A DNA stretch of 64,000 nt, taken from contig JAEEWW010000006.1 of assembly GCA_016287815.1 (NCBI GenBank), positions 1 to 64,000 of the forward strand, given 5' to 3'. Position 1 is the first letter of the stretch. Every line of letters begins with the position of its first letter. The notes below the pieces were generated by a model. The model did no database searches and was not told the DNA's origin. It saw only the letters and a list, made by a program, of their open reading frames with translations. The translations under genes and the position numbers were made by a program. Below are positions 1-64,000 of this stretch, one piece after another. Origin of the DNA: Treponema sp. Lineage in GTDB: Bacteria > Spirochaetota > Spirochaetia > Treponematales > Treponemataceae.

Positions 1-45
1 TCTTAAGATGAAACGTTCATTTGGTCTCTTCACCTTATCTAGCTG

Positions 46-72
46 ACAGTTTCAAGTTGCACTTAAAACTGT
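46..72 (-). other. Stem-loop in the rRNA leader, downstream of boxA
   Basis: Arms ACAGTTT (46-52) and AAACTGT (66-72), plus AAGT/ACTT inside, make a 12-bp stem with one G-U wobble on the minus strand and a 3-nt loop. It sits between boxA and the presumed 16S start, so it may be an RNA processing stem. On the plus strand it is followed by T6 and could act as a weak terminator. Confidence 0.45.
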
Positions 73-99
73 TTTTTGTCTTTTCTTCCCTTCCCTATA

Positions 100-190
100 C
101 TTTTCAAAGAACTGATTGTCAGTTGAGAGCGTTGAGTGCTCTTTCGTGACGGTGATTGAGACTATATACCAAACCGCACTTTTGTGTCAA
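100..190 (-). promoter_or_regulatory. rRNA operon promoter with boxB-boxA antitermination leader
   Basis: On the minus strand a consensus -35 TTGACA (185-190) and a -10 TATAGT (161-166, 18 bp spacer; TATATA at 163-168 gives 16 bp) are followed by a hairpin AGAGC/GCTCT (126-142, 7-nt loop). Next comes CAGTTCTTTGAAAAG (100-114), which matches the bacterial rRNA boxA antiterminator (core GTTCTTTGAAAA). Strong promoter, boxB-like hairpin and boxA in this order are typical of rrn leaders. I infer that a 16S gene starts just beyond base 1. No rRNA body is inside the window. Confidence 0.75.
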
Positions 191-200
191 CACTTAAAAT

Positions 201-243
201 CACTTTTTTTTAACTTTTTTTTTGCTTTTTTTTATTTTTTTTC
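201..243 (-). promoter_or_regulatory. Phased A-tracts / UP-element-like region upstream of the rrn promoter
   Basis: Four runs of 8-9 T on the plus strand (204-211, 215-223, 226-233, 235-242) have centres about 9 to 11.5 bp apart, so they are roughly in phase with the helix. They lie directly upstream of the -35 box when read on the minus strand. A-tracts in this place are typical of UP elements and curved DNA at strong stable-RNA promoters. That role is inferred from position and phasing. Confidence 0.5.
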
Positions 244-329
244 ACTAAGATTTTTCTGGTGCTTTTTTATCCTGGCAGGGCAGGAACTGCTGAAATTTTA
301 CCTTATTGAAAAATGGCTCCCGGTCGTTA

Positions 330-414
330 CAAACGCATTATACATTATTTTTATATACAATTTTGTGTACTTTCACAAAATATTTTCAATATTAAACTGA
401 TTATAATGCGTTTG
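330..414. repeat. 13-bp perfect inverted repeat enclosing an 8-bp hairpin
   Basis: CAAACGCATTATA (330-342) is exactly repeated in inverse orientation at 402-414. Inside the 59-bp AT-rich interior lies a second perfect palindrome, ATTTTGTG/CACAAAAT (360-381). No coding sequence overlaps it. Of the rest of 243-497 I can only say that ATGGCTCCCGG occurs twice (312-322 and 480-490). Function unknown; an operator pair, a degenerate miniature element or a cruciform are possible. Confidence 0.4.
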
Positions 415-497
415 CGCCGGGCGTTTATAAGCGGTTAAAAGCTGGCGGCGCGGAAAGGTTCGGAAAAAGCGTCGGATTGATGGCTCCCGGACGAGGC

Positions 498-530
498 AAA
501 AAAACATACAGACGCGGCAAGGCTGCCGCG
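498..530 (-). terminator. Rho-independent terminator of the response-regulator operon
   Basis: On the minus strand, about 20 bases after the response regulator stop, CGCGGCA and TGCCGCG (513-519/524-530) form a 7-bp GC-rich stem with a 4-nt loop. A 7-T run (498-504) follows after a gap of eight bases. The position suits the end of the map-SBP-HK-RR transcript. Confidence 0.6.
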
Positions 531-552
531 GACAGCCCAAGTTTTACAGAAT

Positions 553-1368
553 CTATTTTTTTATTACACAGGCACCCTGCTTTACAAATTCCGTCGGGTT
601 TATTCCGGTATACGAACGGAAAACTTCGTAAAAACGCTTATAATCGGAAAATCCGCAAAGCGAGGCAACTTCATAAACCCTATACTTATTCTCAGATAAA
701 AAATTAACGGCTTTCTGGACACGATAGCGGTTTAAAAAATCAAGGAAAGTTGTTCCGGTATATTTTTTGAAAAGTCTGCTAAGATAACTCGGGCTGACTT
801 TTAGCTGTTCTGCAAGAGTTTCAATATTTGGATGCAGGGCATAATCTTTTTCTATGCATTTTAAACAGGTGTTTATTGCAGGATTTTCCGAAACAGTTTT
901 CAATACAATCTGCTTTTCTACGATTGGATTTTCAACCTGCAAGGCATCACTTTCTATATTTGCAATTTTTTTAAGGCTGTTTAGCTGATTTTTCTGTTTT
1001 ACGGCCTCTTCAGCTTTTTTAACGACTTCTTTTAATTTTGATTCATCCAGAGGTTTTAAAACATAGTCAAAAACACGAAGATTTATAGCCTGCTGTGCAT
1101 AGGAAAAATCAGAATAGCTTGTAAGGATTATCGGAATAAAGTTAAAGCCATCTTTCTGAGCCTGCTTTATCATCTGAAGACCGTCAAGGCGCGGCATACG
1201 AATATCACTTATTACAATATCCGGAGTAAATTCCTTTATCATCTGCAAGCCCTGCTCTCCGTCGCATGCACTGCCAACAACAGCTGCATCCATCGAAAGC
1301 CAGTCTATTGTATATTGGAGTCCGTTTCTGATTATTTCTTCATCTTCAACAATTAAAACACGCAGCAT
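553..1368 (-). CDS. Response regulator, receiver plus AraC-type DNA-binding domain (YesN/HptR-like)
   Basis: This is a 271-residue transcription factor. An N-terminal CheY-like receiver (about 1-120) shows the acidic pair E8/D9, phospho-acceptor D55 in VISDIRMP, T83 and K105 in YVLKP. The C-terminal 100 residues are an AraC/XylS double helix-turn-helix (PSYLSRLFKKYTG, then EVASLCGFSDYKRFYEVF). It is the last gene after a YesM-type kinase, with a 71-bp gap, and a terminator follows its stop. By the paired-gene arrangement it should be phosphorylated by that kinase and activate genes for the ligand of the upstream binding protein. Target genes are not visible in this window. Family assignment is firm; the stimulus is unknown. 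Confidence 0.93.
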   Translation of the reverse strand: MLRVLIVEDEEIIRNGLQYTIDWLSMDAAVVGSACDGEQGLQMIKEFTPDIVISDIRMPRLDGLQMIKQAQKDGFNFIPIILTSYSDFSYAQQAINLRVFDYVLKPLDESKLKEVVKKAEEAVKQKNQLNSLKKIANIESDALQVENPIVEKQIVLKTVSENPAINTCLKCIEKDYALHPNIETLAEQLKVSPSYLSRLFKKYTGTTFLDFLNRYRVQKAVNFLSENKYRVYEVASLCGFSDYKRFYEVFRSYTGINPTEFVKQGACVIKK

Positions 1369-1439
1369 AAACTTCCTTACAGGCTAACCTGTATTCTAAT
1401 CATTCCGCAACCCAGAGACAGCCAGTTCACCGATTCAAC

Positions 1440-3140
1440 CTACCTTATCACCGGCAACGTAACTTTTATCTTTGTTCCGCTTTCTTTTGAACTTTCTATT
1501 TTGAGCCCGAAAGAATCTCCATACATAAGTTTAATGCGACGCTGGGCATTGTGCAAACCCGTGTGACCGCTTTCATTCTGTTCAGATTTTAAAATTGAAC
1601 GGACTGATTTTAACGTTTCTTTATCCATCCCGGAACCGTTGTCATGCACAGAAATTACAAGACGACCGGAAACCGACCGGGCTGTAATAGAAACATGCAT
1701 TTTATCGATTCCTTCAAAACCATGCTTTACACTGTTTCCTATTAGCGACTGCAATATAAGTTTTGGAATCTGACAGTTTTTTACACTGTCCGGAACATCA
1801 ATTGAATATGTAAATCTTTCTCCAAAACGGAGCTGAAGAATATACAGGTAATTTTCTATGTAATGCAAATCTTCACTTATCGGCATAACAGAAATTCCGC
1901 TGTCTATACTGTAGCGAAGCAGTTCAGAAAGACATACTATAGTTTTTTGCGCACGTTCAGGATCCAGCTTTATTAAAAACTTAATCGTTTCAAGCGTATT
2001 GAACATAAAATGCGGATTAAACTGCATTTCAAGCTGCTTAAGTTCTGCCGTGTATTTTTCCCGAACTTCCCTGCGGTTTTCTTCAATAAGATTATGAACG
2101 TCGTCAAGCATGTTGTTAAACGCATTTGCAATAGTCTGAAATTCAATGTTACTTTCAACAGAAAGACGGCCTTTAAATGTTCCTTTTGAAACACTTTCAC
2201 AGGCAGCAACAATCTTATCAATCGTCACGGTTTTTTCTTCGGCAATCTTTCCTGCGCTTATAAAAAGTCCGCTTACAACCAGAGAAAGAAATATAAAAAT
2301 TGAAAGCAGCAACAGAAGAAATGTTGTTTTTATAAAACTTACATCGGAAAAAGTATAAATTTCAAAACAGTTATCCAGAGTTCTTGCGTGATAAACGGCA
2401 GATTCTTCCACATGAAAATAGTTTTTTTCATTACGATATTCTGATTTTATTTCATTAAGTTGATTTTTATAACGGGAATCAGAAGCATATAAAAACCGAC
2501 CGAACCCATTTGAAATTGCAAACCGAAGGGAAGGCTGTAAAATATCCTTTATCTTTTCCGGCGAAAGAAAAAATATAAGACAGAACGGCTTTTTATCCCT
2601 GCTAAAAAAAGCGTGTCCTACAACAATTTCCGGCTTTGCAAGACCATTATAATCCGCAGAAACTTCTACGATTGTTTTTTCAGGATTTGATTTTATTCTG
2701 CCAAGAGCACCCCATGGCGATGAATTCTGCCATTCAGGAATATAAAAAACACGCTGAGAATTCCCCTGTAAAACCACCGAAGAATTCTCGTCAAGTACAA
2801 CAAAATCTGCTTCTATTTTCTGATTAAGCGTAAAATTCTTTAAAAGTGAATATACATAGGCAGGATTATCTTTTAATACAATATTGTCACCAAACGGATT
2901 TTCTTCACAGAATTTTTTATATGAAGAAATTTCTTCTTCCAGCAGAATTGAAACTTTCCGGTTTTCTTCAACGCTTTGGGTATAAAGACGCCAGTTCCAT
3001 AAAAACGCACAGGTAATTATAACAACAAATGCAAAACCAACTGCAGGACCCAAAGCATAAAGAATAAATGAACGTCTTATTTCGTCTTTAAAATAAATCT
3101 TTGTTCTGTCCATCTTTGTCTCATCTTTGTCCTGCATCAT
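1440..3140 (-). CDS. Membrane sensor histidine kinase, YesM/HptS type
   Basis: This 566-residue kinase has TM1 at about 24-50, an extracytoplasmic sensor of about 215 residues, TM2 at about 272-294, a HAMP-like linker, then a His_kinase domain with phospho-acceptor H377 in QFNPHFMFNTLE. The HATPase_c domain shows an N-box (GNSVKHGF), DNGSGMD and GLHNAQRRIKLMYG. This architecture is that of the LytS/YesM family. The reading frame overlaps the end of the binding-protein gene by about 20 bases. An internal ATG at 3113 would start just after that stop, and neither start has a clear ribosome site, so the start is uncertain. It probably signals to the AraC-type regulator downstream. Confidence 0.93.
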   Translation of the reverse strand: MMQDKDETKMDRTKIYFKDEIRRSFILYALGPAVGFAFVVIITCAFLWNWRLYTQSVEENRKVSILLEEEISSYKKFCEENPFGDNIVLKDNPAYVYSLLKNFTLNQKIEADFVVLDENSSVVLQGNSQRVFYIPEWQNSSPWGALGRIKSNPEKTIVEVSADYNGLAKPEIVVGHAFFSRDKKPFCLIFFLSPEKIKDILQPSLRFAISNGFGRFLYASDSRYKNQLNEIKSEYRNEKNYFHVEESAVYHARTLDNCFEIYTFSDVSFIKTTFLLLLLSIFIFLSLVVSGLFISAGKIAEEKTVTIDKIVAACESVSKGTFKGRLSVESNIEFQTIANAFNNMLDDVHNLIEENRREVREKYTAELKQLEMQFNPHFMFNTLETIKFLIKLDPERAQKTIVCLSELLRYSIDSGISVMPISEDLHYIENYLYILQLRFGERFTYSIDVPDSVKNCQIPKLILQSLIGNSVKHGFEGIDKMHVSITARSVSGRLVISVHDNGSGMDKETLKSVRSILKSEQNESGHTGLHNAQRRIKLMYGDSFGLKIESSKESGTKIKVTLPVIR

Positions 3141-4200
3141 TCATATAATTATGAAATTCTGCCCACCACTGTTTTTGTTTTTCAACAGCGTAAGAATAAT
3201 CTGCACTTATACTATGAATCTCTTTTTCACTCAAAAAAAGATTTTTTATTTCTACGTCACTTCTTACTGAACGCCGGTTCAGCTGACGCGAAATATAATT
3301 TTGAACCGGAAGATCCGTAGCATAATCTATAAAAAGTTTTGCATTTTCAGGATTTCTTGCATTTTTTAAAAGACATATTCCATCCGGCGTAAAAACAACG
3401 CCTTCTTTCATGTAAACAATAAGAATGTTATCATCGTTTTCCGCATAGTTTGCAGCACCTTCTTCAAAAGTAAGCCCGACCGCAAACTGACCTTTTGCAA
3501 CACCATCATAAACTGCAGAAGATCCGCTTTGAAGTTTTCCATCGATATTTTTGCATAACAGATGAACATAATTCCATCCGTTTTCCGGTTTTCCGTTACC
3601 CATGGCAAAAAGCATATTTATCAGATGCTCCCACGAGGATGAAGATGTTTCAGGGTCTGCAAACGCAATCTGACCACGCAAAAGCGGATTAAGCAAATCT
3701 GCATATCCTTCAACCTTGATTTCACCAAGCCTTTTTTTGTTTATCATAAGAACACTTGGAACATTCGAAAACCTTGTAAACATTCCTTCTGTATTTTTAT
3801 ACGCCTCAGAGATAAAAGGTTCATTTTTACTGTGATAATCTTCAAAAAAAGTTGAAAAAGGAAATACTGTAGTATAAGAACCGCCCCAAAGCACGTCATA
3901 CGGAACACTATCAGGATAACGGCGAAGATTTGCAATAATTTCGCCTGTTCCGCCCTGAACAAGTTCAACATCTATATTGTATTCGTTTTCAAAGTTTTCG
4001 ATTATTGGATTTATAAGCGCAAGCGGATGCGGGCTTGCAATTACAAGAGTGCGTTTTTCATAAGGCCTGCCACGGTTGCCGCTGTTAGCAATTTTTCCAA
4101 CATTGCCGCTGCTGCCGCTATTATTCCCGCTGTCGCTCTCAGCAAACAAAAATGCCAGAGAAAAAATAAAAACAGGAAGAAGCAGACCTTTTAATTTCAT
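3121..4200 (-). CDS. Periplasmic substrate-binding protein, AfuA/FbpA/HptA-like
   Basis: This 359-residue protein begins with a classic signal peptide (MKLKGLLLPVFIFSLAFLFA, cleavage likely before ESD) and a Ser/Gly/Asn-rich linker. The mature part resembles class-II binding proteins of the iron(III)/sugar-phosphate group: TLVIASPHP, then VELVQGGTGEI, YDVLWGG and PSVLMINKKRLGE. No permease or ATPase gene is adjacent; instead a kinase and regulator follow without a gap. This is the layout of HptA-HptS-HptR and PgtC-PgtB-PgtA, where the binding protein acts as a sensor for sugar phosphates. Ligand is inferred only from this layout. It starts seven bases after map. Confidence 0.8.
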   Translation of the reverse strand: MKLKGLLLPVFIFSLAFLFAESDSGNNSGSSGNVGKIANSGNRGRPYEKRTLVIASPHPLALINPIIENFENEYNIDVELVQGGTGEIIANLRRYPDSVPYDVLWGGSYTTVFPFSTFFEDYHSKNEPFISEAYKNTEGMFTRFSNVPSVLMINKKRLGEIKVEGYADLLNPLLRGQIAFADPETSSSSWEHLINMLFAMGNGKPENGWNYVHLLCKNIDGKLQSGSSAVYDGVAKGQFAVGLTFEEGAANYAENDDNILIVYMKEGVVFTPDGICLLKNARNPENAKLFIDYATDLPVQNYISRQLNRRSVRSDVEIKNLFLSEKEIHSISADYSYAVEKQKQWWAEFHNYMNDAGQR

Positions 4201-4206
4201 CTTTCG

Positions 4207-4968
4207 TTATCTTTTATAATCCAAATCTGTAAGAACTTCTGTGTGATCTGCAAAAATTGCAACAGTATGCTCTTCATGTGCAGAAGTACGTCTGTCACAG
4301 GTTAAAACAGTCCAGCCGTCTTTTGAATCAACTTCAACGTCGGCAGTACCAAGATTTATCATCGGTTCAATAGCAACAACCATTCCCGGTTGAAGCCGCG
4401 GATTAGCTCCACGGGAAGGCACGTTTGGAATATTCGGATCTTCGTGCACATCAAGTCCTACTCCATGGCCGCAATAATCATAAACAACACCGTAGCCGTG
4501 AGCAGAAGCTATGTCATATACAGCTTTAGAAATATCACTTATTCTGTTACCGGCTACACAGGCATTAATTCCGGCTGCAAGACATTCACGGGTAACGTCA
4601 ACAAGCTTACGCACTTCAGGCTTTACATTACCAACCAGAACTGTATGAGTAGAATCACTAATATATCCGTTAAGGTTTATCCCGACATCCAGAGAAACAA
4701 TATCTCCGTCGCGGATAATTTTTTTTGGCGACGGAATACCGTGAATAACTTCTTCATTTATGCTTATACAGGCAGCACCCGGAAAATTTTCCATGTACCA
4801 GGCAGGTGTTCCGCCGTGCTCAAGCATAAAATTTTTGCATAAATCGTCTATATGCTTTGTAGAAACCCCGGCTTTTACCTGTGGAATTACAAATTTAAAC
4901 ATATCTGCAAGAAGGTGACAGGATTTTCTTATGCCTTCAATTTCTTCTTCATTCTTAAGTCTAATCAT
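4207..4968 (-). CDS. map: Methionine aminopeptidase, type I
   Basis: This 253-residue cytosolic enzyme removes the initiator methionine from nascent proteins. The five metal ligands of the family can be placed: D94 (SLDVG), D105 (SDSTHT), H168 (GHGVGLDVHE), E201 (IEPMI) and E233 (HEEHT). H76 and H175 are the usual substrate-contact histidines. Length matches type Ia enzymes without a zinc-finger extension. It lies 15 bp after the J-domain gene and directly ahead of the sensory trio, so it may supply their basal transcription. Assignment is secure. Confidence 0.97.
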   Translation of the reverse strand: MIRLKNEEEIEGIRKSCHLLADMFKFVIPQVKAGVSTKHIDDLCKNFMLEHGGTPAWYMENFPGAACISINEEVIHGIPSPKKIIRDGDIVSLDVGINLNGYISDSTHTVLVGNVKPEVRKLVDVTRECLAAGINACVAGNRISDISKAVYDIASAHGYGVVYDYCGHGVGLDVHEDPNIPNVPSRGANPRLQPGMVVAIEPMINLGTADVEVDSKDGWTVLTCDRRTSAHEEHTVAIFADHTEVLTDLDYKR

Positions 4969-4983
4969 AATCTCTCCAATATT

Positions 4984-5733
4984 TTATCGGGAAAGACGCA
5001 AAGCTTCTTCCCTGCAAATTTCTGCGGTATTTGAATCACCAAGTCGTTTATATGCATCTGCCATTTTGTACAGAAAAAACGTATCATCGGATTTTCCTAA
5101 ATTTAAATCCAATGCCCGTTCCCATACATCAATGGCAAGTTCATCACTAAGTTTGCCTTCTATGTGGCGTTTTAAAATATTCTTTGTAAAATCGATTACA
5201 TCAGGAAAGAATAATTTAAAATATGAAAACGAATATTCCATTCGTATAATCTGTTCAAGTAGAATTATAGCATCATAATACTCTGAACGGAAATACAATT
5301 CTTCTGCAAGAATATATCCATAATCCATAAAATCTTCCCGGGTAAACCATCGCTTAAGAGAAAAATCTGCATGTTCCATGGACATTCGCTTAAATTCTGC
5401 AACCGCATCATCTTCCCTGCCATGCATCAAATCAAAAAATATAAGTTTTGCACGGCTTTCCTGATCGTTCCGGGCAGAGAGCCAGTCTCTGTAATTGAAT
5501 TCGTCTTTATGTTTTCCTGAAGTTTTGTGATAGAAAGGATTTTCGTCAAAAAATTTTTCTGTTCGCTCGGCAGATAGAATACGGTAGGCTTTTACAACAA
5601 GTTGAAATTCTTCACTGGTTTTCTTAGAAGATTTATCAGGATGATATTCCTTTACTTTCTTTCGGTACGCCTTTCTGATTTCAGCAACAGAAGCACCTGG
5701 TGTAATTCCGAGTATCTGATAATATTTTTCCAA
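4984..5733 (-). CDS. J-domain protein (DnaJ-like co-chaperone)
   Basis: The N-terminus is a J domain: YYQILGI, then an IRKAYRKKVKEYHPDK stretch with the HPD motif that stimulates Hsp70 ATPase. The remaining about 180 residues lack the Gly/Phe and zinc-finger regions of DnaJ and look helical, perhaps TPR-like (LAEELYFRSEYYDAIILLEQ). I place the start at a TTG (5733) because the domain begins immediately there and GGGA sits seven bases upstream. An upstream TTG at 5790 would add 19 residues that do not resemble the family. The partner is presumably DnaK. It is not a full DnaJ, so a specialised role is likely. Confidence 0.82.
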   Translation of the reverse strand: MEKYYQILGITPGASVAEIRKAYRKKVKEYHPDKSSKKTSEEFQLVVKAYRILSAERTEKFFDENPFYHKTSGKHKDEFNYRDWLSARNDQESRAKLIFFDLMHGREDDAVAEFKRMSMEHADFSLKRWFTREDFMDYGYILAEELYFRSEYYDAIILLEQIIRMEYSFSYFKLFFPDVIDFTKNILKRHIEGKLSDELAIDVWERALDLNLGKSDDTFFLYKMADAYKRLGDSNTAEICREEALRLSR

Positions 5734-5796
5734 AGTAAAATCCCGTAATCCGTTTCGTAATCCGTTTACAGGAAAGCACTGGATAAACAACCTGTT

Positions 5797-5815
5797 ATAC
5801 AGGACCTTCCTGTAT
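5797..5815. other. 8-bp perfect hairpin between uspA-like and J-domain genes
   Basis: ATACAGGA and TCCTGTAT are separated by only three bases, making a stable stem-loop in the 128-base gap (71 if the upstream TTG is used). No T-run follows, so it is not a standard terminator. A processing or mRNA-stability role is possible. Confidence 0.4.
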
Positions 5816-5861
5816 CTGCCATTTTTTGCGAACTGAAAATCTAATCAGCCTTTTTTTGCAG

Positions 5862-6356
5862 TTACAAATAATTAAAAAGAGCTTCTATTTCCGGCTGTTT
5901 TACAACAAGAACCGAACAATGAGAACTTGCAATAATTTCGCTCAAGGTTGAAGAAACTACATTGCGTTGAATTGATTCAGCAGGCTTGTATTCCTGACCA
6001 CCAATGATTATATGGTCTGCTTCATATTCTTTTGCAGCTTTTACAACTTCCGACCAAACAGAACCTTTTCTAAGTTCTGTTTCAACAAGAACACCTTTTG
6101 CCTTTGCAAGTTCTTCAACATATTTCAGGTATTTTTCGCCGTCAGAAACCAAATTATTTTTGTAATATTCTTTTTCATCGGCTATAAAAAGTTTAGAAAG
6201 GGCCAAATGGTTTATAGTAGCCGTATCAACTACAAAAACAACTTTTAAACTGATATGCATCTGCTTTGCAAGAATAAAGCTGTACATCAATGCATGCTCA
6301 GAATATTTTGAGCCGTTTACGGCTACAAGGGCTTTTTTAAATAAAGACTTTATCAT
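5862..6356 (-). CDS. Universal stress protein, UspA family
   Basis: This 164-residue single-domain protein shows the Usp fold signature: KALVAVNGSKYSEHAL at the N-terminus and, at the C-terminus, HIIIGGQEY followed by a long insert and SHCSVLVVKQ. The usual ATP-binding pattern G-x2-G-x9-G(S/T) is only partly kept (GGQEYKPAESIQRNVVSST), so nucleotide binding is uncertain. AAGGA lies upstream of the ATG. It follows V-ATPase subunit D by 14 bp and is probably cotranscribed with the ATPase, which could link it to energy stress. Family confident, function not. Confidence 0.88.
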   Translation of the reverse strand: MIKSLFKKALVAVNGSKYSEHALMYSFILAKQMHISLKVVFVVDTATINHLALSKLFIADEKEYYKNNLVSDGEKYLKYVEELAKAKGVLVETELRKGSVWSEVVKAAKEYEADHIIIGGQEYKPAESIQRNVVSSTLSEIIASSHCSVLVVKQPEIEALFNYL

Positions 6357-6370
6357 AATGTCCTTCTAAA

Positions 6371-6988
6371 TCATTCTTTTTGGCGTTTAAGGGCTTTCAG
6401 AACAAAGACATTTTCACGATCCCGTTCTTCAAGAACTCCTTCAATATATTTTTTGGTATCCTTTGTCTGAGGAATAACCATTTTATCCAAAGCATTTACA
6501 CGCCGCTGCGTTTTCTTCACTTCGTTAGCAAGACGCCACACAATCGTTCTTATGGAAGCCATCTGGGTCAAAAGCGAAAGCAGTTTAAAAAAATCCGCCA
6601 TTACCTTATCATTTTCTGGAAGAGTTCCTAAAAATGAATAGAACAACTGGCGCTGCGGCAGTTCCACATCAATCGTGCGGAACCTCATACCGCCTATTGT
6701 AGCAGACTTTTCTTCAATTGTAAAATCGTAATGTATACAACTTGCCATCTGCTCAATCTGTTCACCGCCGGTTGCTATAAGCATCTTCTTAAGTGCCGGA
6801 TAGGCTTCTGCTATGACATTTTCTATTTCGCTTTCAAGCATCCTTACTTTTTCAACCATGCGCATCAATTCCAATACAAGAATTTCCCGCTTCTGTTCCA
6901 GAAGATCATAACCGCCTTCCGAAATAGTAAGCTGGTCGCTCATTTTGAGTAAGTTTGACTTTGTCGGAGCAATGTTCAGTTTTGCCAT
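6371..6988 (-). CDS. atpD: V-type ATP synthase subunit D (central rotor shaft)
   Basis: This 205-residue protein has the subunit D pattern: an N-terminal helix MAKLNIAPTKSNLLKM, a long coiled-coil with EGGYDLLEQKREIL, and a C-terminal helix with VWRLANEVKKTQRRVNALDKMVIP. It forms the rotating central stalk inside the A3B3 head, driving or driven by ATP turnover. It is the last structural ATPase gene in the cluster, 18 bp after subunit B. Assignment is secure from both motif and position. Confidence 0.96.
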   Translation of the reverse strand: MAKLNIAPTKSNLLKMSDQLTISEGGYDLLEQKREILVLELMRMVEKVRMLESEIENVIAEAYPALKKMLIATGGEQIEQMASCIHYDFTIEEKSATIGGMRFRTIDVELPQRQLFYSFLGTLPENDKVMADFFKLLSLLTQMASIRTIVWRLANEVKKTQRRVNALDKMVIPQTKDTKKYIEGVLEERDRENVFVLKALKRQKE

Positions 6989-7006
6989 TTTACGCCGTCT
7001 TTAACC

Positions 7007-8395
7007 TTAAAAGTATTCTCCCTGCTCAGGCATGTACTTGTCAATCAAATCGCTCTTAATTCTGTACAAATCTTCGCGCGGCAGAATAGAAAGAATCTTC
7101 CAACCGATATCAAGAGTTTCTTCTATCGTGCGGTTTTCATATTCGCCCTGAGTAAAGAATTTCTGTTCCAGCTGTTCACCAAATTTAAGGTAACGCTGGT
7201 CAATTTCAGAAAGTTCTTCTTCACCGATAATTGCTGCAAGGTTTCTGATTGACTTTACTTTAGAATATGCTGCAAAAAGCTGGGAAGCAACACCTGCATG
7301 ATCTTCGCGGGTCATATTTTCACCGATTCCGTCTTTCATCAAACGGGAAAGACTTGGAAGACCTGCAACAGGCGGATACAAACCTTTCTGGAACAATTCC
7401 CTGTCAAGTACAATCTGACCTTCTGTAATATAACCTGTAAGGTCTGGAATAGGATGAGAAATATCATCATTCGGCATTGTAAGAATAGGAATTTGTGTAA
7501 TTGAACCTGAAGCACCTTTTATGCGTCCTGCCCTTTCGTACAATTCGGCAAGGTCAGAATACAGGTAGCCAGGATAGCCTTTACGACCAGGAACTTCTCC
7601 ACGTGTTGTAGAAATTTCACGCAAAGCTTCGCAGTAGTTTGTCATATCTGTCATTACAACAAGAACATGCATGCCTTTTTCAAACGCAAGATATTCTGCA
7701 GCTGTAAGCGCACAACGCGGGGTAATAATACGTTCAATAGAAGGAGAATCTGCCAGAGACTGGAACATTACAACCTTTGACAAAACTCCTGATTCTTCAA
7801 AAGTATCAATAAAGAATCTTGCAACGTCATATTTAATACCCATGCCTGCAAAAACCATAACGAACTGTTCATCACTGTTTTTTAACCGTGCCTGACGGAT
7901 AATCTGTGCTGCAAGCCTGTTGTGCGGCATACCGTTTCCGCTGAAAATCGGAAGTTTCTGACCACGGATTAATGTGTTCATTCCGTCGATAGAAGAAATT
8001 CCAGTCTGGATAAAATCACGTGGATAAATTCGGGCATAAGGATTTATCGGGTTTCCGTTTACGTTTACAAAATCGTTTGAAACAATAGGCGGATATCCGT
8101 CAATCGGTTCTCCCAAACCGTTAAAAATACGGCCTAAAAGTCCTTCGCCAACACGAAGCTCAAGCGGCTGATCCAAAAATTCGTAAGTTGTTTCTCCAAG
8201 GTCAAGCCCTGTTGTTGAACCGAAAATCTGAACAACGGCTGCAGTTTCAGAAAGATCTATTACACGACCTGTGCGTTTTTCACCCTGACGGTCGCGTACA
8301 TAAACTGTTTCACCATAAAAAATATTTTCTGTACGGCGGACAACAATGATAGGCCCGTCTATGGAAGTTACTCCTCTGTATTCAACACCTTTCAT
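7007..8395 (-). CDS. atpB: V-type ATP synthase subunit B (regulatory nucleotide-binding)
   Basis: This 462-residue non-catalytic head subunit lacks a P-loop; the equivalent position reads [17 protein letters not shown], as usual for B subunits. Further family blocks are [34 protein letters not shown] and [18 protein letters not shown]. It alternates with A in the A3B3 hexamer. Its ATG overlaps the TGA of subunit A (ATGA), indicating translational coupling. Confidence 0.97.
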
Positions 8396-10179
8396 GCTAT
8401 ACCCACCTTATGATAAATCTGTTCAAGTTCCCCAAGCTGATCTTCAAGATGTCCTTCAACAATCTTGATTTTTTCAAGCTGGTCATTAGGAATTTCAGAT
8501 TTTATACGAGTAATTTCTTCTTTTACCGGCAAAGAATTAACCCTTACAAGCGGAGCACCGGCTTTTATAACAGCCAGAGAACGTTTATAGAAGGTCATCA
8601 TCAGTACAAGAATTGCAATCTGTTTTTCGGCAACACAATAAGTATCTACCGGATCAAAAGAATTCTGCTGTAAGAAACCGTTCTTTATCATATCAGAAAC
8701 AATAAGAACAAGACGCTCAGTTTCCGGCAATGCATCAGGTCCTATAAGGCGGACAATCTGCTGCAACCTCTGTTCTTTTTTAAGAAGCTCAATCGCCTGA
8801 AGACGAACTGTTGCCCAGTCAGGATTCTGACTTTCCCACCAGTCTTTAACTTCATCTGCGTATTCTGAATAAGAATCTATCCAGCTGATTGCAGGATAGT
8901 GACGTGCATTTGCAAGTTCGCGATCCAATCCCCAAAAACAGCGGATAAAACGTTTTGTATGCTGGGTAACAGGTTCAGAAAAGTCACCGCCTGGCGGAGA
9001 AACTGCTCCAATAATAGAAACTGAACCTTCTTTGTGGTTAAGGGTTGTAACACGTCCGGCTCTTTCATAAAATTCCGCCAGGCGGGTCGGTAAATATGCC
9101 GGGAAACCTTCTTCCGCAGGCATTTCTTCCATACGTCCGGAAAGTTCACGCAATGCTTCGGCCCAGCGGCTTGTAGAATCTGCCATAATTGCAACAGCCA
9201 TTCCCATATCGCGGAAATATTCGGCAAGAGTAATTCCCGAATACAGCGAAACTTCTCGCGCTGCAACCGGCATGTTTGAAGTATTTGCAATAAGGATTGT
9301 TCTTTCCATTAAAGAACGGCCTGTGCGTGGGTCAATAATTTCAGGGAATTCGTTAAGAACTTCCGTCATTTCGTTACCGCGCTCTCCGCAGCCGATATAT
9401 ACGATTAAGTCTGCATCACACCATTTTGCAACAGCATGCTGCGTCATTGTTTTTCCTGTACCAAATCCGCCTGGAATTGCTGCCGTTCCACCCTTAGAAA
9501 GCGGGAAGAAAACATCAATTACGCGAAGACCTGTAACAAGCGGCTCGCTTACAGAAAGTTTCCTAAAATAAGGACGAGCCTTACGAACAGGCCAATACTG
9601 AGAAAGTTTTATTTCTTCATCAAATTCAGTAGTTGCAATTACATCATCAACAGTGTAGTCACCAGTACCTGCAAAAGTTTTTAAACTTCTTCCACGAACG
9701 GTTGGCGGAACCATAATTGTATGTAAAATTGAACTTGTTTCCTGAACAGTTCCCAAAGGATAGCCTGGATTTATTGGAGTACCAACCTTTACATCTTCTC
9801 CGGCAGCAGTTTTTCCTGCTTCAAAATGCCATTTTTTCTGCAAATCCAAAGCTTCTGAAGTTTGCCCTGCAAGCAGGAACGCTCCTTTATCTTCATACAT
9901 CGATTTTAAAGGACGCTGAATACCATCGTAAATAGTTCCAACAAGTCCAGGACCTAAATGAAGTGATAAAGGACGTTCAGTACAATATACTTTTTCGCCT
10001 ACATGAAGGCCAGAAACATCTTCATAAACCTGTAAAGTGGCCATTCCTTTATTCTGACGTATAATTTCGCCTGTAAGACGTTTTTCGCCAACATGAACAA
10101 CATCGTATAAGCCGCAGCCTTCAAGGCCTTCTGCAAAAACAATCGGGCCGGAAACTCTGGTTACTTTTCCTTCAATCAT
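8392..10179 (-). CDS. atpA: V-type ATP synthase subunit A (catalytic)
   Basis: This catalytic head subunit has 595 residues from the ATG at 10179, which has GGGAGG eight bases upstream and overlaps the subunit E stop by ATGA. An in-frame TTG 18 bp upstream is less likely. The P-loop is at about 237-244 and reads GGFGTGKT, with Gly where many V-type A subunits have Pro. Later blocks include [36 protein letters not shown] and [13 protein letters not shown]. The approximately 90-residue non-homologous region typical of A subunits is present (about 110-200). Assignment is secure. Confidence 0.97.
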
Positions 10180-10814
10180 TCTGGAATCCTCCCGCAAAAC
10201 AATTTTTCAGCCAGTGACTTTCCCTGCTTTTCTTTTATTTCACAGACAAGCTCTTCAAGGGTTAACCTGCATTTTACAGATTTATCCTCTGCTTCAAGAA
10301 TTACACCTTCATGAACTGTAATTCCACCGGTTTCCAGCTGACCTGTTTTTTCAAAAGATGTTTTCTGTACAGAAAGTAAATCTTTACCTAATTCAGCGGA
10401 TAAATATTTTTCTACACCTGAAACTTCAAAACCGTAAACAAGTGCGTTAATTTTCTTATTTGCAAAAATATTCCGAGCTTTACTAAAAAGAGTTTTAATT
10501 AATTCAAAACGCTTTTCCTGGGAAATGGATTTTAAATAAGAGTCAATTGCTTCAGATACAGACTTATCAATATAAGAAACAAGATATCTTTGTTTTTCAA
10601 GAGGAAGAGCAGCTTCTCCGTTGTGCTGAAATTGCTTTAATTTTGCATCATAGAAACTGTTCCTTTCTTCTTCAGATTTCTTTAATCTGTTTGAAACATC
10701 AGCAAGAATGCGGCTTGATTCAGATTCAGAATCAGTTAACGTTTTTTCTGCTTTTTTTCTTGCATCTGAGAGAATCTCTTTATCAAGTGCTTCTGTAGAA
10801 CGTAATTCTTCCAT
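10176..10814 (-). CDS. atpE: V-type ATP synthase subunit E (peripheral stalk)
   Basis: This 212-residue protein has a long charged N-terminal helix ([24 protein letters not shown]) followed by a mixed C-terminal domain with [28 protein letters not shown]. That pattern (GG.....G.i..d.....TLe..) is typical of E subunits, which with G form the stator stalk. Sequence identity in this family is low, but order between F and A fixes the call. GGGGA lies upstream of its ATG. Confidence 0.93.
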
Positions 10815-10831
10815 GCTCTTTTCCCCGTAAT

Positions 10832-11167
10832 TTAAACTTCTATGCCGATAGCTTCCCGGATAGAATCTGTAAGCGTTTTCTTGCCCTGAAGATGGCCTTG
10901 AATTCCAGGGATTTCAACAATCAAAGGATAATCTCCGCCCTGCTGCCATTCAAGGACTTCTTCTTCAATCATAGCAGTAACGCTTTCCGTTAAAATGAGA
11001 ACTTTAGGACGGCCGCCTTCAACCGGCGCAGACAATGTTCCACCCCGTCCTGTAATTCTGTTAAAAGCCTCTATGGCTTCATCGCGAGTTAAAGCTACGG
11101 CGCCCTGCACTCCCACTAAAGAAAATGCCAGCACCAGCTCCCGCTCACCGATAATAAAATATTGCAT
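10832..11167 (-). CDS. atpF: V-type ATP synthase subunit F
   Basis: From the ATG at 11167 this is a 111-residue protein starting MQYFIIGERELVLAFSLVG, the standard subunit F beginning. A central TESVTAMIEEEV is also typical. The longer reading with 15 extra residues would run backwards into atpK. The chosen start shares bases with the atpK stop (TAATG). Subunit F sits on the central shaft with D and modulates ATP hydrolysis. Confidence 0.93.
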   Translation of the reverse strand: MQYFIIGERELVLAFSLVGVQGAVALTRDEAIEAFNRITGRGGTLSAPVEGGRPKVLILTESVTAMIEEEVLEWQQGGDYPLIVEIPGIQGHLQGKKTLTDSIREAIGIEV

Positions 11168-11463
11168 TACAGAATAATAATAAGAAGAGCTACAAGGAAT
11201 CCCCAAAGACAAATACCTTCGGCAAGACCAACGAAAGGAAGAGCTTTACCAGAAAGTTCTGCATTTTCGCTCATAGCACCCATAGCAGCAGCACCAATCT
11301 TACCTACGGCCATACCACCACCGATACATGCAATACCAACTGCCAGAGCTGCAGCAAAGTATTTTAATACAGAAGCGCCTGAAGCAGCACCTGAAGCATC
11401 CTGTGCAAAAAGAGCAGCACCTGTAAGCAATACTGTTGCAAAAGCAAATAATTTTTTATTCAT
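11167..11463 (-). CDS. atpK: V-type ATP synthase subunit K (c-ring proteolipid)
   Basis: This short 98-residue proteolipid has a signal-like N-terminus (MNKKLFAFATVLLTGAALFA, then QDASG) and only two further membrane helices: Gly-rich helix 1 (VGIACIGGGMAVGKIGAA) and helix 2 with the ion-binding Glu in GLAEGICLWGF. It is therefore a single-hairpin c subunit, as in Thermus, not the duplicated four-helix NtpK of Enterococcus. The residues around the Glu do not show the Q plus ES/T-x3-Y sodium pattern known from F-type rings, which favours protons, though this is inference. AGGGG precedes the ATG. Confidence 0.93.
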   Translation of the reverse strand: MNKKLFAFATVLLTGAALFAQDASGAASGASVLKYFAAALAVGIACIGGGMAVGKIGAAAMGAMSENAELSGKALPFVGLAEGICLWGFLVALLIIIL

Positions 11464-11564
11464 AAAAACACCCCTATAACAAATTTCTTATATTAAAACC
11501 TGATGTCTGAATTCTTTCAGTACAACAGAATTTTGCCTGTTTTTCAGAAATAACTTTTTTTTAA

Positions 11565-13553
11565 TTATTCCTGACTTTCTCCGTAAGAAAATTTAAATGG
11601 CTTAAATTCCCTGCCGGTTTCGTTAAAGAACTTAGAAAAGAATTCATAATACTGCAAACGTATTACCTGAATTGCAACAATCATTCCTTCAAGAACTATA
11701 ACAACTGCGTTACCGATAATCAGAATCACAATTCCGCCGGCACCACCAACCATGTGAGTCATAGTATGAATTATATAACCCAAAACTGCATGTGAAAGGG
11801 CAAATGCACCAACACGCATAAAACTGATTGTATTAGAAAGATAATTAGAAATTACTTCGATAATTTCTACGATACCTGCAATCAACGCAGCACCAAAACC
11901 GTTTTCCAGAACAGGACGCTCTCCGTCTACAATTCTTTCAAAAACTTCACCGTAAGCGGCAAGGAACAAAGTTAAACCAATTATAATCCAGTCGTAAACA
12001 GCAGGTTCATGCTTAAATGCCGCAATACGGATTGCAAAAGAAATTACATACCAGAAGAACAGCGCACCTGCAAGACCTGTTTTTCCAAATAAAGCAGAAC
12101 CGATTTTTCTTCGGTTAATATTATTCAAAATATTAATGATAAGTCCGCAGCTGTTAATTACAAATCCTACAGCAATAGAAAAACCAAAGAACATGAACAT
12201 ATTCTTAATTGATTCCGGATTAGAAGACGGCATCATCTTTAAAATCGGAGCACGCGGAGTTCCAAAAAGCCCGGTAACGAATTCTGCAAACGGTTCAAGA
12301 AGACTTTCATTAGAAAAGAATTCACCGGTAAGAAGTCCCATTATTGAAGAACTTATACCGATTGCGATAAATACAGGAGCAAACTTGTTCCAGTTGCCAA
12401 CTTTTACAATCTTCAAAGCCATCAAAACACCAAGAAGAAGGAAAACAAGTCCCTGTCCGCAATCGCCGAACATAATTCCAAAAAGAATTGTAAAGAACAG
12501 CGCAACAAACGGGGTCGGATCAATGGCACCATAAATCGGTGAACCATAACTGAAAATCATGCGTTCAAAAGCTCCGACCAAAGAGCCGTGTTTCAATTCA
12601 ACAGGAACCTTTACATGTCCTGCTGCAACCGATGGAACTTCCGAAGGCTTAAACTCACGGATTGCAATACGGCCTTCTGTAAGTTTATCCAGTTCCTGCA
12701 TAATAGAAGCAGAAGCATATTCAGGAATCCATCCTGTGATTCTGTAAACCATATGAGTAGATTCAAGTTTATTTTCTGTTGCCCGAACCTGATATGCCAG
12801 AGAATAAGATTCAAGAAGCTTAAACAGCATGTCCTTATGTGTATCAGCAAAGTTCTTTCTTTCTTCAGCAACTTTTTCAAGGTCTTTTTCGGCTTCCAAA
12901 GTCTGATTTTTAAGGCCTTCAAGAACATTGTCAGGAATTCCTTTAAAATCCTTCGGGATTTCCATTTCAGAAAAACCAAAGCGCTTTAATTCTGTATCCA
13001 GCGCAAAACGTCCTTTTTTAGAAGAAGCTGCAAGAATTGTTGATTTATCATTTCCAAGCTGAATAATTGCCGCTCTTTCGCCAATGGCAAATTTTAATTC
13101 TTCAAGAACGGCAGGATCAATTTTACCGATTCTTAACGTTAAAAAAGAAAGATGTTCAAGATCTGAATAAGCTGCCTTTAAATTAGAGAAAGCAAGTGCT
13201 TCACGATAAGTTTCTTTTATTCTTTTAAGGCTTTCAGACATTTCAGATTCACGTTTTTTCAACGCTTCTACAGAATCCAAAATAGATTTAGCCTTTGCAA
13301 AATCATCATATTCTGGCAAAGAACAATCAAGATTTACTTCAGTGCGATCAGCAATATTCAAATATACTCTTGCCTGCTGAAGTTCCTGATAAATTTCTTT
13401 TTCTTTATTCGGCTTCTGACCGGCTTCGCCGCTTGCCGTTATTGTATCTTCAAACTGAAAAACGCCCTTTTTCCCTAAAAACGCAATGACTTCTGTAATA
13501 TCCTGTTTTAGAGTCATAAGTTCAATAAGGCGCATTTGCGTTGTTCTTGCCAT
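11565..13553 (-). CDS. atpI: V-type ATP synthase subunit I (membrane stator, a-type)
   Basis: This 662-residue protein has a cytosolic N-terminal half (about 1-330) with coiled-coil hairpins, and a C-terminal half with about seven to eight membrane helices (FVALFFTILFGIMFGDCGQGL, then ISFMRVGAFALSHAVLGYII). The Arg in ISFMRVGAFALSH matches the conserved proton-channel arginine region of a subunits. GAGGTAGGAAA precedes the ATG. A 101-bp gap separates its stop from atpK, with no convincing terminator. Confidence 0.96.
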   Translation of the reverse strand: MARTTQMRLIELMTLKQDITEVIAFLGKKGVFQFEDTITASGEAGQKPNKEKEIYQELQQARVYLNIADRTEVNLDCSLPEYDDFAKAKSILDSVEALKKRESEMSESLKRIKETYREALAFSNLKAAYSDLEHLSFLTLRIGKIDPAVLEELKFAIGERAAIIQLGNDKSTILAASSKKGRFALDTELKRFGFSEMEIPKDFKGIPDNVLEGLKNQTLEAEKDLEKVAEERKNFADTHKDMLFKLLESYSLAYQVRATENKLESTHMVYRITGWIPEYASASIMQELDKLTEGRIAIREFKPSEVPSVAAGHVKVPVELKHGSLVGAFERMIFSYGSPIYGAIDPTPFVALFFTILFGIMFGDCGQGLVFLLLGVLMALKIVKVGNWNKFAPVFIAIGISSSIMGLLTGEFFSNESLLEPFAEFVTGLFGTPRAPILKMMPSSNPESIKNMFMFFGFSIAVGFVINSCGLIINILNNINRRKIGSALFGKTGLAGALFFWYVISFAIRIAAFKHEPAVYDWIIIGLTLFLAAYGEVFERIVDGERPVLENGFGAALIAGIVEIIEVISNYLSNTISFMRVGAFALSHAVLGYIIHTMTHMVGGAGGIVILIIGNAVVIVLEGMIVAIQVIRLQYYEFFSKFFNETGREFKPFKFSYGESQE

Positions 13554-13557
13554 TTTC

Positions 13558-14586
13558 CTACCTCTTTTTTATCGGTGTAGCACCAGTGAGTTCCATTGCC
13601 AGAGATTCCTCAACTCCTAAACGAATAGACTCAACAGCAGCACAAATATTTTCATATTCATTCTGTTTAACTTTAAACCAGCTGACCAGAACCATTGTAG
13701 ACAACGGATACTGATGAAGTTTAGCTAAAGCAGATGTATTTTCCTTTCTTCTAAAACATTGTCCTACCCAGCACGGATCAATAACCCATTTATCCGCATC
13801 TGTTTTTTGATTAACACAATCAGAATATTTCCAGTCTGCCCAGACAGAATAATCTTTAATATCCCAATTTGCAATCATAATTGCGGGACCTGCAAACAAA
13901 TCAGTTTCAAGATGCCTGTCATTTTCGTAAACAAGACGTGCAAGAATATCTTCTGTCTTCATGTCGTAGTAAACCTTTAAACGCAGAACCCAAAGAATAT
14001 TCTTTAAAACAATGCTTTCAAGTATAAATTCACGAATCGGCTTTTTTTCAACAGGCGGAAGTTCCTCAAGGGAAGCCCACAAAGTTTTTATATACTGCAA
14101 ATCGAGCCTGTTATCCAAAAACTGAATATCTTTAATTTCAGGAACAGAATTATACCAGGCAAAAGGAGAATTTTCTGTAATTCCCGCAAGATTCGGCCAT
14201 GCATTATAATTCAGCATATTATACGGACTTATATCAGTTAAAACAGGACATTCTTTTTTACCAAGACTAAGGCTTGCTCCGATTTTTTTTAAATTTTCAT
14301 ATTCATAATACTGAAGCAATACAGATAGAATTTTATATGGTTTTGTAAATGTTTCGAGAAGTTTTTTATATTGAATGATAAAACGTTCAAGAGCTTTCTG
14401 TTCTATCAATTTTGAAAGCAACAGTTCCGGAACATTCGGCAATTCTTCGTCAAAAAGAATCGGCCACAATTCCGTTAACGAATGAACGGAAAAAAGCTTT
14501 GAAACGCGAGATTCTACAAAAGATTTTGGTAACATGCCGTGAATCTTGGCATTTGTATACGCGATAGCTCCAGAACGATCCAGCAC
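13558..14586 (-). CDS. atpC: V-type ATP synthase subunit C (AC39/d-type connector)
   Basis: This 342-residue mostly helical protein begins IAYTNAKIHGMLPKSF, a match to the AC39 family opening (Y.narvrgm...l). It couples the soluble shaft to the c-ring. The start is GTG at 14586, with AGGAAG overlapping the stop of the preceding gene. The C-terminal part is divergent, so the call rests on the N-terminal motif, length and position between G and I. Confidence 0.87.
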   Translation of the reverse strand: MLDRSGAIAYTNAKIHGMLPKSFVESRVSKLFSVHSLTELWPILFDEELPNVPELLLSKLIEQKALERFIIQYKKLLETFTKPYKILSVLLQYYEYENLKKIGASLSLGKKECPVLTDISPYNMLNYNAWPNLAGITENSPFAWYNSVPEIKDIQFLDNRLDLQYIKTLWASLEELPPVEKKPIREFILESIVLKNILWVLRLKVYYDMKTEDILARLVYENDRHLETDLFAGPAIMIANWDIKDYSVWADWKYSDCVNQKTDADKWVIDPCWVGQCFRRKENTSALAKLHQYPLSTMVLVSWFKVKQNEYENICAAVESIRLGVEESLAMELTGATPIKKR

Positions 14587-14595
14587 AATAACTTC

Positions 14596-14904
14596 CTAAG
14601 CAGAAAATAATATTGATTCAAGAAATGAGTTAAAAGAATTTACATCTTTTTCTGCATTCTGAACATCAGATTTGTACTTTTCAAGAATTTTATCATGCTC
14701 TGAAGTAAGTTCTGAAATTTTTCCCTGATAGTCAGATTCAAGCTTTTGAGCCAAATCCGCATACTTTTTTTTATATTCAGCATCCGCTTCAACTCTTGCT
14801 GCGGTTATACGTTTTGAAGCTTCTGACTGTGCTTCAAAAACAAGCATTTCAGCATCTTTTTCAACATCAAGAAGGTGACCGATTACATTCTGTTCTTCGC
14901 TCAT
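14596..14904 (-). CDS. V-type ATP synthase subunit G/H (peripheral stalk helix)
   Basis: This 102-residue protein is almost a single long charged helix: GHLLDVEKDAEMLVFEAQSE, ITAARVEADAEYKKKYADL. The pattern of Ala-rich heptads is that of the G/H subunit that pairs with E in the stator. It is the first gene of the ATPase operon, with AAGGAGGA ahead of the ATG. An independent function is unlikely given position and size. Confidence 0.85.
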   Translation of the reverse strand: MSEEQNVIGHLLDVEKDAEMLVFEAQSEASKRITAARVEADAEYKKKYADLAQKLESDYQGKISELTSEHDKILEKYKSDVQNAEKDVNSFNSFLESILFSA

Positions 14905-14993
14905 CTTACGAAATCCTCCTTAACACATACAAAGCTGCATTTTTCGGTAGATTACAAAACATCTCAACCCTAAATACAACTTTAACAACAGCA

Positions 14994-15042
14994 TTTTAAC
15001 CTGTACCCGTACCATAAATTATAACAGGATAACAGGTTAAAA
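14994..15042 (-). promoter_or_regulatory. Putative V-ATPase operon control region: 11-bp inverted repeat around a TATAAT
   Basis: TTTTAACCTGT (14994-15004) is perfectly repeated in inverse orientation at 15032-15042. On the minus strand a TATAAT (15018-15023) lies in the middle, with no good -35. AACAGG also occurs as a direct repeat inside the right arm region. The site is the only sizeable gap upstream of the nine ATPase genes. An operator role is inferred from the symmetry around the -10; an RNA hairpin ending the EIIA message is the alternative. Confidence 0.45.
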
Positions 15043-15059
15043 CCCGCAGATACTATATT

Positions 15060-15518
15060 TTACATTGATTTTTCACAGGAACATATTAAATCGTATATTT
15101 CTTCAGCAGAATGCGCATTTACCAAAGCATTACACAATTCCTGATGGTGTAAAAGCTCTGCAAACTGCTTCATAATCTGTAAATGACGTTCCGTTTCATT
15201 CGGAGAAAACAAAAGCATAAAGATAACATGAACCGGCTTATTATCCAGAGCATCATAATCAATTCCGCTGCGGCTTACGCCAATTGCGCCAACAACACCT
15301 TTTACAGAGTTAGCAATTGCATGCGGAACAGCAATCCCCGGAATAATTCCAGTTGTCATTTTATTTTCGCGCTCTTTTAAAGCTGCAAGAGCCTCTGCAC
15401 GGTCTATTCCAGGCTGTGCAGAAACCAGGACTTCAACAAGCTCTTCAAATAATTCATCTTTATCTTCGCTTTCTAAATCAGCGATAATATTTGAGGCAGG
15501 AAAAATCTCTGAAAACAT
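15060..15518 (-). CDS. PTS EIIA component, fructose/nitrogen (PtsN) type
   Basis: This 152-residue EIIA domain (from the ATG at 15518, AGGA eight bases upstream) has the active-site His66 in GIAVPHAIANSVKG and the flanking block ALDNKPVHVIFMLLFSPNETERHLQ. It is a single domain with no EIIB or EIIC, and no sugar genes nearby. It could be a regulatory PtsN, as common in spirochaetes with an incomplete PTS. It lies nine bases after secG. The role as regulator is inferred. Confidence 0.88.
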   Translation of the reverse strand: MFSEIFPASNIIADLESEDKDELFEELVEVLVSAQPGIDRAEALAALKERENKMTTGIIPGIAVPHAIANSVKGVVGAIGVSRSGIDYDALDNKPVHVIFMLLFSPNETERHLQIMKQFAELLHHQELCNALVNAHSAEEIYDLICSCEKSM

Positions 15519-15527
15519 AAGCAATCC

Positions 15528-15851
15528 TTATTTAGATTCTTCTTTCCACCATTCGCTTGAAGTTGCCTGTTCAGCAGTCTTTTCAACAGCCTGAGCTGCA
15601 CCAGACAAATCAGCTTTTACAGCCGGTTTTTTATTTAATACTGCAAGACCAATGGCTGTTACAAAGAACAACACAACAAGAACGCAAGTAGTTTTTGTCA
15701 AAATATTAGCAGAATGCGAACCAAAAGCAACGGAAGCACCGCTTCCCATAATTCCACTTGAACCTTCTTCATTCTGTGCCAATACAAGCAATACAAGTAA
15801 TACACAAATAAAAACAAATGCTATAAGAAGGATAGTACCAATAATTCCCAT
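15528..15851 (-). CDS. secG: Protein-export membrane protein SecG
   Basis: This 107-residue protein has two membrane helices (IGTILLIAFVFICVLLVLLVL and ILTKTTCVLVVLFFVTAIGLAV) joined by the conserved loop QNEEGSSGIMGSG, the SecG signature. The C-terminal tail is Ala/Glu/Lys rich. It is an auxiliary SecYEG subunit. GGAG precedes the ATG, and a strong promoter lies upstream. Confidence 0.95.
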   Translation of the reverse strand: MGIIGTILLIAFVFICVLLVLLVLAQNEEGSSGIMGSGASVAFGSHSANILTKTTCVLVVLFFVTAIGLAVLNKKPAVKADLSGAAQAVEKTAEQATSSEWWKEESK

Positions 15852-15881
15852 ATATAACGCTCCAAAACTAATAGTGCATGT

Positions 15882-15910
15882 ATAATAGCTAAATTAAAAC
15901 TGTTTGTCAA
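15882..15910 (-). promoter_or_regulatory. Promoter of secG-EIIA
   Basis: TTGACA (15905-15910) and TATTAT (15882-15887) are separated by exactly 17 bp on the minus strand. The predicted start is about 25 bases upstream of the secG ATG, which leaves room for the GGAG ribosome site. Confidence 0.7.
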
Positions 15911-15932
15911 ACACAACAGCATCGTTATTAAT

Positions 15933-15954
15933 AAAAAAGGGGGCAGTCGCCCCC
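15933..15954 (-). terminator. Terminator after tpiA
   Basis: GGGGGC (15939-15944) and GCCCCC (15949-15954) form a tight stem with a 4-base loop, followed on the minus strand by six T. It is about 100 bp past the tpiA stop, beyond a GC-rich intergenic element. Confidence 0.75.
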
Positions 15955-16040
15955 TCGTTCCCAAGTCCTCACTGCGTTGCGGTCTTGTACACTACCCCCA
16001 CTAGCGGGGCTCAAGCGCCGCCTCCGCAACGCCCTGCTTT
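15955..16040 (-). repeat. GC-rich intergenic repeat, copy 1 (3' of tpiA)
   Basis: This segment is much richer in GC than its surroundings. Read on the minus strand it holds GGCGCTTGAGCCCCGC (16004-16019) and then GCAGTGAGGACTTGGGAACG (15956-15975). Both have close counterparts in the same order and orientation relative to the preceding gene at 35871-35921. It has no convincing reading frame of its own. I infer a dispersed, degenerate repeat family. Confidence 0.5.
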
Positions 16041-16052
16041 TACAGACTTTGC

Positions 16053-16802
16053 TTACAATACACAGATCGGAACAAATGTCTCTGCTTTAAGAGCTGCACC
16101 ACCAATCAAACCACCGTCAATATCCGGCTGTGCAAGAAGTTCCGGTGCATTGCTTGCTTTCATTGAACCGCCGTACTGTATGATTACTTCATCAGCTACT
16201 TTCTGGTTGTAAAGCTTTGCAATGTATCCGCGGATAAATTTATGAATTGCCTGAGCATCAGCAGGAGTTGCAGTTTTTCCTGTTCCGATTGCCCAAACAG
16301 GTTCGTAAGCGATTGTAACATTTTTCATCTGTTCTTCTGTAACGCCTGCAAGACCTGCAGAAAGCTGGAATGCACAAACCTGTTCAGCTTCCCCGGCTTC
16401 TCTTTCGCTCAAAAGTTCACCAATACAAAGATCAACTTCAAGACCACTCGCAAGTGCCTTACGAACTTTTTTGTTAATCAATTCATCACTTTCACCAATT
16501 TCGTGGCGGCGCTCAGAATGTCCAAGAATTACAGCCTGACAGCCGATATCTTTAAGCATTTCGCATGAAACTTCACCGGTATGAGCACCGTTATCTGTTG
16601 CGGCACAATCCTGTGCTGCAAGAAGAATGTTTGAACCTTTTACAACCTGTGCAACAGCATCAAGATATACAAAAGGAACACCAATCATATATTTGTTTGT
16701 TTTTCCTTTTAACTGTTCAACAAGGTCTTTTGCAAGACTAACTGCTTCAGCCTTGTTTGTGTTCATTTTCCAGTTTCCGGCAATATAATGTGTACGTGAC
16801 AT
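16053..16802 (-). CDS. tpiA: Triosephosphate isomerase
   Basis: This 249-residue glycolytic enzyme interconverts DHAP and G3P. Substrate and catalytic residues are visible: N10 and K12 (GNWKMN), H95 (GHSERR) and E167 (AYEPVWAIGTG). I start it at the ATG at 16802, preceded by GGGAG; an upstream in-frame start would add 48 residues, which run into a hairpin-rich gap and do not resemble the family. It follows pgk on the same strand. Confidence 0.97.
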   Translation of the reverse strand: MSRTHYIAGNWKMNTNKAEAVSLAKDLVEQLKGKTNKYMIGVPFVYLDAVAQVVKGSNILLAAQDCAATDNGAHTGEVSCEMLKDIGCQAVILGHSERRHEIGESDELINKKVRKALASGLEVDLCIGELLSEREAGEAEQVCAFQLSAGLAGVTEEQMKNVTIAYEPVWAIGTGKTATPADAQAIHKFIRGYIAKLYNQKVADEVIIQYGGSMKASNAPELLAQPDIDGGLIGGAALKAETFVPICVL

Positions 16803-16859
16803 GTTTTTTCTCCCATAAAAAATCAAGAAGGAAGCATCAGCTTTCGATTGACTTTTTAA

Positions 16860-16951
16860 GCACATTCGTAACGAATTGAGAATGTGCAGTTGATATGAAA
16901 GTTTGCAACGCAAACTTTTTGCGAGTTTGAGCTGAAGGCTGCTCAAACTCG
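16860..16951 (-). repeat. Three-hairpin intergenic module A (pgk-tpiA gap)
   Basis: Three consecutive perfect palindromes: GCACATTC/GAATGTGC (16860-16887), AAAGTTTGC/GCAAACTTT with a 3-base loop (16898-16918) and CGAGTTTGAGC/GCTCAAACTCG (16922-16951). In the direction of transcription the order is long stem, tight AGTTT stem, looser stem, then tpiA. Modules B and C show the same order. No T-run follows, so full termination is unlikely. Confidence 0.6.
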
Positions 16952-16968
16952 TGTTTTTAGCGCAAAAA

Positions 16969-18240
16969 TTATTTTTGAGCTAAAATACTGATACCAGGAA
17001 GAGTTTTACCTTCCAGGAACTCAAGTGATGCGCCGCCCCCAGTTGAAACGTGGCTCATTTTGCTTACAAGACCGCATTTGTTTACAGCTGCAACTGAGTC
17101 GCCGCCGCCAACTACAGTCATAGCTCCGCGGCCAGTTGCTTCTGCAACAAGCTGTGCTACAGTTGCTGTACCTTTAGAGAAGTTTTCAAATTCAAATACT
17201 CCGACAGGTCCGTTCCATACAATTGATTTTGCACTGCCGATTGCCTTTTTATACAATTCAACAGTTTTTGGACCAACATCAAGAGCCATAAGATTATCAG
17301 GAATATCAATTCCGTCGATTGCAACAGGAGCAGAATCTGCACTGTATTCAGCAGCGCCTACGTGATCAACAGGAAGAATTACTTCAACACCTTTTGCCTT
17401 AGCATCAGCAAGAAGTTTTTTTGCAACATCTGCAAAATCATCTTCTACAAGAGAGCGGCCAACTTTATATCCCTGAACTTTAAGGAATGTATAAGCCATA
17501 CCGCCTCCGATTACCAAGGCACTTGCGTTTTTCAAAAGTGATTCAAGAACAGCGATTTTTGAAGAAACTTTTGCACCACCAATAATTGCAACCATCGGTT
17601 TTGGCGGATCTTTTAGCATCGGTTCAAGATATTTAACTTCTTTTTCCATAAGGAAGCCGCCAACGCTTTCTACCGGCATAAATTTTGCAATAGAAGCTGT
17701 TGAAGCATGGTCACGGTGAGCTGTACCAAATGCATCGTTAACAAAGATATCTCCATAAGTTGCAAGTTCTTTTGCCATTACATCGCGTTCAGCAGCATCT
17801 TTTGAAGTTTCTTCTTTGTGGAAGCGTGTATTTTCAAGCATCATAACGCCGCCTTCCGGAAGAGCGTCAATAGCTGATTTCTGTCCAAGAGCATCAGAAG
17901 CAAAAACAACCTTGCTTCCCAATTTCTTTTCAAGATATTCAGCAACCGGCTTCATGCGGTTCTTGCCGTTAATGAACTTTTCTGCATCTGCTTCTGTCCA
18001 TGTTTTTCCGGCTTTTTCTGCTTTTTCAGCAGCCTTTTTAACATCTTTTTTAGGATCACCAAGGTGACTCATCAAAACAAGAGAACGAGGCTTCTGTTCA
18101 AGAATATATTTAATTGTAGGAAGAGCAGCCATGATACGAGTATCATCCTGAACTACTCCATCCTTCATCGGAACGTTAAAATCAACGCGCATAATTACAC
18201 GTTTACCAGCTAAAGCAACATCCTTAACAGTCTTAATCAT
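16969..18240 (-). CDS. pgk: Phosphoglycerate kinase
   Basis: This 423-residue glycolytic kinase makes ATP from 1,3-bisphosphoglycerate. Diagnostic blocks are VIMRVDFNVPMKDG at the N-terminus, VLMSHLGDPKK, NDAFGTAHRDHAST, and in the nucleotide domain WNGPVGVFEFENFSKGT and GGGDSVAAV. Length is slightly above the bacterial norm. AGGAG precedes the ATG, directly abutting one arm of an inverted repeat (18252-18297). Confidence 0.97.
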   Translation of the reverse strand: MIKTVKDVALAGKRVIMRVDFNVPMKDGVVQDDTRIMAALPTIKYILEQKPRSLVLMSHLGDPKKDVKKAAEKAEKAGKTWTEADAEKFINGKNRMKPVAEYLEKKLGSKVVFASDALGQKSAIDALPEGGVMMLENTRFHKEETSKDAAERDVMAKELATYGDIFVNDAFGTAHRDHASTASIAKFMPVESVGGFLMEKEVKYLEPMLKDPPKPMVAIIGGAKVSSKIAVLESLLKNASALVIGGGMAYTFLKVQGYKVGRSLVEDDFADVAKKLLADAKAKGVEVILPVDHVGAAEYSADSAPVAIDGIDIPDNLMALDVGPKTVELYKKAIGSAKSIVWNGPVGVFEFENFSKGTATVAQLVAEATGRGAMTVVGGGDSVAAVNKCGLVSKMSHVSTGGGASLEFLEGKTLPGISILAQK

Positions 18241-18251
18241 TTTTTTCTCCT

Positions 18252-18297
18252 ATAAAGAAACTGTGAAAAAATTTCAATTTTTGAACAGTTTCTTTAT
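18252..18297 (-). promoter_or_regulatory. 13-bp inverted repeat abutting the pgk ribosome-binding site
   Basis: ATAAAGAAACTGT (18252-18264) is exactly repeated in inverse orientation at 18285-18297, with a 20-nt loop. On the pgk mRNA the second arm ends immediately before AGGAG, so folding would hold the ribosome site at the base of a stem. A translational or stability element is a reasonable guess; no ligand or protein is suggested by the sequence. Confidence 0.5.
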
Positions 18298-18374
18298 GCC
18301 GTTCCGTAATGCAAGTATCATAATCAGGCATGAGGAACGGCAGTTTATATACAAGTTTCCAAAAGGAAACTTGT
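18297..18374 (-). repeat. Three-hairpin intergenic module B (DGC-pgk gap), first two stems
   Basis: Stem 1 is TGCCGTTCC/GGAACGGCA (18297-18342, 27-nt interior). Stem 2 is ACAAGTTTCC/GGAAACTTGT (18351-18374, loop AAAA). The link after stem 1 (AGTTTATAT) resembles the link in module A (AGTTGATATG). The third stem of the module is the terminator listed next. Confidence 0.6.
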
Positions 18375-18377
18375 GAA

Positions 18378-18412
18378 GATAAAAACAGCCGCTATTACAG
18401 GCTGTTTTTATC
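18378..18412. terminator. Bidirectional-looking terminator after the diguanylate cyclase (module B third stem)
   Basis: GATAAAAACAGCC (18378-18390) and its exact inverse (18400-18412) form a 13-bp stem with a 9-base loop. The 3' arm ends in a T-rich stretch on both strands. It lies 168 bp after the cyclase stop. The remaining 18413-18579 is AT-rich and I see nothing definite in it. Confidence 0.55.
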
Positions 18413-18579
18413 TAATTCTCCTATAATTCGCCTATTATCCTATTATATAGGTAATATATACAACAATTATGCATCAACTTTGAATACAAGTGATACAGTC
18501 ATATTCTACGATTATTATACAGCTATCCGCGATAAATTTTCCAGTATTAAACGCCAAATTCGCACAAAATAGGACAAAT

Positions 18580-19749
18580 TCATTCATTCATCATTTCTGT
18601 CAAATGCTTTGCTTTGTACAAGGCCTTGTCCGCTTTTTGAATAAACGCATTAACCTTACCAAAACAATCTTTTCCTCTTTCTGCAAACCCCATACTGATT
18701 GTTAAATTATAAGGAAGTTTTTTAACTACAAGCTGATGGCGCAAAGAAGATAAAATTTCTTTTTCAATAAAGAAAACATCTTTTTCATCTTTTTCCCAGC
18801 ACAAAATCACGAATTCATCGCCACCGTAGCGCGCTAAAAAACAATCCCGCTCAAAACAGACTTTTTTCAAAACATCAGCCACAAGAGAAATTGCAGAATC
18901 GCCTTCTATATGACCGTACTCATCATTTATTCTCTTAAACTTATCAATATCAAGCATTATAAGATACAGATTTTTTGTAGGACGCACTTCATTTATACAT
19001 TTAGCGATATAATCATCGAAAACCCGTCTATTGTTCATCCTTGTAAGTCCATCCTGACTTACATTTGCAATCCGCATATCAAAAAAGATAAGTACAAGTC
19101 CAACTGCAAAAAAAGCCCAGACAGTAGAAGGTCCTCTAATTAAAATAGTCAGAATACCGCCAGCCAGAGGAAAAACGATGAAAGAAATCAGCGTAAAAGT
19201 TCTTACAGGGCGATAAGATTTTCCTTTCCTTAATAAATAAAAGAAAACAATCAAAGACCCCAAGGTTGTATAACCATAAGTTATAATTCTCTGAATAAAA
19301 AACCAGCTGCCATGAAAACTTAAATTAGTTTCCGGGTCTATATAAAAAAGCAGGTTTAAATGAGGTGAAAGACAAGAAAGGACTGCAAGCACAAAGGCCG
19401 GAAAACTAATCCAGAATCTGCTGTATAATGAAAGTTCCTTTAATCTCTGGTTATTTAAACTGCTTATTACATTGACAACATACATAAACCAATACATGCA
19501 GACATATCCAGAAACCGCATAGATTAAAGCAACAAAAATATTCTGAAGATAATAATTAACAGCACCAGTAGTGCCAGACAACAGATAACTAGGAATTTCA
19601 AGAATAATAACAATTATATCGGCAATAACAGTTTTTACAAAAAGGATATTTAGCATCTGTTTATCCGTATCACGAATCATGTACAGCATAATCCAGAACA
19701 AAAGGACGAGACAAACAATACTGCTTTCAAAAATAAATAATTTATCCAT
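18580..19749 (-). CDS. Membrane diguanylate cyclase (GGDEF)
   Basis: This 389-residue protein has about seven to eight N-terminal membrane helices (to residue about 225) of the MHYT/7TM sensor style, then a GGDEF domain. It contains DGLTRMNNRR, MLDIDKFKRINDEYGH and the intact active site GGDEF at 309-313, so cyclic-di-GMP synthesis is expected. The RxxD inhibitory site that normally lies five residues before GGDEF is absent (ERDC there). Its best promoter (TTGAAT at 19781-19786, TATAAT at 19759-19764) starts RNA only a few bases before the ATG, and no ribosome site is seen. Confidence 0.92.
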   Translation of the reverse strand: MDKLFIFESSIVCLVLLFWIMLYMIRDTDKQMLNILFVKTVIADIIVIILEIPSYLLSGTTGAVNYYLQNIFVALIYAVSGYVCMYWFMYVVNVISSLNNQRLKELSLYSRFWISFPAFVLAVLSCLSPHLNLLFYIDPETNLSFHGSWFFIQRIITYGYTTLGSLIVFFYLLRKGKSYRPVRTFTLISFIVFPLAGGILTILIRGPSTVWAFFAVGLVLIFFDMRIANVSQDGLTRMNNRRVFDDYIAKCINEVRPTKNLYLIMLDIDKFKRINDEYGHIEGDSAISLVADVLKKVCFERDCFLARYGGDEFVILCWEKDEKDVFFIEKEILSSLRHQLVVKKLPYNLTISMGFAERGKDCFGKVNAFIQKADKALYKAKHLTEMMNE

Positions 19750-19758
19750 TCTTAAAAA

Positions 19759-19786
19759 ATTATATCTTAAAATATTTCTTATTCAA
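19759..19786 (-). promoter_or_regulatory. Promoter of the diguanylate cyclase gene, near-leaderless
   Basis: TTGAAT and TATAAT with a 16-bp spacer on the minus strand. Nine bases separate the -10 from the ATG at 19749, so the transcript would have a leader of about 0-4 nt. Confidence 0.55.
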
Positions 19787-19942
19787 ATGCGTAAAAAAGG
19801 ATCTGGTACTATATTCAAAAAAAAGCTAAACCTGTTAAAACGCAGTAAAATGATACTAAGGTTTTAATTTTACTTCAAGCATAAAAGAATGGCACAAGAG
19901 AAAAAACTGGTATTTTTTTTGTATAAAATGATGAAAAGAATT

Positions 19943-20054
19943 GCGTCCCTGCGCATATTTTATGCGTGCGCAGGGACGCGCACCGTTCGTACCAAGGTGA
20001 CAGTTTTCAAAGAAAACTGTCCTTTAACGAAAAACACGGAGGTTTTTCGTTAAA
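19943..20054 (-). repeat. Three-hairpin intergenic module C (lipoprotein-DGC gap)
   Basis: Three consecutive perfect palindromes: GCGTCCCTGCGCA/TGCGCAGGGACGC (19943-19979), GACAGTTTTC/GAAAACTGTC with loop AAA (19999-20021) and TTTAACGAAAAAC with its inverse (20023-20054). The last one abuts the lipoprotein stop codon. The order relative to transcription is the same as in modules A and B. The outer 13-bp GC-rich stem may terminate lipoprotein transcripts. Confidence 0.6.
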
Positions 20055-20055
20055 A

Positions 20056-20799
20056 CTAATTATCCTCCGAGCCTGAATCTATCCTAACCGAGCCCAGATG
20101 AGTTACAAGACTATAATAATTTGTAAAGTTTGCATCACGACCAACAGAAACCGCATACATATTTACATACCAAAGGCCGTCAGAAGAAGAACCCCACACA
20201 TCTTCATCAGAAGATTCAGGTATAACATTATTTGAGGCATTTACGTATTTTGCACTGTCGCCACGTCCAAATTCAAAAGTATGATTATTATCAAAACGAC
20301 GCGGAAGCCATGCCTGTACGGCACCTCCAATAGAAACCTTTGCAGCATATGCATCTCCAGAGCCATTAGACATAAGCCTTATATAAACTTCCTGACTTGA
20401 AGAGCCTGGAATAAAAGGCGTTCTAGAACCTGCACTGGAACCTAACTGTTTATAGCCTAGAGTTTCTATAACCCGTCTTGCAGCTGCACTGCCATTACTT
20501 ACAGTATTTACTGTTTCAACAGAATTGACGTCTGAATTAAGCCTTGTAGAATCTGCATAAATTTTATAATACACAGCTGTTCCAAGAACAGTAAACTCTC
20601 CAGAATCTGAATTAGAGGCGGTTCTAAACCTGAAATATTTTGTTGCATAGTCTTCAGTTGAATAATCAGGTCTATGATATACAGCGGGTGCGTCAAGCGA
20701 ATAATACTGCTGCATTCCGCATGAAGACAAAAAAAGACAGAAAAAAGAAAGCATACAAAAAAATAAAATTCTGTTTCTTTCTATTTCTGTCTTATTCAT
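20056..20799 (-). CDS. Hypothetical lipoprotein
   Basis: I do not recognise a family. The 247-residue product has a charged N-terminus, a hydrophobic segment (ILFFCMLSFFCLFLSSC) and a lipobox LSSC, so it is likely lipidated and exported. The mature part is rich in Ser, Asn and Tyr, with an FRFRTASNSDSGEFTVLGTAVYYKIYAD segment and a predicted mainly beta pattern. It follows the TPR membrane protein by 29 bp and ends right at hairpin module C. A surface or periplasmic role is inferred only from the export signal. Confidence 0.75.
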   Translation of the reverse strand: MNKTEIERNRILFFCMLSFFCLFLSSCGMQQYYSLDAPAVYHRPDYSTEDYATKYFRFRTASNSDSGEFTVLGTAVYYKIYADSTRLNSDVNSVETVNTVSNGSAAARRVIETLGYKQLGSSAGSRTPFIPGSSSQEVYIRLMSNGSGDAYAAKVSIGGAVQAWLPRRFDNNHTFEFGRGDSAKYVNASNNVIPESSDEDVWGSSSDGLWYVNMYAVSVGRDANFTNYYSLVTHLGSVRIDSGSEDN

Positions 20800-20828
20800 A
20801 TAAAAAAAAGTTTATTGGAATAAAAAAG

Positions 20829-21509
20829 TTACTCCGCTTTTCCGGAATTCTTTAATTCGATAAGGCGGCTTTTTGCAAGTTTTGCCCAGGAATCAGAAGG
20901 AGAAGCTTCTACTAAAGACTGATAAGCAGCTGCAGCTCCTGCATAATCCTGCTTTTCTTCAAGAACACGAGCAAGACTGAATTTTGCATGAGCAGCTTCA
21001 AGAAAATCTTCAAACTGAGAAGCAGATTTATAATTTTCTGCAGCCTTATCCAAATCACCAAGTTCTTCAAAGCAAACAGCAGCATTAAAATATGCAAGAG
21101 GTGCTGTATAAGATTTTTTTCCTTTTTCTACAGCAGAAAGCCATGCAGCTCCGGCAGAAGTATAATCTTTTTTCTGGAAATAAACTTCTGCAGCAAGCAT
21201 GTTTGCACGCACACCAACTACACCAGATTTTCCAGTATATTCAGCAAGTGCAGACAAAGCCGAATCCTGACGGGCTGCAATACCTGCATCATCAAGGTCA
21301 GAAGACTTATTTGTTAATTCATAGGAAATCAAATCAATCTTTTCCAAACCTTTATTTACATTCTTTTCATTTATAAAAGCAAAAGCAATTACAGCCACAG
21401 CAGCTATTGCAAGCAAAGAAAAAAACAGAGTAAGAACTTTTCTGTTTTTATTTATAAATTCTTCCAATACATCTGAAACTGTTCTTTTTTCAACAATTTT
21501 CTGTTCCAT
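20829..21509 (-). CDS. Single-pass membrane protein with TPR repeats (YfgM-like)
   Basis: This 226-residue protein has a cytoplasmic N-terminus (VSDVLEEFINKNRK), one membrane helix (VLTLFFSLLAIAAVAVIAFAF) and an extracytoplasmic series of TPR-like helices (AYFNAAVCFEELGDLDKAAENYKSA, FSLARVLEEKQDYAGAAAAYQSL). This is the layout of YfgM/ancillary SecYEG-associated proteins. It starts 12 bases after the sigma-54 activator. A chaperone role is plausible but unproven. Confidence 0.8.
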   Translation of the reverse strand: MEQKIVEKRTVSDVLEEFINKNRKVLTLFFSLLAIAAVAVIAFAFINEKNVNKGLEKIDLISYELTNKSSDLDDAGIAARQDSALSALAEYTGKSGVVGVRANMLAAEVYFQKKDYTSAGAAWLSAVEKGKKSYTAPLAYFNAAVCFEELGDLDKAAENYKSASQFEDFLEAAHAKFSLARVLEEKQDYAGAAAAYQSLVEASPSDSWAKLAKSRLIELKNSGKAE

Positions 21510-21521
21510 TTTGTACCTCTT

Positions 21522-23096
21522 TCAGGTTAAATCCTTTTCTTCCCGAATATGCAATTCGTTTAACAGGCGGGAAACATACGTTCTCTGTATTCCCAAAATT
21601 TTTCCAGCCTTAGTCTGATTCCAGGATGTCTGATCAAGGATTTTACAGACATAAGCCTTTTTAAATTTATTTACCGCGGTCTTCAACGTCCTGTCGCCAT
21701 CGGAAGATTCGCTATATTCTTCTGCTAAAACCTCCTCAAGAGGAAGCTTAACAATTTCTTTTGTTTCTTCAGCAGCTTTCATCGTTCCGGGGAGCCTCAA
21801 ATCAGACAACTGAATATAAGGCGGCATTCCAAGAACACAAGCTCTTTCTACAGTATTTTCAAGTTCACGGATATTTCCAGGCCAGTAATAATTATGCAAA
21901 GCCTGAATAGCTTCGGGTGAAAAACCTGAAAACTTCTTTTTTGTTACCTCACCAAACTTTTGCAGAAAAAATTCAGAAAGAGGTTCTATATCTTCCTTGC
22001 GCTCACGCAAAGAAGGAATATTAATCGGCAGAACATTCAAACGGTAATACAAATCCGTTCTAAATGTTCCGTTTTTAACCATTGCTTCCAGATCCCTGTT
22101 TGTTGCCGCAACAATACGAACATCTACAGAAATAGTTTTACTGGAACCAACCGGTTCAAACTGTCTTGCCTGAATTACACGCAAAAGTTTTGCCTGCAAA
22201 TCCAGAGGAAATTCACCTATTTCATCCAGAAAGAGCGTTCCGCCATCAGCAGCCTTGAACCTTCCTTCCTGTTCAGAAACGGCATCAGTAAAAGCTCCTT
22301 TAACATGACCGAACAACTCACTTTCCAAAAGAGAAGGTGAAAGAGCGGCACAGTTTACCCTTATAAAAGGTTTGGAACTTCTTAAGCTTTTTAAATGAAG
22401 CTGTTCTGCAAACAGCTCCTTGCCTACACCACTTTCACCGGTAATTAAAACCGAAGAATTAGTAACGGCAACTTCTTCTATAACGTGGATTAAATCAAGA
22501 ACAGAAGGACTTTTTGCAATAAAAGTGTGATAATCACTTCTTGATGAACCTGCAAGATGCAAAGGCAAAGTATTTAAATAATTTGTTTCTACTTTCTTTG
22601 CATTCTGATAAGCAATACTTGCCTGATCGCAAAGTATTTTTAATATTTCCAAATCTGAACTGTCAAAATTTCTTCCGTCAGACTTATTAATCAGCTCTAC
22701 AACTCCGATGCATTTACCCTTTACGAGAAAAGGATAAACTATCATTGTATGCAAAACATAATCCGGCGAAATTCTTTCGTTTGGCGAATATCTAAAATCA
22801 GATTCAACATCGTCAATTATTACCGGAATGTTATTTTCTATCGTCCACCCGGCAATACTGTTTCGCTCAACGGTAGTATTAGTCAACTTAGAGCCGTCCG
22901 GGCTAATAGTTGCATAATATACCAGTTCCTTACTCTTCTCTTCTTCCAGAATAACAGAAGAAGCTTCACATTCAAGCAAACGCATCGCCGATTCCAAAAT
23001 GTACGTCAGCAATGCGTTTTCGCTTGAATAAGACGAATTTATCTTTGCGTTTATTTCAATGAGTGCTGTTAATTTCGCTGCATCTGAAACTGCCAT
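21522..23096 (-). CDS. Sigma-54-dependent transcriptional activator with GAF sensor domain
   Basis: This 524-residue protein has an N-terminal GAF domain (about 20-170), an AAA+ domain with Walker A GESGVGKE (220-227) and Walker B GGTLFLDE (285-292), and a C-terminal Fis-type HTH (NQTKAGKILGIQRTYVSRLLNEL). The sigma-54 contact loop reads GAFTDA (267-272) where most members have GAFTGA. ATP hydrolysis residues look intact. GAF input suggests a small-molecule signal instead of phosphorylation. Targets are not visible. It is downstream of rpsA by 23 bp. Confidence 0.93.
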   Translation of the reverse strand: MAVSDAAKLTALIEINAKINSSYSSENALLTYILESAMRLLECEASSVILEEEKSKELVYYATISPDGSKLTNTTVERNSIAGWTIENNIPVIIDDVESDFRYSPNERISPDYVLHTMIVYPFLVKGKCIGVVELINKSDGRNFDSSDLEILKILCDQASIAYQNAKKVETNYLNTLPLHLAGSSRSDYHTFIAKSPSVLDLIHVIEEVAVTNSSVLITGESGVGKELFAEQLHLKSLRSSKPFIRVNCAALSPSLLESELFGHVKGAFTDAVSEQEGRFKAADGGTLFLDEIGEFPLDLQAKLLRVIQARQFEPVGSSKTISVDVRIVAATNRDLEAMVKNGTFRTDLYYRLNVLPINIPSLRERKEDIEPLSEFFLQKFGEVTKKKFSGFSPEAIQALHNYYWPGNIRELENTVERACVLGMPPYIQLSDLRLPGTMKAAEETKEIVKLPLEEVLAEEYSESSDGDRTLKTAVNKFKKAYVCKILDQTSWNQTKAGKILGIQRTYVSRLLNELHIREEKDLT

Positions 23097-23119
23097 AACA
23101 CTTCATCGAACGCAAAAAG

Positions 23120-24838
23120 CTATTCATTATTTTTTGTTTTCATAAAGTCGCCAAGAGTAAAGGCTCCGTCGTCATCATCTGATGAAGAAGACATATAGCG
23201 GGATATTTCATCACGCTGCTGCTTCTTTTTGTATTCTCTTACAGAGAAAGCAGCCTTTTCTTTTTCAACATTGATGTCAACAACGTAAACATTAATCTTG
23301 TCGCCAACATTGTATTTCTTTACAGCTTCTTCAAACGGAACTTCGCGGTCATCGCTAAGGTTAGACTTATTTACAAGTCCTTCAATTCCGCATGGAGCTT
23401 TTACAAAAAGACCAAAGTCTGTAATTGATGTAATTTCTCCTTCCAGAGTTGAACCTGTGCTGTATTCAGAAGCAAACTGTTCCCACGGATTATCCTGAAG
23501 CTGTTTAAGACCTACACGAATCCGGTGATTTTCCGGGTCGTTTTCAAGAACTACAACTTTAACTTCCTGATCTACAGCAAGTTCGCTGCCAGGATGCTTA
23601 ACTTTCTTTGTCCATGAAAGATCATCTACATGAAGGAATCCGTCAATTCCGTCTTCAATAGAAACAAATGCGCCAACGTTTGTAAGTTTTACAACCTTTC
23701 CGTCAAGTTTTGTTCCTACAGGATATTTTTCTGCAATTGTATCCCATGGATTTTCTGTAACCTGTTTAAGACCAAGAGAAACACGACCAGCCTGAATATC
23801 ATAACCTAAAATCATGCATTCAAGTTCATCGCCAACTTTAACCATGTCAGACGGTTTGTTGATTTTCTTTGTCCATGAGAATTCGCTTACGTGTGCAAGA
23901 CCTTCAATACCTTCTTCAAGTTCAATGAAAGCACCAAAGTCTGTAAGCTTTGTAACCTTTCCTTTTACAGTATCATTTACATGATATTTTTCTTCAAAGT
24001 GAACCCAAGGATCTTCTGAGAAATGCTTCAAAGAAAGGTTAATGCGTTTTTCTTCCGGTTCAAGACGAATTACTTTAAGTTCAATTTCCTGACCTTTTTT
24101 AACAAAGTCTTTAGGACGTGTTACGTGTCCCCAACTCATGTCGTTAATATGCAAAAGACCGTCAAAACCGCCCAAATCAATAAATGCACCAAAACTTGTA
24201 AAGCTCTTTACTGTGCCTTTTACTGAATCACCGATTTTTACAGTTTCAAAGAATTTTTCACGATTTTTATCTATCTGTTCTTCAAGATACTTTCTGCGGT
24301 TAACAACAACGTTTGCCTTGTTATCTGAATACAAACGTTCAACGTAGAACAATGATTTTGTTCCTACGATGCTTTCAGGCTTTTCAACTTTCTGACTGTC
24401 TGCCTGACTGATTGGCAGGAATGCATGAATATCACCGCCAAGGTTAACCTCATAGCCGCCTTTTACGACTTTTGAAATAGTTCCAGAAACCGGCTGTTTT
24501 TCATCAAATGCCTTGCGGACATCTTTCCACATCTGTTTTGCATCTGCCTTTGATTTAGAAACTTCCGGACCGTTTCTACCATTTTTCTTAAGAAGAACTA
24601 CTGTAATTACATCCCCTACTTTCGGCAGATCATCTGCGAACTCCGTTACAGGGAGTCTAGCCTCTGATTTGTACCCAATATCAAGAAATACTGAGTCGCT
24701 GGTTACCTGAATGACGCTGCCGTCTACAAGCTGTCCGTCCTCCAAAGTTCCCATACTTTTCAGAGATTCCTCTAATTGTGTCTGGATGCTGTTCTTGGAG
24801 TCCTGAGCAGCTTCCTTTTCCACTTCCATTTGTTCCAT
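23120..24838 (-). CDS. rpsA: 30S ribosomal protein S1
   Basis: This 572-residue protein contains six S1 RNA-binding repeats, recognised by G.v..i...G.fv.l......l.h.se: for example GTVKSFTSFGAFIDLGG, GKVTKLTDFGAFIELEEG and GKVVKLTNVGAFVSIEDG. It binds mRNA for translation initiation. It directly follows cmk (1 bp gap), a very common bacterial pairing. The acidic C-terminal tail (SSSDDDDGAFTLGDF) is typical. Confidence 0.96.
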   Translation of the reverse strand: MEQMEVEKEAAQDSKNSIQTQLEESLKSMGTLEDGQLVDGSVIQVTSDSVFLDIGYKSEARLPVTEFADDLPKVGDVITVVLLKKNGRNGPEVSKSKADAKQMWKDVRKAFDEKQPVSGTISKVVKGGYEVNLGGDIHAFLPISQADSQKVEKPESIVGTKSLFYVERLYSDNKANVVVNRRKYLEEQIDKNREKFFETVKIGDSVKGTVKSFTSFGAFIDLGGFDGLLHINDMSWGHVTRPKDFVKKGQEIELKVIRLEPEEKRINLSLKHFSEDPWVHFEEKYHVNDTVKGKVTKLTDFGAFIELEEGIEGLAHVSEFSWTKKINKPSDMVKVGDELECMILGYDIQAGRVSLGLKQVTENPWDTIAEKYPVGTKLDGKVVKLTNVGAFVSIEDGIDGFLHVDDLSWTKKVKHPGSELAVDQEVKVVVLENDPENHRIRVGLKQLQDNPWEQFASEYSTGSTLEGEITSITDFGLFVKAPCGIEGLVNKSNLSDDREVPFEEAVKKYNVGDKINVYVVDINVEKEKAAFSVREYKKKQQRDEISRYMSSSSDDDDGAFTLGDFMKTKNNE

Positions 24839-24839
24839 A

Positions 24840-25490
24840 TTAAACCCTTTTTTTATGAATTTTGCTTAAGATTATCTCACAAACCTGTTCTATGGTCAAG
24901 TCAGATGTATCCACGTACACCGCATCAGGAGCAATCTTCAACTTGCCTTCAGCCTTATTTTTATCTATTTCATCACGTTTTTTAATGGCTTCTTTTATTT
25001 CTTCCAGAGACATTCCGCTTACACCCTGATTAAAACGACGCTGTGCCTGAACATCAAGCGACGCATCAAGATAAAACTTATATTCAGCCTGAGGAAAAAC
25101 AACAGTTGTCATATCGCGGCCTTCACAAACAATATCCAAAGAATTTGTGATTTCCTGCATACGTTCGTTTACAAGATGACGGATCTTTACAATAGAAGAA
25201 ACCTGAGCGGTATTAGCACTTATGCGGTCATCATGCAGATGACTTTCAACATCTGTTCCATTAAGAATAAGATGAGAATCTTTATATTCAAGTTTCTGTT
25301 TTTTGCAGAATTCTACGATTTTTTCTTCATCTTTTAAATCTGATAAATCAAAACCGCCGTCCAACAATGCCATTGTAAGGGCACGGTAAAAACTTCCGCT
25401 GTTCAAATACGTTACGCCAAGTTTTTCTGCAACAATCCCGGCAATAGTGCTTTTTCCTGTTCCGGCAGGTCCGTCAATCGCAATAATCAT
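24840..25490 (-). CDS. cmk: Cytidylate kinase
   Basis: This 216-residue enzyme phosphorylates CMP and dCMP. It has the P-loop GPAGTGKST near residue 7-15, the nucleotide-binding EGRDMTTVVFP, and RRFNQGVSGMSLEEI in the lid region. GGAG precedes the ATG. It lies 12 bp after rluB and immediately before rpsA. Confidence 0.96.
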   Translation of the reverse strand: MIIAIDGPAGTGKSTIAGIVAEKLGVTYLNSGSFYRALTMALLDGGFDLSDLKDEEKIVEFCKKQKLEYKDSHLILNGTDVESHLHDDRISANTAQVSSIVKIRHLVNERMQEITNSLDIVCEGRDMTTVVFPQAEYKFYLDASLDVQAQRRFNQGVSGMSLEEIKEAIKKRDEIDKNKAEGKLKIAPDAVYVDTSDLTIEQVCEIILSKIHKKRV

Positions 25491-25502
25491 TTATTCACTC
25501 CG

Positions 25503-26255
25503 TTAAACGTTATTTTTTTTACAAAGTTTCAGCAAACCGTCAACTTCTTTTGCAGAAAGTTCACGGAACTCACCGCTTTTTAAATCTCCGGTTAAAATAT
25601 TACCTATACGGATTCTTTCAAGCGACTTTATTCCAATTTCCTTAGATTCAAAAACTCGTCGGATTTCACGATTTTTTCCTTCTGCAAGGACAATGCTCAT
25701 TCTGCGCGCATTAAGCTGAACAGCATCTATACATCGGTAAAACACCCCGTCTATTCTAAGACCTTTTTTAAACTCATCAGCAAGAGTTCTGGGAATCGGA
25801 AGACTTGTATCAACCACATATTCTTTTTCAAGTTCCGAAGAAGGATGAGAAAGACGGGCGGCAAAATCTCCGTCATTTGTAAAGATAATTAAACCTGAAC
25901 TGAACATATCAAGCCGTCCGACATTGTAAAGCCGTTCAGAAAATGCCGTTTTTAATAAATCAGATGCAACCGGACGACCTTTTTCATCCGAAAGAGAACA
26001 CACATAACCTGCTGGTTTATTCAATAATACATAACGTTTTTTTTCTTCAAGAAAAACAGGATTTCCGTCTACACAAACCTTATCAGATGGCGTAACCTTT
26101 GTTCCCAGTTCAACCACTACATTTCCGTTTACCGTGACGCGCCCGTCTAAAATTATTTTTTCTGATGCACGCCTGCTTGCAACTCCGCAATGAGCCAGAT
26201 ATGCCTGAAGGCGCACAGAATCTTTTTTTCCAGATGAATCAGCGGGAAAGTTCAA
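25503..26255 (-). CDS. Pseudouridine synthase, RluB/RsuA family
   Basis: The protein has an S4-type RNA-binding domain at the N-terminus (VRLQAYLAHCGVASRRASEKII) and a synthase domain with catalytic Asp in YNVGRLDMFSSGLIIFTNDG, plus GKNREIRRVFES near the end. It modifies uridine in rRNA; position between scpB and cmk favours the RluB group. The start is uncertain: TTG at 26255 has GGAG nine bases upstream, GTG at 26264 and a TTG at 26297 are alternatives. It overlaps scpB by about 17 bp. Confidence 0.9.
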   Translation of the reverse strand: MNFPADSSGKKDSVRLQAYLAHCGVASRRASEKIILDGRVTVNGNVVVELGTKVTPSDKVCVDGNPVFLEEKKRYVLLNKPAGYVCSLSDEKGRPVASDLLKTAFSERLYNVGRLDMFSSGLIIFTNDGDFAARLSHPSSELEKEYVVDTSLPIPRTLADEFKKGLRIDGVFYRCIDAVQLNARRMSIVLAEGKNREIRRVFESKEIGIKSLERIRIGNILTGDLKSGEFRELSAKEVDGLLKLCKKNNV

Positions 26256-26778
26256 AGCGTTCACTCTCCTCTTTATCAAGCCGCGGCAAATCCGCAATAC
26301 TTTCCAAACGGAAGAATTTTAAGAATTCTTTTGTAGTACCGTATTGAATAGGTTTTCCAGGAATATCCTTTCTGCCAACTTCTTTAATAAGATTTCTTTC
26401 AACAAGAAGACGAATCATATTATCAGCTGCAACACCACGAATCGCTTCAATCTCTGCACGGGTAATCGGCTGGGAATATGCAATTATAGATAAAGTTTCT
26501 ATTGCAGAGCGGGAAAGTTTTCCTTCGTTCTTACTGCCATACTTTTCTTTTAAAACATCCCATAAATATTTTTTTGGAACCAGTGCCCAGCCACCCCGAA
26601 TCTGTGCAAGTTCAATACCAGAATTTTCGGCAGTATATTTTTCTTTTAACTGTTCAATGCACTGTGCAACAACTTCTTCTGAAAGCTGAGCAGAATTGGC
26701 AAGTGATTTTTCTGTCTGCGGTTCATGCTCCAAAAAAAGAACCGCCTCTAATAAAGCTGCTTCTCTAAACAAATCCAA
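26239..26778 (-). CDS. scpB: Segregation and condensation protein B
   Basis: This 179-residue winged-helix protein has the ScpB blocks [47 protein letters not shown] and [29 protein letters not shown] (the last with small changes). It dimerises and binds ScpA in the SMC condensin. The start is TTG with GAGG nearby. An 87-bp gap separates it from scpA, unusual since the two are generally coupled. Confidence 0.95.
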   Translation of the reverse strand: [179 protein letters not shown]

Positions 26779-26865
26779 ATTAACCTCTGTCTTATATTTT
26801 CGCTTTTCAGGCTTTAGCTTTTATCCGCATAGAAAAACATTATACGCAGCAAAAAGTCAAAAAGT

Positions 26866-27648
26866 TTACGCAGCCTGATAGCGACATATCTTTATATCAC
26901 CAAACAGCTTGTTTTGGTAGATGGAAGCCAATTTAAATTTTACAGCTTCAAGCAATGCCATAAAAGCACAAATTACATCCATTTCGTTTCCACGGCGGAC
27001 AATTAAATCTGTGAACATGCATTCACCCTTATTATCAAGCAATTCTGTCATCAAAGTAATTTTTTCATTTATTGAAACTTCTTCATACATATTGATGATT
27101 TTTTCATTTGAATAGACAGAAACCATATCATGGAAAATTTTCTGCATCTGCTGGAGCAAATCCCAGGTATCAACTTTTTCCCACTGGGAAGATTCATCTT
27201 CAAACGGAAGAACACGCTGTATTTTCTTGCGTTCAAAGCTCCATTCATTGGCTTCTTCCTGCTCTTCCATAAGGGAAGAAAGCTTTTTAAATTTCTGGTA
27301 TTCAATAAGCTTTTCAACAAGTTCCTGACGCGGGTCTTCAATTTCATCATCATCTGCTGAAATTTCAATCGGCAGAAGCATACGGCTTTTTATATAGATA
27401 AGTTTTGCAGCCCAGCTATAAAATTCTGACAAATCGGCTAAATCAGTCTGTACTGCATAATCAAGATATTCAAGATACTGCTCGGTAATTTCAGCTATAG
27501 GAATATCATAAATATTTACTTTACTTTCACGAATCAAAGTCCAAAGTAAATCAAGAGGACCTTCAAATTCTCCGGCTGTATATTCGCGGTGCTTTTTTAC
27601 AGCAACGCCTTCACCCTGTTCAGAAACATTATCTTCCAGTGCACTCAT
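26866..27648 (-). CDS. scpA: Segregation and condensation protein A
   Basis: This 260-residue kleisin links SMC heads. The N-terminus has FEGPLDLLWTLIRESKVNIYDIPIAEITEQYLEYL (family signature), an acidic centre (SADDDEIEDPRQELVEKL) and a C-terminal winged-helix with AFMALLEAVKFKLASIYQN. GGAGG precedes the ATG. Its reading frame overlaps the end of folK by 20 bp. Confidence 0.95.
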   Translation of the reverse strand: MSALEDNVSEQGEGVAVKKHREYTAGEFEGPLDLLWTLIRESKVNIYDIPIAEITEQYLEYLDYAVQTDLADLSEFYSWAAKLIYIKSRMLLPIEISADDDEIEDPRQELVEKLIEYQKFKKLSSLMEEQEEANEWSFERKKIQRVLPFEDESSQWEKVDTWDLLQQMQKIFHDMVSVYSNEKIINMYEEVSINEKITLMTELLDNKGECMFTDLIVRRGNEMDVICAFMALLEAVKFKLASIYQNKLFGDIKICRYQAA

Positions 27649-28201
27649 AAGCTGCCTCCAGGGAAAACTTTTTTCTAAAATCGGAAGAATCCATAAATTT
27701 TCGGATTCCCTGTTCAGAAAGCCGGCTTAGGCATCCGGCATAAAAATCCCTGTCTATACAATCGGCAGATTCTGGCAAAATCTCAAGCATGGGAGTTAAA
27801 ATAAATGAACGTTCACACAACCTGGGATGAGGAATTTCCAAATCTGGCAAATTAATTTTTAAATTACCAAATAATTCAATATCAATATCAATGGAACGCG
27901 GACCAAATCTGATTTCTTTACTACGGTCACGTCCAAGCTCAGCTTCTATTTTATGGATTTCTTTTAGTAGCTTTTGAGGAGAACAGGTTTCAGACAAAAA
28001 GCCAAGAACAGCCATGTTATAAAAATCGCTCTGATCTGTTACATACATTGCCTTTGTAACATAAACAGATGAAAGCGACATTTTATCACCTGATTCCTTA
28101 AAAATATTCCTGAGTTCCAGGCAGGCTCTGCCTAAAAGTTCTACAGGTTCCAGACGATTATAAATTTTATTTGAGCCAAGCCCAAGAACTACAGGAATCA
28201 T
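27629..28201 (-). CDS. folK: 2-amino-4-hydroxy-6-hydroxymethyldihydropteridine pyrophosphokinase
   Basis: This 190-residue folate-pathway enzyme transfers pyrophosphate from ATP to hydroxymethyl-dihydropterin. It shows GLGSNKIYN at the start, the motif RFGPRSIDIDIELFG, and EIPHPRLCERSFILTPMLEI. It is coupled to scpA by overlap and follows recA by six bases. No other folate genes are in the window. Confidence 0.95.
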   Translation of the reverse strand: MIPVVLGLGSNKIYNRLEPVELLGRACLELRNIFKESGDKMSLSSVYVTKAMYVTDQSDFYNMAVLGFLSETCSPQKLLKEIHKIEAELGRDRSKEIRFGPRSIDIDIELFGNLKINLPDLEIPHPRLCERSFILTPMLEILPESADCIDRDFYAGCLSRLSEQGIRKFMDSSDFRKKFSLEAAYECTGR

Positions 28202-28207
28202 AAGCTT

Positions 28208-29395
28208 TTAAAACAATTCAGAAGGAATTTCTTTTTTTGCAGAGGTTTTAGCCGCTGAACTTCCTTTTGCAGTAAGTTCAACACGGTTTTCAGAATCTGC
28301 TGTGCCTTTTACAGCAGCCTTTGCTTCTGCTATTTTTTCAACAGGTACACCTTCCTTTGTTTTCAGGACCTGTCCCGGGAAAAGTTTTTCACGAATCTGT
28401 CTTTCTATTTTATTTGCAAATTCAACATTCTGTTCAAGGAAGGCAACTGCGTTTTCCTTACCCTGTCCGACCTTTTCTTCACCGGCAGTATACCATGCAC
28501 CTTTTTTATCGATAAAGCCATGTTTAACCGCAGAATCCAAAAGACTTGCCGCGCGGGAAATTCCTTTGCCAAAGTAAATATCCATTTCTACTTTGCGGAA
28601 TGGCGGCGCAACTTTGTTTTTTACAACTTTTACGCGGACACGGTTACCTACAGCATCTTCAGAAGATTTTGAATCAATTGATTCTATGCGGCGGATTTCA
28701 AGACGAACTGAAGAATAGAATTTAAGGGCATTACCGCCGGTTGTTGTTTCAGGATTTCCGAACATAACGCCGATTTTCATACGAATCTGGTTTATAAACA
28801 CAAGAATCGTATTTGACTTATTTACAGTTCCAGTAAGTTTACGCAAAGCCTGACTCATAAGACGAGCCTGTAAACCCATGTGACTGTCGCCCATTTCACC
28901 TTCAATTTCTGCCTGAGGCGTAAGGGCGGCAACAGAGTCTATTACGATAATATCAACCGCACCGCTTCTTACAAGACTTTCGGCAATATCCAGTGCCTGT
29001 TCTCCTGTATCCGGCTGAGAAACCCACAATTCATCAATATTTACACCAAGAGCCTTGGCATACTGCGGATCCAATGCATGTTCTGCATCAATAAAAGCCG
29101 CAATGCCTCCAAGCTTCTGAGCTTCTGCAATAGCATGCAGGGCAAGGGTCGTTTTTCCAGAAGATTCAGGGCCGTACATTTCTATAATACGTCCGCGCGG
29201 ATAACCGCCTACACCAAGAGCTTCATCCAGAAGGATTGAACCTGAAGGAATAATATCCGTACCGGAAGTATTAGCCTTTGTTCCCAGTTTCATCAAGGAA
29301 CCCTGACCAAACTGTTTTTCAATCTGAAGCCTTGCGGCTTCAAGCGCCTGTAATTTTTCTGACTGTTCACCTGACGCAAGTGTATTGTCTGCCAT
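28208..29395 (-). CDS. recA: Recombinase RecA
   Basis: This roughly 395-residue recombinase has Walker [10 protein letters not shown], Walker [13 protein letters not shown], the DNA-binding loop L1/L2 regions ([22 protein letters not shown] and [27 protein letters not shown]). I start at the ATG at 29395; TTG 29419 or GTG 29404 are alternatives because GGGAGG lies close to the GTG. The C-terminal tail is Lys/Ala/Ser rich. No LexA-box-like site was recognised upstream. Confidence 0.97.
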
Positions 29396-29497
29396 CTTTG
29401 CCACCTTTCCTCCCACCAAAAGATTAACGAGTAGTTTTAAAGCATTTGCTTTTCAACTATTTAATTGGACAGAAAATAAAATTTATGCAACTTTTTG

Positions 29498-29526
29498 AAA
29501 AAAAATTCAAAAAAATTCTAAAAAAA
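29498..29526. promoter_or_regulatory. Phased A-tracts upstream of recA
   Basis: Three A-runs (29498-29505, 29509-29515, 29520-29526) have centres 10.5 and 11 bp apart, which predicts intrinsic curvature. They lie about 100-130 bp upstream of recA and 30 bp past the hairpin that ends the preceding operon. I saw no convincing -10/-35 pair. Confidence 0.4.
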
Positions 29527-29556
29527 TTTCAAAGTAACGGTAAAAAGCCTTAATGA

Positions 29557-29583
29557 CGGCCGCCGGCTGCAAGCCGGCGGCCG
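29557..29583 (-). terminator. Strong hairpin ending the rpe-TPR operon
   Basis: CGGCCGCCGGCT (29557-29568) and its exact inverse (29572-29583) form a 12-bp GC-only-like stem with a 3-base loop, 28 bp after the stop of the last operon gene. A T-run is weak (CTTTTTACC some bases later), so it may be a pausing or RNA-end-stabilising hairpin as well as a terminator. Confidence 0.6.
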
Positions 29584-29611
29584 CACAAATCACAATTATT
29601 CCGTACTTTAT

Positions 29612-30736
29612 TTATCTTCTCAGTTCAACCGAACCGTTTACGCTTTGAAAAACAGAAATTCCGTTCAAAGCAAGTTTACCTTCCCTAAGCGCAACTTTTG
29701 CAAGAATCCTTACAGGTTTTTCGCCGTCAATTGCAGGAACAGGTTCTTTTTCAAAAAAAACAGGAACAATTCCTTCAACGCGCTTCATAGTCTCATAACC
29801 TACGAGTAAATCACAGGCATAAGATTCTCCTGCAGAGCGGGCATTAGAAATTCTACCCGTCCAGGAAACAACACAGTCAAGGTAAAGAGGAATATCAGAA
29901 GAAACCTCTTCATACGTATAGTTTTCCTGATTTTTTTGTATTGTATCAAATGTTGCATCTTTTAGATAGCCCATAAACACCTGAGATTTTTGTTTTATGG
30001 AAAAAGCTGCATTTGAATTTGCTATACGGTTAAGTTCAACTTTAGCAGCATTATCATTTTCTGCCTGAAAAGCAACAATCGCCTTGTCATAAGATTCCGT
30101 AATCTGCTTATCAGTTAAAATGTAGCGGTAAACAGAACCGGACAAATCTCTTTCCTGTGCATTCTTCTTTTCTGCATCTGACAGGGCAACCATATTCAAA
30201 TTTGCTCTAGGCCCGGAAGTTTTCTCATGTGAAAACGGGAAAAAGAAAATTCCTGCAATTACCAAAGCTGCTGCAACGACAGGGACAAGAAGCCCCGCAA
30301 CAAAAATCGGGTTAACACCAATTTCCGGATAGAACTGTTCTATACGTCCGCTGTCTACCCAGCGGCAGATTGTTTCGTAATCACCTTTGGAGCGTATAAA
30401 CTCCATCGCATGACGCGCTATTTTATTACGCGGATCACTGTCTATAATATCCAGATAATAGCGTAATGCACGATCCGTATCTCCGCGCCGAAGGTATATC
30501 GCAGCCTGCCCCAGCAAAAGCCTTGTATCTGTCAGCTTAATTGTTCTTGCTTTTTGAAAACACCTGGACGCAGTTCCTGCATCACCTACATAAAGACATG
30601 CAGTTCCAAGAGTCAGATAATAATCAAAATTATCTTCAAAGTTTTCTCCACGGCTTTCAAGTAAAGTAATCGCTTTTGCAAACTGCCTCTGATTTATCAA
30701 TGAGCAGGCAACATCCAAAACAGAACGGCGGCGCAT
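29612..30736 (-). CDS. TPR protein with one membrane segment
   Basis: This 374-residue protein has N-terminal TPR-like repeats (FDYYLTLGTACLYVGDAGTASRCFQKARTI, AAIYLRRGDTDRALRYYLDIIDSDPRN), one membrane helix at about 143-166 (IFVAGLLVPVVAAALVIAGIFFF), and a C-terminal domain outside with another helical stretch and a beta end (RILAKVALREGKLALNGISVF). The family is not recognised by me beyond the repeats. It is the last gene in a tight operon after rpe. A scaffolding role at the envelope is inferred. Confidence 0.75.
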   Translation of the reverse strand: MRRRSVLDVACSLINQRQFAKAITLLESRGENFEDNFDYYLTLGTACLYVGDAGTASRCFQKARTIKLTDTRLLLGQAAIYLRRGDTDRALRYYLDIIDSDPRNKIARHAMEFIRSKGDYETICRWVDSGRIEQFYPEIGVNPIFVAGLLVPVVAAALVIAGIFFFPFSHEKTSGPRANLNMVALSDAEKKNAQERDLSGSVYRYILTDKQITESYDKAIVAFQAENDNAAKVELNRIANSNAAFSIKQKSQVFMGYLKDATFDTIQKNQENYTYEEVSSDIPLYLDCVVSWTGRISNARSAGESYACDLLVGYETMKRVEGIVPVFFEKEPVPAIDGEKPVRILAKVALREGKLALNGISVFQSVNGSVELRR

Positions 30737-30738
30737 AT

Positions 30739-31920
30739 TTACATATTCCTCAAAGCATTCAGAATAACATCCAGCTCTGCATTTAAACGCTTAAGTTCTT
30801 CCTGATTTACAGTCATATCAGAATTTTCAAGTGTATTAATTTTTTCTATTAAAGAGCGGACATATTCAGGATCAAGCTGCTCTTTTTTTATCGTAGAAGC
30901 ATCAAACGGAACTTCAGAAACTTCAACAGGAGCTTCTGTAACCTCTTCAACAAGAGGAGAAATTTCCTTTACCGGTTCTTCAGTTACAGGTGCCGGAGGA
31001 GGCAAAACTTCAACTTCAGCTTTCTTTTCTACCAGACCAGAAAGAAAACGACTGCCATTCGGTTCATAACCTTCCGTGCCAAGAACTGCATAAAATGTAA
31101 TGGAAGTTTTCTGACCTGGAGCAAGCATAAAATCATTCCAGACTATATCAACTGCCGAATTCTGGTATGAAAGTATAGAAGAGAACGGACGCCCTACCCT
31201 GTAATAAAAACCATCCCAGTCGCCGGAAGAAACAACATCCTTATTTGCAAGCGTAACAGTTTTTGGCGAAGTTATACCTTTGCCAGACAAAAGGAACTGC
31301 AGCGCATTCACTGCGTTTTTTGAAAGAATCCAACGGTCTGTAATCATTGAATCAAACTGTAATTCTTCGTCAATTCTTCTAATTTGTGCCGTTGAAAAAT
31401 CCGTATAGCCAAGTTCTCCAAGGATTGTATCAAAAATTCCGCGGATTGCAAAAGTCTGGCGTTCAGTACCAGTATTTGTTGTTTCAACAGAAATTTTTAT
31501 CATATCCTCTGTTTCATTCGGAATTGAAGAACATATTTCCATTGAAACCTTTACATCTGCATTTACCCTGCCCTTACGAACAGTGTACACAATACTTCCG
31601 CCATTTTCCGAAGTATTTACAACAAAAGGTATTCCGCCGTCTTTGCTTAACTGATAGATTGCTTTACGGCTTCTTAGATAAAATCCGGTTGAAGAAAAAC
31701 TGTTTCTGGAAGCAAGGACTGCTTTTGCAGAATTTTCAGGCGGTACAACAAAAACACCAAATGTTCCGCGCTTTTTAAAAAAATCAAGGCGAACAATTCC
31801 CTTAGAAACAGAAACAACTTTTTCCTTGCCTTGTTTTTCACTTTCATCATTGGATTCCTGTACAAAGACAAAAGAAACAGCTGAAAATAAAATCAAAAGA
31901 AAAGACAGTATTTTTTTCAT
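30739..31920 (-). CDS. Hypothetical exported protein with Pro/Glu-rich linker
   Basis: I do not recognise a family. It begins with a signal peptide (MKKILSFLLILFSAVSFVFVQ), then an about 270-residue beta-rich domain (GTFGVFVVPPENSAKAVLASR, WNDFMLAPGQKTSITFYAVLG), a Pro/Glu/Val-rich linker (around 300-345) and a short C-terminal helix (EYVRSLIEKINTLENSDMTVN). The ATGA overlap with the preceding gene indicates translational coupling. Likely periplasmic; function unknown. The linker and terminal helix might reach across the periplasm. Confidence 0.75.
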   Translation of the reverse strand: MKKILSFLLILFSAVSFVFVQESNDESEKQGKEKVVSVSKGIVRLDFFKKRGTFGVFVVPPENSAKAVLASRNSFSSTGFYLRSRKAIYQLSKDGGIPFVVNTSENGGSIVYTVRKGRVNADVKVSMEICSSIPNETEDMIKISVETTNTGTERQTFAIRGIFDTILGELGYTDFSTAQIRRIDEELQFDSMITDRWILSKNAVNALQFLLSGKGITSPKTVTLANKDVVSSGDWDGFYYRVGRPFSSILSYQNSAVDIVWNDFMLAPGQKTSITFYAVLGTEGYEPNGSRFLSGLVEKKAEVEVLPPPAPVTEEPVKEISPLVEEVTEAPVEVSEVPFDASTIKKEQLDPEYVRSLIEKINTLENSDMTVNQEELKRLNAELDVILNALRNM

Positions 31921-32852
31921 TGTGCACCTGCCTTAGAATTATTCATCAACTTTTCTATTTCTTCTGCTTTTCGCTTTAAGAAAAGTATATCCGTATTAAC
32001 AGCCGGAACTTTACCGGCAGAATCGAGGGAACGCTGTAAACTATCTACAGTTTCCTGAAGTTCGGCATTTTTATTTTTCTGTTCTTCAAGAGCAGAGGCC
32101 AAGGCCGTATTTTTATCTTTTTCAGCTTTCAGCTGACGCTGTAAAGAAACAAGACCGCCGGTTCTGCTTTCCCTAAGCTGTTTTTCGTAATTTTCTTTTG
32201 CAGCAAGATATTCTTCACCTGTCATGCGCAAAAGATAAAGCAGTTTTTCTTCCCTTGAACGCTGATCAATAGTTTCTATTCTGTACTGAGCTTCCAGAGC
32301 CTTAGAATCATAAGGAAATTCTTCTACAATTCTTTCGTACAAACCTTTAGCCGTTGAATAACGGCAGGCAACATAAAAACTTTCTGCAATCCAGAAAAGC
32401 GCCGAAGGATACATTTCACTTTCAGGATATTCATGACAGAAATCACTTAAAATCATAACCGCAGAATCGTAATCACCTAAATAGTAAGAAACACGTCCTT
32501 TCTGGTATCTGATGTATGGCGCATAAGGAGAAGACGGAAAAGAAGAAAGGAAAACATCGCAGTCTGATAAAGCACCGTTGTAATCTTCACACTTAATTTC
32601 TGCCATTACAAGCATGTACATAGTATCAGGATTTTTCTGGTCATAAATATAAACTGCCTTTTTCAAAAGAAATACGGCTGTTGTCCATTCTTCAGCGCGA
32701 AAAGCTTCAAACCCTTCGGTGGCAACATGCTCACCGCTTTCCTTTACAGTTGCATGAACATTTTCTTCAGCGGATAAATTCTGTACGGAGAAAACAAATA
32801 AAGAAGACAGAATAAAAATAAAAAATAAAAAACTCTTTTTTACATTGGCCAT
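31917..32852 (-). CDS. Exported TPR protein with C-terminal coiled coil
   Basis: This 311-residue protein has a signal peptide (SFLFFIFILSSLFVFSVQ), TPR-like repeats of the BamD/YbgF type (YIRYQKGRVSYYLGDYDSAVMILSDFCHEYPESE, ALFWIAESFYVACRYSTAKGLYERIVEEFP) and a long C-terminal coiled coil (LQRQLKAEKDKNTALASALEEQKNKNAELQE). It overlaps rpe by 13 bp, with AGGAGC ahead of its ATG. An outer-membrane or envelope assembly role is plausible. Confidence 0.8.
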   Translation of the reverse strand: MANVKKSFLFFIFILSSLFVFSVQNLSAEENVHATVKESGEHVATEGFEAFRAEEWTTAVFLLKKAVYIYDQKNPDTMYMLVMAEIKCEDYNGALSDCDVFLSSFPSSPYAPYIRYQKGRVSYYLGDYDSAVMILSDFCHEYPESEMYPSALFWIAESFYVACRYSTAKGLYERIVEEFPYDSKALEAQYRIETIDQRSREEKLLYLLRMTGEEYLAAKENYEKQLRESRTGGLVSLQRQLKAEKDKNTALASALEEQKNKNAELQETVDSLQRSLDSAGKVPAVNTDILFLKRKAEEIEKLMNNSKAGAQ

Positions 32853-33472
32853 TTTAATGCTCCTGAAAAGAAAGCAGAACCGGACACAATAACATCTGCT
32901 CCTGATTCAATAACAGAAGAAATTGTTTCCGGATTAACTCCACCGTCAACTGAAATTTTATAACTGTATTTATTTTTTTCACGAAGTTCTTTTAAAACAG
33001 CAATTTTTTTAACACATTGAGGAATAAGTTTCTGTCCGCCAAAACCCGGGTTAACAGTCATAACAAGAACAAGATCTACAAACGGAAGAATTTCTGAAAG
33101 GACTTCAACCGGCGTTCCAGGACAAATTGCAATTCCTGCTTTTTTCCCTAAAAGATGAATGTGTTCAACAATTCTGTGAATATGCACTGTATTTTCATAA
33201 TGAAAGGTTATCCAGTCCGCTCCGGCAGCAACAAAACTTTCAATCTGATCTTCAGGATGTTCTACCATAAGATGAACATCAAAAGGAAGTTTGGTAAGAG
33301 GACGAATAGATTTTACTACAGGCTGCCCATAAGTTATTTGGGGAACAAAACGACCGTCCATAACATCTATATGAACAACACTTCCATTATTTTTTTCTAT
33401 TTGAGCCAAAGCGTCTGCAAGATTTGAAAAGTCCGCAGAAAGCAGTGACGGAGCTAAAACAGTCTTTTCCAT
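32840..33472 (-). CDS. rpe: Ribulose-phosphate 3-epimerase
   Basis: This 210-residue TIM-barrel enzyme of the pentose phosphate pathway has LAPSLLSADFSNL, the metal-site block VHIDVMDGRFVPQITYG, VMTVNPGFGGQKLIP and VDGGVNPETI. It leads an operon of three envelope-type genes. Its promoter (TTTACA 33505-33510, TAAAAT 33482-33487, 17 bp) starts only a few bases before the ATG, and no ribosome site precedes it. Confidence 0.96.
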   Translation of the reverse strand: MEKTVLAPSLLSADFSNLADALAQIEKNNGSVVHIDVMDGRFVPQITYGQPVVKSIRPLTKLPFDVHLMVEHPEDQIESFVAAGADWITFHYENTVHIHRIVEHIHLLGKKAGIAICPGTPVEVLSEILPFVDLVLVMTVNPGFGGQKLIPQCVKKIAVLKELREKNKYSYKISVDGGVNPETISSVIESGADVIVSGSAFFSGALKWPM

Positions 33473-33481
33473 TATAGGCTT

Positions 33482-33510
33482 ATTTTAGCAGATGAACGGG
33501 CAGTTGTAAA
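33482..33510 (-). promoter_or_regulatory. Promoter of rpe operon, near-leaderless
   Basis: TTTACA and TAAAAT with 17-bp spacing on the minus strand; nine bases separate the -10 from the rpe ATG. Confidence 0.5.
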
Positions 33511-33563
33511 TAAAATGGAGTACCTTGAACAAGGCAAAATCATTACAATCCCTTAAAATAAAA

Positions 33564-33592
33564 TTGATTTTCCAGAAAATACAGTATAGAAT
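33564..33592 (+). promoter_or_regulatory. Promoter of the chemoreceptor gene
   Basis: TTGATT (33564-33569) and TAGAAT (33587-33592), 17-bp spacer. The predicted start is about 55 bases ahead of the ATG, which is preceded by AGAGG. I saw no sigma-28-type GCCGATAA at the right spacing. Confidence 0.5.
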
Positions 33593-33654
33593 TAAACGGG
33601 CGAATAATTCAAAAGACAGAATTTTTTTGTGTTATTTTCCAGAGGTTAAAATAA

Positions 33655-35808
33655 ATGAAAAAAAAATCACTTTCCATTTCCGTAATATTTACACTGGTTT
33701 CAATTATTACAATTCTTACTGTTGTTGCAATCGCCTGTTTTTCAACAGGATTCTTCTTCCATAAAAACAGTCTTGAAAATTATTTTGTAACCGCAGAAAC
33801 AGAACTTTCGGAGTTTTCAGACTCAATCGACATGTTCTTTAAAGCAAAAGAAGCCGAATTAAATGTTTTTGCAGAATCTGAAGAAGTAAAAGCAGCTGAC
33901 GAAACAATCCATTCGTTTGTAAACGAAACCGGCGAAATCCAGATTTTAAGCTATAAAAAAAGCCCTGTAGAAGAAAGAATAAGAAAGCTTTGCAAAACCT
34001 TTGCAGCCCACGACCCTGACATTGCAGAAATTTACCTTGGCACAAAATGGGGCGGCTACGCCACAAACTTTGACAGTTCAATGAGCGGCGGCTACGACCC
34101 AAGGAAACGAGGCTGGTATGCAACTGCAAATTCTGGAAACGGAAAAGTAATGATTACAGATGCCTTTGCCTCAACCGTCGGAGCAACCGTAGTAGGAATT
34201 ACACGCTGTGCTTACGACGCAAACAAAGGTTTTATAGGAAATGCTTCCATAGAAGTTTCCCTTGATACCCTTACAAAAATTCTTGCCAGCCTTAATTTTG
34301 GAAACGGCAGTTTTTTAATGATGATTCAAAAAGACGGCACAATCTTAGCTGATACAAGCGCCGCAAAGAATAATTTTAAGAAAATTACTGAAATAGAAAT
34401 TCCAGAACTTAAAGACTTCATTTCATCCGGCAAAAAAGACGGTTCACTAACAGTCAGCGACAAAAAATACTTTGTAAAAATGACAGTTAACAAAAAAACA
34501 GGCTATAACATCGTTGCCTTCTGCCCGGAAGAAACAGTATTTGAGGCATTTTATAAAACCCTTAAAACAACAATTACAATCTGTCTGATTTTTGCCTTTA
34601 TCGTTACCTTCATAACCGCCATCCTTACAGAAAGAACTATCAGACCTCTGAAAATAATACGCAACAGCATAAGGGAAAACGCTGCCCAGATTGCAGCCGG
34701 AAAAGGAAACCTTACACAAAGAATTAATATAAAATCCGGAAACGAAATTGGTGACGTTGCCCAAAGCTTTAACATCTTTTCAGAAAAACTTCAGGAAATT
34801 ATCAGCAGCATGAAGAATTCTAAAGATTCTTTAACACAAGCCGGAGTTGAACTTAAAACCGACACAGGAGAAACCTCTGCCGCAATTATTCAGATTCTGA
34901 GCAATATCACGAATATGGAACACCGGCTTAAAAAACAGGATTTAAGTGTTGACCGTACAGCACAGACCGTTAAAGAAATTTTTGAAAATATAAACGCACT
35001 TGAAAAAGACGTAGGCAAACAGGCACAGGTTATAGAAGAAGCATCCAGTGCCGTAGAAGAAATGATACAAAACATTTCAGATGTAAATCAGTCTGTAGAA
35101 AAAATGGCACATTCTTTTGCTGAACTTGCAAAAAGTGCAGAAAACGGCGCAAAAACTCAGTCTGAACTTCAAAAGCAGATTGTAGAAATTGAAACACAGT
35201 CTAACCTTTTGAACGAAGCAAACGTTGTAATTGCAAACATTGCAGAACAGACAAACCTTCTTGCAATGAATGCGGCAATTGAAGCAGCCCATGCCGGTGA
35301 AGCCGGAAAAGGCTTTGCCGTTGTAGCTGATGAAATCAGAAAACTGTCTGAAACTTCAACATCTCAGTCTAAGACAATCGGGGAACAGCTTAAAAACATT
35401 CAGGAAACCATTAATTCTATAGTAGGTTCAACCCAGGAAGGTGTAAAAAGCTATGAACTTCTTGCACAGGAAATTCATGAAACTGACAGCCTAGTACAGC
35501 AGATAAAGACAGCCATGACCGATCAGGAATCAGGTTCTTTCCAGGTAACACAGGCACTTGAAAACATGAACCAGAGCACAAAGCAGGTTCAGAACGCTTC
35601 AAAAGAAATGAATGGCAAGAGCATTACAATTATGAATGAAATGCAGACGCTTCAGGACGAAACTTCCAGCATGAAACAGGGAATGTCTACAGTGAGTTCC
35701 GGAGCCGAAAAAATAACTGAAACAGGAAAGACACTTTCTAACATATCTTCTGTAATGGAAAAATCTATAGAAGAAATTGGAATGCAGGTTGATCAGTTTG
35801 AAGTTTAA
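33655..35808 (+). CDS. Methyl-accepting chemotaxis protein with extracytoplasmic dCache-like sensor
   Basis: This 717-residue receptor has TM1 at about 9-36, a roughly 270-residue periplasmic sensor (with [18 protein letters not shown], typical of dCache), TM2 at about 300-323, a HAMP domain, and a long cytoplasmic coiled coil. The signalling tip is fully conserved: [38 protein letters not shown]. It feeds CheA/CheW, not in this window. The ligand is unknown; small amino acids or organic acids are common dCache ligands. Confidence 0.95.
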
Positions 35809-35820
35809 ACTCCTTATTAT

Positions 35821-35948
35821 GGGCGGCGGTGCAACAGGATGTGAGGGCGAAAACAGCCTAGCCCGCCGCGAAGGGGCTTGAACACCGCAAGCTGCTTTAG
35901 CAGCGAGGAGTTTGGAGCGACAGCGGAACCCCGCAGCGGCGGTTGCCG
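35821..35948 (+). repeat. GC-rich intergenic repeat, copy 2 (3' of the chemoreceptor)
   Basis: This is the GC-rich part of the 35809-36131 gap. It includes AAGGGGCTTGAACACCGC (35871-35888), a small hairpin GCTGC-TTTA-GCAGC (35891-35904) and CAGCGAGGAGTTTGGAGCG (35901-35919). The first and last resemble, in order, segments of copy 1 at 15955-16040. It follows the stop codon of the upstream gene like copy 1. Confidence 0.5.
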
Positions 35949-36010
35949 AAAAATCCGCTTCATAAAAACATAGAAAAGTATGAAAATATAAAGTTTTTAA
36001 AAAACACATC

Positions 36011-36105
36011 TTGACATACTTATAAAAGCACTGTATAAATATTGCCCCTTTCTAAGTTAATTTTAAGCTCTTTTTAATTGACTAAACCACTCAATTTGAT
36101 ATAAT
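36011..36105 (+). promoter_or_regulatory. Tandem promoters for the TPR gene and greA
   Basis: P1 is TTGACA (36011-36016) and TATAAA (36034-36039), 17-bp spacer. P2 is TTGACT (36078-36083) and TATAAT (36100-36105), 16-bp spacer. P2 would start near 36112, so the ATG at 36132 with GGGA ahead is the better start. Confidence 0.65.
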
Positions 36106-36131
36106 AGAGAATACGCGCTATGGGAATTCAA

Positions 36132-37049
36132 ATGAGTGAAAATCTGACAAAAGCGTACGGATTCCTCAAGGCAGGCAAACCGGAGCAGGCAAAACAGTTA
36201 TTACAGACTGAAGCTGAAACCGCTCTGGACAGCAAAGATATTCTCTTTGCCTTAAACTGCTGCCATTTTATGATTAATTCGCTGCGACAAATTGAATCTG
36301 CTGAAGATTTTTTTGAACGTGGAGAAATTATCATAAATGAATGGAAATCATTTGAAAACACAGCATCACGCGGCAACATGCCGCAGCCAATTCTATATTC
36401 TGCACGCAGTGGTTTTTTTACGCTTGCGCTGGAAAATTATAGCAAAATGGCAAATGAGCAGGACCCGCGGCAAAGATCAGAAATTTGCCGTAAAATCGGG
36501 CTCTGCTATAAGAAATTTGGTGAATATGAAACATCAAAAAACTGTCTGATTGAAGCTAATGAACTTTTTCCTGGTTCTGCACCAATTCTTGCAGAACTTG
36601 CAGATTGCTTTGCACTTTGCGGTGAAGAACGGAAAGCCAAAGTTTTATTCAGAGAAGCCTTTTTTTTGGATCCACAGAAAATTGACTTCAGCTTTCTTGA
36701 TTCCGAATTGATTTGCTGTCTTATTCGGAAAGTTTCAGATAAGGGGTTTACTGGAGCAGCTTTACAGGAATGGGTTCCGGTTTATGGAGTTCTGTTTGGG
36801 ATTTTTTCCGTAAAACGGGAACTTCGTTCACAGGAAGTTGGCAGGCTTAAACAGGATATTTATGCAAAGGAAAATGAATCAAAAGATCCTTCCAGCGATT
36901 CTAGTGTGCTTACTCCGCGCTTAATAAACCTGTATTTTTGGCTGATTGACCATTATGTTCTTACGGGCGCTGAGCAGGTAAAAATCAATCAGATTTTATT
37001 AAAGATAAAAATTTTAGATCCGGCTATATATTCATTATTTGTTAAATAG
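36132..37049 (+). CDS. TPR-type cytosolic protein upstream of greA
   Basis: This 305-residue protein (from the ATG at 36132; ATG at 36120 would add four residues) has helical repeats, e.g. LTKAYGFLKAGKPEQAKQLLQ and CRKIGLCYKKFGEYETSKNCLIEANELFP. No signal peptide or membrane segment is seen. I do not recognise a named family. It lies 37 bp before greA behind shared promoters, so a role with the transcription factor is possible but unproven. Confidence 0.75.
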   Translation: MSENLTKAYGFLKAGKPEQAKQLLQTEAETALDSKDILFALNCCHFMINSLRQIESAEDFFERGEIIINEWKSFENTASRGNMPQPILYSARSGFFTLALENYSKMANEQDPRQRSEICRKIGLCYKKFGEYETSKNCLIEANELFPGSAPILAELADCFALCGEERKAKVLFREAFFLDPQKIDFSFLDSELICCLIRKVSDKGFTGAALQEWVPVYGVLFGIFSVKRELRSQEVGRLKQDIYAKENESKDPSSDSSVLTPRLINLYFWLIDHYVLTGAEQVKINQILLKIKILDPAIYSLFVK

Positions 37050-37086
37050 GGAAACAACCGGAATACGGTAAATAAGGAGAACTTGT

Positions 37087-39783
37087 ATGTCTGAAGAACT
37101 GGTTAAAAATGTTCAGGATATGTTAAAAGAAGAAACCTGGACTCGCGCAACCATCAGTAATTACACAAAAAATAATTTGATGGAACTTGCAACCATTGTC
37201 GAAAAGGCACGTAATGAAAACTGTGTAGATGAAATAAAAGCCATTTGTGACGAACATCTTACTCACACAAAAGATAGTATCATCGCTTTGTATTTCTCTG
37301 GAATTTTAGGGCTTGGAAAAGGCTCTCTGGACAACTCAGCATTAATTTCCCTGGTTGATATTTTCCAGAAAAACCATAAAGAGCCGGTTGTAGAATACCT
37401 TTGTGAATCCATTCTTGCAGATGAACCGAACAACAAATTTGCACTTCGTACTATCGGTGAACGTTACAGAGCAGAAAATAACCCGAAAGTTTGGGAAATT
37501 TATGAAAAAATTGTAAATCTGGATTATGAAGAAGCAGATTTAGCAAAAGCTCTTGCTGTTCACTACGAAGAAGAAGGAGATGCAGATAACGCAATTGCTT
37601 TCTATAAAAAAGCACTTCTGCGCTACGTTGGAACAAAGAATCTTAATTCAATCAAAGATATGTGGACAAAGCTTATTTCTCTTATTCCGGAAGAAATTGA
37701 TTTCTTCCTTCTTGTTCAGAGAAAAGTTGCAAAAACAATAAGCGAAGACAAAAGCGCCCTGCTTATGCAGGAACTTTATACATATTACAAGGACAACAAA
37801 AAGTGGGATATTGCAATTGATATCTTAAAATTGATTCTTTCAATTGATTCTAAAGACAACTGGGGACGCCGCGAAATTACAGAATGTTTCAAAGGCAAAT
37901 ATGAAGGTCACTCAAATCTTGACGAATATATCCGCTCTTCAAACCTTACACAGAGTTTCAGAAACGTATTTGAAGCCATCAGCGATTTTGAAAAACACAT
38001 TGCTTTTGATGCAAAAAACTTTGTTTTCCACCGCTCATGGGGCGTTGGTCTTATCCGCAAGGTAAATAACGATGTTCTTACAATTAACTTTGGTAAAAAA
38101 GCCGGCATTCACGAAATGTCATTAAAGATGGCCGTAAATGCGCTTATCCCGTTAAAGAAAGATCATATCTGGGTTTTGAAAGCTACAAAATCCCGCGATG
38201 AATTAGCCAAAATGATTAAAGATGATAAAGTCTGGGCATTAAAGACAATCATCAAAAGTTTTGACAATAACTGCGACTTTAAGCGCATAAAAGCAGAATT
38301 AGTTCCTTCTATTTTAACAGCAAGTGAATGGACTTCATGGAATTCTGCTGCAAAGAAAATTCTTGAATCTGATTCAACATTCGGCGTAAATCCGAATGAC
38401 ATCAATATGTATACTGTTCGCGAACATGAAATCAGTCTCGAAGAAAAACTTTCTAACGAATTCAAAGCACAGAAACAGTTCTTTGCAAGAATTGACATTC
38501 TTATGAAGTTTGTTAACGCTGATGAAACAGACAAAGGAAGTGAACTTTTTGCAGACATGTTCGGATATTTTACAGGTTTCTTAAAGACCGTTACAAAGGT
38601 AAACGAACAGGTTCTGGCTTCTTACCTTGTAGTCCGCGATATCAGCGCAAGAATTCCGGCTCTGGCATTCCCTGTAAAATATACTTTCCAGGAAATTTAT
38701 AATGACATTGAAAATCCTCGCGAAATGTATACTTTACTTAAGGATACAAAAAACACTTCTTTACGCCATGACTTCCTTATGGCAATCAAGATGCTTCCTG
38801 ACTGGGCTGACCAGTACATAAGACTGTTCCCGACAGTTCTTTCTGATGACATGCTTAAAACACTTATCAACGCAGGCTGTACAGATAAGATTCAGAAACT
38901 TGTTCAGAACAGTTTTGAAAATTCACGCGATTACAGAGAATCTGCCCTTCACCTGTTTAAAGAATGCCAGGGAGAAGAATGGTTTAAGAATGCAGGCGTA
39001 AGCTATGAAAAACAGCTTATTGCATTACTGAACATCATTACACAGACATTCCGCGAAATTAACAACCACGTTAATACAACAGAAAACAAGAAAATTAACC
39101 GCGCAGCAACACTTCTTCTTTTCAAGGATGATACATTGCTTAAGTACATGCTTGATAACGGAGAAGATACCATTGCCCGCATTTACACTCTTGTAGATGA
39201 TATTACAGATTTGGATTCAACAATCAAGGCTACAATCCGCAACCGTATTCTTGAAAAATATCCGGACTTCAAGTTCCATGCAACAGAAGAAAAGTCCGTT
39301 ACTCCAAAGGGAATGCTTGTTACAGCTAAAAAACTTGAAGAAAAGAAAGCTGAAGTTGATCACATTCAGAATGTTGAAATTCCTGCAAATGCAAAGGAAA
39401 TTGGTGAAGCTCGCGACAAGGGCGACTTGAAAGAAAACCAGGACTATAAGGCAGCAAAGGAACATCAGCATTATCTTTCTGTTAAACTTGCAAAACTTCA
39501 GGAAGAACTTAACCGTGCCGTTATTTTTGACCCGACAACAGCTACAACAGCAATCGTTTCTTTTGCAACAAAGGTAACACTTACAAACAAAGAAAACGGC
39601 AAGGACGAAGTTTATACAATTCTTGGACCATGGGAATCAGATCCAGACAACGGAGTTATTTCTTACATGTCACCGTTTGGCAACGCATTGCTTGACCACA
39701 AAGTTGGAGAAGACGTTTCATTTGTAATCAATGAAAGAAATTATTCTTACACCGTAAAAGCAATTGCAGCTGCAAAACTTTAA
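37087..39783 (+). CDS. greA: Transcription elongation factor GreA with large N-terminal extension
   Basis: This 898-residue protein ends with a GreA domain (about 735-898): the coiled coil with NAKEIGEARDKGDLKENQDYKAAKEHQ, and the C-terminal FKBP-like part (YTILGPWESDPDNGVISYMSPFGNALLDHKVGEDVSF). The acidic tip ENQDYKAA matches the antipausing loop (usual ENaEY). The first about 700 residues are helical, TPR-like, with a beta segment (FVFHRSWGVGLIRKVNNDVLTINFG). Such large GreA proteins are typical of spirochaetes; ordinary GreA is about 158 residues. A strong terminator follows. Confidence 0.93.
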   Translation: MSEELVKNVQDMLKEETWTRATISNYTKNNLMELATIVEKARNENCVDEIKAICDEHLTHTKDSIIALYFSGILGLGKGSLDNSALISLVDIFQKNHKEPVVEYLCESILADEPNNKFALRTIGERYRAENNPKVWEIYEKIVNLDYEEADLAKALAVHYEEEGDADNAIAFYKKALLRYVGTKNLNSIKDMWTKLISLIPEEIDFFLLVQRKVAKTISEDKSALLMQELYTYYKDNKKWDIAIDILKLILSIDSKDNWGRREITECFKGKYEGHSNLDEYIRSSNLTQSFRNVFEAISDFEKHIAFDAKNFVFHRSWGVGLIRKVNNDVLTINFGKKAGIHEMSLKMAVNALIPLKKDHIWVLKATKSRDELAKMIKDDKVWALKTIIKSFDNNCDFKRIKAELVPSILTASEWTSWNSAAKKILESDSTFGVNPNDINMYTVREHEISLEEKLSNEFKAQKQFFARIDILMKFVNADETDKGSELFADMFGYFTGFLKTVTKVNEQVLASYLVVRDISARIPALAFPVKYTFQEIYNDIENPREMYTLLKDTKNTSLRHDFLMAIKMLPDWADQYIRLFPTVLSDDMLKTLINAGCTDKIQKLVQNSFENSRDYRESALHLFKECQGEEWFKNAGVSYEKQLIALLNIITQTFREINNHVNTTENKKINRAATLLLFKDDTLLKYMLDNGEDTIARIYTLVDDITDLDSTIKATIRNRILEKYPDFKFHATEEKSVTPKGMLVTAKKLEEKKAEVDHIQNVEIPANAKEIGEARDKGDLKENQDYKAAKEHQHYLSVKLAKLQEELNRAVIFDPTTATTAIVSFATKVTLTNKENGKDEVYTILGPWESDPDNGVISYMSPFGNALLDHKVGEDVSFVINERNYSYTVKAIAAAKL

Positions 39784-39814
39784 TAGAAATTTTATTGCAG
39801 CCTTTTAAGGCGAT

Positions 39815-39846
39815 AAAAAAAGAGCGCTGATGAGCGCTCTTTTTTT
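39815..39846 (+). terminator. Rho-independent terminator of greA
   Basis: A 14-bp stem with GAGCGCT arms, a GATG loop and runs of seven A and seven T on either side. It is symmetric, so it may also serve the opposing xth transcript. Confidence 0.9.
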
Positions 39847-39929
39847 GTGCAAATTTTTACAAACTTGAAAATTATTTCCGACAAATAATCTTGCTATTAT
39901 CTGGATTGGCTCAACAATCAATTTATTTT

Positions 39930-40712
39930 CTAAAATACAATCCGTATAGGGCAATGATCACTACCCATAACATTATTTAGAATTACTGATTCTTTTACCT
40001 GCGGTAAAAAACTTTGATTAACGCACTGATAGTCAATACGCCACCCTATATTCTTTTCCCGCGCATGAAACCTGTAGCTCCACCATGTATACTGATTTGG
40101 TTCACTGCAAAAATGCCTGAAAGTGTCACAGTAACCAGAATTGACAAACTTTTCCATCCAGGCGCGCTCTTCCGGAAGATAACCAGGATTTCCTTCGTTA
40201 GATTTAGGATTTGCAAGATCAACAGGCTTGTGGGCAATGTTATAATCCCCGCACAAAACTATATTTTTACCGGAAGCAACAAGGCTGTCGCAAAATTTTA
40301 AGATTTCATCACAAAAGCCAAGCTTATACGGAAGACGCGCGCCTTCCGCCTGACTGTTCGGAAAATAGGCGCTTATTACAACCGTATTTCCAAACCATGC
40401 CGCCGTTACGCGACCTTCATCGTCAAACTCGCTTACACCAAGAACTGTTACATTATCTGGCTTTGTCTTAGAATAAATTGCAGTTCCAGAATAGCCTGCT
40501 TTTTTTGCAGAAGAGAAATATGAATAATAGGAAACTTCGCTTCCGCCTTTACCCTGCCCCTTTGGGGCAATAAGCTCAGGCGAAAGCTGCGAAGGATTTG
40601 CCTTAGTTTCCTGAATACAAACTACGTCTGCACCGCAATTAATTAACCACGGTACAAATTCTTTTTTTTCTACAGCACGGATGCCGTTTACATTCCAAGA
40701 AATAACATTCAT
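39930..40712 (-). CDS. xth: Exodeoxyribonuclease III / AP endonuclease
   Basis: This 260-residue DNA repair enzyme has the endonuclease/exonuclease/phosphatase fold: ISWNVNGIRAV, the metal-binding Glu in VCIQETKA, VLCGDYNIAH, and the catalytic SDHCPI at the end. It cleaves at abasic sites. It follows ilvE by 15 bp, probably as a passenger. Family clear; whether ExoA or Xth is not resolved by sequence. Confidence 0.95.
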   Translation of the reverse strand: MNVISWNVNGIRAVEKKEFVPWLINCGADVVCIQETKANPSQLSPELIAPKGQGKGGSEVSYYSYFSSAKKAGYSGTAIYSKTKPDNVTVLGVSEFDDEGRVTAAWFGNTVVISAYFPNSQAEGARLPYKLGFCDEILKFCDSLVASGKNIVLCGDYNIAHKPVDLANPKSNEGNPGYLPEERAWMEKFVNSGYCDTFRHFCSEPNQYTWWSYRFHAREKNIGWRIDYQCVNQSFLPQVKESVILNNVMGSDHCPIRIVF

Positions 40713-40727
40713 GCCTGATATTTTATG

Positions 40728-41753
40728 CTATTTTACTTCGTAAATCCAGCCTTTCGGAGCTTCAATACGTCCCATCTGCATTCCTGTAAGAGTATCGTAA
40801 AGCTTCTGGAGAACCGGTCCCATTTTTTCCATTCCGCTTGCAAAGCAAATATCTTTACCGTGATCAACTACTTTACCGATTGGCGAAATTACAGCAGCTG
40901 TGCCGCAAAGACCACATTCAGCAAAATCATTTAACTCTGCTTTATTAACCGGGCGTTCTTCAACTTCCATATGAAGATAATCACGTGCAACTTCAACAAG
41001 AGAACGGCGGGTAATAGAAGGAAGAATACTTGTTGATTTTGGAGTAACAATCTTTCCGTCTTTTGTTACAAAAAGAATATTTGCACCGCCAGTTTCTTCT
41101 ATATAAGTATGTGATGCAGGATCAAGATACATATTTTCAGCAAAACCGTTTTTATGTGCATCTACAATATTATGAAGGCTCATGGCATAGTTCAAACCGG
41201 CTTTTATATCGCCTGTTCCATGAGGAGCTGCTCTGTCTAAATCAGAAAGACGAACTGTAATCGGCTTAATTCCGCCTTTAAAATAAGGTCCTACAGGAGT
41301 TACAAAAATTCTAAACTGATATTCATCAGCAGGCTTTACACCGATAACCGGGCTGCTGCCAAACATATACGGGCGAACATAAAGAGTTGCGCCGCTTCCA
41401 TAAGGAGGAACCCATTTTGCATTTGCCTTTACAACAGAAAGAACAGCATGAATAAAGTCTTCTTCCGGATAAACTGGCATTTCAAGACGTTTGCATGAAG
41501 ATACCATGCGTTTTGCATTCAAATCCGGACGGAAAGTTACAACTCTTCCATCTTCTGTAGTATAGGCTTTAAGACCTTCAAAACAAGTCTGTGCATACTG
41601 CAAAACTCCGGCACATTCTGAAATTACAACTGCATCATCTGTAGTAAGTTTACCACCATCCCATTTGCCGTTTTTAAAATTTGCAACAAAACGTTTGTCA
41701 GTTTTTACGTAACCAAACCCAAGATTTCCCCAGTCAATATTTTTTGTATCCAT
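40728..41753 (-). CDS. ilvE: Branched-chain amino-acid aminotransferase (class II)
   Basis: This 341-residue PLP enzyme interconverts Leu/Ile/Val with their 2-oxo acids. The Schiff-base lysine is K184 in GDIKAGLNYAMSLH. Other blocks are QTCFEGLKAY, FRPDLNAKRM and ANILFVTKDGKI. The start at 41753 has GGAGG seven bases upstream; the longer frame would add eight residues. A leader of about 140 nt is predicted from the promoter at 41901-41929. Confidence 0.96.
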   Translation of the reverse strand: MDTKNIDWGNLGFGYVKTDKRFVANFKNGKWDGGKLTTDDAVVISECAGVLQYAQTCFEGLKAYTTEDGRVVTFRPDLNAKRMVSSCKRLEMPVYPEEDFIHAVLSVVKANAKWVPPYGSGATLYVRPYMFGSSPVIGVKPADEYQFRIFVTPVGPYFKGGIKPITVRLSDLDRAAPHGTGDIKAGLNYAMSLHNIVDAHKNGFAENMYLDPASHTYIEETGGANILFVTKDGKIVTPKSTSILPSITRRSLVEVARDYLHMEVEERPVNKAELNDFAECGLCGTAAVISPIGKVVDHGKDICFASGMEKMGPVLQKLYDTLTGMQMGRIEAPKGWIYEVK

Positions 41754-41865
41754 ACAAAGCCTCCAATTTATTAACATGCTTCAATTATGTCAGATTTTCT
41801 GAAATGGCTTAATCGTGTGTTCGAGCCTATTTCAATCAGCTGATAGCGAATATTCAGTATTTTTA

Positions 41866-41929
41866 AAAAAACTGTAGTATTACTACATATCAACAAGTCT
41901 ATTATATGTAAACTTCTCTAAAACCGCAA
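41866..41929 (-). promoter_or_regulatory. ilvE promoter and early leader hairpin
   Basis: TTGCGG (41924-41929) and TATAAT (41901-41906), 17 bp apart on the minus strand. A stem TGTAGT/ACTACA with a 3-base loop and seven T (41866-41888) lies right after the start. It looks like a small terminator in the leader. No T-box or other riboswitch core was found. Confidence 0.4.
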
Positions 41930-41982
41930 GCCCTAACAAAAAAAAGAAAATAATGAATATAGTTACATAAGCTAACAAAGTG

Positions 41983-42011
41983 TTGCTCATACAAACAAAA
42001 TCCGATATATT
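41983..42011 (+). promoter_or_regulatory. Promoter of the SBP-PAS-GGDEF gene, near-leaderless
   Basis: TTGCTC and TATATT with a 17-bp spacer; ten bases separate the -10 from the ATG at 42022, and no Shine-Dalgarno is seen. Confidence 0.5.
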
Positions 42012-42021
42012 AAATTGTTTT

Positions 42022-44928
42022 ATGAAGCGAGTTTTTGCACTTATTTTAGCTTTTTTTACAGCCTTTTCTCTATTTAGCCGTACAATTCGCGTAGGCATAT
42101 ATAACAAAGGCTCGTTTCAATCTTTTGAAAATTCTTTTGATGAATCTATTGAAGACACAGAGCCAACGGGCTATTTAATTGAACTTTTAGCAAAGTTGAG
42201 TGAATACACCGGCTGGAATTATGATTTTGTAAAATGTCGTTCTATCGAAAAATGTAAGTATCTTCTTGATGAACAGCTCATAGACATAATGGCAATGCCG
42301 CTTTGCACTCACGACAGTAACTCAAAGCTTATATACTCTTCAACACAAATTGCAACTGATGCACAGGCTATTTATACAAAGTCAGATAAATACCCGATTG
42401 CATTTGAAGATTTTACGAATTTCAGCAGTTATCAATTCGGTTTAATAAAAAACGAAGAAGCAAATAATCATTTTTTTGAATACACAAAAAACAATAAGTT
42501 TTCTCCCAAAATTTATTATTACGATTCTAAAAAAAATCTTACAGAGGCACTGAATAAATCTTTAATTGACTGCGCTGTTATGAGCCCGTTTTATGCAGAT
42601 AAAAACATGAAACTTATAGGATTTTTTGATATCTGTCCGATTTTTCTTGCAGCAAATAAAAATAATTTTGAACTTTCACAAAAACTGAATCAGGCTTTGC
42701 TATATCTTAATAACGACAATCCTGATTTTATTAAAAACCTTTCCATTAAATACACCGGCTCATTCTACACTTCTCCATTTACTCAGGAAGAACAGAAGTT
42801 TGCAAGAAGCCTTCCAATTTTAAAAGTAGGCTACACAGGAAGCTATCCTCCTGTTTCTTATACAAACCCCATTTCAGGCAATTATGAAGGAATTATAAAA
42901 ACTCTTTTAGACTTTATTGCAAAAGATTCAAACCTTAAGTTTACATATATTGAAATTCCGAAAAAAACAATAAAAGAAACAGAAAAATTTATTGAAGAAA
43001 ACAACATTATTCTTTTTCCTCAAATCAACAATAACTATTTTGCCTTTGAACAGCACAATCTTTATTCCACAATTCCGTTTATGTCTGCTAAAAAAGTTTT
43101 TGTGGGAACAAAGTACAATCCGTTCTTACCAAATGCAAAATACAGAATCGCAACAATTGAATCTTCAGCCGATACAGATGAATTTTTAAAAAACAAATAT
43201 CCAAACTGCACTATAAAAGATTTTAGGACAGTAGAAGAATCTCTGGATGCACTGCTCTCAGGAAAAGCAGATTTTGCATTCCAAAATCAACTGATTGCAG
43301 AAAATTACATAAGCCGACATAAGTATAAACATTTATTTATAGTCTCCCATGAAACAATCGAAGAAAATGTTAAGCTTACCTTCCTACAGAACAATAAAGT
43401 TTTTAAATCGGATGCGGAATACAAACTTTTACTATCTATATTAAACAAAGCGATACGGCATATAAACAAAAGCGAATTATCTAATATCATCATAAAGAAC
43501 TACATTGCAAACCAGAATCGGACAACAATTCGGAATATTATTATACAGAACTGGAAACAAATAACAGTTATTTTTGTCCTTGTTGTTTTTGGAATTACGA
43601 TGATTATAATTAACACCGTACAAAAATTAAAAAACTTTGCTGCCATCCAAAAAAGCAAAACTCATATTCAGGCAATTACGGACAACATAAACGGCGGTGT
43701 TATAACACTAAAGCAAATAGACAATGTAATCAAAATAATTTACCTGAACAAAGGCTTTTTAACCATGATTCAATATCCGGAATCTGAACTAAAATCCTTT
43801 TTGAATCTTGATTTCTGCTATTTTGTACATCCCGACGACATTGATGTTTTTACAGAAATTTTTACAATTTTTAATTCATCAAAAGAACATATTTCTATAA
43901 AATGCAGGTTAAAATGCAGGGATGATTCGTACATTAACACAATTATAAACGGAACATTTATAAATGATCCAAAAGGAAACTCTGAAATTTATTGTGTATT
44001 AATGGATATTTCTTATCAGGAACGCTTACTTTTACAGCTGCAGCAAAAACAGACACGCTATAAACTCTTCCTGGAAAAATCACATGATATGTACTTTGAT
44101 ATTAATATAGTTACAGGCGAAGTATACAAATCTGCTTTAATAAATCAGGTTTTTGGTTATCTTATGCCAGGTGAATACAAAGGAATTGATTTTTTTGCAC
44201 AATGGAAAATATACAGCGAAGACTATCATATTTTTACAGATGCAGTTTCTAGTGTTTTTGATAATATAAAGAACGAAGAAATAAAACTAAGGCTGATTTG
44301 TGACAATAATCCAATCTGGTGCAAACTTTCGCTTATGCCAGTTTGCGAAAAACAAAAGCTTATTCAGATTATAGGCCGAATAGAAGACATAGATACCGAA
44401 GAAAAAGAACGCAAAGCAATTATCCATAAAACTCAAATTGACTCTTTAACAGGCCTCTACAGAAAAGAAACCTTTATTGAACTTGCACAAAAGTATCTTG
44501 ACCAGCCGCACCAGAAAAAATCAGCCCTGATTTTCCTTGATCTGGATAATTTTAAAGCCGTAAATGACAATCTTGGCCACCTGGCAGGTGATAACGCACT
44601 TATAGACATTGCAGGAAAGCTTCAATTAATATTTTCAAACTTTGATATAATTTCACGTTTTGGCGGCGATGAATTCTGTATTCTTTTAAAAGAAATTCCA
44701 ATTTCTACATTAAAAGAAAAACTTCTATGGACTATAGAAAAACTTTCAGGCACTTATGGTGATAATTATATAAAAATCAAGGTTTCTGCAAGCATTGGGG
44801 TTGCTCTGTCTCCAGATTACGGAACAAATGTTACGATGCTTATGCAATGCGCAGACAAGGCTCTTTATCATTCAAAAAAATCAGGTAAAAACACATTTAC
44901 AATTTATTCTAGCGACATAGAAGAGTAA
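42022..44928 (+). CDS. Diguanylate cyclase with two periplasmic binding domains and PAS domains
   Basis: This 968-residue membrane sensor starts with a signal peptide (MKRVFALILAFFTAFSLF). Two SBP_bac_3-type binding domains follow (about 20-250 with GYLIELLAKLSEYTGWNYDFV; about 260-490 with GNYEGIIKTLLDFIAKDSNLKF), then a TM helix (about 510-532), PAS-like domains and a C-terminal GGDEF domain with the active site GGDEF at 881-885. The RxxD inhibitory site is absent (SNFD there). It should make cyclic-di-GMP in response to an amino acid or similar ligand. The ligand is not known. Confidence 0.92.
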   Translation: MKRVFALILAFFTAFSLFSRTIRVGIYNKGSFQSFENSFDESIEDTEPTGYLIELLAKLSEYTGWNYDFVKCRSIEKCKYLLDEQLIDIMAMPLCTHDSNSKLIYSSTQIATDAQAIYTKSDKYPIAFEDFTNFSSYQFGLIKNEEANNHFFEYTKNNKFSPKIYYYDSKKNLTEALNKSLIDCAVMSPFYADKNMKLIGFFDICPIFLAANKNNFELSQKLNQALLYLNNDNPDFIKNLSIKYTGSFYTSPFTQEEQKFARSLPILKVGYTGSYPPVSYTNPISGNYEGIIKTLLDFIAKDSNLKFTYIEIPKKTIKETEKFIEENNIILFPQINNNYFAFEQHNLYSTIPFMSAKKVFVGTKYNPFLPNAKYRIATIESSADTDEFLKNKYPNCTIKDFRTVEESLDALLSGKADFAFQNQLIAENYISRHKYKHLFIVSHETIEENVKLTFLQNNKVFKSDAEYKLLLSILNKAIRHINKSELSNIIIKNYIANQNRTTIRNIIIQNWKQITVIFVLVVFGITMIIINTVQKLKNFAAIQKSKTHIQAITDNINGGVITLKQIDNVIKIIYLNKGFLTMIQYPESELKSFLNLDFCYFVHPDDIDVFTEIFTIFNSSKEHISIKCRLKCRDDSYINTIINGTFINDPKGNSEIYCVLMDISYQERLLLQLQQKQTRYKLFLEKSHDMYFDINIVTGEVYKSALINQVFGYLMPGEYKGIDFFAQWKIYSEDYHIFTDAVSSVFDNIKNEEIKLRLICDNNPIWCKLSLMPVCEKQKLIQIIGRIEDIDTEEKERKAIIHKTQIDSLTGLYRKETFIELAQKYLDQPHQKKSALIFLDLDNFKAVNDNLGHLAGDNALIDIAGKLQLIFSNFDIISRFGGDEFCILLKEIPISTLKEKLLWTIEKLSGTYGDNYIKIKVSASIGVALSPDYGTNVTMLMQCADKALYHSKKSGKNTFTIYSSDIEE

Positions 44929-44935
44929 GGCATAA

Positions 44936-44970
44936 AAAAAGCGGACAAACAATAATTGCTGTCCGCTTTT
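44936..44970 (+). terminator. Terminator after the SBP-PAS-GGDEF gene
   Basis: AAAGCGGACA (44938-44947) and its inverse (44960-44969) with A and T runs outside. The rest of 44971-45049 has CAGGTCGC at 44981 and again at 45051 and otherwise no feature I can name. Confidence 0.75.
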
Positions 44971-45049
44971 AATAGATTATCAGGTCGCGCCCGCTAATTA
45001 CAAGACACAAGTCTATAATAACAAGGCGCGAGCCTACAATACAGTTACG

Positions 45050-46558
45050 TCAGGTCGCCGAAGCAGCCTTAGCCTTCTTTTCTGCTCTTCTTTCTGCAAT
45101 TATCGGATATGCGATTGCAGCAATAGAAATTATGAACAGAATTACTGTCATTGGACGGATAAAGAATCCAGAAGGACCTGTAACCATCAATGTCTGAACA
45201 TAATTTGTTTCAATAAGCTTACCAAGAACAAGACCAAGTACAACCGGAGAAGACGGATAATCATATTTCTTGAACATCCAGCCGATAAGACCAAAGGCAA
45301 GACATGTTCCTACGTCAAACATAGATTTCTTAATAGAATAACTGCCAAGAATAGCAAAAGCAAAGATTAACGGGAACAGGATTGTCTTTTTAATGTATCC
45401 GACTCTTACCCAAAGGCGAGCGCCATATGTTCCAATAGCTGCCATCAAAATGTTAGCAATAAACATTGAAGCAAACAAACCGTAAACAAGTTTTGGTTCG
45501 TTTGTAAACAACTGAGGACCAGGATTAAGGTTATGAATCATCAAAGCAGAAAGCAATACAGCTGCTGTTGAAGAACCAGGAATACCCAAAGTTAAAAGCG
45601 GAACCATAGCTCCACCAACAGAACCAGAGTTTGAAGCTTCTGCAGCAGCAACACCTTCCGGAGCACCCTTTCCAAAAGTCTCAGGATGTTTACTCATACG
45701 TTTTTCAACATCATAAGCAAGGAATGAAGCAATTGTACCGCCGGCACCAGGGAAGATACCAATCAAACATCCTGCAAGACCTGCTCTTACAATACTCCAC
45801 TTAAGTTTCCAGTAGTAAATCAGTTTTGGAAGTGTATAGTTTACGCCTTCTGCTTCTTTAGCCTGTTTGTTAGGATCATAGTTTTCAAGATTTGCTAAAA
45901 CTTCACCCAAAGCAAAAAGACCAATCAAAACAGGAACCATTTCAAAGCCGTCAAACAACTTTGTAACGCCAAATGTAAAGCGCTTAATACCGAATGTAGG
46001 ATCAAGCCCCATTGTATTAAGAATAAGACCGAACAGACATGTAGCCAAAGCTTTCTGCCAGTTCTTTCCACCAAGAGTAGCAACTGTTGTAAGCCCCATT
46101 ATACAAAGTGCAAAATATTCTGAAGGCCAGAATTTAATTGCTACTTTAGAAAGCGGAACAGAGAAGAAAATCAAGATAATGGCACCAATGATACCGCCCC
46201 AAACAGAAGCCCACAAAGAAATACCCATTGCTTCGCCGGCACGGCCTTTCTTCAAAAGAGGATAGCCGTCAAATGCCGTTACAGTTGCAGATGGAGTTCC
46301 AGGTGTATTAATTGCAACAGCGGTAATTGAACCACCGTAATTTGCTCCGATATAAATACCCATAAGCATTACCATAGCCATTACAGGACTCATGGCATAT
46401 GTCATAGGAAGCAAAAGTGCTACAGCCATTGAAGGTGAAATTCCAGGAATTGCACCACCAAGAATACCAACACATACACCGACAAATATAAAGATTATAG
46501 GTCGTATACCAGCAATAACTTCGAATCCAAGACCAAGATTTGTAAATATTTCACTCAT
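45050..46558 (-). CDS. tctA: Tripartite tricarboxylate transporter, large membrane subunit TctA
   Basis: This 502-residue protein has about ten to twelve membrane helices and the TctA blocks GGAIPGISPSMAVALLLPMTYAMSP, YGGSITAVAINTPGTPSATVTAFDGYP and GIFPGAGGTIASFLAYD. With TctB and TctC it imports a carboxylate using an ion gradient. It is the third gene of tctC-tctB-tctA. Substrate (citrate, tartrate, other) is not fixed by sequence. Confidence 0.95.
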   Translation of the reverse strand: MSEIFTNLGLGFEVIAGIRPIIFIFVGVCVGILGGAIPGISPSMAVALLLPMTYAMSPVMAMVMLMGIYIGANYGGSITAVAINTPGTPSATVTAFDGYPLLKKGRAGEAMGISLWASVWGGIIGAIILIFFSVPLSKVAIKFWPSEYFALCIMGLTTVATLGGKNWQKALATCLFGLILNTMGLDPTFGIKRFTFGVTKLFDGFEMVPVLIGLFALGEVLANLENYDPNKQAKEAEGVNYTLPKLIYYWKLKWSIVRAGLAGCLIGIFPGAGGTIASFLAYDVEKRMSKHPETFGKGAPEGVAAAEASNSGSVGGAMVPLLTLGIPGSSTAAVLLSALMIHNLNPGPQLFTNEPKLVYGLFASMFIANILMAAIGTYGARLWVRVGYIKKTILFPLIFAFAILGSYSIKKSMFDVGTCLAFGLIGWMFKKYDYPSSPVVLGLVLGKLIETNYVQTLMVTGPSGFFIRPMTVILFIISIAAIAYPIIAERRAEKKAKAASAT

Positions 46559-46570
46559 ATACTACCTTCC

Positions 46571-47149
46571 TTATTTTGCAATCCATGAGAATAAAAGACC
46601 GAAAGGCAACTTTATGAACAGCAGCTTGTAGAAAACAACGTATGTAAAAATACACCATACGACAGGAGTAATAATAAGCTGAAGTTTATTTCGTTCTCCC
46701 ATTGCATACATTACAAGAACAATGAATGCAGCAGAACTTAAATAGTAGCCGATATAATTGAACAGAATTACGCTGAAAATTGAACCTACACCAACAAGAA
46801 GAGCAAAAACCCATTTATTGAATTTTTCATCAGGTTCAGCGCCCTGTTTAAGAACAGCTACAAAAGCACCTATTGAAGCCAGAAGCATAAGCAATGCCCA
46901 AAGGCGCGGAACAGTTCTTGGAGTAGCACCTGCATCTTTTGCCAGCTTACTGATTCTCAAAGAGAATGTAAGGATATAGAACAAAAGAGTTACAAAGTCC
47001 ATGCCGCAAAGAACAAGCAGCTGTCCTTTTACAGGTTTTGTACGTTTATTTGAATCAAATAAATAATAAAGACCAACCATAACTGCAGCAAAAGCCAGTA
47101 AAATCCAGCCATACTTCAGTTTGGAAAGCCATGTAGAAAATGCAGTCAT
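46571..47149 (-). CDS. tctB: Tripartite tricarboxylate transporter, small membrane subunit TctB
   Basis: This 192-residue protein has five likely membrane helices (YGWILLAFAAVMVGLYYLF, FVTLLFYILTFSLRI, LWALLMLLASIGAFVAVL, FALLVGVGSIFSVILFNYIGYYL, LIITPVVWCIFTYVVFYKLLFI). The C-terminal pattern with VVFYKLLFIKLPFG is typical for TctB. It lies 12 bp before tctA and 72 bp after tctC, with a strong hairpin in that gap. Confidence 0.9.
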   Translation of the reverse strand: MTAFSTWLSKLKYGWILLAFAAVMVGLYYLFDSNKRTKPVKGQLLVLCGMDFVTLLFYILTFSLRISKLAKDAGATPRTVPRLWALLMLLASIGAFVAVLKQGAEPDEKFNKWVFALLVGVGSIFSVILFNYIGYYLSSAAFIVLVMYAMGERNKLQLIITPVVWCIFTYVVFYKLLFIKLPFGLLFSWIAK

Positions 47150-47170
47150 TTAAATCTTTTCCTTTTTTCA

Positions 47171-47201
47171 CAAAAAATCCCGAGGGGGATTTCCCCTCGG
47201 G
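47171..47201 (-). terminator. Strong terminator/attenuator between tctC and tctB
   Basis: CCCGAGGGG (47179-47187) and CCCCTCGGG (47193-47201) form a 9-bp stem, five-base loop, followed by six T on the minus strand. It lies inside the transporter operon, right after tctC, and should reduce tctB-tctA expression relative to the binding protein. Confidence 0.85.
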
Positions 47202-47220
47202 CTAAATAAAAGCACTAAGC

Positions 47221-48222
47221 TTAGCGTTTGTAATCAGAAGAAATCTGATCTACACTCTTCAATACATCAATTGTACTTGTAACTTCGTCATTTACAATCT
47301 TTGTAAATGCTTCTGTCTTGTCTGTAAGTACAACAAGTTTGTTAGAAGTCATGTAGTCAATCCATTCCTTATCGGCAGATACTTTGTCACAAACATCCTG
47401 GAACCATTTAATCATGCCTTTTGGAGTTCCTTTCTTAACTGCATAGCCACGCCACATTGAAATTTCATCCAATTTAGCACTGTAGCCAAGATCAGAATAT
47501 GAAGGAACATTTTCAAGTCCTGGAACCTTAGATTTTGTACCGATTACAAGAGCCTGTACTGCATATTTCTTTGTGTCACCCGGGTTACCTACAGAAGCAA
47601 CTGTCTGACCGCCAAGAAGTGCTGCAAAGTTTTTCTTTGCAGATTCATAAGAAACAGCCTTGAAATCAACTCCTACTTCAGAGAATACCTGAACGGCATC
47701 AATGTATTTTGCACCGTAGTTTGGTTCAGAAAGAGTAATTGTATTACCTTTTTTACCCCATTCTACAAGTTCTTTGAAAGAAGTGAATTTTGGATTACCG
47801 CCAGCAGGGTTAATCGGAACAAGAACACAATATGGGTCTGACATCAAACCATAGATGTATTCAAATCCGTCAACATATTCTTTACAATCCAATTCAGACT
47901 GAATAACAGCATCAAGATATGTTGGAGCAAGAGCAAATACAGTGTATCCGTCTGCATTCTGGTTCAATACCCATTCACCTGCTGTAAGACCACCCGCACC
48001 AGCGTTGTTATCTACAACAAATGTAGCATCTGTATACTTACCTGCAATTTCTACCCATTTTCTTGAGTAAAGATCCATTGCACCACCAACGGCAACGTGA
48101 TTCATAATTGTAATAGGCTGAGAAGGCTTCCATTCCTTTTCAGAGGAATCTGAAGCACCATTAGCAAATACCATAGAACCACAAATAAGTGCTAAAAGAG
48201 CACCAGTCAACATTTTTTTCAT
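47221..48222 (-). CDS. tctC: Tripartite tricarboxylate transporter substrate-binding protein TctC
   Basis: This 333-residue protein has a lipoprotein-like or Sec signal (MKKMLTGALLALICGSMVFANGAS), and the TctC/Bug fold marks IMNHVAVGGAMDLYSRKW, VDNNAGAGGLTAGEWVLNQNADGYT. AAGGAGG precedes the ATG. It captures the carboxylate for TctA/B. It starts 30 bp after ppx. Confidence 0.93.
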   Translation of the reverse strand: MKKMLTGALLALICGSMVFANGASDSSEKEWKPSQPITIMNHVAVGGAMDLYSRKWVEIAGKYTDATFVVDNNAGAGGLTAGEWVLNQNADGYTVFALAPTYLDAVIQSELDCKEYVDGFEYIYGLMSDPYCVLVPINPAGGNPKFTSFKELVEWGKKGNTITLSEPNYGAKYIDAVQVFSEVGVDFKAVSYESAKKNFAALLGGQTVASVGNPGDTKKYAVQALVIGTKSKVPGLENVPSYSDLGYSAKLDEISMWRGYAVKKGTPKGMIKWFQDVCDKVSADKEWIDYMTSNKLVVLTDKTEAFTKIVNDEVTSTIDVLKSVDQISSDYKR

Positions 48223-48252
48223 TTTTTTCCTCCTTGTCAGGTTTAATGAAAA

Positions 48253-49167
48253 TTATTTCTGGAAAAGATCAAATGCAAGACCATGGCGAAGACCTCTATC
48301 AGAGATAGTAAGCTTATCAACACCAAGTCTTGTTGTAATTACCTTAAGAATACATGCACCGGCAAGAATAACGTCTGCTCTCTTTGGCTGAAGACCAGGA
48401 AGTTCCTTGCGCTGTTCAATTGTGCGTTTTGAATATTCGGCAATCTGTTCATCAATGTCTTTAACAGTAAGATCTGAACCCTGAATAACAGCAGGATCAT
48501 ATTTTACCATCTTGTGCTTTACAGCACCCATTGATGTTACAGTTCCACCCATACCAACAAGCTGCATAGGTTTTCCGTTTACACCAGCTTCTTCAAATTC
48601 CTTGTTAATCTGTGCAATAGCAGCATCAACCTGTTCTTTTGTAACAGGATCAGAAGTAAGATAATTTTCTGTAATTCTTACTGCACCAAGGTTTACAGAG
48701 AAGCGTTTTTCAAGATTTGTGCCTTTGCCGAAAATAAATTCAGTAGAACCACCGCCTGTATCAAAAATAACAAGGTCGCCACCCTGAAGTGTAAGTCCTG
48801 AAAGAACAGCAAGGTAAGAAAGACGTGCTTCTTCTTCACCAGGAATAATCTTTACTTCAACACCGCAAGCCTTCTTAACAGCAGCAATAAAGTCAGCAGA
48901 GTTAGAAGCTTTTCTTAATGCCATTGTTCCAACTGAAACAATTTCATCTGCTCCAAGTTCTTTTGCGCGTGCTGCAAACTTTGCAACACCGTCTACGTTT
49001 CTCTGCATTGCTTCCGGGCTGATTGCACCAGTTTTATCAAGACCTTCACCAAGACGTGCAATATCATTTGCATCTTCTATAGTAGTAATAGTCTTGTCAG
49101 CAGCAAGTTCACCAACAAAAAATTTAATGGAATTTGAACCGATATCAATGATTGCTTTTCTAGCCAT
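48253..49167 (-). CDS. Exopolyphosphatase / guanosine pentaphosphate phosphatase family
   Basis: This 304-residue protein is the short Ppx/GppA form (N-terminal ASKHA domains only). It shows DIGSNSIKFFVGEL, ATMALRKASNS, DTGGGSTEF and GLRHGLAFDLF. It hydrolyses polyphosphate ends or pppGpp; the sequence cannot choose. It follows a CYTH-like gene, which also suggests polyphosphate or triphosphate chemistry. Confidence 0.92.
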   Translation of the reverse strand: MARKAIIDIGSNSIKFFVGELAADKTITTIEDANDIARLGEGLDKTGAISPEAMQRNVDGVAKFAARAKELGADEIVSVGTMALRKASNSADFIAAVKKACGVEVKIIPGEEEARLSYLAVLSGLTLQGGDLVIFDTGGGSTEFIFGKGTNLEKRFSVNLGAVRITENYLTSDPVTKEQVDAAIAQINKEFEEAGVNGKPMQLVGMGGTVTSMGAVKHKMVKYDPAVIQGSDLTVKDIDEQIAEYSKRTIEQRKELPGLQPKRADVILAGACILKVITTRLGVDKLTISDRGLRHGLAFDLFQK

Positions 49168-49190
49168 CTTTAATCTCCTATCAGACTATA

Positions 49191-49212
49191 GCGGCGCTGC
49201 AGGCATGCAACG
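49191..49212 (-). other. Hairpin between the CYTH-like gene and ppx
   Basis: GGCGTTGCA/TGCAGCGCC with a four-base loop and one wobble, in the 54-base gap, no T-run. Could slow or stabilise the message between the two genes. Confidence 0.35.
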
Positions 49213-49221
49213 CCAAGTCCT

Positions 49222-49815
49222 TTATTTTTCCATTCCTACAGCCTGCTTCATAGCATGGATGTAGTTGATGTTTGGTAAACCTTCGAGACCAAGTTCTTTT
49301 ACAGTCTTCATAACATTAGCCGGATCTTCGTGTTCAACACAAATTGTGCGGTTTGCAACTCCGTTAAATGTTGTTTCTGCAATTTCAACAGTAGCACCAT
49401 TGATTTTGTAGATAGAGCGTTCCTTATATACGTCAACGATTTCCAGGTCCTTGCATGGTTTTACAAGTTCATCAAGATACTGGTCGTATGTGTATTCATC
49501 TCTCTTGAATTCAGGAGCATCAACTTTGAAGAAATTTTTGAAGAGATTTTCGATTGTCTCTTTCTTCATAGGGAAAGTTTCTTTCATTGTCGGATACCAC
49601 TGTTCAAGTTTGTTTTCATCAACCTGTTTAAGTGATTTGATGTCCATAAGATCATCGCGGATTTTGCAGTTTTCACCGCTTGTCTTAGCAGTCAGAATGT
49701 ACTTTTCTGAACTTTTCTTGAAATTGTCCATTTCATAGCTTTTAATTTTTGGTTCTGCAGCACCAAAATCCTTTCCAAATGTTCTCCATTCCCATCTTGG
49801 AATAATTACACCCAT
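49222..49815 (-). CDS. Putative CYTH-like (triphosphate tunnel) protein adjacent to ppx
   Basis: I do not recognise a named family with certainty. The 197-residue protein has no signal or membrane segment. It begins IIPRWEWRTFG and later has KERSIYKINGATVEIAETTFNG, RTICVEHEDPANVMKTVKELGL and NINYIHAMKQ, an order of charged strands and a final helix like CYTH domains, though the classic ExExK is not obvious. Fold assignment is tentative. Co-transcription ahead of ppx supports a role in polyphosphate or nucleoside triphosphate metabolism. GGAGG precedes the ATG. Confidence 0.55.
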   Translation of the reverse strand: MGVIIPRWEWRTFGKDFGAAEPKIKSYEMDNFKKSSEKYILTAKTSGENCKIRDDLMDIKSLKQVDENKLEQWYPTMKETFPMKKETIENLFKNFFKVDAPEFKRDEYTYDQYLDELVKPCKDLEIVDVYKERSIYKINGATVEIAETTFNGVANRTICVEHEDPANVMKTVKELGLEGLPNINYIHAMKQAVGMEK

Positions 49816-49946
49816 TTTTTTACCTCCAAAAATAAATGTAGCTTTACTTTATATTTAAGGAAAAAACTTTTTCCCTATATCACATTTTATAGAATAACCT
49901 AGAATTCAATATTTAGCAAATTCTACAAGTTTTGTTATTCCAAAAT

Positions 49947-50222
49947 CTATTTATTAACCAAATCCTTAAGGGCTTTTCCAGCTTTGAATTTAGGGGTCTT
50001 CGCAGCTTTGATTTTAATTGTTTCTCCTGTCTTAGGATTGCGGCCATTACGTGCAGGACGAGTTCCAACATCAAATGTTCCAAATCCAATGAGCTGTACA
50101 GCTTCACCTTTTGAAAGTGATTCAGAAACAGTCTTTATAAAAGCCTTTACAGCGCTTTCAGAATCTTTTTTTGTTAAACCTGTTTCTTTTGCAATTTTAC
50201 TTACTAATTCTACTTTGTTCAT
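49947..50222 (-). CDS. hup: HU/IHF-family DNA-binding protein
   Basis: This 91-residue nucleoid protein has [22 protein letters not shown], the beta-arm block [22 protein letters not shown] and the final [13 protein letters not shown]. Length and sequence are typical HU. GGAG precedes the ATG. The 198-bp upstream gap is AT-rich with no clear promoter that I would name. Confidence 0.95.
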
Positions 50223-50420
50223 TTCTTTTCTCCATTTTTAAAATAAATAGTGTCATTATTATTACATAAAATTCTTTATTAGGCGAGAGACTAAATGATT
50301 TTTAATGTATTTTTTTAGGCTGATTTTTTAAGGACAGTATAAAAAAACAAAAAACGTAAAAAAGTGTATCCCAGAGACAAACATATCAGAGGAAAATATA
50401 AATTAATTGAGGAAAAAAAA

Positions 50421-50492
50421 CGCTCCCTACGGGAGTTGAACCCATCTTTAAAGATTGAGAATCTTTCGTCCTAGCCGATAGACGAAGGGAGC
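50421..50492 (-). tRNA. tRNA-Glu (CTC)
   Basis: A 72-nt cloverleaf on the minus strand: acceptor GCTCCCT/AGGGAGC, anticodon stem AAAGA/TCTTT with loop TTCTCAA (anticodon CTC at 50457-50459), T-loop GGTTCAACTCC. The 3' CCA is not encoded; a run of eight T follows at once and likely ends transcription. Confidence 0.9.
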
Positions 50493-50544
50493 AGACTTGA
50501 ATCAAGCCTCTATAAAAAAGTTTTATAGATTGCCATATACTAAA

Positions 50545-50567
50545 AAACTGACCCTTAAGGTCAGTTT
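50545..50567 (-). terminator. Hairpin between tRNA-Gln and tRNA-Glu
   Basis: AAACTGACC and its inverse GGTCAGTTT (9-bp stem, 5-base loop) followed by T-rich sequence on the minus strand. It looks like a terminator or a processing stem between the two tRNAs. Confidence 0.6.
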
Positions 50568-50577
50568 CTTAATCAAG

Positions 50578-50648
50578 TTCCCCAAGGAGGATTCGAACCC
50601 CCACAATCAGAACCAGAATCTGAGGTGCTACCATTACACAATCGGGGA
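50578..50648 (-). tRNA. tRNA-Gln (CTG)
   Basis: A 71-nt cloverleaf on the minus strand: acceptor TCCCCGA/TTGGGGA with one G-U, anticodon stem TCAGA/TCTGA with loop TTCTGGT (anticodon CTG), T-loop GGTTCGAATCC. No encoded CCA. Confidence 0.9.
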
Positions 50649-50663
50649 ATGCAATGTAGAAGT

Positions 50664-50692
50664 AATATATATAATAGCTTATTTTGTGTCAA
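50664..50692 (-). promoter_or_regulatory. Promoter of the tRNA-Gln/tRNA-Glu unit
   Basis: TTGACA (50687-50692) and TATATT (50664-50669) with a 17-bp spacer on the minus strand; the start would lie just a few bases before the tRNA-Gln. Confidence 0.7.
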
Positions 50693-50733
50693 GTAGGCTT
50701 GAAAAACAAATATATTTTTTATAGGATTTAAGA

Positions 50734-51696
50734 ATGAAGGGAACAGTTTTAGGCGGCACTAACAATACATTTTCTGTTGAATGTGAAGACAAAGTTACGC
50801 GCCTCTGTGCCATAAAAGGCAAACAGCTGAAATCAGACACACGGTATTATAATCCTCTTGCACCGGGCGATATTGTAAAAGTAGAGCCTGATGAAATTGA
50901 CGAAGAAAAAGGGCTTGTAACGGAACTTCTTCCAAGAAAAAATGCTTTTTTACGCTGGAATGTAAAAGGAAGAACTCCACAGGTTTTGGCTTCTAACCTT
51001 GACTATCTTCTTCTGGTAACAACGCCTGATGAACCGCCTTTCCGTCCGCGTTTTATAGACAGGGAACTTGCCCAGGCGGAATGCCAGAATCTTGTACCGG
51101 TAATTATCTGCAACAAATATGATTTGCCGGCAGCTTCTGATATAGATTTTCAAAACAGGCTTACAGACTGGGAAAATCTTGGCTACACAGTGCTTCGAAT
51201 CTCTGCGAAAACAGGTGAAGGGCTTTCTGACCTTGCAAACCTTATAAAAGACAAAACCTGCGCATTAGTCGGTCAGTCAGGAATTGGAAAATCAAGCCTT
51301 GTAAATGTTCTTGATAATTCCTGTGTTTTAAAAACCGGAAGTCTTTCGCAAAAATACGGAAGAGGTCAGCACACTACTACAAAAGGAACTTTACTGCGCC
51401 TTCATTTAACCGAATCTCTTGTAGGCGGACTGAAAAATGCAGTTACTTCTATTATAGATACACCTGGAATAAGACGTTTTGTTTTAAACGACATTTCAGG
51501 AGACGATCTTGCAATGTATTTCAGGGAATTCAAACCGCTTATAGGTAAATGCTCTTTTGGAATGTCCTGTAAGCACCAGACTGAACCCGGCTGTAAAATT
51601 CTGGAAGCCGTACACGCAGGTGTTATAAGCGAAGAGCGCTACGAAAGCTGGCTTAGAATCCGGGAAGAAATAATCAGCGGAAACTGGAAAGACTGA
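50734..51696 (+). CDS. rsgA: Small-ribosomal-subunit biogenesis GTPase RsgA
   Basis: This 320-residue GTPase has an N-terminal OB domain, and a circularly permuted G domain: NKYDL (G4) ahead of GQSGIGKSSLVN (G1) and DTPG (G3). A C-terminal zinc site is visible in CSFGMSCKHQTEPGC. It acts late in 30S assembly. AGGA precedes the ATG. It stands alone on the plus strand before mutS2. Confidence 0.96.
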   Translation: MKGTVLGGTNNTFSVECEDKVTRLCAIKGKQLKSDTRYYNPLAPGDIVKVEPDEIDEEKGLVTELLPRKNAFLRWNVKGRTPQVLASNLDYLLLVTTPDEPPFRPRFIDRELAQAECQNLVPVIICNKYDLPAASDIDFQNRLTDWENLGYTVLRISAKTGEGLSDLANLIKDKTCALVGQSGIGKSSLVNVLDNSCVLKTGSLSQKYGRGQHTTTKGTLLRLHLTESLVGGLKNAVTSIIDTPGIRRFVLNDISGDDLAMYFREFKPLIGKCSFGMSCKHQTEPGCKILEAVHAGVISEERYESWLRIREEIISGNWKD

Positions 51697-51831
51697 TTTT
51701 TAAGACAGGAAGCGCTTTTTTTACTGTCAAAATAGAATCAAAACAGTATCGATAAAAAAGCAACAAGAGAATCCTTAAATACTGGAATTATCAACGCAAA
51801 AACTACTGAAAATCCGGGAACTTGAATCACA

Positions 51832-54369
51832 ATGAATAAAAGAACTCTTACAGAATTAGATTACTACCGCATACGCGACCTTATAGCTTCTTACTGTGTA
51901 AGCGAAGAAGGGAAGAATTTACTTTGCCGCACAGAACCTTATACCGACATAGAAAAAATTTCAGAATTAAAAAACACAGGCAATGAATGGCTTTCCTATA
52001 TTTCTTCTCCACGGCAACCAGCACTTTCTTCCTGGCCTGAAGTAAAAACGATTTTTCCTATGTTAAAAACAGAAGGTGCTACCCTTTTGCAGGAACAGAT
52101 TTTTGCACTTCTGCTTTTTATATTTTCTATCGAAAGAGTAAAGTCTTCTATAGAAAATGCCAAAGATGACTTAAAGCTTGAAAAACTTTCTGAGCTTGTA
52201 AACAGCCTTCCGGACATGAACCAGCCAAAAAACGAAATTCTTAACATAATGGATTCTTCAGGGCAGATAAAGGATTTACCGCAGCTTCGCGCAATACGCG
52301 CAAAAATTACCGCATGCAAGCGCGAAATTACCGCTTTAATGAAAAAATATACTACAAATCCAGATTTATCTGATGTTCTGGAATCAACCGTTCCTGCATT
52401 CAGGGCAGAACGTCAGGTTCTGGCTGTAAAATCAAGCAAAAGAATCGCTATAAAAGGAATAATCCACGAAATGTCTGCCAGCGGTCAGACGGTTTATATA
52501 GAACCGGATGATGTTGTCCGCAAAAATAATGAACTTATTCAGGAAGAATTCAATTTACAGCAGGAAATACGGCAGATTTTTCACAAACTTACTTCAAACC
52601 TTCAGCCATACTCAGGACTATTTTTACAGGCACTGCCTGTTATGCTTAAACTGGACATAACAAGAGCCGGAGCAAAATGGGGAAAAGAAAAATCATGTAC
52701 TTATGCTTTTGACTGCAAAAACGAAGAAGCTCCCCTTCTTTTACAGGCACGTCATCCTTTGCTTGGCGAAAAAGCCGTTCCTATAGATGTCCGTTTTATT
52801 CAGGGAAAGAAAATTCTTATCATTACAGGACCGAACACAGGCGGTAAAACCGTAACATTAAAAACAATCGCCTTATTTTCGATGCTAAACCAGACAGGTT
52901 TTCCTATTCCTGCAGCCGAAGGCACAAGGCTTCCTGTATTTTCAAACGTATTTGCAGACATTGGTGATTCACAATCCCTTGACCAGTCGCTTTCAACTTT
53001 CAGCGGACACATGAAAAACATTGCAGCAGCAATCAACGGTTCAACAGAAAATTCCCTTGTTTTACTGGATGAACTTGCAAGCGGAACTGATCCATTGGAA
53101 GGCGGAGCTATTGCAATGGCCGTTCTTGATAAATTAATAGAAAAAAATGCTTATGTACTTGCAACAACTCACCATGGAATTCTAAAAAACTACGCCTATA
53201 CTCACAAAGAATGCGTAAATGCAAGTGTAGAATTTGACGACACAACACTTTCTCCAACCTATCACCTTATTATGGGGGTTCCGGGCGACAGCCGTGCTTT
53301 GGATATTGCAAAACGTTCAGGCATTCCCGGCAAAATCTGCAAGACAGCAAAAAACTACATTGCAAATGAACAGGCTGACGTTTCTTCGCTGATAAAAGGC
53401 CTTACGGCAAAACATGCAGAACTTGCAAAACTTCAGAAAGAAATAAAGGAAAAAGAAAACGAGCTTAAGCAGCAGCAGAGAAAAACAGATTTACATGAAC
53501 TTCGTCTGCGCCAGCACGAAATGGAATTAAAAAAATCAGGACAAAGGGAAGCAAATAAATTTCTTTCTGAAAGCCGCAAAAAACTTGAAAACCTTGTTCG
53601 TACTCTAAAAGAAGGCGAAATTACACGTGAAAAAACTCTGGCAGTAAAAGCATTTATAAAAGACATAGAAAACTCAACCGAAATCCGCCAGAATTCTATA
53701 GAAATAGAAGAAGAACAGCTTACAAAGGATTTAGCTGAAAAAGAAGAAATTCTTGTAAAGCAGATTGAAGAAGGAAAAACTAAAAAGAAAACTGCAAAGC
53801 GTCGCATGAAAAATTCAGAGGCATTAAAGCATGCTCAAAGCCTTGCAGATCCAGATTCAAAATCTGAAAAAAGCGTAAAACTGGAATTCACAGAAGGGGC
53901 TTCTGTAATTGCAAAAAATTCAAAAACTCCTGGAATTCTTTTACATGCTGAAAAAAAAGGTATGTGGAGCGTTCAGTTTGGCAGCGTAAAAATGAACATG
54001 AATCAAAAAGATTTAATTCTTGTTCCGCCGGCAGAAAAACCCTTCGATACAAAGCCTTTAATTACGCTGGATTTAGCAGATAATTCAAAAAGCAATTTTG
54101 ACGATACAAATTTTCCGGGCAATAAGCCATTATTTGAACTTCGCCTGCTCGGTCTGCATGTTGAAGAAGCAATAAAAATTCTTGAACGCCAGCTTGATTT
54201 GTGTACGCTAAACGATTTTAAGAAATTCAGCATAATTCACGGAAAAGGAAGCGGGGCACTGCAGCAGGCTGTGCAGGATTATCTTTCACATTATCCGGGA
54301 GTTGCAGATTTTTGCTTTGCACCGCCGGAAGACGGAGGTTCTGGCAAAACATATGTTGAGCTTGCGTGA
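51832..54369 (+). CDS. mutS2: MutS2 family ATPase with Smr nuclease domain
   Basis: This 845-residue protein (a little longer than the usual about 780) has a MutS core, Walker A ITGPNTGGKTVTLKTI (about 332-347), DELASGTDPLEGGAIA (Walker B region), a long coiled coil (about 510-670) and a C-terminal Smr domain (about 765-845, IIHGKGSGALQQAV). The Smr LDLHG motif is changed to LRLLGLH. MutS2 limits recombination or rescues collided ribosomes in other bacteria. No mutL is nearby. Confidence 0.95.
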   Translation: MNKRTLTELDYYRIRDLIASYCVSEEGKNLLCRTEPYTDIEKISELKNTGNEWLSYISSPRQPALSSWPEVKTIFPMLKTEGATLLQEQIFALLLFIFSIERVKSSIENAKDDLKLEKLSELVNSLPDMNQPKNEILNIMDSSGQIKDLPQLRAIRAKITACKREITALMKKYTTNPDLSDVLESTVPAFRAERQVLAVKSSKRIAIKGIIHEMSASGQTVYIEPDDVVRKNNELIQEEFNLQQEIRQIFHKLTSNLQPYSGLFLQALPVMLKLDITRAGAKWGKEKSCTYAFDCKNEEAPLLLQARHPLLGEKAVPIDVRFIQGKKILIITGPNTGGKTVTLKTIALFSMLNQTGFPIPAAEGTRLPVFSNVFADIGDSQSLDQSLSTFSGHMKNIAAAINGSTENSLVLLDELASGTDPLEGGAIAMAVLDKLIEKNAYVLATTHHGILKNYAYTHKECVNASVEFDDTTLSPTYHLIMGVPGDSRALDIAKRSGIPGKICKTAKNYIANEQADVSSLIKGLTAKHAELAKLQKEIKEKENELKQQQRKTDLHELRLRQHEMELKKSGQREANKFLSESRKKLENLVRTLKEGEITREKTLAVKAFIKDIENSTEIRQNSIEIEEEQLTKDLAEKEEILVKQIEEGKTKKKTAKRRMKNSEALKHAQSLADPDSKSEKSVKLEFTEGASVIAKNSKTPGILLHAEKKGMWSVQFGSVKMNMNQKDLILVPPAEKPFDTKPLITLDLADNSKSNFDDTNFPGNKPLFELRLLGLHVEEAIKILERQLDLCTLNDFKKFSIIHGKGSGALQQAVQDYLSHYPGVADFCFAPPEDGGSGKTYVELA

Positions 54370-54390
54370 GGCGTTTGCGTAATCTAACTC

Positions 54391-54436
54391 TTGACAGTTC
54401 CTGTAGTTTTATGCATATTATTTAAATAAATATACA
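54391..54436 (+). promoter_or_regulatory. argR promoter with candidate ARG box
   Basis: TTGACA (54391-54396) and CATATT (54414-54419), 17-bp spacer. TAAATAAATATACA (54423-54436), overlapping the likely start, matches 8 of 10 fixed positions of the ARG-box half-pattern TGAATNNNNATTCA. This suggests autoregulation by ArgR. Confidence 0.45.
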
Positions 54437-54457
54437 ATTTTATCAGGTTGGAAAAAA

Positions 54458-54928
54458 TTGAAAGAACGTCTGACACGCTTAAAAAGCATCCGAAAATTCA
54501 TTAAAAACTATCGCATAGAAAGTCAGGAAGCACTGCTTGGCTATCTTCAGAAAGAAGGTTACGAAGTTACTCAGGCAACACTTTCTCGTGATTTAAAGCT
54601 TTTAAAAGTAGGCAAAGTTTCAGACGGACATTCAGGTTATGTTTACGCCCTGCCAGGTGAAGACGAACGGCAGGATTCAGAACAGATTTTCGTTCAGGAT
54701 TTTCTCCGAGGTTATATAAGCATAGAATACAATGCACCTCTTGTTGTAATAAAAACTTTCCCGGGACATGCTGATTCTGTTTCAAATGCACTGGACAGCC
54801 TTAATATGGATGAACTTCTCGGTACAATTGCCGGAGAAAACTGTATTTTCGGCTGTTTGCGAGAAGGCGTTACTGGCGAACAGTTCCTTGCTGCCCTTAA
54901 ACTAAAAATCCCTGAAATCGAAGAATAA
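54458..54928 (+). CDS. argR: Arginine repressor
   Basis: This 156-residue regulator has the winged-helix N-terminus (RLKSIRKFIKNYRIESQEALLGYL, VTQATLSRDLKLLKVGK) and the hexamerisation/arginine-binding C-terminus with TFPGHADSVSNALDSL and GTIAGENCIFGC. The start is TTG with AGGTTGGA upstream. It controls arginine metabolism genes, none of which lie in the window. Confidence 0.93.
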   Translation: MKERLTRLKSIRKFIKNYRIESQEALLGYLQKEGYEVTQATLSRDLKLLKVGKVSDGHSGYVYALPGEDERQDSEQIFVQDFLRGYISIEYNAPLVVIKTFPGHADSVSNALDSLNMDELLGTIAGENCIFGCLREGVTGEQFLAALKLKIPEIEE

Positions 54929-54992
54929 ATTCAATTATCAAAAAATATATTCCCCTTTCGATTTAACTCAGCTCCCTGTCTTGTCCGATTTT

Positions 54993-55892
54993 CTATTTTG
55001 AGTCTTCCGTAAGATTAAAGAGCCTACGGCAATTTTCATCTACAAGTCCGCATAAATATTCAACGGAAACATTTCGTATCTGCGCAATAAAACGGTAAGT
55101 ATGTTCTATATTATTCGGAGTATTCATCGTACCGCGTAAAGGAACCGGCGACAGATACGGCGCATCTGTTTCCAAAAGCAGTCGGCTTTCAGGAATGCTG
55201 CAAATCAAATCTTTAATTTCTTCCATTTTTGATTTTTTCGTATAAGTCATTCCGCCGCCTAATGCAATGTACCAGCCGCGCTCCAAAAACTGTTGTGCGG
55301 CATTTTTATCGTAAGAATAACAGTGAATAATTCCGTTATGATAGCCTGCTTTGTCTATACATTCCAAAGTAGCTTCAAATGCATCCCGGCTGTGAACAAT
55401 TACAGGCAGATTCAGTTTTTTTGCAAGCTCAATCTGCATCATAAACATTTCTTTTTCACCTTCAAGCATCATCTGGTCAAAATCTTCAGCTGTCCGTCCG
55501 TCTACTCCGGAAGGATTCCAGTGATGATCAAGCCCGCACTCGCCTATTGCAGCAATTTTTCTGTCAAGAGAATTTTCAGATGCCATGGCAGCCTTTATAT
55601 TTTGTTCCAGCATTTTTATCGCGGCTGTTCGGTTTTGTATTTCTTCAGGCGAAGGCCAGATTCCTGCTGAAAAATAAATAAGCTTTTTTGCTTTTTCCTT
55701 TAATTCCTCATTCTGAATCAAATCAATTGATTTTTTAACACATTCCTGACGTCCTGCAAGATCATTGGATTTTGTTCCGATATCCATGGCAAAGAAAACA
55801 TTGTTTTCCGCCATTTTGCAAAGTTCGGCAGAACCATCGAAACCGCAGCGTTCTACCATCTGATGAAAATGAAAATGCGTATCTGAAAACAT
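54993..55892 (-). CDS. tatD: TatD family metal-dependent hydrolase (DNase)
   Basis: This 299-residue TIM-barrel hydrolase has the metal ligands HFHFH near the start, GECGLDHHW, VIHSRDA, IHCYS and the final LLETDAPYL. Family members act on DNA ends. It is convergent with argR and divergent from the parvulin-like gene. A longer than usual insertion (DGRTAEDFDQMMLEGEKEM) precedes the HSRDA strand. Confidence 0.93.
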   Translation of the reverse strand: MFSDTHFHFHQMVERCGFDGSAELCKMAENNVFFAMDIGTKSNDLAGRQECVKKSIDLIQNEELKEKAKKLIYFSAGIWPSPEEIQNRTAAIKMLEQNIKAAMASENSLDRKIAAIGECGLDHHWNPSGVDGRTAEDFDQMMLEGEKEMFMMQIELAKKLNLPVIVHSRDAFEATLECIDKAGYHNGIIHCYSYDKNAAQQFLERGWYIALGGGMTYTKKSKMEEIKDLICSIPESRLLLETDAPYLSPVPLRGTMNTPNNIEHTYRFIAQIRNVSVEYLCGLVDENCRRLFNLTEDSK

Positions 55893-56045
55893 GGTGGAAG
55901 TCTAGCACAAAATCAGTTTATCGCATATATGCGCATCCATCTGCGACGCAGCATACGGCATAAGGCTCTTCACAAAAACACTTGAGTATGTTAAACTTTT
56001 AAGACTTTCAAAAAAGTTTCTAATGAAAAATTAAAGGATACTCTT

Positions 56046-57524
56046 ATGAAAAAACATTTTTATACTATCGGCTCAATAATCATTCTTTTATTTTCAGCCG
56101 TTATTTTTATTGTTCTTCCTGCAATGGTTGGCGGTGCAAAAGCACAGAAGCTTCCTCCATTCGGTTCTTATGACGGAAAACAGATTACTTATGAACCTGG
56201 AACAATTTTTTCCAACACAGTTACAAATTATGCAGAAGCTTTGAAATGGCAGGGACAGGATATTACAGAAAATACTTATTTCTACATTTTTAACTATGCA
56301 TTCAATTCAACTGTAGTAAGAATGGCTTATGACAGTGCCGTAGAAAAAAGCGGCTGGGTAGTTCCTGAAAGTGCAGTAAACAGAAATCTTATCAAGCATT
56401 TCTATGATGAAAACGGCAACTATTCTTCTAAACTGTACAAGCAGACAAGCGATGAAACAAAAAGAGAGCTGATTAAACAGACAAAGGAAACATTAAAAAC
56501 AACACGCTTCCTTGAAGACACATTCGGCGAAGGAGACCAGTTTGCAGGAAAACCTCTTTACGGTTTAAAGGCTTCTTCAAAAGAAATTCCTTTTATCTGC
56601 GACATGGCTGCAAAAACTCGTTCTTTCGATGCTGCTGCATTCTCTACAGACAACTATCCGCAGGATAAAATTCTTGCCTATGCAAATGAACACAAAGACT
56701 ATTTTGTAAAATATGACCTTTCAGTAATTACAGTAAGCGATGAATCAACAGCAAAAACTGTTCTGGATCGCCTTAACAAGAATGAAATCGTATTTGCGGA
56801 TGCTGTAACTGAATATTCAACAAAGAATTACACAAACGATTCTGGTAAAATCAACAACAACCTGAACTATCAGGTTAAAAACATTATAAGTGATGCAGAT
56901 TCATTCAATGCTGTTTGCGCACTTAAATCAGGAGAAACAAGCGGAATCGTAAAAACAGGCAGCGGATATTCAATCTTTAAGGCTGATTCAAACGCTGTTC
57001 AGCCTGACTTTTCTGATGCATCAACAGTTAACAATGTAAAATCATATCTTAATACATATGAAAAAGGCTTAATCGAAGATTACTTCATTTCTGTTGCAAA
57101 AGATTTTTCTGCACAGGCTTTACAGTCAGGTTTTGCTAAGGCATGCGCTAAAGCCGGAATTGAAAAACTGGAAGTTCCTGCAATGTCTCTTAACTATGGC
57201 AACCTTTCAATCCTTGGAACAAGTTCAGTGGATTCAAGTTCGCCGCTAGCTTCAATAAACTCTGACGAAAACGTATTAAAAGCAGCATTTGCCCTTAAAC
57301 AGAATGAAATTTCAGAACCTTTAGTTCTTGGCCGCAACGTAATTGTTCTTCAGATGAAAGAAGAACTTTCAAACGGTTCAGACATTGAAACAGCAAAACA
57401 GACATTCCCGGCAGAACTTAACAATTATGATCAGGAATCTGCTGAAACTGCATTATTCAACAGCCCGAAAGTAGTTAACAACGTAATGGAAGTTTACTTT
57501 AACAACTTCATGGCTAAAAACTAA
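56046..57524 (+). CDS. Membrane-anchored parvulin-type prolyl isomerase-like protein (PpiD/SurA-like)
   Basis: This 492-residue protein has a signal anchor (HFYTIGSIIILLFSAVIFIVLP), a SurA_N-like helical region (VVPESAVNRNLIKHFYDENGNYSSKLYKQTS) and a region like a degenerate rotamase (STAKTVLDRLNKNEIVFADAVTEYSTK, ALKSGETSGIVKTGSGYSIFK). A second rotamase-like block is near 400-440 (LKQNEISEPLVLGRNVIVLQ). It is probably a chaperone for exported proteins. Catalytic residues of parvulins are not all evident. Confidence 0.83.
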   Translation: MKKHFYTIGSIIILLFSAVIFIVLPAMVGGAKAQKLPPFGSYDGKQITYEPGTIFSNTVTNYAEALKWQGQDITENTYFYIFNYAFNSTVVRMAYDSAVEKSGWVVPESAVNRNLIKHFYDENGNYSSKLYKQTSDETKRELIKQTKETLKTTRFLEDTFGEGDQFAGKPLYGLKASSKEIPFICDMAAKTRSFDAAAFSTDNYPQDKILAYANEHKDYFVKYDLSVITVSDESTAKTVLDRLNKNEIVFADAVTEYSTKNYTNDSGKINNNLNYQVKNIISDADSFNAVCALKSGETSGIVKTGSGYSIFKADSNAVQPDFSDASTVNNVKSYLNTYEKGLIEDYFISVAKDFSAQALQSGFAKACAKAGIEKLEVPAMSLNYGNLSILGTSSVDSSSPLASINSDENVLKAAFALKQNEISEPLVLGRNVIVLQMKEELSNGSDIETAKQTFPAELNNYDQESAETALFNSPKVVNNVMEVYFNNFMAKN

Positions 57525-57545
57525 TTGAATTAAACGGAAGTCGCC

Positions 57546-59351
57546 TTGGCGGAAATTGATTCAAATGAAAAGCCCTGTAAGGTAAACACCGAGCGGGGCT
57601 TTTCTGTTATTTATAAAAACAGACCGCTTTATTCAAAATACAATCCTGAAAAATCAATTTGTCAGGCAATCGATTCCTTAACATTTACCCCCGGAACACT
57701 TATACTTATTTTTTCGCCGGTTCTCTGGCATGGACTCAAGCTGCTTTTTCAAAAAGTGCCTGAAAACTGCTTTATTTTTGCCTGCGAACAGGACAAAGAG
57801 CTTTACACACTTGCAAATCAGGAACTGAAACAAATTACATCATCAGAACCTGAAATTTTGCAGAAAAAACAGATTACCCTGCTTACAGCCGAACAAAGCA
57901 AAAACCTTCCGCTGGTTTTAATGGGAGCAGCAAAAGATTTTTCGGTAAAAATACCGCCTGCAGCAGAAATAAAAAAAGTTATACGCCTGGATTTTTCAGC
58001 AGGCGTTCAGTTTGCGCCTGATTTTTACAACACAATTTTAAGCGAATGCCAGCAGGTAATAAGCCAGTTCTGGAAAAACCGTCTTACCCTTTTAAGATTC
58101 GGCAGGCTTTATTCTGTAAACCTTTTCCAAAACCTTGCTCGCTCAGCCGGCAATAATACAATCTTTTTCGCATCCTTAAAGCACAGTATTACAAAGCCGA
58201 TTTTAATCTGTGCTACAGGCGAAAGTCTTGAAAAGACTGTGCCGCTTCTTAAAAACAACGAATTCCGCCAGAAACTATACATTTTAGCCGTTGACGCAAG
58301 CATGCCTATTTTAAAATCATGCAGAATAATGCCTGACGCAATTATCGGAGTTGAAAGCCAGCTTGCAATAGAAAAATCATATATCGGAATAAAAAACTTT
58401 TTTGAAAAAGGCGGAAAAAAAGAAAAAGAAGAGGCTGAATACAGTCCGCCCGTTTTTTTTGCAGACATAACTTCGCGTCCGCATGTTGCTGACCTTGTAA
58501 AATCTGCCGGCGGAAAACTATGCTATTTTTCTTCATTGTATGACAACAATGATTTTCTTGATTTCCTGCAAACACAAGGTCTTTTACCAGAAGTTATTCC
58601 ACCTCTTGGTTCTGTAGGACTTGCGGCCGTTACGATTGCACAAAAACTGCGCAAATCCGATGCCGTACCTATTTTTGTTTCCGGGCTTGACTTTGCATAT
58701 TCAGCAGGTAAAACCCACGCCCGCGGAGCTTTTTCTCATATTAACATGCTTTTCAACAGATTCCGTCTTTCATCAAACGGAAATTACGAAGCTGCTTTCG
58801 GCACAACTTCCACGACTGTTCCTGCAAACATTCAGGGACGCAGCATAATAAAATTAAATAAAACAACAGCAAAACTTTCTGACTACGCACAAAGTTTTAA
58901 GCTTTGGTTTGCCTCAACAAAAAATCTTTTTAAGCTTGAAGATGAAGGATTTTGCCTTGGAATTCCTGAAATAAAAACAGATGTTTTCTGTAATATAATA
59001 GAAAACACCGGCAATTCCGGGAAAAACAATTCTCCCGGCAAAATGAACAGCCCAATTCCTGAAGAATCAGAAAATAAAAGTTATGAAGTAAGCAAAATCA
59101 GTGATTTTATTTTAAATGAAAAAAAATCACTTGAAGAACTGAAAGAAACCCTTGTTACCGGCGGAAACCTTTCAAAACCTGACTTTGATAAAAAAGTCCT
59201 TGAACTTCTTAAAAACAGAAACTATCTTTTCCTGCATTTTCCGGACGGCACAAAGGCTTCAACTGACTTAAGTTTTTTAAAACGCGTACGAAGTGAAATT
59301 GATTTTTTTATAAAAAATCTTTCAATTGCATTAAAGCGGATTGAAGAATAA
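57546..59351 (+). CDS. DUF115 / Maf-like protein (motility accessory glycosyltransferase-type)
   Basis: This 601-residue cytosolic protein has the DUF115/6-hydroxymethylpterin pyrophosphokinase-like core: ILICATGESLEKTVPLLK, LYILAVDASMPILKS and PDAIIGVESQ, then VFFADITSRPHV and VPIFVSGLDFAYS. In other motile bacteria Maf proteins add nonulosonic acids to flagellin, so a flagellar role is possible. Start TTG has GGAAG five bases upstream. It follows the parvulin-like gene by 21 bp and meets lepA tail-to-tail. Confidence 0.85.
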   Translation: MAEIDSNEKPCKVNTERGFSVIYKNRPLYSKYNPEKSICQAIDSLTFTPGTLILIFSPVLWHGLKLLFQKVPENCFIFACEQDKELYTLANQELKQITSSEPEILQKKQITLLTAEQSKNLPLVLMGAAKDFSVKIPPAAEIKKVIRLDFSAGVQFAPDFYNTILSECQQVISQFWKNRLTLLRFGRLYSVNLFQNLARSAGNNTIFFASLKHSITKPILICATGESLEKTVPLLKNNEFRQKLYILAVDASMPILKSCRIMPDAIIGVESQLAIEKSYIGIKNFFEKGGKKEKEEAEYSPPVFFADITSRPHVADLVKSAGGKLCYFSSLYDNNDFLDFLQTQGLLPEVIPPLGSVGLAAVTIAQKLRKSDAVPIFVSGLDFAYSAGKTHARGAFSHINMLFNRFRLSSNGNYEAAFGTTSTTVPANIQGRSIIKLNKTTAKLSDYAQSFKLWFASTKNLFKLEDEGFCLGIPEIKTDVFCNIIENTGNSGKNNSPGKMNSPIPEESENKSYEVSKISDFILNEKKSLEELKETLVTGGNLSKPDFDKKVLELLKNRNYLFLHFPDGTKASTDLSFLKRVRSEIDFFIKNLSIALKRIEE

Positions 59352-61157
59352 TTATTCTTCTTTTTCGCGCAGAACCGCAAGGAATGCCGACTGCGGAAGC
59401 TCTACGTTACCAACCATCTTCATGCGCTTTTTACCTTCTTTCTGCTTTTCAAGAAGCTTACGCTTACGAGTAATGTCGCCGCCGTAACACTTTGCAAGAA
59501 CATCCTTTCGCACTGGATTTACGGTTTCGCGCGCAATAATCTGGCTGCCGATTGCACCCTGAATTGCAATTTTAAACTGCTGGCGTGCAATTTCATCCTT
59601 TAAGCGCGAGCAAACCTTATGGGCATGCTGAGAAGCATTATCGCGGAACGTAAGCTGTGAAAGCGCATCAACAGGCTTGCCGTTAAGCAGAATATCAATT
59701 TTTACAAGATTTGTCGGACGATAGCCGATAACCTCATAGTCAAAAGAAGCATAACCGCGGCTGTAGCTTTTAAGGCGGTCATAAAAATCAAACAGAACTT
59801 CGGCAAGCGGCATTTCGTAAAGAATTTCTACGCGCTTTTCATCAAGATAAGTCATGTTGGATTGGATTCCGCGCTTTTCGGTACAAAGCGCAATTATCGA
59901 GCCGATATATTCAGTCGGCGTAATAATTGAAGCCTTTATATAAGGCTCTTCAGCTCCGCGCACACGGCCTTCATCAGGATATTCTGAAGGATTATCCACA
60001 AAAATTTCTTCACCGTTTGAAAGCTGGATTTTATAGCGTACAGAAGGTGCCGTAAAAATTACTGCCTGATCATAATCGCGCTCAAGACGCTCTTCAATAA
60101 TTTCAAGATGCAAAAGCCCTAAAAAACCACAGCGGAAGCCGTTACCCAATGCAATTGAATTGTCTTTTTCGTAAACCAGGCTTGCATCATTTAACTTTAA
60201 GCGTTCCATGCTGTCTTTTAATTCTTCATAATCATTGGAATCCATCGGATAAATTGAAGAATAAACAACCGGCTTTACTTCCTTAAATCCAGGCAAAGGT
60301 TCAGCAGCAGGATTATCTGCAAGCGTAATTGTATCACCTACCCTTACATCGCTTACGGTTTTTATTCCTGCAATAATATAGCCAACATCACCTGCTTCAA
60401 GAAATTCTTTTTCTTCATATTTGATTTTAAAAATTCCGGTCTGTTCAACCTTGTAGTCAACGCCATTGTGCATCATGCGGATTGTATCGCCAGCTTTTAT
60501 ACGGCCTTCCATAACACGAATATGTACGATTACTCCGCGATAATCGTCATAGTGACAGTCAAAAATCAAGGCCTGAGCAGGATTTTCAGGCGAGCCTGAA
60601 GGCGGCGGAAACTTTGTTACTATTGCTTCAAACAAATCATCTATACCTTCGCCAGTTTTTGCAGAAACCAGCTGGGCATCGTCCGGGTTAAGTCCTAAAT
60701 CATGGTCTATCTGATGTTTTACAGAAGGAATATCTGCCGAAGGCAAATCAATTTTATTTATTACAGGAACAATTTCCAGATCGTGTTCCAGTGCAAGATA
60801 CATGTTGCTCATTGTCTGGGATTCAACGCCCTGACTTGCATCAATTAAAAGAAGCGCACCTTCGCAGGAAGCGATGGCACGCGAAACTTCGTAAGAAAAA
60901 TCTACATGCCCCGGAGTATCTACAAAATTAAGTTCATAATCATGTCCGTCTTTTGCATGATATGGAATAGTTACAGCCTGACTTTTTATTGTAATTCCGC
61001 GCTCACGTTCAATATCCATATTGTCAAGAATCTGATTTTTCATCTGGCGGTCATCGATAATTTTTGCCTTCTGAATAAGGCGGTCAGCTAAAGTTGACTT
61101 ACCATGGTCAATATGAGCAACAATACAAAAATTTCTCTTATATTTTAATTCTGTCAT
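59352..61157 (-). CDS. lepA: Elongation factor 4 (LepA)
   Basis: This 601-residue translational GTPase has P-loop AHIDHGKST, the switch block ERGITIKSQ, DTPGHVDFS and NKIDLP, plus the LepA-specific C-terminus (NPVRKDVLAKCYGGDITRKRKLLEKQKEGKKRM). It back-translocates or rescues stalled ribosomes. Its stop directly abuts the DUF115 stop. Confidence 0.98.
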   Translation of the reverse strand: MTELKYKRNFCIVAHIDHGKSTLADRLIQKAKIIDDRQMKNQILDNMDIERERGITIKSQAVTIPYHAKDGHDYELNFVDTPGHVDFSYEVSRAIASCEGALLLIDASQGVESQTMSNMYLALEHDLEIVPVINKIDLPSADIPSVKHQIDHDLGLNPDDAQLVSAKTGEGIDDLFEAIVTKFPPPSGSPENPAQALIFDCHYDDYRGVIVHIRVMEGRIKAGDTIRMMHNGVDYKVEQTGIFKIKYEEKEFLEAGDVGYIIAGIKTVSDVRVGDTITLADNPAAEPLPGFKEVKPVVYSSIYPMDSNDYEELKDSMERLKLNDASLVYEKDNSIALGNGFRCGFLGLLHLEIIEERLERDYDQAVIFTAPSVRYKIQLSNGEEIFVDNPSEYPDEGRVRGAEEPYIKASIITPTEYIGSIIALCTEKRGIQSNMTYLDEKRVEILYEMPLAEVLFDFYDRLKSYSRGYASFDYEVIGYRPTNLVKIDILLNGKPVDALSQLTFRDNASQHAHKVCSRLKDEIARQQFKIAIQGAIGSQIIARETVNPVRKDVLAKCYGGDITRKRKLLEKQKEGKKRMKMVGNVELPQSAFLAVLREKEE

Positions 61158-61191
61158 TCGCTTTCCTTAAAATCCTTAAATTCTTTTAATA

Positions 61192-62832
61192 CTAAAAATA
61201 GTACGGACTGTCCAGTGCTGTTGCAACCGAAACACCAACATCTAAATATCCTTTTTTCTGCTTACGGGCATAAATTTCAACTGAAAGATACTGATTGTTT
61301 TCGCCGAATTTTACTTTACCTATATCTACAGGATCGTTTTCTGAAAAACCTGATTCATCTGCTATGCTGCCTTTTATTATGCTTGTAATTGCATATTTTC
61401 TGCTGTTAGTTGACGAAACAGGCTTCAGCCCCATGCCAAAAAGCGGTATAAACGAAGTTTCTACCAAATCATGGTCATAAACTGTTTTTCCCGGAGTTTC
61501 CGGCCGTGCATCAAGGTAAACAAGAGCTTCGCCTTCATTTTCATCTTCATCCAGATAATTTATCCTTACAAGTGACTGCGGCACATGCTGACGCATAATT
61601 GCCTGCAAATCATCCAGAGTTTTTACAGGATTTCCATTAACTCCGATTATAACATAGCCGGGTTTTAGTCCTGAACGGTGAGCCGAACCTGAAGACATTA
61701 CATACTGAACTAAAACACCTTTAAATTCCCCTCCGATGCGGAGAGTGTGTCCGTAAGACCCAATCCAGACATGTTCTCTTTTTCCGCCGTTAAAAAGCAT
61801 CGGCAAATCGCTTTTTAAGCATTCAACAGGAATTGCAAAATTCAATCCCTGATACTGAGGCAACCCTGCAAAAACAATAGCCTGAACATTTCCGTTTACG
61901 TCGATACACGGACCGCCGGAATTTCCTCCGTTTACAGCCGCATCAATCTGGAACACACTGGCAAGCGAAAAAAGTTTTCTGTTCATTGCAGAAACAATGC
62001 CAGAAGTTAAAGTTCGTTCCAAACCGACAGGTGATCCGATTGCATATATTTTATCACCGACAGCCAGCTGGTCACTTGAGCCCAAAGTAAAAACATACGG
62101 AGCATCCACTTCGGTTTTTAACAGGGCTAAATCCAGCGCTTCATCGTAGCCTATAACCTTTACAGGGATTCGGGTTTCAGGATCATTTGCAAGCCGTACA
62201 AAAGGTCTTGCTACACCTTCAAATTTTGTATCTACAACGTTTTTTATTACATGATGGTTTGTAATAATATAGCCGTCTTTGCTGATAAAAAAGCCTGAAC
62301 CAATTACGCGGTCAGCATAACCTACGCCACGCTCAATTTTAATTCCCTGATCAATCCAGACCGTAACCGTTCCTTCAATGTATTTTGAAACATTTTCTGG
62401 AAGTGCATTTTTTGAACTTTGGGAAGTAAGTGCTTCTCCCTGCAATCCCGGCACAATCTTTTTAAAATTCTCAGCTATCTGTTCATAGGTTGTTCCAAGC
62501 TGAGAAATATTTTTATAGCCTGCAACATGCAGCGCCTGATAAAGCCTATACGAGTTAAAGCTATCTTTTTCTTCTACACTTTTTTTATAGGACTCAACAA
62601 TTTTTTCAAAACATTCATCGATTAAATCTTTATCATCGACCAAAGTGGCCCGCCACAATGACTGAACAGGATTTTCATCTAAAGCGGCTCTTATGCGCTC
62701 TATTTCTGCATTTTTTACATCTTCTTCAGAATAATCAGGCACTTCATAAGTTTTGTTTTTGCTGGAAGTTGTAGCACAGCCGGAAAACAATAAAACGGCT
62801 GCCGTAATTAAGGCAATATACTTATTTTTCAT
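61192..62832 (-). CDS. Trypsin-like serine protease with PDZ domain, lipoprotein
   Basis: This 546-residue exported protein has a lipobox LFSG-C19, an N-terminal helical part, a DegP-type protease with H194 (TNHHV), D234 (LDLALLKT) and S305 (GGNSGGP), and a PDZ domain (about 360-450, GYVIIGVNGNPVKTLDDLQAIM). A C-terminal extension of about 100 residues ends the protein. The start is placed at the ATG at 62832; the longer frame adds 12 residues before a normal lipoprotein signal. It likely degrades misfolded envelope proteins. It sits upstream of lepA on the same strand. Confidence 0.92.
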   Translation of the reverse strand: MKNKYIALITAAVLLFSGCATTSSKNKTYEVPDYSEEDVKNAEIERIRAALDENPVQSLWRATLVDDKDLIDECFEKIVESYKKSVEEKDSFNSYRLYQALHVAGYKNISQLGTTYEQIAENFKKIVPGLQGEALTSQSSKNALPENVSKYIEGTVTVWIDQGIKIERGVGYADRVIGSGFFISKDGYIITNHHVIKNVVDTKFEGVARPFVRLANDPETRIPVKVIGYDEALDLALLKTEVDAPYVFTLGSSDQLAVGDKIYAIGSPVGLERTLTSGIVSAMNRKLFSLASVFQIDAAVNGGNSGGPCIDVNGNVQAIVFAGLPQYQGLNFAIPVECLKSDLPMLFNGGKREHVWIGSYGHTLRIGGEFKGVLVQYVMSSGSAHRSGLKPGYVIIGVNGNPVKTLDDLQAIMRQHVPQSLVRINYLDEDENEGEALVYLDARPETPGKTVYDHDLVETSFIPLFGMGLKPVSSTNSRKYAITSIIKGSIADESGFSENDPVDIGKVKFGENNQYLSVEIYARKQKKGYLDVGVSVATALDSPYYF

Positions 62833-62922
62833 TCTAACAATTAATCCTACACTATAAATAAAATTCAACTGATACGGGCAAAGTTACACAAAAACACCCG
62901 TATAATATCATATTAAAGAATT

Positions 62923-64000
62923 TTATTCAGCACTTTTGGAAGAATTCGGAGAGTTTGCAGCATCTGAAAGCGGGTTTTCTGTTCTGGAAGTTTCTTCTAT
63001 TTCTTCATCAAGAATTATCTTTCCATAGTATTTGCCCGCGATTTTTACCGCATGAAGCCTTACATCGCCGCTAACAGCAAGAACACAGATTCCCTGTTCA
63101 GAAATTCCAGCAAGAGCTTTTATTACTGCCTTTTCATCATCTATAGAACCGCTTTTTCCAACCCAGTAAAAATCTTTTGTATCACCGCGAATTACACTGT
63201 ATTCGATTTTATCAGAAATAATTTTTACAGGCTCTTTGTCTACAAAAGAAACTGTCGTTAAAACTTTTCCCGGCATAAGATAAAACATTGAGTCTTCAAG
63301 AAGGTTCTCTCCGCTTTTTTGAGGATAACGGATATAGCGGGTATCCCAGTAACCGTCATTGTCAGAATCCCATGAAGTGATTTTTCCGTTATCATTCAAG
63401 TATTCTTCAGTAAAATCAGGTTTTGTATCACCATTCTGGTCAATCTGAATCATCTTTACATAAAGACCGCCTGTTTCGCGTTCGTATCCGTAAACATTTT
63501 TTGCAAGAAGTTTTGATTCTTCTTCGGTAAGATTCATTATTCCGTCTTTATCAACTGCAAAAGTTTCTGTGGTTTCAAAAATTCCGTCTTCATTCCTGTC
63601 TACCGCCCTGAACTGAGGAATTCCGTTTTCAAAGAAAGACTGTGCATATCGCTTGCCGTTGCAAAAATAGTCAGCAGACTGAGGAATTCCATCAAGAAGT
63701 GAAAAAGAAATTTTTGCTCCAGGTTTTTCATCAGAATCAATTTCATAAGCTATGGCTTTACTTTCAATCTGATTATAATCAATTCCGCTAATTCCTTCGC
63801 CAGAAGCACCAGTTTTTTCAGCAGAAGCGACGGAACCAACAGTATCAGGCTCAGATTTTTTTATAACCGGAAAATAAAAATCGCATCCGGGATTTTGTAC
63901 AAACTCAGGGACAATTTCTATATTAAACGGAGTCCATGCATATTGTTCATCAGGCAATGAAACTGAAACCAGCCTTTCACTTTTATTTTTATATTGAATT
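62923..64000 (-). CDS. Hypothetical protein with EF-hand-like repeats, 5' end beyond the window
   Basis: The reading frame stays open to base 64000, so the start is outside. The visible 359 or so residues have no membrane helix. Three EF-hand-like calcium loops are seen: DRNEDGIFETTE, DQNGDTKPDFTE and DSDNDGYWDTRY, at about 63600-63334. The C-terminal part ends IILDEEIEETSRTENP and a Ser/Asn-rich tail. No enzyme family is recognised. A periplasmic or surface calcium-binding role is inferred from the loops. Confidence 0.7.
   Translation of the reverse strand, partial: IQYKNKSERLVSVSLPDEQYAWTPFNIEIVPEFVQNPGCDFYFPVIKKSEPDTVGSVASAEKTGASGEGISGIDYNQIESKAIAYEIDSDEKPGAKISFSLLDGIPQSADYFCNGKRYAQSFFENGIPQFRAVDRNEDGIFETTETFAVDKDGIMNLTEEESKLLAKNVYGYERETGGLYVKMIQIDQNGDTKPDFTEEYLNDNGKITSWDSDNDGYWDTRYIRYPQKSGENLLEDSMFYLMPGKVLTTVSFVDKEPVKIISDKIEYSVIRGDTKDFYWVGKSGSIDDEKAVIKALAGISEQGICVLAVSGDVRLHAVKIAGKYYGKIILDEEIEETSRTENPLSDAANSPNSSKSAE

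Follow-up and report, generated by a model that had tools for sequence, protein, structure and literature searches.

A candidate HptASR-like three-component sensor in Treponema and its predicted AfuABC-like importer

Genes and features at the contig end

The window, the 64-kb stretch of DNA analysed here, begins at position 1 of contig C149, part of an assembly of 2.73 Mb. Near this end lie three intact open reading frames in a tight minus-strand operon (553-4200), encoding a regulator, a histidine kinase and a solute-binding protein (SBP), here called SBP1. The features of the region are as follows.

161..190, minus strand: rRNA-type promoter, TTGACA-18-TATAGT, followed by rRNA leader to position 1 (identity to the C113 leader)
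513..530, minus strand: weak terminator-like hairpin directly 3' of the regulator gene (7 pairs, 6 GC)
553..1368, minus strand: response regulator with receiver domain (D55) and AraC-type HTH_18 (271 aa ORF, Pfam)
1440..3140, minus strand: histidine kinase of the YesM/LytS type (566 aa; ectodomain, HAMP, His_kinase, HATPase_c)
3121..3140, minus strand: overlap of the SBP1 and kinase genes, 20 nt (ORF coordinates)
3121..4200, minus strand: SBP1, exported HptA-like solute-binding protein, proposed sensor subunit (359 aa ORF, Pfam, PDB match)
4207..4968, minus strand: map, type I methionyl aminopeptidase, 6 nt upstream of SBP1

The earlier note on this DNA described an exported AfuA/HptA-like SBP, a YesM-type kinase and an AraC-type regulator, and open reading frames, Pfam domains and PDB matches agree with it. 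SBP1 carries SBP_bac_6/SBP_bac_11, the kinase carries His_kinase (PF06580) and HATPase_c with a HAMP match slightly below the cut-off, and the regulator carries Response_reg and HTH_18. The top PDB matches of SBP1 are HptA of Staphylococcus aureus (6lki and 6lkg, E about 1e-35; 6lki 8.8e-36), followed by P5PA (4e-19) and AfuA (1e-16). HptA is likewise the best PDB match of an orthologue of SBP1. With kinase and regulator genes in the same operon, this bears out the likeness of the spirochaete trio to HptA-HptS-HptR. SBP1 lacks the lipobox cysteine that most of its orthologues have. A structure model of SBP1 was set aside (mean pLDDT 41, built with 8 sequences).

In the structure model of the kinase, residues from about 41 to 275 form an ectodomain with a tandem-PAS/dCache-like fold. 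It matched 3lif with a Z of 16.8 (218 residues aligned, rmsd 3.6), and HptS chains were not among the matches listed. The model of the kinase domain is closest to GanS (6swj/6swk, Z 19). The candidate phospho-acceptor, H377, sits in an NPHF motif; in the alignments, H377, D55 and the other catalytic residues are invariant across orthologues. Because their genes overlap, SBP1 and the kinase may be translationally coupled.

Between the regulator gene and the contig end 552 nt are left, with no permease or ATPase gene in them. Positions 1-380 are 95% identical to the leader before the 16S rRNA gene on contig C113 of the same genome, indicating that the contig stops about 86 nt before an rRNA operon. 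A related promoter sequence precedes the 16S rRNA gene in two complete relatives. Judging from this, an rRNA operon, not an importer, appears to follow the trio in the window genome, and the lack of a downstream transporter gene partly reflects where the contig ends. The hairpin count in the region is near the shuffle expectation, so the terminator-like site is weak. An rRNA operon is a usual break point of assemblies.

Orthologous loci, importer genes and SBP tree

We found kinase orthologues, 45-51% identical, in ten other genomes among 200 searched in the genus; a partial match of 35% in G064 was left out of this count. The sensor-bearing relatives include T. parvum, T. socranskii (two subspecies), Treponema sp. 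Marseille-Q4130 and MAGs from rumen and gut. Because orthologues occur in the same order in these ten genomes and in Clostridia assemblies, the three genes are not chance neighbours. The window genome, UBA1798 and RUG12850 have identical upstream neighbours (V-ATPase, DnaJ-like and map), thus their trios represent the same locus. The map gene also adjoins the trio in RUI140. A search for SBP1 in 59 relatives gave no orthologue above 36% identity, since most genomes of the genus do not possess the system.

Directly after the regulator gene, each of the ten orthologous Treponema loci encodes a second SBP, SBP2, and a fused permease. Where the sequence extends far enough, an ATPase gene follows, G150 being the exception. 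In the window genome, the orthologous importer is encoded on contig C101, among different neighbour genes. Identity to the orthologous loci is 76-83% for SBP2, 83-85% for the permease and 85-86% for the ATPase; the permease and ATPase genes adjoin SBP2, and the ATPase gene is cut by the contig end. The claim that the trio stands without any transporter thus holds locally, for the 552 nt up to the contig end, and is not supported for the system as a whole. It should be noted that binning assigned C101 to the window genome. In tetranucleotide profile it correlates with the window at 0.938, with other contigs of the genome at about 0.98 and all other species tested lower than C101.

The best PDB match of SBP2 is AfuA (E 1e-59), and in the tree SBP2 groups with AfuA and P5PA (support 99/97). 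AfuA residues T150, H205, D206 and E229 are all identical in SBP2 of C101, UBA1798, RUG12850 and the Lachnospiraceae. Each permease-bearing importer locus examined in the window genome has an SBP of its own. For the 2-aminoethylphosphonate importer PhnS2/T2/U2, the NCBIfam equivalog cut-offs were missed by SBP1 (82 of 393 bits) and by SBP2 (183 of 393) and the permease (285 of 593) of C101. A uhpT/pgtP-type target gene elsewhere in the genome, as the earlier note envisaged, was looked for. No UhpT-family gene exceeded the cut-off in the window genome (94% complete), the lone TIGR00881 match reaching 48 bits against 408, and an MFS gene of this type was rejected as the target of the regulator.

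Five Clostridia assemblies, including Lachnoclostridium sp. An14, encode SBP2, permease, ATPase, SBP1 and kinase in this order and in one direction, and a regulator gene was called in four of them. The lone Lachnospiraceae permease on the permease tree groups with the sensor-less, not the sensor-bearing, Treponema importers, indicating that the sensor type is apparently paired with two importer lineages. SBP2 of the Lachnospiraceae is preceded by a different conserved block, which also starts with GTTCA.

Sensor SBPs and importer SBPs fall on different branches of the SBP tree. The sensor clade is monophyletic (97/97) and spans two phyla. HptA falls with the sensor clade at weak support (90/78). 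Outside the sensor clade, SBP1 is closest to proteins of Clostridiales and Chloroflexi MAGs (41-42% identical), which form the sister group of that clade at moderate support (83/74) and are encoded in SBP-permease-ATPase operons without a kinase. As these relatives are importer subunits, the sensor SBP probably arose from an importer SBP. Where the neighbourhood was readable, no member of the sensor clade was found in a kinase-less importer operon. The pattern that the earlier note named as speaking against a sensor, clustering with ABC importers together with permease partners that depend on the protein, is thus not what we see.

The conserved promoter element

A 65-nt element upstream of SBP2 is conserved in the ten orthologous loci and on C101. 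It has the form GTTCA-N5-C(G/A)GGATA(T/A)TTT ... (A/G)TTG-N9-A(A/T)TTC(C/T)-N3-(C/T)TTA-N-(A/C)AT. Its 3' part can be read as a sigma-70 promoter (17-nt spacer) and its 5' part as a putative activator site. Among seven diverged loci, mean pairwise identity is 0.87, 0.64 and 0.66 in the three parts of the block; outside the block it is 0.21-0.26 upstream and 0.31-0.35 downstream. A second phased half-site, giving a 21-bp direct repeat, is possible in some loci and was rejected because it is not conserved.

With a leave-one-out matrix built without C101, the C101 site scored 21.3 and the next best site on that contig -23.3; nothing in the other sequence tested from the same genome rose above -13.5. 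The remaining loci scored 80-118, thus the C101 element is more diverged. It has 0 mismatches at the constrained positions of the pattern, which was drawn with C101 included. The genome-wide search used the pattern only. Allowing up to three mismatches, it found the element in 11 of the 200 genomes, exactly those with a kinase orthologue, with a pattern that had been built from the sensor-bearing loci themselves. The element occurs once per genome, before SBP2, except in G150, which has two copies. The importer permease is present in 32 of the 200 genomes, 21 of them without the sensor, and these 21 are among the 189 genomes in which the element was absent. A control with the reversed pattern gave zero matches over the 200 genomes. 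Autoregulation of the trio through this element was rejected, as the 64-kb window contains no such site (best score -15.9).

Two changes suffice to explain the distribution of the sensor on the permease tree, in line with a single gain and a single loss. The agreement in 11 of 11 genomes is therefore not eleven independent events, and we rejected that reading of the co-occurrence. For the same reason, three natural contrasts outweigh the raw count. In G150, the ATPase gene lies several kilobases from the SBP2 and permease genes and is preceded by a second copy of the element. The permease of G134 is nearly identical to that of G150; sensor and element are both missing in G134, and the regions upstream of SBP2 in the two genomes have nothing in common. 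In the window genome the importer is apart from the sensor and has kept the element.

Proposed circuit and related systems

By comparison of relatives, the regulatory link between sensor and importer is well supported. We suggest, with a probability of about 0.72, that the HptASR-like three-component sensor controls the AfuABC-like ABC importer, in trans in the window genome. Gene order, homology, conserved catalytic residues, the conserved element and the co-presence of sensor and element were computed; from these we infer the contact of SBP1 with the kinase, the phosphotransfer, the binding of the regulator to the element, the direction of control and the ligand. In brief, SBP1, outside the inner membrane, would bind a phosphorylated sugar and contact the tandem-PAS ectodomain of the kinase. 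The kinase would autophosphorylate on H377 and pass the phosphate to D55 of the AraC-type regulator, which would bind the GTTCA-N5-CGGGATATTTT part of the element and activate the genes encoding SBP2, the fused permease and the ATPase. In the orthologous loci the importer is the next gene set, and in the window genome the importer on C101 would be controlled in trans.

The separate SBP of the importer, the overlap with the kinase gene and the conserved trio make sensing, not transport, the most likely role of SBP1. We consider it improbable that SBP1 is an ordinary transport subunit serving an ABC permease elsewhere while the kinase senses another signal directly. The importer operons of its nearest relatives would fit such a role, and the ectodomain fold is that of domains that bind small ligands directly; however, the permeases examined already have their own SBPs, SBP1 always adjoins the kinase and regulator, and the sensor clade holds together across two phyla. 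Direct binding of the ligand by the kinase ectodomain is conceivable and would speak against the proposed circuit. Very improbable, in our view, is that the trio of the window genome is an orphaned remnant, its circuit broken when it was separated from the importer beside the rRNA operon. The contig end at that operon, the distance between sensor and importer, and the more diverged element (21 against 80-118) are in line with this. Against it stand three intact genes with conserved catalytic residues, a C101 element matching a pattern that it helped to define, and the element kept by the detached importer gene of G150.

Residues H205, D206 and E229 of AfuA are essential for binding of glucose 6-phosphate, G6P (PMC4546632), and HptA binds G6P (PMC13419708). 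At the T/H/D/E positions of AfuA, SBP1 and the Lachnospiraceae sensors have S, E, G and mostly T, and HptA, which differs in part, has T, Q, D and N. Because SBP2 keeps the AfuA residues and HptA binds G6P despite altered ones, hexose phosphate is our leading guess for the ligand of both proteins, firmer for SBP2. That the architecture is right and the ligand another one (2-aminoethylphosphonate, pyridoxal phosphate, triose phosphate or ferric iron) seems to us rather unlikely. Such a ligand is suggested by the best sub-threshold NCBIfam names for SBP1 and the importer, which are 2-aminoethylphosphonate subunits, by the position of the pyridoxal-phosphate binder P5PA within the SBP2 clade, and by the departures of SBP1 from AfuA at sugar-contacting residues. 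SBP2, however, keeps H205, D206 and E229, two of which P5PA lacks, and the G6P binder HptA is by far the closest solved relative of SBP1.

Most of what is known of sugar-phosphate sensing and uptake comes from enteric bacteria and staphylococci; there, the sensor drives a UhpT- or PgtP-type antiporter. In Salmonella, PgtC with PgtB and PgtA controls the phosphoester transporter PgtP. PgtCBA-PgtP differs from the circuit proposed here in that its target is an MFS antiporter, and the two are likened by roles, not by sequence. The pgtP gene is controlled by a dedicated two-component system (PMC10715179). HptASR-UhpT (HptRSA) of S. aureus shares with the Treponema system an SBP sensor, a YesM-type kinase and an AraC-type regulator in one operon. 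The hptASR genes lie next to uhpT (PMC8774646), as the sensor genes lie beside the transporter genes in the Treponema relatives; in the window genome they are unlinked. The target of HptASR is the MFS antiporter UhpT, whereas the predicted target here is a three-subunit ABC importer with its own SBP.

The C101 importer resembles the hexose/heptose-phosphate importer AfuABC of Actinobacillus and Citrobacter (PMC4546632) in the grouping of SBP2 with AfuA, in the H/D/E/T residues and in the permease and ATPase encoded alongside. Unlike AfuABC, it would be under an HptA-like three-component sensor, with a dedicated promoter element. Separate sensing and transporting SBPs have been shown experimentally for CuaDSR/CuaABC of Ruminiclostridium cellulolyticum (PMC10384115). 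There too a sensing SBP with kinase and regulator drives an ABC importer that has its own SBP; the system differs in its substrate, cellobiose, in its SBPs, described as Family 1, and in having adjacent sensor and importer operons.

Among the papers searched, none joined an HptASR-like sensor and an AfuABC-like importer for Treponema. The proposed circuit would link the two in host-associated treponemes (T. parvum and T. socranskii among them) and in Lachnospiraceae. For genes likely to be annotated automatically as iron or phosphonate transport, it offers a concrete target promoter and a testable ligand class, and it illustrates how comparison of relatives can assign a target to an 'orphan' three-component system. 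We tentatively put forward, at somewhat less than even odds, that a portable HptA-type cassette joined AfuABC-type importers (in two phyla and two importer lineages, with GTTCA-headed sites each time) and that in the window lineage the circuit survived separation as a dedicated, trans-acting, single-target switch for sugar-phosphate scavenging in oral and gut treponemes. GanS of Geobacillus stearothermophilus, which has a galactan context, is the closest solved kinase domain; the comparison covers that domain.

Gene order around the sensor trio and likely ancestry of SBP1

The order V-type ATPase, universal-stress-like protein, DnaJ-like protein, map and sensor trio is common to the window and the relatives UBA1798, RUG12850 and RUI140. 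In the window, this region includes:

6371-10197, genes for the V-type ATPase; the DnaJ-like gene and map lie downstream of them

SBP1, the HptA-like binding protein of the trio, is 41-42% identical to the binding proteins encoded at L137, L138 and L139 (about 7800-11700) in Clostridiales and Chloroflexi MAGs. These are part of SBP-permease operons, with or without an ATPase gene, that have no kinase. SBP1 is likely of transport ancestry, derived from binding proteins of such kinase-less operons.

Related genes elsewhere in the genome and in relatives

At L015 (contig C145, 4164-12442), the window's genome encodes a second SBP-kinase-AraC regulator trio, directly preceded on the same strand by an ABC operon that encodes an SBP, a double permease and an ATPase. 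The SBP of this trio is only distantly related to SBP1. One more SBP of the same superfamily is located at the end of contig C120 (L012, 116-1153), and no transporter gene is visible there.

The sensor-bearing relative RGIG8917 has its importer ATPase gene apart from the other importer genes (L140, 5134-6709), and the promoter element occurs a second time with this gene.

Other kinase-regulator arrangements

MalF-MalG-like permease operons ending in HptA-like SBPs were observed at L031 (5138-11986), L032, L034 and L035. At L031, a YesM kinase and an AraC regulator are convergent with this operon; this is another spirochaete wiring of the HptA-like sensor type.

T. socranskii-like genomes (L065-L067, and L068 at 4556-10256) encode a paralogous kinase-regulator pair, followed by:

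327/148/506 aa (L068), tripartite-tricarboxylate-like transporter, named from inspection of the sequence only

A related GTTCATTTTTC-headed element precedes this transporter, as if it were a sister site for the paralogous regulator.
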